DNA of 6,515 bases from Marinagarivorans sp. UBA5868 (GTDB lineage Bacteria; Pseudomonadota; Gammaproteobacteria; Pseudomonadales; Cellvibrionaceae). The notes beneath the pieces were generated by a model. That model did no database searches, was not told the origin of the DNA, and was given only the letters and a program-made list of their open reading frames with translations. Position numbers and translations under genes: made by a program. Positions 1 through 6,515 of this stretch are shown piece by piece. The stretch lies in contig DJFQ01000018.1 in assembly GCA_002432095.1 (NCBI GenBank), positions 23,470 to 29,984 on the forward strand. Reading direction: 5' to 3'. Numbering within the stretch: position 1 is the first letter of the stretch; every line of letters starts with the position of its first letter.

Positions 1-72
1 CGCTTTTATCCACGGATAACCAGAAATACTGCGCTCCAGCGTCTTTATTCACCGGATAATTAAAAATAGCGC
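1..72. repeat. Two imperfect direct repeats with embedded TTATYC/GGATAA dyads
   Basis: Positions 1-34 and 40-72 align as imperfect direct copies. Both begin with CG, run through TTTAT-C-CAC-GGATAA, then an A-rich stretch, and end in GCGC. Roughly three quarters of the bases match, with one 1-base insertion. Each copy contains a small inverted repeat: TTATCC/GGATAA with a 2-nt spacer (6-19), and TTATTC/GGATAA with a 3-nt spacer (45-59). The dyad centres lie about 39-40 bp apart. The unit could be a tandem protein-binding site, a degenerate intergenic repeat, or the edge of something beyond the window. No gene is seen in 1-101. The repeat is visible by eye; its function is unknown. Confidence 0.45.
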
Positions 73-95
73 GGCGCAGAAATCTCCGCGCCGCG
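58..95 (-). terminator. Rho-independent terminator of the methyltransferase gene
   Basis: Seven nucleotides past the stop codon of the minus-strand methyltransferase gene lies a GC-rich hairpin. Bases 70-77 pair with 88-95 (8 bp, CGCGGCGC against GCGCCGCG). After an A/C mismatch the stem continues with 79-80/85-86, leaving a 4-nt loop. Read on the minus strand, the stem is followed immediately by a T-rich tract (complement of 58-68, reading TATTTTTAATT). The orientation, distance from the stop and T-run all fit an intrinsic terminator for this gene. Confidence 0.75.
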
Positions 96-101
96 TATGC
101 A

Positions 102-1070
102 TCAACTCATAACCGCTTGACACAGGACCGCTTGACACATAGCCGCGATATGGCGGTGGTCGGTGCCACAACAGCCACCAATTAACGACAGGTTGCGCAG
201 GCTGCCCATCATTTGCTGATAACTCTCACCCAATTCCTCGGGATTGCCGTCATCCAGCACCGTGCTTGCGTCAAGCTCCGCGTGACTTTTGCGAGATGCA
301 TTAGCACGCAGGCCGCGAATTCGATCCAACCATTGACCATCGTCCGCCAGAACATGGCGAAAATGCGTGGGATGCGCGCAATTGATCTGAAAATAAGACG
401 CGTAACAATCGGTGGCTGTATCCACCTGTTCGATGGCGGCGCGTAAACTCTGCCCACCCGGCAGGCAACCGTCGGTCTCCACCGTAAAGGAAATCGCCAC
501 CGGCATTTCCGCTGCGCGCGCGGCCATAACGATTCCGATGGCTTCCTCCACGTAATTCATCGTGTAGGCAGTCACTATATCCACCGCTGAGTCCGCAAAT
601 ATGCGCATTTGCGCGCTGTGGTAAACCTCCGCTTCCGCCACACTCATCTGCCGGCCCGGCACATAGCCGTCTCCCCGCGGTCCGATCACCCCGCCGATCA
701 CCACCGGTTCGATATCCACCGACCATTCCGCCCGCAGTTCAGCGAGCAGAGACACGGCCCGACGATTAATGGTGCCCAAGTTCTCTGCGGAATAACCCAG
801 TTGCTCAAGCCAGTCCGGGTTTGCCCGCCAGGTTGCAGTTTCGATGATAATGCCGGTCTTGTGATGTCGGGCAATTTCCGCATAGCGCGAATAATATTTT
901 TTTAAGGTGGCCGTGCCGGAAATCGAATCCAATAAAGTGAATGACGCAAAACAGGGCAGTGTCAGACCTTCATGATAAATCAAGGTCGTTTCCATACCGC
1001 CGTCACATACCAACAATTGGTTATGGAGTTGCGGTAATTGATCGCGATATAAGGGTTGAGTGGATGACAT
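102..1070 (-). CDS. Homocysteine S-methyltransferase family protein
   Basis: Predicted cytosolic zinc-dependent methyltransferase of 322 aa, of the family that moves a methyl group from a donor such as S-methylmethionine or a methylated amine to homocysteine, giving methionine. It is a single TIM-barrel domain. DGGMET (residues 23-28) is the usual N-terminal signature. FTVETDG (195-201) is a conserved barrel strand. The three zinc cysteines are present: Cys231 in the INCAH motif and Cys300-Cys301 in GGCCGTD. The length is normal for the MmuM-like single-domain group; it is too short for MetH. The ATG at 1070 is chosen because AAGGA (1078-1082) sits 7 nt upstream; a TTG seven codons earlier lacks this. 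The extreme C-terminus carries a tandem CQAV/CQAV duplication. It is divergent from a GlxA-type regulator that may control it. The methyl donor cannot be read from the sequence. Confidence 0.9.
   Translation of the reverse strand: MSSTQPLYRDQLPQLHNQLLVCDGGMETTLIYHEGLTLPCFASFTLLDSISGTATLKKYYSRYAEIARHHKTGIIIETATWRANPDWLEQLGYSAENLGTINRRAVSLLAELRAEWSVDIEPVVIGGVIGPRGDGYVPGRQMSVAEAEVYHSAQMRIFADSAVDIVTAYTMNYVEEAIGIVMAARAAEMPVAISFTVETDGCLPGGQSLRAAIEQVDTATDCYASYFQINCAHPTHFRHVLADDGQWLDRIRGLRANASRKSHAELDASTVLDDGNPEELGESYQQMMGSLRNLSLIGGCCGTDHRHIAAMCQAVLCQAVMS
112..141 (-). repeat. 15-bp tandem duplication in the 3' end of the methyltransferase gene
   Basis: Positions 112-126 and 127-141 are consecutive 15-bp copies sharing the identical core ACCGCTTGACACA. 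They are in frame and encode two successive CQAV units in the last dozen residues of the methyltransferase. The duplication lies downstream of the zinc-binding GGCCG motif, so it should not disturb catalysis. Its near identity suggests a recent slippage or tandem duplication event. Confidence 0.8.
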
Positions 1071-1208
1071 ACATAAATCCTTGTTAAACAATGGTGAACT
1101 CGGCCGGCACCGCCGACCCCCATCCGCTCCCCGGCGGACACCGTCAATTTAATGGATGAATGAATTTGGCTATAAAGCCATTTCTGCAACAAACTGGACA
1201 AATCGGCC
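1071..1208. promoter_or_regulatory. Divergent regulatory region between methyltransferase and GlxA-type regulator
   Basis: This gap must hold the promoters of both flanking genes. Visible elements are a GC-rich interrupted dyad (CCGCCG at 1110-1115 against CGGCGG at 1132-1137), a CGGCCGGC block at 1101-1108, and a short dyad GGCT-ATAA-AGCC at 1168-1179. The last contains TATAAA (1171-1176), a possible -10 box for the plus strand, though the hexamer 17 bp upstream (TTTAAT) is a poor -35. On the minus strand TTGACG (complement of 1142-1147) is a good -35 but lacks a good -10 at standard spacing. Activator-dependent promoters often look like this. Exact promoters are not assigned. Confidence 0.4.
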
Positions 1209-2243
1209 ATGACGACACCTGTACGCATCGCACTGCTCGCCCTTCCGGAAAGCACCGCCTCAACCCTTTACGGTATGTATGACCTGTTTAAGAGCGCAGG
1301 ACGTGATTGGGATTTTCTGACTCAGGGCCAAGCGGGCCCGGAATTAATCGATGTCATGATTACCAGTGCGCATCCCGGTCCATTCGCTGCGGCCAACGGC
1401 GTAACCATCACTCCGCACACTCACCTAAAAGATGCGCAAATTCCCGATGTGATCTGCGTACCCGATATTTTTGTCATGCCCGGCGAGTCGCTGGAAAATC
1501 GCTTTGAAGCCGAAAAGCATTACCTGCGTTTGGCCTACGCCCAAGGCTCCACTATCGCCACCGCGTGTTCCGGCGCCCTTTTGCTGGCGGAAACCGGCCT
1601 TCTCGATGGCTGGCACGCGACAACTCACTGGGGCTATTGCGAGTTCATGCGCAAAGCATATCCGCGCATAAATGTCCTTGCGCAGAGATCACTGGTGGTA
1701 TCTGGAGAGTGTCAACGTCTGGTGATGGCTGGCGGCGGCACTACCTGGCTGGACCTGACGCTGCTGTTGATTGCTCGTTTTTGTGGCGTGGAACATGCCA
1801 TGGGCGTTGCGCGAGTCAATTTAATTGATTGGCACGCCATCGGCCAACAACCGTTTGCCCACTTGGCACCTGCGCCGAAGTCCGATGACGCGGTGATCGC
1901 GGATTGCCAGATCTGGATCGCCAGCCATTATGCAGTGACATCGCCCGTGGCGCAGATGGCGGAGCGCAGTGGGCTGCCGGAGCGCTCCTTCAAGCGGCGC
2001 TTCCATGCGGCCACCGGTATGTCGCCTCTGGAGTATGTTCATACCCTTCGGCTCGAAGAGGCCAAACACATGCTTGAACGGGAAACGTGCTCCATCGAAG
2101 CCATTGCCAATGAAGTGGGATACGAAGATGCGGGATTTTTCAGTCGTCTATTTCGCCGACATGTCGGGCTGACGCCAGCGGCCTATCGCAAACGTTTTGG
2201 CACCCTGCGCAAAACGCTCAGTGAAAAAAGCATGACCGCTTGA
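1209..2243 (+). CDS. GlxA family transcriptional regulator (DJ-1/PfpI-like domain plus AraC HTH)
   Basis: Cytosolic DNA-binding regulator of 344 aa, normal for the family. Residues ~5-195 form a DJ-1/PfpI (class I glutamine amidotransferase-like) domain. Its nucleophile elbow is ATACSGALLLAETGLLDG with Cys120, followed by the family-typical ATTHW (His140). Residues ~232-332 are a double helix-turn-helix AraC domain: the first HTH lies around SPVAQMAERSGLPERSFKRRF, the second around IEAIANEVGYEDAGFFSRLFRRHVG, ending in the signature LTPAAYRKRFG. Characterised relatives include GbdR, CdhR and SouR, which sense betaine, carnitine or sarcosine, so an N-methyl compound as inducer is plausible here. 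That is inference strengthened by the divergent methyltransferase gene. The ATG at 1209 has only a weak purine stretch (GGACAA) upstream. The DJ-1 domain of these regulators usually serves in ligand sensing and is not known to be enzymatic. Confidence 0.92.
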   Translation: MTTPVRIALLALPESTASTLYGMYDLFKSAGRDWDFLTQGQAGPELIDVMITSAHPGPFAAANGVTITPHTHLKDAQIPDVICVPDIFVMPGESLENRFEAEKHYLRLAYAQGSTIATACSGALLLAETGLLDGWHATTHWGYCEFMRKAYPRINVLAQRSLVVSGECQRLVMAGGGTTWLDLTLLLIARFCGVEHAMGVARVNLIDWHAIGQQPFAHLAPAPKSDDAVIADCQIWIASHYAVTSPVAQMAERSGLPERSFKRRFHAATGMSPLEYVHTLRLEEAKHMLERETCSIEAIANEVGYEDAGFFSRLFRRHVGLTPAAYRKRFGTLRKTLSEKSMTA

Positions 2244-2245
2244 CC

Positions 2246-2263
2246 ATGTGTTTGTTTACACGT
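2246..2263. terminator. Weak hairpin between convergent genes, possible bidirectional terminator
   Basis: The GlxA-type gene (stop 2241-2243) and the HD-domain gene (stop 2256-2258) converge with 12 nt between them. A small stem spans this gap: ATGTGT (2246-2251) pairs with ACACGT (2258-2263) over a 6-nt loop TTGTTT, with one wobble pair. There is no clear T-run on either strand, so the assignment as a terminator is tentative; transcripts may instead end inside the opposing gene. Confidence 0.25.
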
Positions 2264-2837
2264 CCTCCAACCATCCATGGATTACCGCGTATTCAATTTT
2301 TGCGTGGATCCATTGATAAATCACCGGAAATTCTTTTTCAATAAACGCGTGCGCATTTAACACCTGGGATTTTTTTACGCGATTCTCCCGCCAGGCGCGG
2401 CCTTCACTCGCCACGTTTAATAAAAATGGCAATAGACGATCCACCACCTTTACCAATTTGGTTTCCACACTGTCCCCGGTTTCCTGCTCTTCCCAGTAAG
2501 TCAGCAAATCCTCAACACCATTGCCCTGATGATGTTGCATTCGCGTTACGCAAGCGCGCTCCGCCTTATTGGCATCTGCTCGCTGGGGCGCGTAGAGAAA
2601 GGTATCGCCTGCATCAATTTCGCCCAGGTCGTGCACCAGGGCCAACTTGAGCAATTTGCCTTCGTCTAGTTTTAAATCGAAACTGCGGGCAATGCTCCAG
2701 CACGCCATGGCCAAGTGCCAGGAGTGTTCGGCGGAATTTTCCAGGCGCACACCACCAGCGATATAACTGCGGCGGTTGACCAATTTAAGTTCATCCAGCT
2801 CGCGTAAATAATCACAGATGGTGTTTATGTCGGTCAA
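2256..2837 (-). CDS. HD-domain phosphohydrolase, YfbR/HDDC2-like 5'-deoxynucleotidase
   Basis: Predicted cytosolic metal-dependent phosphohydrolase of about 193 aa. The HD metal ligands are all visible: His38 in the AEHSWH motif, His69-Asp70 in LVHDLGEIDAGD, and Asp133 in KVVDRL. This matches the HD_3/HDDC2 group that includes E. coli YfbR, which dephosphorylates deoxyribonucleoside 5'-monophosphates. Substrate is by homology only. No ATG lies ahead of the first HD motif. I place the start at the TTG at 2837 because AAAGGA lies 7 nt upstream and the length then fits the family. An in-frame TTG at 2855 overlaps the tag stop codon but has no ribosome binding site. The gene follows tag on the same strand and is probably cotranscribed with it, pairing a base-excision enzyme with a nucleotide-pool enzyme. 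Confidence 0.85.
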   Translation of the reverse strand: MTDINTICDYLRELDELKLVNRRSYIAGGVRLENSAEHSWHLAMACWSIARSFDLKLDEGKLLKLALVHDLGEIDAGDTFLYAPQRADANKAERACVTRMQHHQGNGVEDLLTYWEEQETGDSVETKLVKVVDRLLPFLLNVASEGRAWRENRVKKSQVLNAHAFIEKEFPVIYQWIHAKIEYAVIHGWLEDV

Positions 2838-2851
2838 AATAAATTCCTTTA

Positions 2852-3454
2852 TCAAGGTCGTTTGAATTGTTTGCGCGCGCGGGCCACTTTGGCGCGAATG
2901 ACACAGCCCTCTGCGTGGTCATTAAGTAGGCCCATAGCCTGCATAAAGGCATACACGGTGGTAGGCCCCACAAATTTCCAGCCCATTTTTTTCAACTCTT
3001 TTGACAGGGCGATGGATTCCGGTGACGTGGACACGGTCTGCGGCGCGGCAGAAATTTCTTTTGGTTCAAAACGCCACACATACGATGCAATAGACCCTTC
3101 TCGCTCCACCATTTCGCACGCGCGCTGGGCGTTATTGATCACCGCTTCTATTTTTCCGCGGTGCCGCACTATGCCTTCGTTTTTTAATAATCGCTCCACA
3201 TCCTTCTCTTTGAAGCGAGCGATCCGAGTGAAGTCAAAATGCTGAAACGCTGCACGGAAATTTTCTCTCTTGGCCAGAATGGTGCGCCAGCTCAGGCCCG
3301 ACTGAAACCCTTCAAGGCTGATTTTTTCAAAAAGACGCTGGTCATCAACAACTGGGTAGCCCCATTCCGTATCGTGATAATGCAGATATTCCGGTGTCAC
3401 CGCACACCATTTGCAACGGGGTTTGCCATCGGGGCCATCGACGGTGGAATTCAT
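2852..3454 (-). CDS. tag: DNA-3-methyladenine glycosylase I
   Basis: Base-excision repair enzyme that removes 3-methyladenine from alkylated DNA. The 200-aa product resembles E. coli Tag nearly end to end. Zinc-site residues are present: Cys14 (RCKWC), His27 (YHDTEWG), and His180 and Cys184 (NDHAEGC). The pocket motif LEGFQSGLSW supplies Glu48 and Trp56, corresponding to E. coli Glu38 and Trp46. RHRGKIEAVINNAQ and GWKFVGPTTVYAFMQAMGL are further family blocks. The ATG at 3454 is chosen since AGGA (3463-3466) lies 8 nt upstream and the protein begins just before the zinc cysteine. An open frame continues to 3613 but adds 53 residues unlike the family and would absorb the promoter. The gene is first in a two-gene operon with the HD-domain gene and diverges from the membrane-protein operon. 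Confidence 0.95.
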   Translation of the reverse strand: MNSTVDGPDGKPRCKWCAVTPEYLHYHDTEWGYPVVDDQRLFEKISLEGFQSGLSWRTILAKRENFRAAFQHFDFTRIARFKEKDVERLLKNEGIVRHRGKIEAVINNAQRACEMVEREGSIASYVWRFEPKEISAAPQTVSTSPESIALSKELKKMGWKFVGPTTVYAFMQAMGLLNDHAEGCVIRAKVARARKQFKRP

Positions 3455-3511
3455 ATGCAGTGTCCTATCATCAAGAGGTGAATGTCGGAAGAGAAAACGG
3501 AACAAAGACGG

Positions 3512-3541
3512 ATTTTTCGCCCTCGTCTCTACCCATGTCAA
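3512..3541 (-). promoter_or_regulatory. Candidate sigma70 promoter of tag
   Basis: On the minus strand a perfect TTGACA (-35; complement of 3536-3541) is followed after 18 bp by AAAAAT (complement of 3512-3517), which matches the -10 consensus at four of six positions. Transcription would start roughly 50 nt upstream of the tag ATG. The -35 box sits in the spacer of the perfect inverted repeat at 3523-3550, so a factor bound there would mask it. Sequence match only. Confidence 0.5.
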
Positions 3542-3550
3542 TAGAGACGA
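3523..3550. promoter_or_regulatory. Perfect 9-bp inverted repeat, operator-like, between tag and the APE-like operon
   Basis: TCGTCTCTA (3523-3531) is repeated as its exact reverse complement TAGAGACGA (3542-3550) around a 10-nt spacer. The arm centres are 19 bp apart, close to two helical turns, the geometry of a dimeric repressor or activator site. No T-run follows on either strand, so it does not look like a terminator. The spacer contains the TTGACA box proposed for tag. The site is about 70 bp from the tag start and 92 bp from the start of the divergent operon, so either or both could be controlled. The binding protein is unknown; it does not resemble a LexA box. Confidence 0.55.
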
Positions 3551-3642
3551 CTCACTGCACTCGGCGAGCGCGGCAATTTCCCTCAGCCTAAAGTACACTT
3601 GCCACTGACCCAAAATATCTCACCTTTTTTACCCAGACTTAT

Positions 3643-4227
3643 ATGCCCCAAAAAGCCGCCACTCTTATTTTCGCGACTCTGTCCGTCTTATATCCATGCC
3701 TGGTGTATTTTGGACTGCAACACTGGTCCTATCGTATTTTCGGCTTTTTCATCATCGGCGTCGGTGTGGCGAAATTTTGGTTGTCCCGCTCCGGCGATGG
3801 CCGCAGTGGCTGGGTGGTTTTAGCGGTGACTCTTATCTGCGGCGTGGCGATCTGGGCATTTCCGTCGGAGCTGGCGGTTAAACTCTACCCCGTCGCTATC
3901 AGTGTTCTGGTCGGCTCCCTCTTCGCCCTCAGCCTGCGCCACCGGGAAAGCCTGATTGGAAAAATCGCCCGGCTGCGCGGCGCACAGATGACCCCGGCTG
4001 CCGTCCGCTATACCCGTAACCTCACGGCCATCTGGGCGATACTTTTGTACGCCAATGCACTGGTTGCTCTATACTTGGCGCGCTTTGGCACCACCGAGGC
4101 CTGGACGCTCTACTGCGGCTTGTTGTCCTACCTGATTTTGGGAGGATTTATGGGCGGTGAATTTTTATATCGGCAACACTATATGCGCCGTTTGGGCGAA
4201 CACCCCCACGACGATCAATCCATATGA
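3643..4227 (+). CDS. COG4648-type six-helix membrane protein of an aryl-polyene-like cluster
   Basis: Inner-membrane protein of 194 aa with no catalytic motif that I recognise. Six hydrophobic segments are visible at about residues 5-24, 28-48, 55-73, 80-98, 127-147 and 154-174. A basic loop with RHRESLIGKIARLRG and the YTRNLT motif follows the fourth, and GGEFLYRQHYMRR caps the last. This pattern resembles the uncharacterised COG4648 membrane proteins that recur in aryl polyene and related fatty-acid-like clusters. Their role is unknown; a part in transfer of a lipid-linked product is speculation. It is the first gene of the operon and overlaps the next by ATGA, implying translational coupling. 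The ATG at 3643 has no good Shine-Dalgarno, as its leader is pyrimidine-rich (CTTTTTTACCC), so initiation may be weak. Confidence 0.78.
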   Translation: MPQKAATLIFATLSVLYPCLVYFGLQHWSYRIFGFFIIGVGVAKFWLSRSGDGRSGWVVLAVTLICGVAIWAFPSELAVKLYPVAISVLVGSLFALSLRHRESLIGKIARLRGAQMTPAAVRYTRNLTAIWAILLYANALVALYLARFGTTEAWTLYCGLLSYLILGGFMGGEFLYRQHYMRRLGEHPHDDQSI

Positions 4228-4619
4228 ACCCTATACCCCAGCCCTTAAATACCTTAACCAACATGATGACCGGCGACCAATGGCCGCAGTTGCTCGATCT
4301 GAAGCAGGCAGACGATATGGCAGAGCTGGTGCTGCAAATCCCTGCAGATCTCCATTGGTTGAAAGGGCATTTTCCCTCGCAACCGGTACTTGCTGGTGTG
4401 GTGCAAACAGATTGGGCGTGCCGCATTGCGCTGTGCTTGTTTAATCTCGAACGCGAGCCGAAGCGCATCGATAACCTGAAATTTCAGGACGTCATAATAC
4501 CGCCGCAAACTGTGAAACTAGAGTTGCTGCACGCGACTGCCAGCCAGTCGATTCATTTCCGCTATCGCAATCCAGAACTGCCGGAGCACACATTTTCCGA
4601 AGGCAAACTGGTGTTTTGA
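4224..4619 (+). CDS. ApeI-like hotdog-fold 3-hydroxyacyl-ACP dehydratase
   Basis: Predicted cytosolic dehydratase of 131 aa that removes water from a 3-hydroxyacyl-ACP during chain extension. The hotdog active-site block HWLKGHFPSQPVLAGVVQTDWA (residues 44-65, shown here by its ends GHFP and TDWA) places His49 and Asp63 14 residues apart. This is the spacing of the His/Glu pair in FabZ and the His/Asp pair in FabA; the acidic residue is Asp here. A second family block is LKFQDVIIPPQ (about 85-95), the usual F-x-x-P-hydrophobic strand of FabZ-like proteins. Size and the Asp variant fit ApeI dehydratases of aryl polyene clusters. Its ATG lies in the ATGA overlap with the membrane-protein gene and has no Shine-Dalgarno, so it is probably coupled. 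A Met-Met pair at residues 14-15 is a possible alternative start. Confidence 0.85.
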   Translation: MNPIPQPLNTLTNMMTGDQWPQLLDLKQADDMAELVLQIPADLHWLKGHFPSQPVLAGVVQTDWACRIALCLFNLEREPKRIDNLKFQDVIIPPQTVKLELLHATASQSIHFRYRNPELPEHTFSEGKLVF

Positions 4620-5359
4620 GAGTTCTGCCTGTGCAGTTTTGTTTATTGATCCCCCACTACAACCACCACCAGCAATTGATCCGTTTTTTGCCGGTTGTCG
4701 CCGCGCAAAACTTACCCTGTCTAATCGTCGACGACGGCAGTCGCCCACAAAGCTTGGCCGAGCTTCGCGACGCGTTGACACAATTCCCGGCGATGACATT
4801 ACTCGCCATGCCGCACAATCGCGGTAAAGGTCGAGCCATCAAAACGGGCATGGCGTGGGCGGCCTATCAGGGTTTTACCCACGTTATCCAAATAGACGCC
4901 GACGGCCAGCATCATGTCGAGGACATTCCGCGTTTTATGGCGCTTGCACAAACTCAGCCGGACGCATTGATTTCCGGCCGTCCCACCTTCGACCAAAGCG
5001 CACCGGCGGTGCGCCGGCACGGCCGCAAAATCACCAGCGGAGTTTGTATGCTGGAGACGTTGTCGACGGCAATCCGCGATGGCCTGTGCGGTTTCCGGGT
5101 TTATCCCGTGAGCAATTTTGAAAAAGTCCAAGATTGTTACTACCTCGGCAATCGCATGGATTTCGATACGGAAATTCTGGTGAAAAGCGTTTGGCTGGGA
5201 ATTCCGCTTAAATATTTGGACACGCCGGTGATTTATCCGGAAGGCAACATTTCTCATTTCAATTACCTGCGCGACAACCTTATTCTGATTAAGCTGCACA
5301 CTCGCCTATTATTGGCTGCGCCATTTAATTTTTGGCGGCGCTGGCTGCAGCGGGGCTGA
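4616..5359 (+). CDS. Family 2 glycosyltransferase, DPM1/WcaA-like, of an aryl-polyene-like cluster
   Basis: GT-A fold glycosyltransferase of about 247 aa, predicted to act at the cytosolic face of the inner membrane. The N-terminal strand FCLLIPHYNH (8-17) is followed by VDDGS (38-42), NRGKGRAIKTG (68-78) and the metal-binding DADGQH (94-99). GLCGFRVYP (157-164) and NRMDFDTEIL (179-188) form the acceptor side. There is no extended transmembrane segment. The product resembles the glycosyltransferase half of APE glycosyltransferase/acyltransferase proteins. The start is uncertain: TTG at 4616 overlaps the previous stop by TTGA, with GAAGG 12 nt upstream; GTG at 4631 has GAGAG 8 nt upstream. Neither changes the catalytic core. 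The stop codon TGA at 5357 is followed in the same frame by two codons and the ATG of the acyltransferase gene. Confidence 0.92.
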   Translation: MRVLPVQFCLLIPHYNHHQQLIRFLPVVAAQNLPCLIVDDGSRPQSLAELRDALTQFPAMTLLAMPHNRGKGRAIKTGMAWAAYQGFTHVIQIDADGQHHVEDIPRFMALAQTQPDALISGRPTFDQSAPAVRRHGRKITSGVCMLETLSTAIRDGLCGFRVYPVSNFEKVQDCYYLGNRMDFDTEILVKSVWLGIPLKYLDTPVIYPEGNISHFNYLRDNLILIKLHTRLLLAAPFNFWRRWLQRG

Positions 5360-5365
5360 CCGACC

Positions 5366-6295
5366 ATGAGCAAAACCAGCAGACATTGGTCAACGGTTTC
5401 GGAGTCCGGCAGTTATCGCGGTATTTTGGTGATGCTCTGGCTGCACCGCCGTTTTGGGCGGCGTTTTTTCAGCGTCATTCTGGGGCCTGTGTGCCTGTAT
5501 TTTTTTCTCGTCAACGGCACAGCACGGCGCGCGTCGCTGGATTTTCTTACTCGTCACGCCACGCGCTATCCAGACTATTGGCGACGCCCGCCCAGCAATC
5601 GCGATGTGCTGCGTCACATTTACAGTTTCGGTCAGGCGATTCTGGACAAGATGCTCGCCTGGTCAGAATCCATCGACCCGAATTGTTTCCTTATTCAAAA
5701 CCAACCCGTCCTCGACGAATTCCGCAGTCGCACCGGCGGCCAGCTCATCATAGGTTCACACTTGGGCAACCTGGAATTTTGCCGGGGTTTTATGCAGCGT
5801 TATATGGATCAAACCATTAACGTGTTGGTGTACGACCAGCATTCGGCGAACTTCGTCGAAGCCATGCAGAAGATTAATCCCACTTCGCGTGTCAATGTTT
5901 ATCAGGTGACACAACTGGATATTCCCACCATTCTGCTGCTGCAAAATAAAATTCAATCCGGCGAATGGTTATTTATTGCGGGGGACCGGGTGCCGGTGAC
6001 CGGCGATCGCACCCTCGACGTGGAATTTTTCGGCGAAAAAGCGCCCTTTGCCATAGGGCCCTATATTTTGGCAAAGACATTACAGTGCCAAGTGACGCTG
6101 ATGTTCTCCTATCGAGTACCAAACGGCGTCATTTTTGAAGTCGTGCCATTTGCTGACAAAGTGGAATTGCCCCGGGGCGATACCCAAGCGTTGCACGCGT
6201 ACGTGCAGCGTTATGCCACGGAGCTGGAACGCCAGGCCGCCAAAGCACCTCTGCAATGGTTTAATTTTTATCCCTACTGGACACGCCAGTCATGA
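5366..6295 (+). CDS. LpxL/HtrB-like lipid acyltransferase
   Basis: Membrane-associated acyltransferase of 309 aa, the usual size for the LpxL/HtrB/LpxM superfamily, which transfers acyl chains from ACP to a lipid acceptor. The catalytic H-X4-E box is SHLGNLE with His132 and Glu137. GDRVP (206-210) and FFGEKAPFAIGPYILA (221-236) are the typical downstream blocks, and FNFYPYW (299-305) closes the domain. A hydrophobic stretch at about 34-50 is the probable N-terminal membrane anchor. In this operon the likely substrate is the aryl polyene chain or a lipid head group that anchors it, rather than lipid A. It starts 6 nt after the glycosyltransferase stop, in the same reading frame, and overlaps the next gene by ATGA. 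The ribosome binding site is poor, so translation is probably coupled. Confidence 0.92.
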   Translation: MSKTSRHWSTVSESGSYRGILVMLWLHRRFGRRFFSVILGPVCLYFFLVNGTARRASLDFLTRHATRYPDYWRRPPSNRDVLRHIYSFGQAILDKMLAWSESIDPNCFLIQNQPVLDEFRSRTGGQLIIGSHLGNLEFCRGFMQRYMDQTINVLVYDQHSANFVEAMQKINPTSRVNVYQVTQLDIPTILLLQNKIQSGEWLFIAGDRVPVTGDRTLDVEFFGEKAPFAIGPYILAKTLQCQVTLMFSYRVPNGVIFEVVPFADKVELPRGDTQALHAYVQRYATELERQAAKAPLQWFNFYPYWTRQS

Positions 6296-6515
6296 AAGAT
6301 CCACAGCTTTACGACCTGATTCCCCACCGCGAACCCATGCTGCTGATTGATCGTGTGGTTCATGTTGCAGCGGATTCCGCGGCGGCAGAGGTGGAGATCA
6401 GCCGTGACGCGTCATTTTTTCACGAGGGAATGGGAGTGCCTGCGTGGATCGGCCTGGAATATATGGGGCAGACCGCCGCGCTGATCGCCGGTTATCAATT
6501 ACAGCAGGGGCTCAC
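6292..6515 (+). CDS. ApeP-like (COG4706) hotdog 3-hydroxyacyl-ACP dehydratase, partial at the right edge
   Basis: Only the first 74 codons are present; the frame is open to the last base. The visible part starts with the pattern IPHREPMLLIDRVV (10-23), the N-terminal signature of FabZ/FabA-type and COG4706 dehydratases. Later comes FFHEGMGVPAWIGLEYMGQTAAL (from residue 42; candidate catalytic His44 and Glu56), where VPAW-LE-M-QT matches the ApeP group of predicted 3-hydroxyacyl-ACP dehydratases from aryl polyene clusters. This would be the second dehydratase of the operon. The start ATG at 6292 lies in an ATGA overlap with the acyltransferase stop and lacks a Shine-Dalgarno, suggesting translational coupling. 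The C-terminal half, typically another 70-80 residues in this family, lies outside the window. Confidence 0.85.
   Translation, partial: MKDPQLYDLIPHREPMLLIDRVVHVAADSAAAEVEISRDASFFHEGMGVPAWIGLEYMGQTAALIAGYQLQQGL

Follow-up and report, generated by a model that had tools for sequence, protein, structure and literature searches.

Described aryl-polyene and related clusters

According to the excerpts of PMC8253772, the apeA-R cluster of E. coli CFT073 occupies one strand, ApeG is its COG4648 protein, and the ligase lies between ApeG and ApeI; it has a fused ApeJ, contains ApeB and ApeN, and lacks a chorismatase. In contrast, the aryl-polyene (APE) locus considered here, from Marinagarivorans sp. 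UBA5868, consists of two facing blocks; its ApeJ is split, a chorismatase is present, and the ligase is found elsewhere in the cluster in relatives. It was reached from a stretch of 6,515 nucleotides of contig DJFQ01000018.1 (the window).

The xanthomonadin (pig/xan) and arcuflavin (arc) clusters, as far as excerpted from PMC3949708, are chorismatase-started aryl-polyene clusters. They share a XanB2/ArcB-type chorismatase, an AMP-ligase, a ketosynthase (KS) with an N-terminal-KS (CLF-like) protein, a ketoreductase, two dehydratases, an ACP, a glycosyltransferase, acyltransferases, LolA and an exporter. The arc cluster further contains the halogenase ArcA, although a halogenase-like gene is absent from some xanthomonadin-type clusters, and the methyltransferase arcM, whereas no methyltransferase of the ApeB type was detected here. 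The arrangement differs as well: in arc, the KS gene arcK adjoins the CLF-like arcJ and the ligase lies in a second locus, whereas here ApeG-I-Jn-Jc-P-R faces chorismatase-D-F-K-L-M-Q. The yellow-pigment cluster of Lysobacter enzymogenes (PMC3691225, in the part describing its ORFs) also has a type II PKS set with a KS and the CLF-like ORF16, and its ORF5 is annotated as a pteridine-dependent dioxygenase, a name that Hyg5 also bears. However, its KS (ORF17) adjoins ORF16 at one end of the 17-ORF cluster, while here the ApeR-type KS is apart from the CLF. In the family of our organism, predicted arylpolyene genes are mentioned for shipworm symbionts in the excerpts of PMC7329324 and PMC6235255. 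No description of the present gene order was found in the open-access literature, to which the search was confined.

The five-gene block

The window ends with five ORFs in a tightly coupled run (Table 1), all of them where the initial annotation had placed them; their junctions are three 4-base overlaps and one 6-base gap. The ApeP-like ORF directly follows the LpxL-like acyltransferase, as claimed. This ORF carries on beyond the window; a 2-N gap breaks it, and the C-terminal half resumes on the far side (tblastn, locus L008).

Table 1. ORFs of the five-gene block, in window positions
Feature	Position	Strand	Support
ApeG-like (COG4648-type) membrane protein, 194 aa	3643..4227	+	blastp vs E. 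coli CFT073 ApeG 32%, E 5e-20
ApeI-like hotdog dehydratase, 131 aa	4224..4619	+	PF22818 45.9 bits (cut-off 28.5); ApeI 39%, E 4e-17
GT2 glycosyltransferase, 247 aa, TTG start	4616..5359	+	PF00535 61.8 bits (cut-off 23.3); ApeJ residues 8-233 at 44%
LpxL-like acyltransferase, 309 aa	5366..6295	+	PF03279 33.7 bits (cut-off 22.3); ApeJ residues 243-549 at 35%
ApeP-like hotdog dehydratase, N-terminal 74 aa in window	6292..6515	+	PF22817 28.7 bits (cut-off 27), N-terminal half alone; ApeP 38%

The Pfam profile search gave no match for the membrane protein, and its match to the NCBIfam VC0807 family is below the cut-off of that family. Both hotdog proteins score above their profile cut-offs, which agrees with the ApeI and ApeP families to which they had been assigned. 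The ApeI-like protein carries the motifs GHFP and TDW, which we take to have catalytic meaning; the DAD motif is present in the GT2 protein and HX4E in the acyltransferase. Since the latter two proteins match the N- and C-terminal halves of E. coli ApeJ, respectively, ApeJ is split here.

The rest of the contig

The contig runs for about 7.5 kb beyond the window. The gene next to the ApeP-like one, in the same block, encodes an ApeR-type KS. Then, on the opposite strand, come homologues of ApeQ, ApeM, ApeL, ApeK, ApeF (an ACP) and ApeD, followed by a chorismatase cut by the contig end. Thus the block ApeG-I-Jn-Jc-P-R faces the block ApeQ-M-L-K-F-D-chorismatase convergently. In the initial annotation ApeP appeared to have parted from the ketosynthase; in fact, ApeP has a KS gene as its neighbour, and the gene beyond the convergent junction is that of the ketoreductase.

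The two blocks together encode 13 proteins, with the KS read in two pieces; in 12 cases the clear best match is an E. coli Ape protein, the chorismatase being the only one without such a match. The two KS pieces are 57% and 60% identical to ApeR, and the ketoreductase 60% to ApeQ. In total, the contig has counterparts of ApeD, F, G, I, J, K, L, M, P, Q and R of E. coli CFT073, including all of ApeD, J, K, L and M, the genes for lipid attachment and transport. The genes present show the expected motifs, and their frames are open except at N gaps, several short N runs being found in the contig.

The homologues of ApeR, ApeQ, M, L, K, F and D together with the chorismatase identify this locus as an aryl-polyene cluster, and the earlier suggestion of a rearranged APE cluster is borne out. 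Judging from sequence, the five genes very probably form the ApeG-ApeI-ApeJ(N)-ApeJ(C)-ApeP part of an aryl-polyene cluster that includes a chorismatase and continues on the contig. They likely contribute to the synthesis and anchoring of a yellow pigment of the outer membrane, for which 3-hydroxybenzoate is the predicted starter.

The missing ligase arm

No ligase gene occurs in the window between the ApeG-like and ApeI-like ORFs. To this extent the absence noted initially is real; however, the ligase is not absent from the pathway of relatives, as it is present in both genomes of the same genus and elsewhere in the cluster in all 29 loci that share the acyltransferase–ApeP linkage. Reading downstream had been suggested as a check, and it yielded the expected ketosynthase, ketoreductase and ACP. 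The ligase gene, on the other hand, was not found in the window's own assembly, which is 87.6% complete: the search for an orthologue of the ApeH-type ligase produced none, with the best E-value, 7e-5, matching other ligases. Ten AMP-binding matches in this genome were weighed as the missing ligase, and none is orthologous. ApeC, an ApeO-type KS and a halogenase-like gene, each searched for in the same assembly, were not found either.

Among the six genomes searched, the ligase was found in the other five, and ApeC in five, including both of the same genus. In one of these, Saccharophagus sp. K07, a single contig carries the entire cluster, with counterparts of E. coli ApeC, ApeE, ApeH and ApeO and with a thioesterase. 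For the other (G001), the cluster is read across two contigs that share an 891-base overlap at 99.6%; the gene order is the same, and the Tag and HD genes of the window adjoin the cluster there too. In both, a third block comprises the AMP-ligase and the ApeE-type ACP, the latter seen in relatives only, and runs divergently to the chorismatase; a fourth is made up of ApeO, ApeC and a halogenase-like flavoprotein, and ApeO lies beside ApeC in K07 and in the G001 contig. The ligase probably seems missing because in this lineage it sits in a block of its own, which would be expected past the contig break in the window's own assembly.

The negative searches of this assembly for the ligase, ApeC, ApeO and the flavoprotein could also reflect a decayed or partial cluster, from which the ligase, both ApeO and ApeC, and the second ACP are genuinely gone and whose remaining genes serve a different membrane-lipid pathway. 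We consider this very unlikely, since the contig stops inside the chorismatase, just where the missing arm would begin, the genome is incomplete, the arm is present in both same-genus genomes, and the remaining genes retain their motifs and open frames. The alternative proposed initially, a lipid pathway related to the aryl polyenes but distinct from them, is unsupported.

Gene order across relatives

For the comparison, 80 named loci were kept out of 477 relatives found. They were picked by chorismatase similarity, so the presence of the chorismatase in them is by construction, and clusters of the same order without it would escape. Genes were labelled by best-hit tblastn with E-values up to 1e-4. 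The acyltransferase–ApeP linkage is observed in 29 of the 80 loci, and ApeG directly precedes ApeI in all 19 of these 29 that have ApeG in reach.

The several short N runs might point to a one-off local rearrangement or an assembly artefact in this genome. This is hardly credible, as both genomes of the genus have the same five-gene block and convergent junction, and 16 of the 80 loci show this junction. Moreover, in the ApeR+ApeQ tree the 30 rows of the window's architecture form one clade (100/100) spanning the Cellvibrionaceae, Alteromonadaceae, Thiotrichaceae, Arenicellaceae and Halieaceae. The tree has 45 rows, for the loci with both ApeR and ApeQ except L144 and L127; in several of them ApeR is cut by a locus end, and four rows were labelled by hand (the window, L052 and L105 as the window's architecture, L056 as type B). 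One clade across five families means that the gene order is an inherited variant of shuffled blocks, not a one-off rearrangement.

Type B, a second architecture among the loci (Cellvibrio mixtus, Marinibactrum, Solimonas), likewise includes the chorismatase and shares most of its genes with the window's architecture, but its layout is divergent, with C-O-Jc-(I)-H-G-E facing chorismatase-D-F-(I)-Jn-K-L-M-P-Q-R. Among 14 type B loci, the ligase is shown in ten and adjoins ApeG in eight. Type B is weakly supported as one clade (77/60 in the same tree).

A halogenase-like gene adjoins ApeC in all 14 loci of the window's architecture with ApeC in reach; only labels adjacent to ApeC were counted, as isolated ones may be other flavoproteins. 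Five of five such proteins checked contain GEST and W-x-W-x-I-P. Xanthomonadins can be brominated.

With E. coli queries, ApeN and ApeB had no match in the 29 loci of the window's architecture, many of which stop short of the cluster ends; across 95 loci, this search assigned ApeN in nine and ApeB in one. We judge that these two genes should not be counted as defining for chorismatase-started clusters. Given no such matches, the cluster may depart from that of E. coli in methylation, attachment or transport.

The chorismatase and the starter unit

The contig chorismatase is of the XanB2/Hyg5 type. It scores about 196 bits with TIGR04444 over its C-terminal 217 aa, the protein being incomplete and the curated cut-off being 325. 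Complete relatives in the family score 186–239 bits, also below the cut-off, except three at 333–337. The protein has Gly in SGTAS, Cys in DICR and Glu in VEIE. In the alignment with the K07 homologue, Hyg5 (5ag3) has SGTAS, DVCR and VEIE, while FkbO (4bps) has SATA and DIAR. According to the relevant excerpt of PMC7170507, the Hyg5 subfamily, which forms 3-hydroxybenzoate, is marked by a Gly and a Cys, with Gly-164 as the third mark, and the Glu is catalytic. With the residues above equated with these places, the contig protein has at least two of the three marks and the catalytic Glu. The predicted starter is thus 3-hydroxybenzoate, as in xanthomonadin and arcuflavin, and not the 4-hydroxybenzoate of E. 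coli, in line with the different starter unit suspected initially.

The chorismatase–ligase starter logic is that of arcuflavin (in the part of PMC3949708 on its biosynthesis), and the LolA protein matches flexirubin LolA2, far below the cut-off (36.6 vs 125 bits). Both are what one would expect of an arcuflavin- or flexirubin-like hybrid of dialkylresorcinol and aryl polyene, with the polyene acid esterified to resorcinol. Such a product seems unlikely, being an extra assumption, since resorcinol-free xanthomonadin-like pigments exist.

UbiC (PF04345) is present in 110 of 144 genomes of the family, but in none of the three of the window's genus. A search of 12 genomes at E-values up to 10 yielded only five stretches, all below 13 bits, and the ORFs around two of them contained nothing UbiC-like. 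The chorismatase, counted at E below 1e-50 with five weaker rows dropped (G005, G015, G108, G120, G124), is found in 29 of the 144 genomes: 14 of the 34 without UbiC and 15 of the 110 with it (Fisher p 0.001, uncorrected for kinship). Replacement of UbiC by the chorismatase in ubiquinone synthesis was set aside, as 20 genomes without UbiC lack the chorismatase as well. All five of these that were inspected (G009, G012, G038, G039, G043) have UbiA, and no ORF in its short flanks, viewed by eye, was taken for UbiC; hence another source of 4-hydroxybenzoate must exist there. It is doubtful, then, that in the window's genus the chorismatase is the only source of 4-hydroxybenzoate for ubiquinone, so that the pigment cluster would serve respiration too and its locus would be essential, with four blocks shuffled and passed between families as a halogenated-xanthomonadin factory.

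Predicted pathway and implications

In the aryl-polyene pathway that we favour, the chorismatase would make 3-hydroxybenzoate and the ligase would load it onto an ACP. ApeR would start the chain, and ApeO/ApeC would extend it with malonyl units; reduction by ApeQ and dehydration by ApeI/ApeP, with no later enoyl reduction, would leave a conjugated polyene, whose ring the flavoprotein may halogenate. Release of the chain would presumably fall to ApeK, its attachment to a lipid to ApeD together with the two ApeJ halves, and transport of the product to the outer membrane to ApeM and ApeL.

The blocks keep their inner order while block order and strand vary, which suggests which genes must stay together. 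As the monophyletic shuffled-block architecture shows, looking for the ligase by a fixed gene order is unreliable. The cluster predicts pigments headed by 3-hydroxybenzoate and possibly halogenated, for example, in Saccharophagus sp. K07 and several Alteromonas species.

The gene block and its continuation

The initial annotation described a run of five open reading frames as the edge of an aryl-polyene cluster. All five are present as described, with a 4-base overlap at three junctions and a 6-base gap at one. They were compared with the full E. coli CFT073 ape set of 18 proteins. The ApeI-like protein contains GHFP and TDW, the ApeP-like protein HEG and EYM, GT2 contains DAD, and the acyltransferase HX4E; these are the patterns expected in active enzymes. 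The aryl-polyene reading is borne out, as ape homologues continue on the same contig (37,435 bases, of which the window covers 23470-29984) past the window. Clear E. coli Ape counterparts exist for 12 of the 13 proteins encoded by the window and downstream genes, the exception being the chorismatase.

Features of the cluster on the window's contig (L008, the stretch of this contig running past the window; window position = L008 position + 3530)
Feature	Coordinates	Strand	Remarks
ApeG-like membrane protein	window 3643-4227	+	E. coli CFT073 ApeG match, 32%, E 5e-20
ApeI-like dehydratase (hotdog)	window 4224-4619	+	Pfam ApeI-like family, above curated cut-off
GT2	window 4616-5359	+	matches one half of ApeJ, 44%
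LpxL-like acyltransferase	window 5366-6295	+	matches other half of ApeJ, 35%
ApeP-like dehydratase (hotdog)	window from 6292	+	Pfam ApeP-like family, above curated cut-off
Rest of ApeP	past window	same as window genes	behind 2-N gap
ApeR-type ketosynthase	L008 3152-4263	same as window genes	N run inside
FabG/ApeQ	L008 4384-5139	opposite	converges on ApeR-type ketosynthase
MMPL exporter/ApeM	L008 5109-7559	opposite	
LolA-like/ApeL	L008 7559-8230	opposite	
Thioesterase/ApeK	L008 8227-8703	opposite	
ACP/ApeF	L008 8700-8969	opposite	
Acyltransferase/ApeD	L008 8973-9758	opposite	
FkbO/Hyg5-family chorismatase	L008 9783-10436	opposite	truncated by contig end

An AraC-type regulator with a DJ-1/PfpI domain (window 1209-2243) lies upstream of the block. 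Its link to the pigment is unlikely, since no match at E 1e-15 adjoins the cluster in the fetched relatives. A second such regulator, 29% identical to it, is found at L007:12406-13203. A 665-aa protein with a ketosynthase-type match at L007:10256-12253 (contig G000:C141 of the window's assembly) adjoins an AraC-type regulator; we take it for a probable FabY-like enzyme that initiates fatty-acid synthesis.

Location of the ligase

Saccharophagus sp. K07 (G002), a same-genus relative, has the complete cluster on a single contig. The order is ApeO, ApeC-type CLF (PF13723) and a halogenase-like flavoprotein; divergent AMP-ligase and ApeE-type ACP; chorismatase-D-F-K-L-M-Q; and converging G-I-Jn-Jc-P-R (letters denote Ape homologues, Jn and Jc the N- and C-terminal halves of ApeJ). 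In the other relative, G001, this order was recovered from two contigs, L081 and G001:C13, overlapping by 891 bases at 99.6%; L081 is taken as G001:C2, given the identical positions of ligase and chorismatase. Tag and HD genes flank the G001 block, just as in the window. In the G001 assembly the halogenase-like gene, MMPL exporter and LpxL-like gene are each in at least two pieces or frames (G001:C2:70105-71656; L052:1740-4128, 6698-7620), due to either decay or sequencing error.

No ligase orthologue, ApeC, halogenase-like flavoprotein or ApeO was found in the window's own genome (263 contigs, 87.6% complete). We read the absence as an assembly gap, because the contig breaks off within the chorismatase gene, the point from which this arm starts; true loss of the arm is unlikely. 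In G008, a family member with large contigs (4 in all), the G-I-Jn-Jc-P-R block is about 40 kb away from chorismatase, ligase and ApeC (G008:C1:5048373-5054028 and 5094464-5098853). The ligase reported as absent between ApeG and ApeI is indeed absent from that position, but not from the pathway of the window's relatives, being present elsewhere in 29/29 loci where the LpxL-like acyltransferase is directly followed by ApeP.

Conservation of the gene order

These 29 loci come from 80 titled loci retained from a chorismatase search. The complete G-I-Jn-Jc-P-R block within the fetched stretch is seen in 18 of the 80, a convergent Q/R junction like that of the window in 16, and chorismatase-D-F-K-L-M-Q in 27. 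ApeG directly precedes ApeI in all 19 loci of this architecture with ApeG in reach; in the remaining 10 it is beyond reach or unlabelled. Another divergent layout, type B, accounts for 14 of the 80 loci, the chorismatase alone for 14 (one with a halogenase label), and other or cut loci for 23. Searches of an open-access library yielded no description of the window's gene order.

Tandem blocks (E, O-C-halogenase, G..R, H reversed, chorismatase..Q) occur in 11 loci, ten titled Alteromonadaceae and one gammaproteobacterial MAG; one lacks R and F labels. Two further loci, L084 and L085, have yet other layouts. Whole blocks were thus relocated with their inner order retained.

Of 14 genomes compared, five share the block seen in the window, in six a ligase stands between ApeG and ApeI, and two are of type B; the last, G025, has no ligase between ApeG and ApeI, the order being otherwise classic. 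In four classic-order relatives (L059, L060, L061, L062; genomes G013, G016, G007, G004) an ApeI domain lies within open frames of 592-614 aa beside a ligase match, an apparent fusion of ligase and ApeI. Two Cocleimonas loci contain an extra ORF of about 290 aa between ApeQ and ApeR (L108:14194-15060 and L110:17947-18822), alike by eye.

Chorismatase and the starter unit

The chorismatase of the window's contig carries SGTAS with its Gly, DICR with its Cys, and VEIE with its Glu. When the G002 homologue, which shares 71% identity with this enzyme, was aligned with solved structures, Hyg5 (5ag3) showed SGTAS, DVCR and VEIE, but FkbO (4bps) SATA and DIAR. According to PMC7170507, Gly-231, Cys-318 and Gly-164 mark the 3-HBA-forming Hyg5 subfamily, and a Glu is catalytic; we equate two of the three marks, Gly-231 and Cys-318, and the catalytic Glu with the putative counterparts in SGTAS, DICR and VEIE. 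As the residues are Hyg5-like rather than FkbO-like, the predicted starter is 3-hydroxybenzoate, perhaps with 4-hydroxybenzoate, which XanB2 and ArcB form beside it (PMC3949708). The same paper warns that sequence alone is insufficient to settle the chorismatase reaction.

UbiA is present in the window's genus (G000-G002), while a search across 144 family genomes detected no UbiC in these three, making the cluster chorismatase a candidate 4-HBA source for ubiquinone. Twenty of the 144 genomes lack both UbiC and a chorismatase at E < 1e-50, so some other source exists in them.

Proposed pathway and origin of the cluster

In E. coli (PMC8253772), ApeR starts the chain, ApeO and ApeC together extend it, ApeQ reduces, ApeI and ApeP dehydrate, ApeK releases, ApeD and ApeJ attach, and ApeL, ApeM and ApeN transport. 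By analogy, the aryl starter would be lengthened into a conjugated polyene, which would be bound to the outer membrane. Counterparts of ApeB and ApeN were undetected with E. coli queries in the 29 loci. A flavoprotein with halogenase-type motifs (checked in 5 proteins) adjoins ApeC in 14/14 loci of this architecture with ApeC in reach; hence the ring may be halogenated.

A tree was built from ApeR+ApeQ (45 rows, 663 columns). All 30 rows with this architecture, window included, group in a single clade with 100/100 support, and type B is represented by 13 rows, which together make up one side of a weakly supported branch (77/60). The clade includes Cellvibrionaceae, Alteromonadaceae, Thiotrichaceae (Cocleimonas), Arenicellaceae and Halieaceae, and both architectures occur within Cellvibrionaceae and within Halieaceae. 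This distribution points to transfer from one family to another, or to parallel copies of old standing. Both the lack of a ligase between ApeG and ApeI and the position of ApeP characterise a variant of the chorismatase-started aryl-polyene cluster that is inherited and built of blocks.
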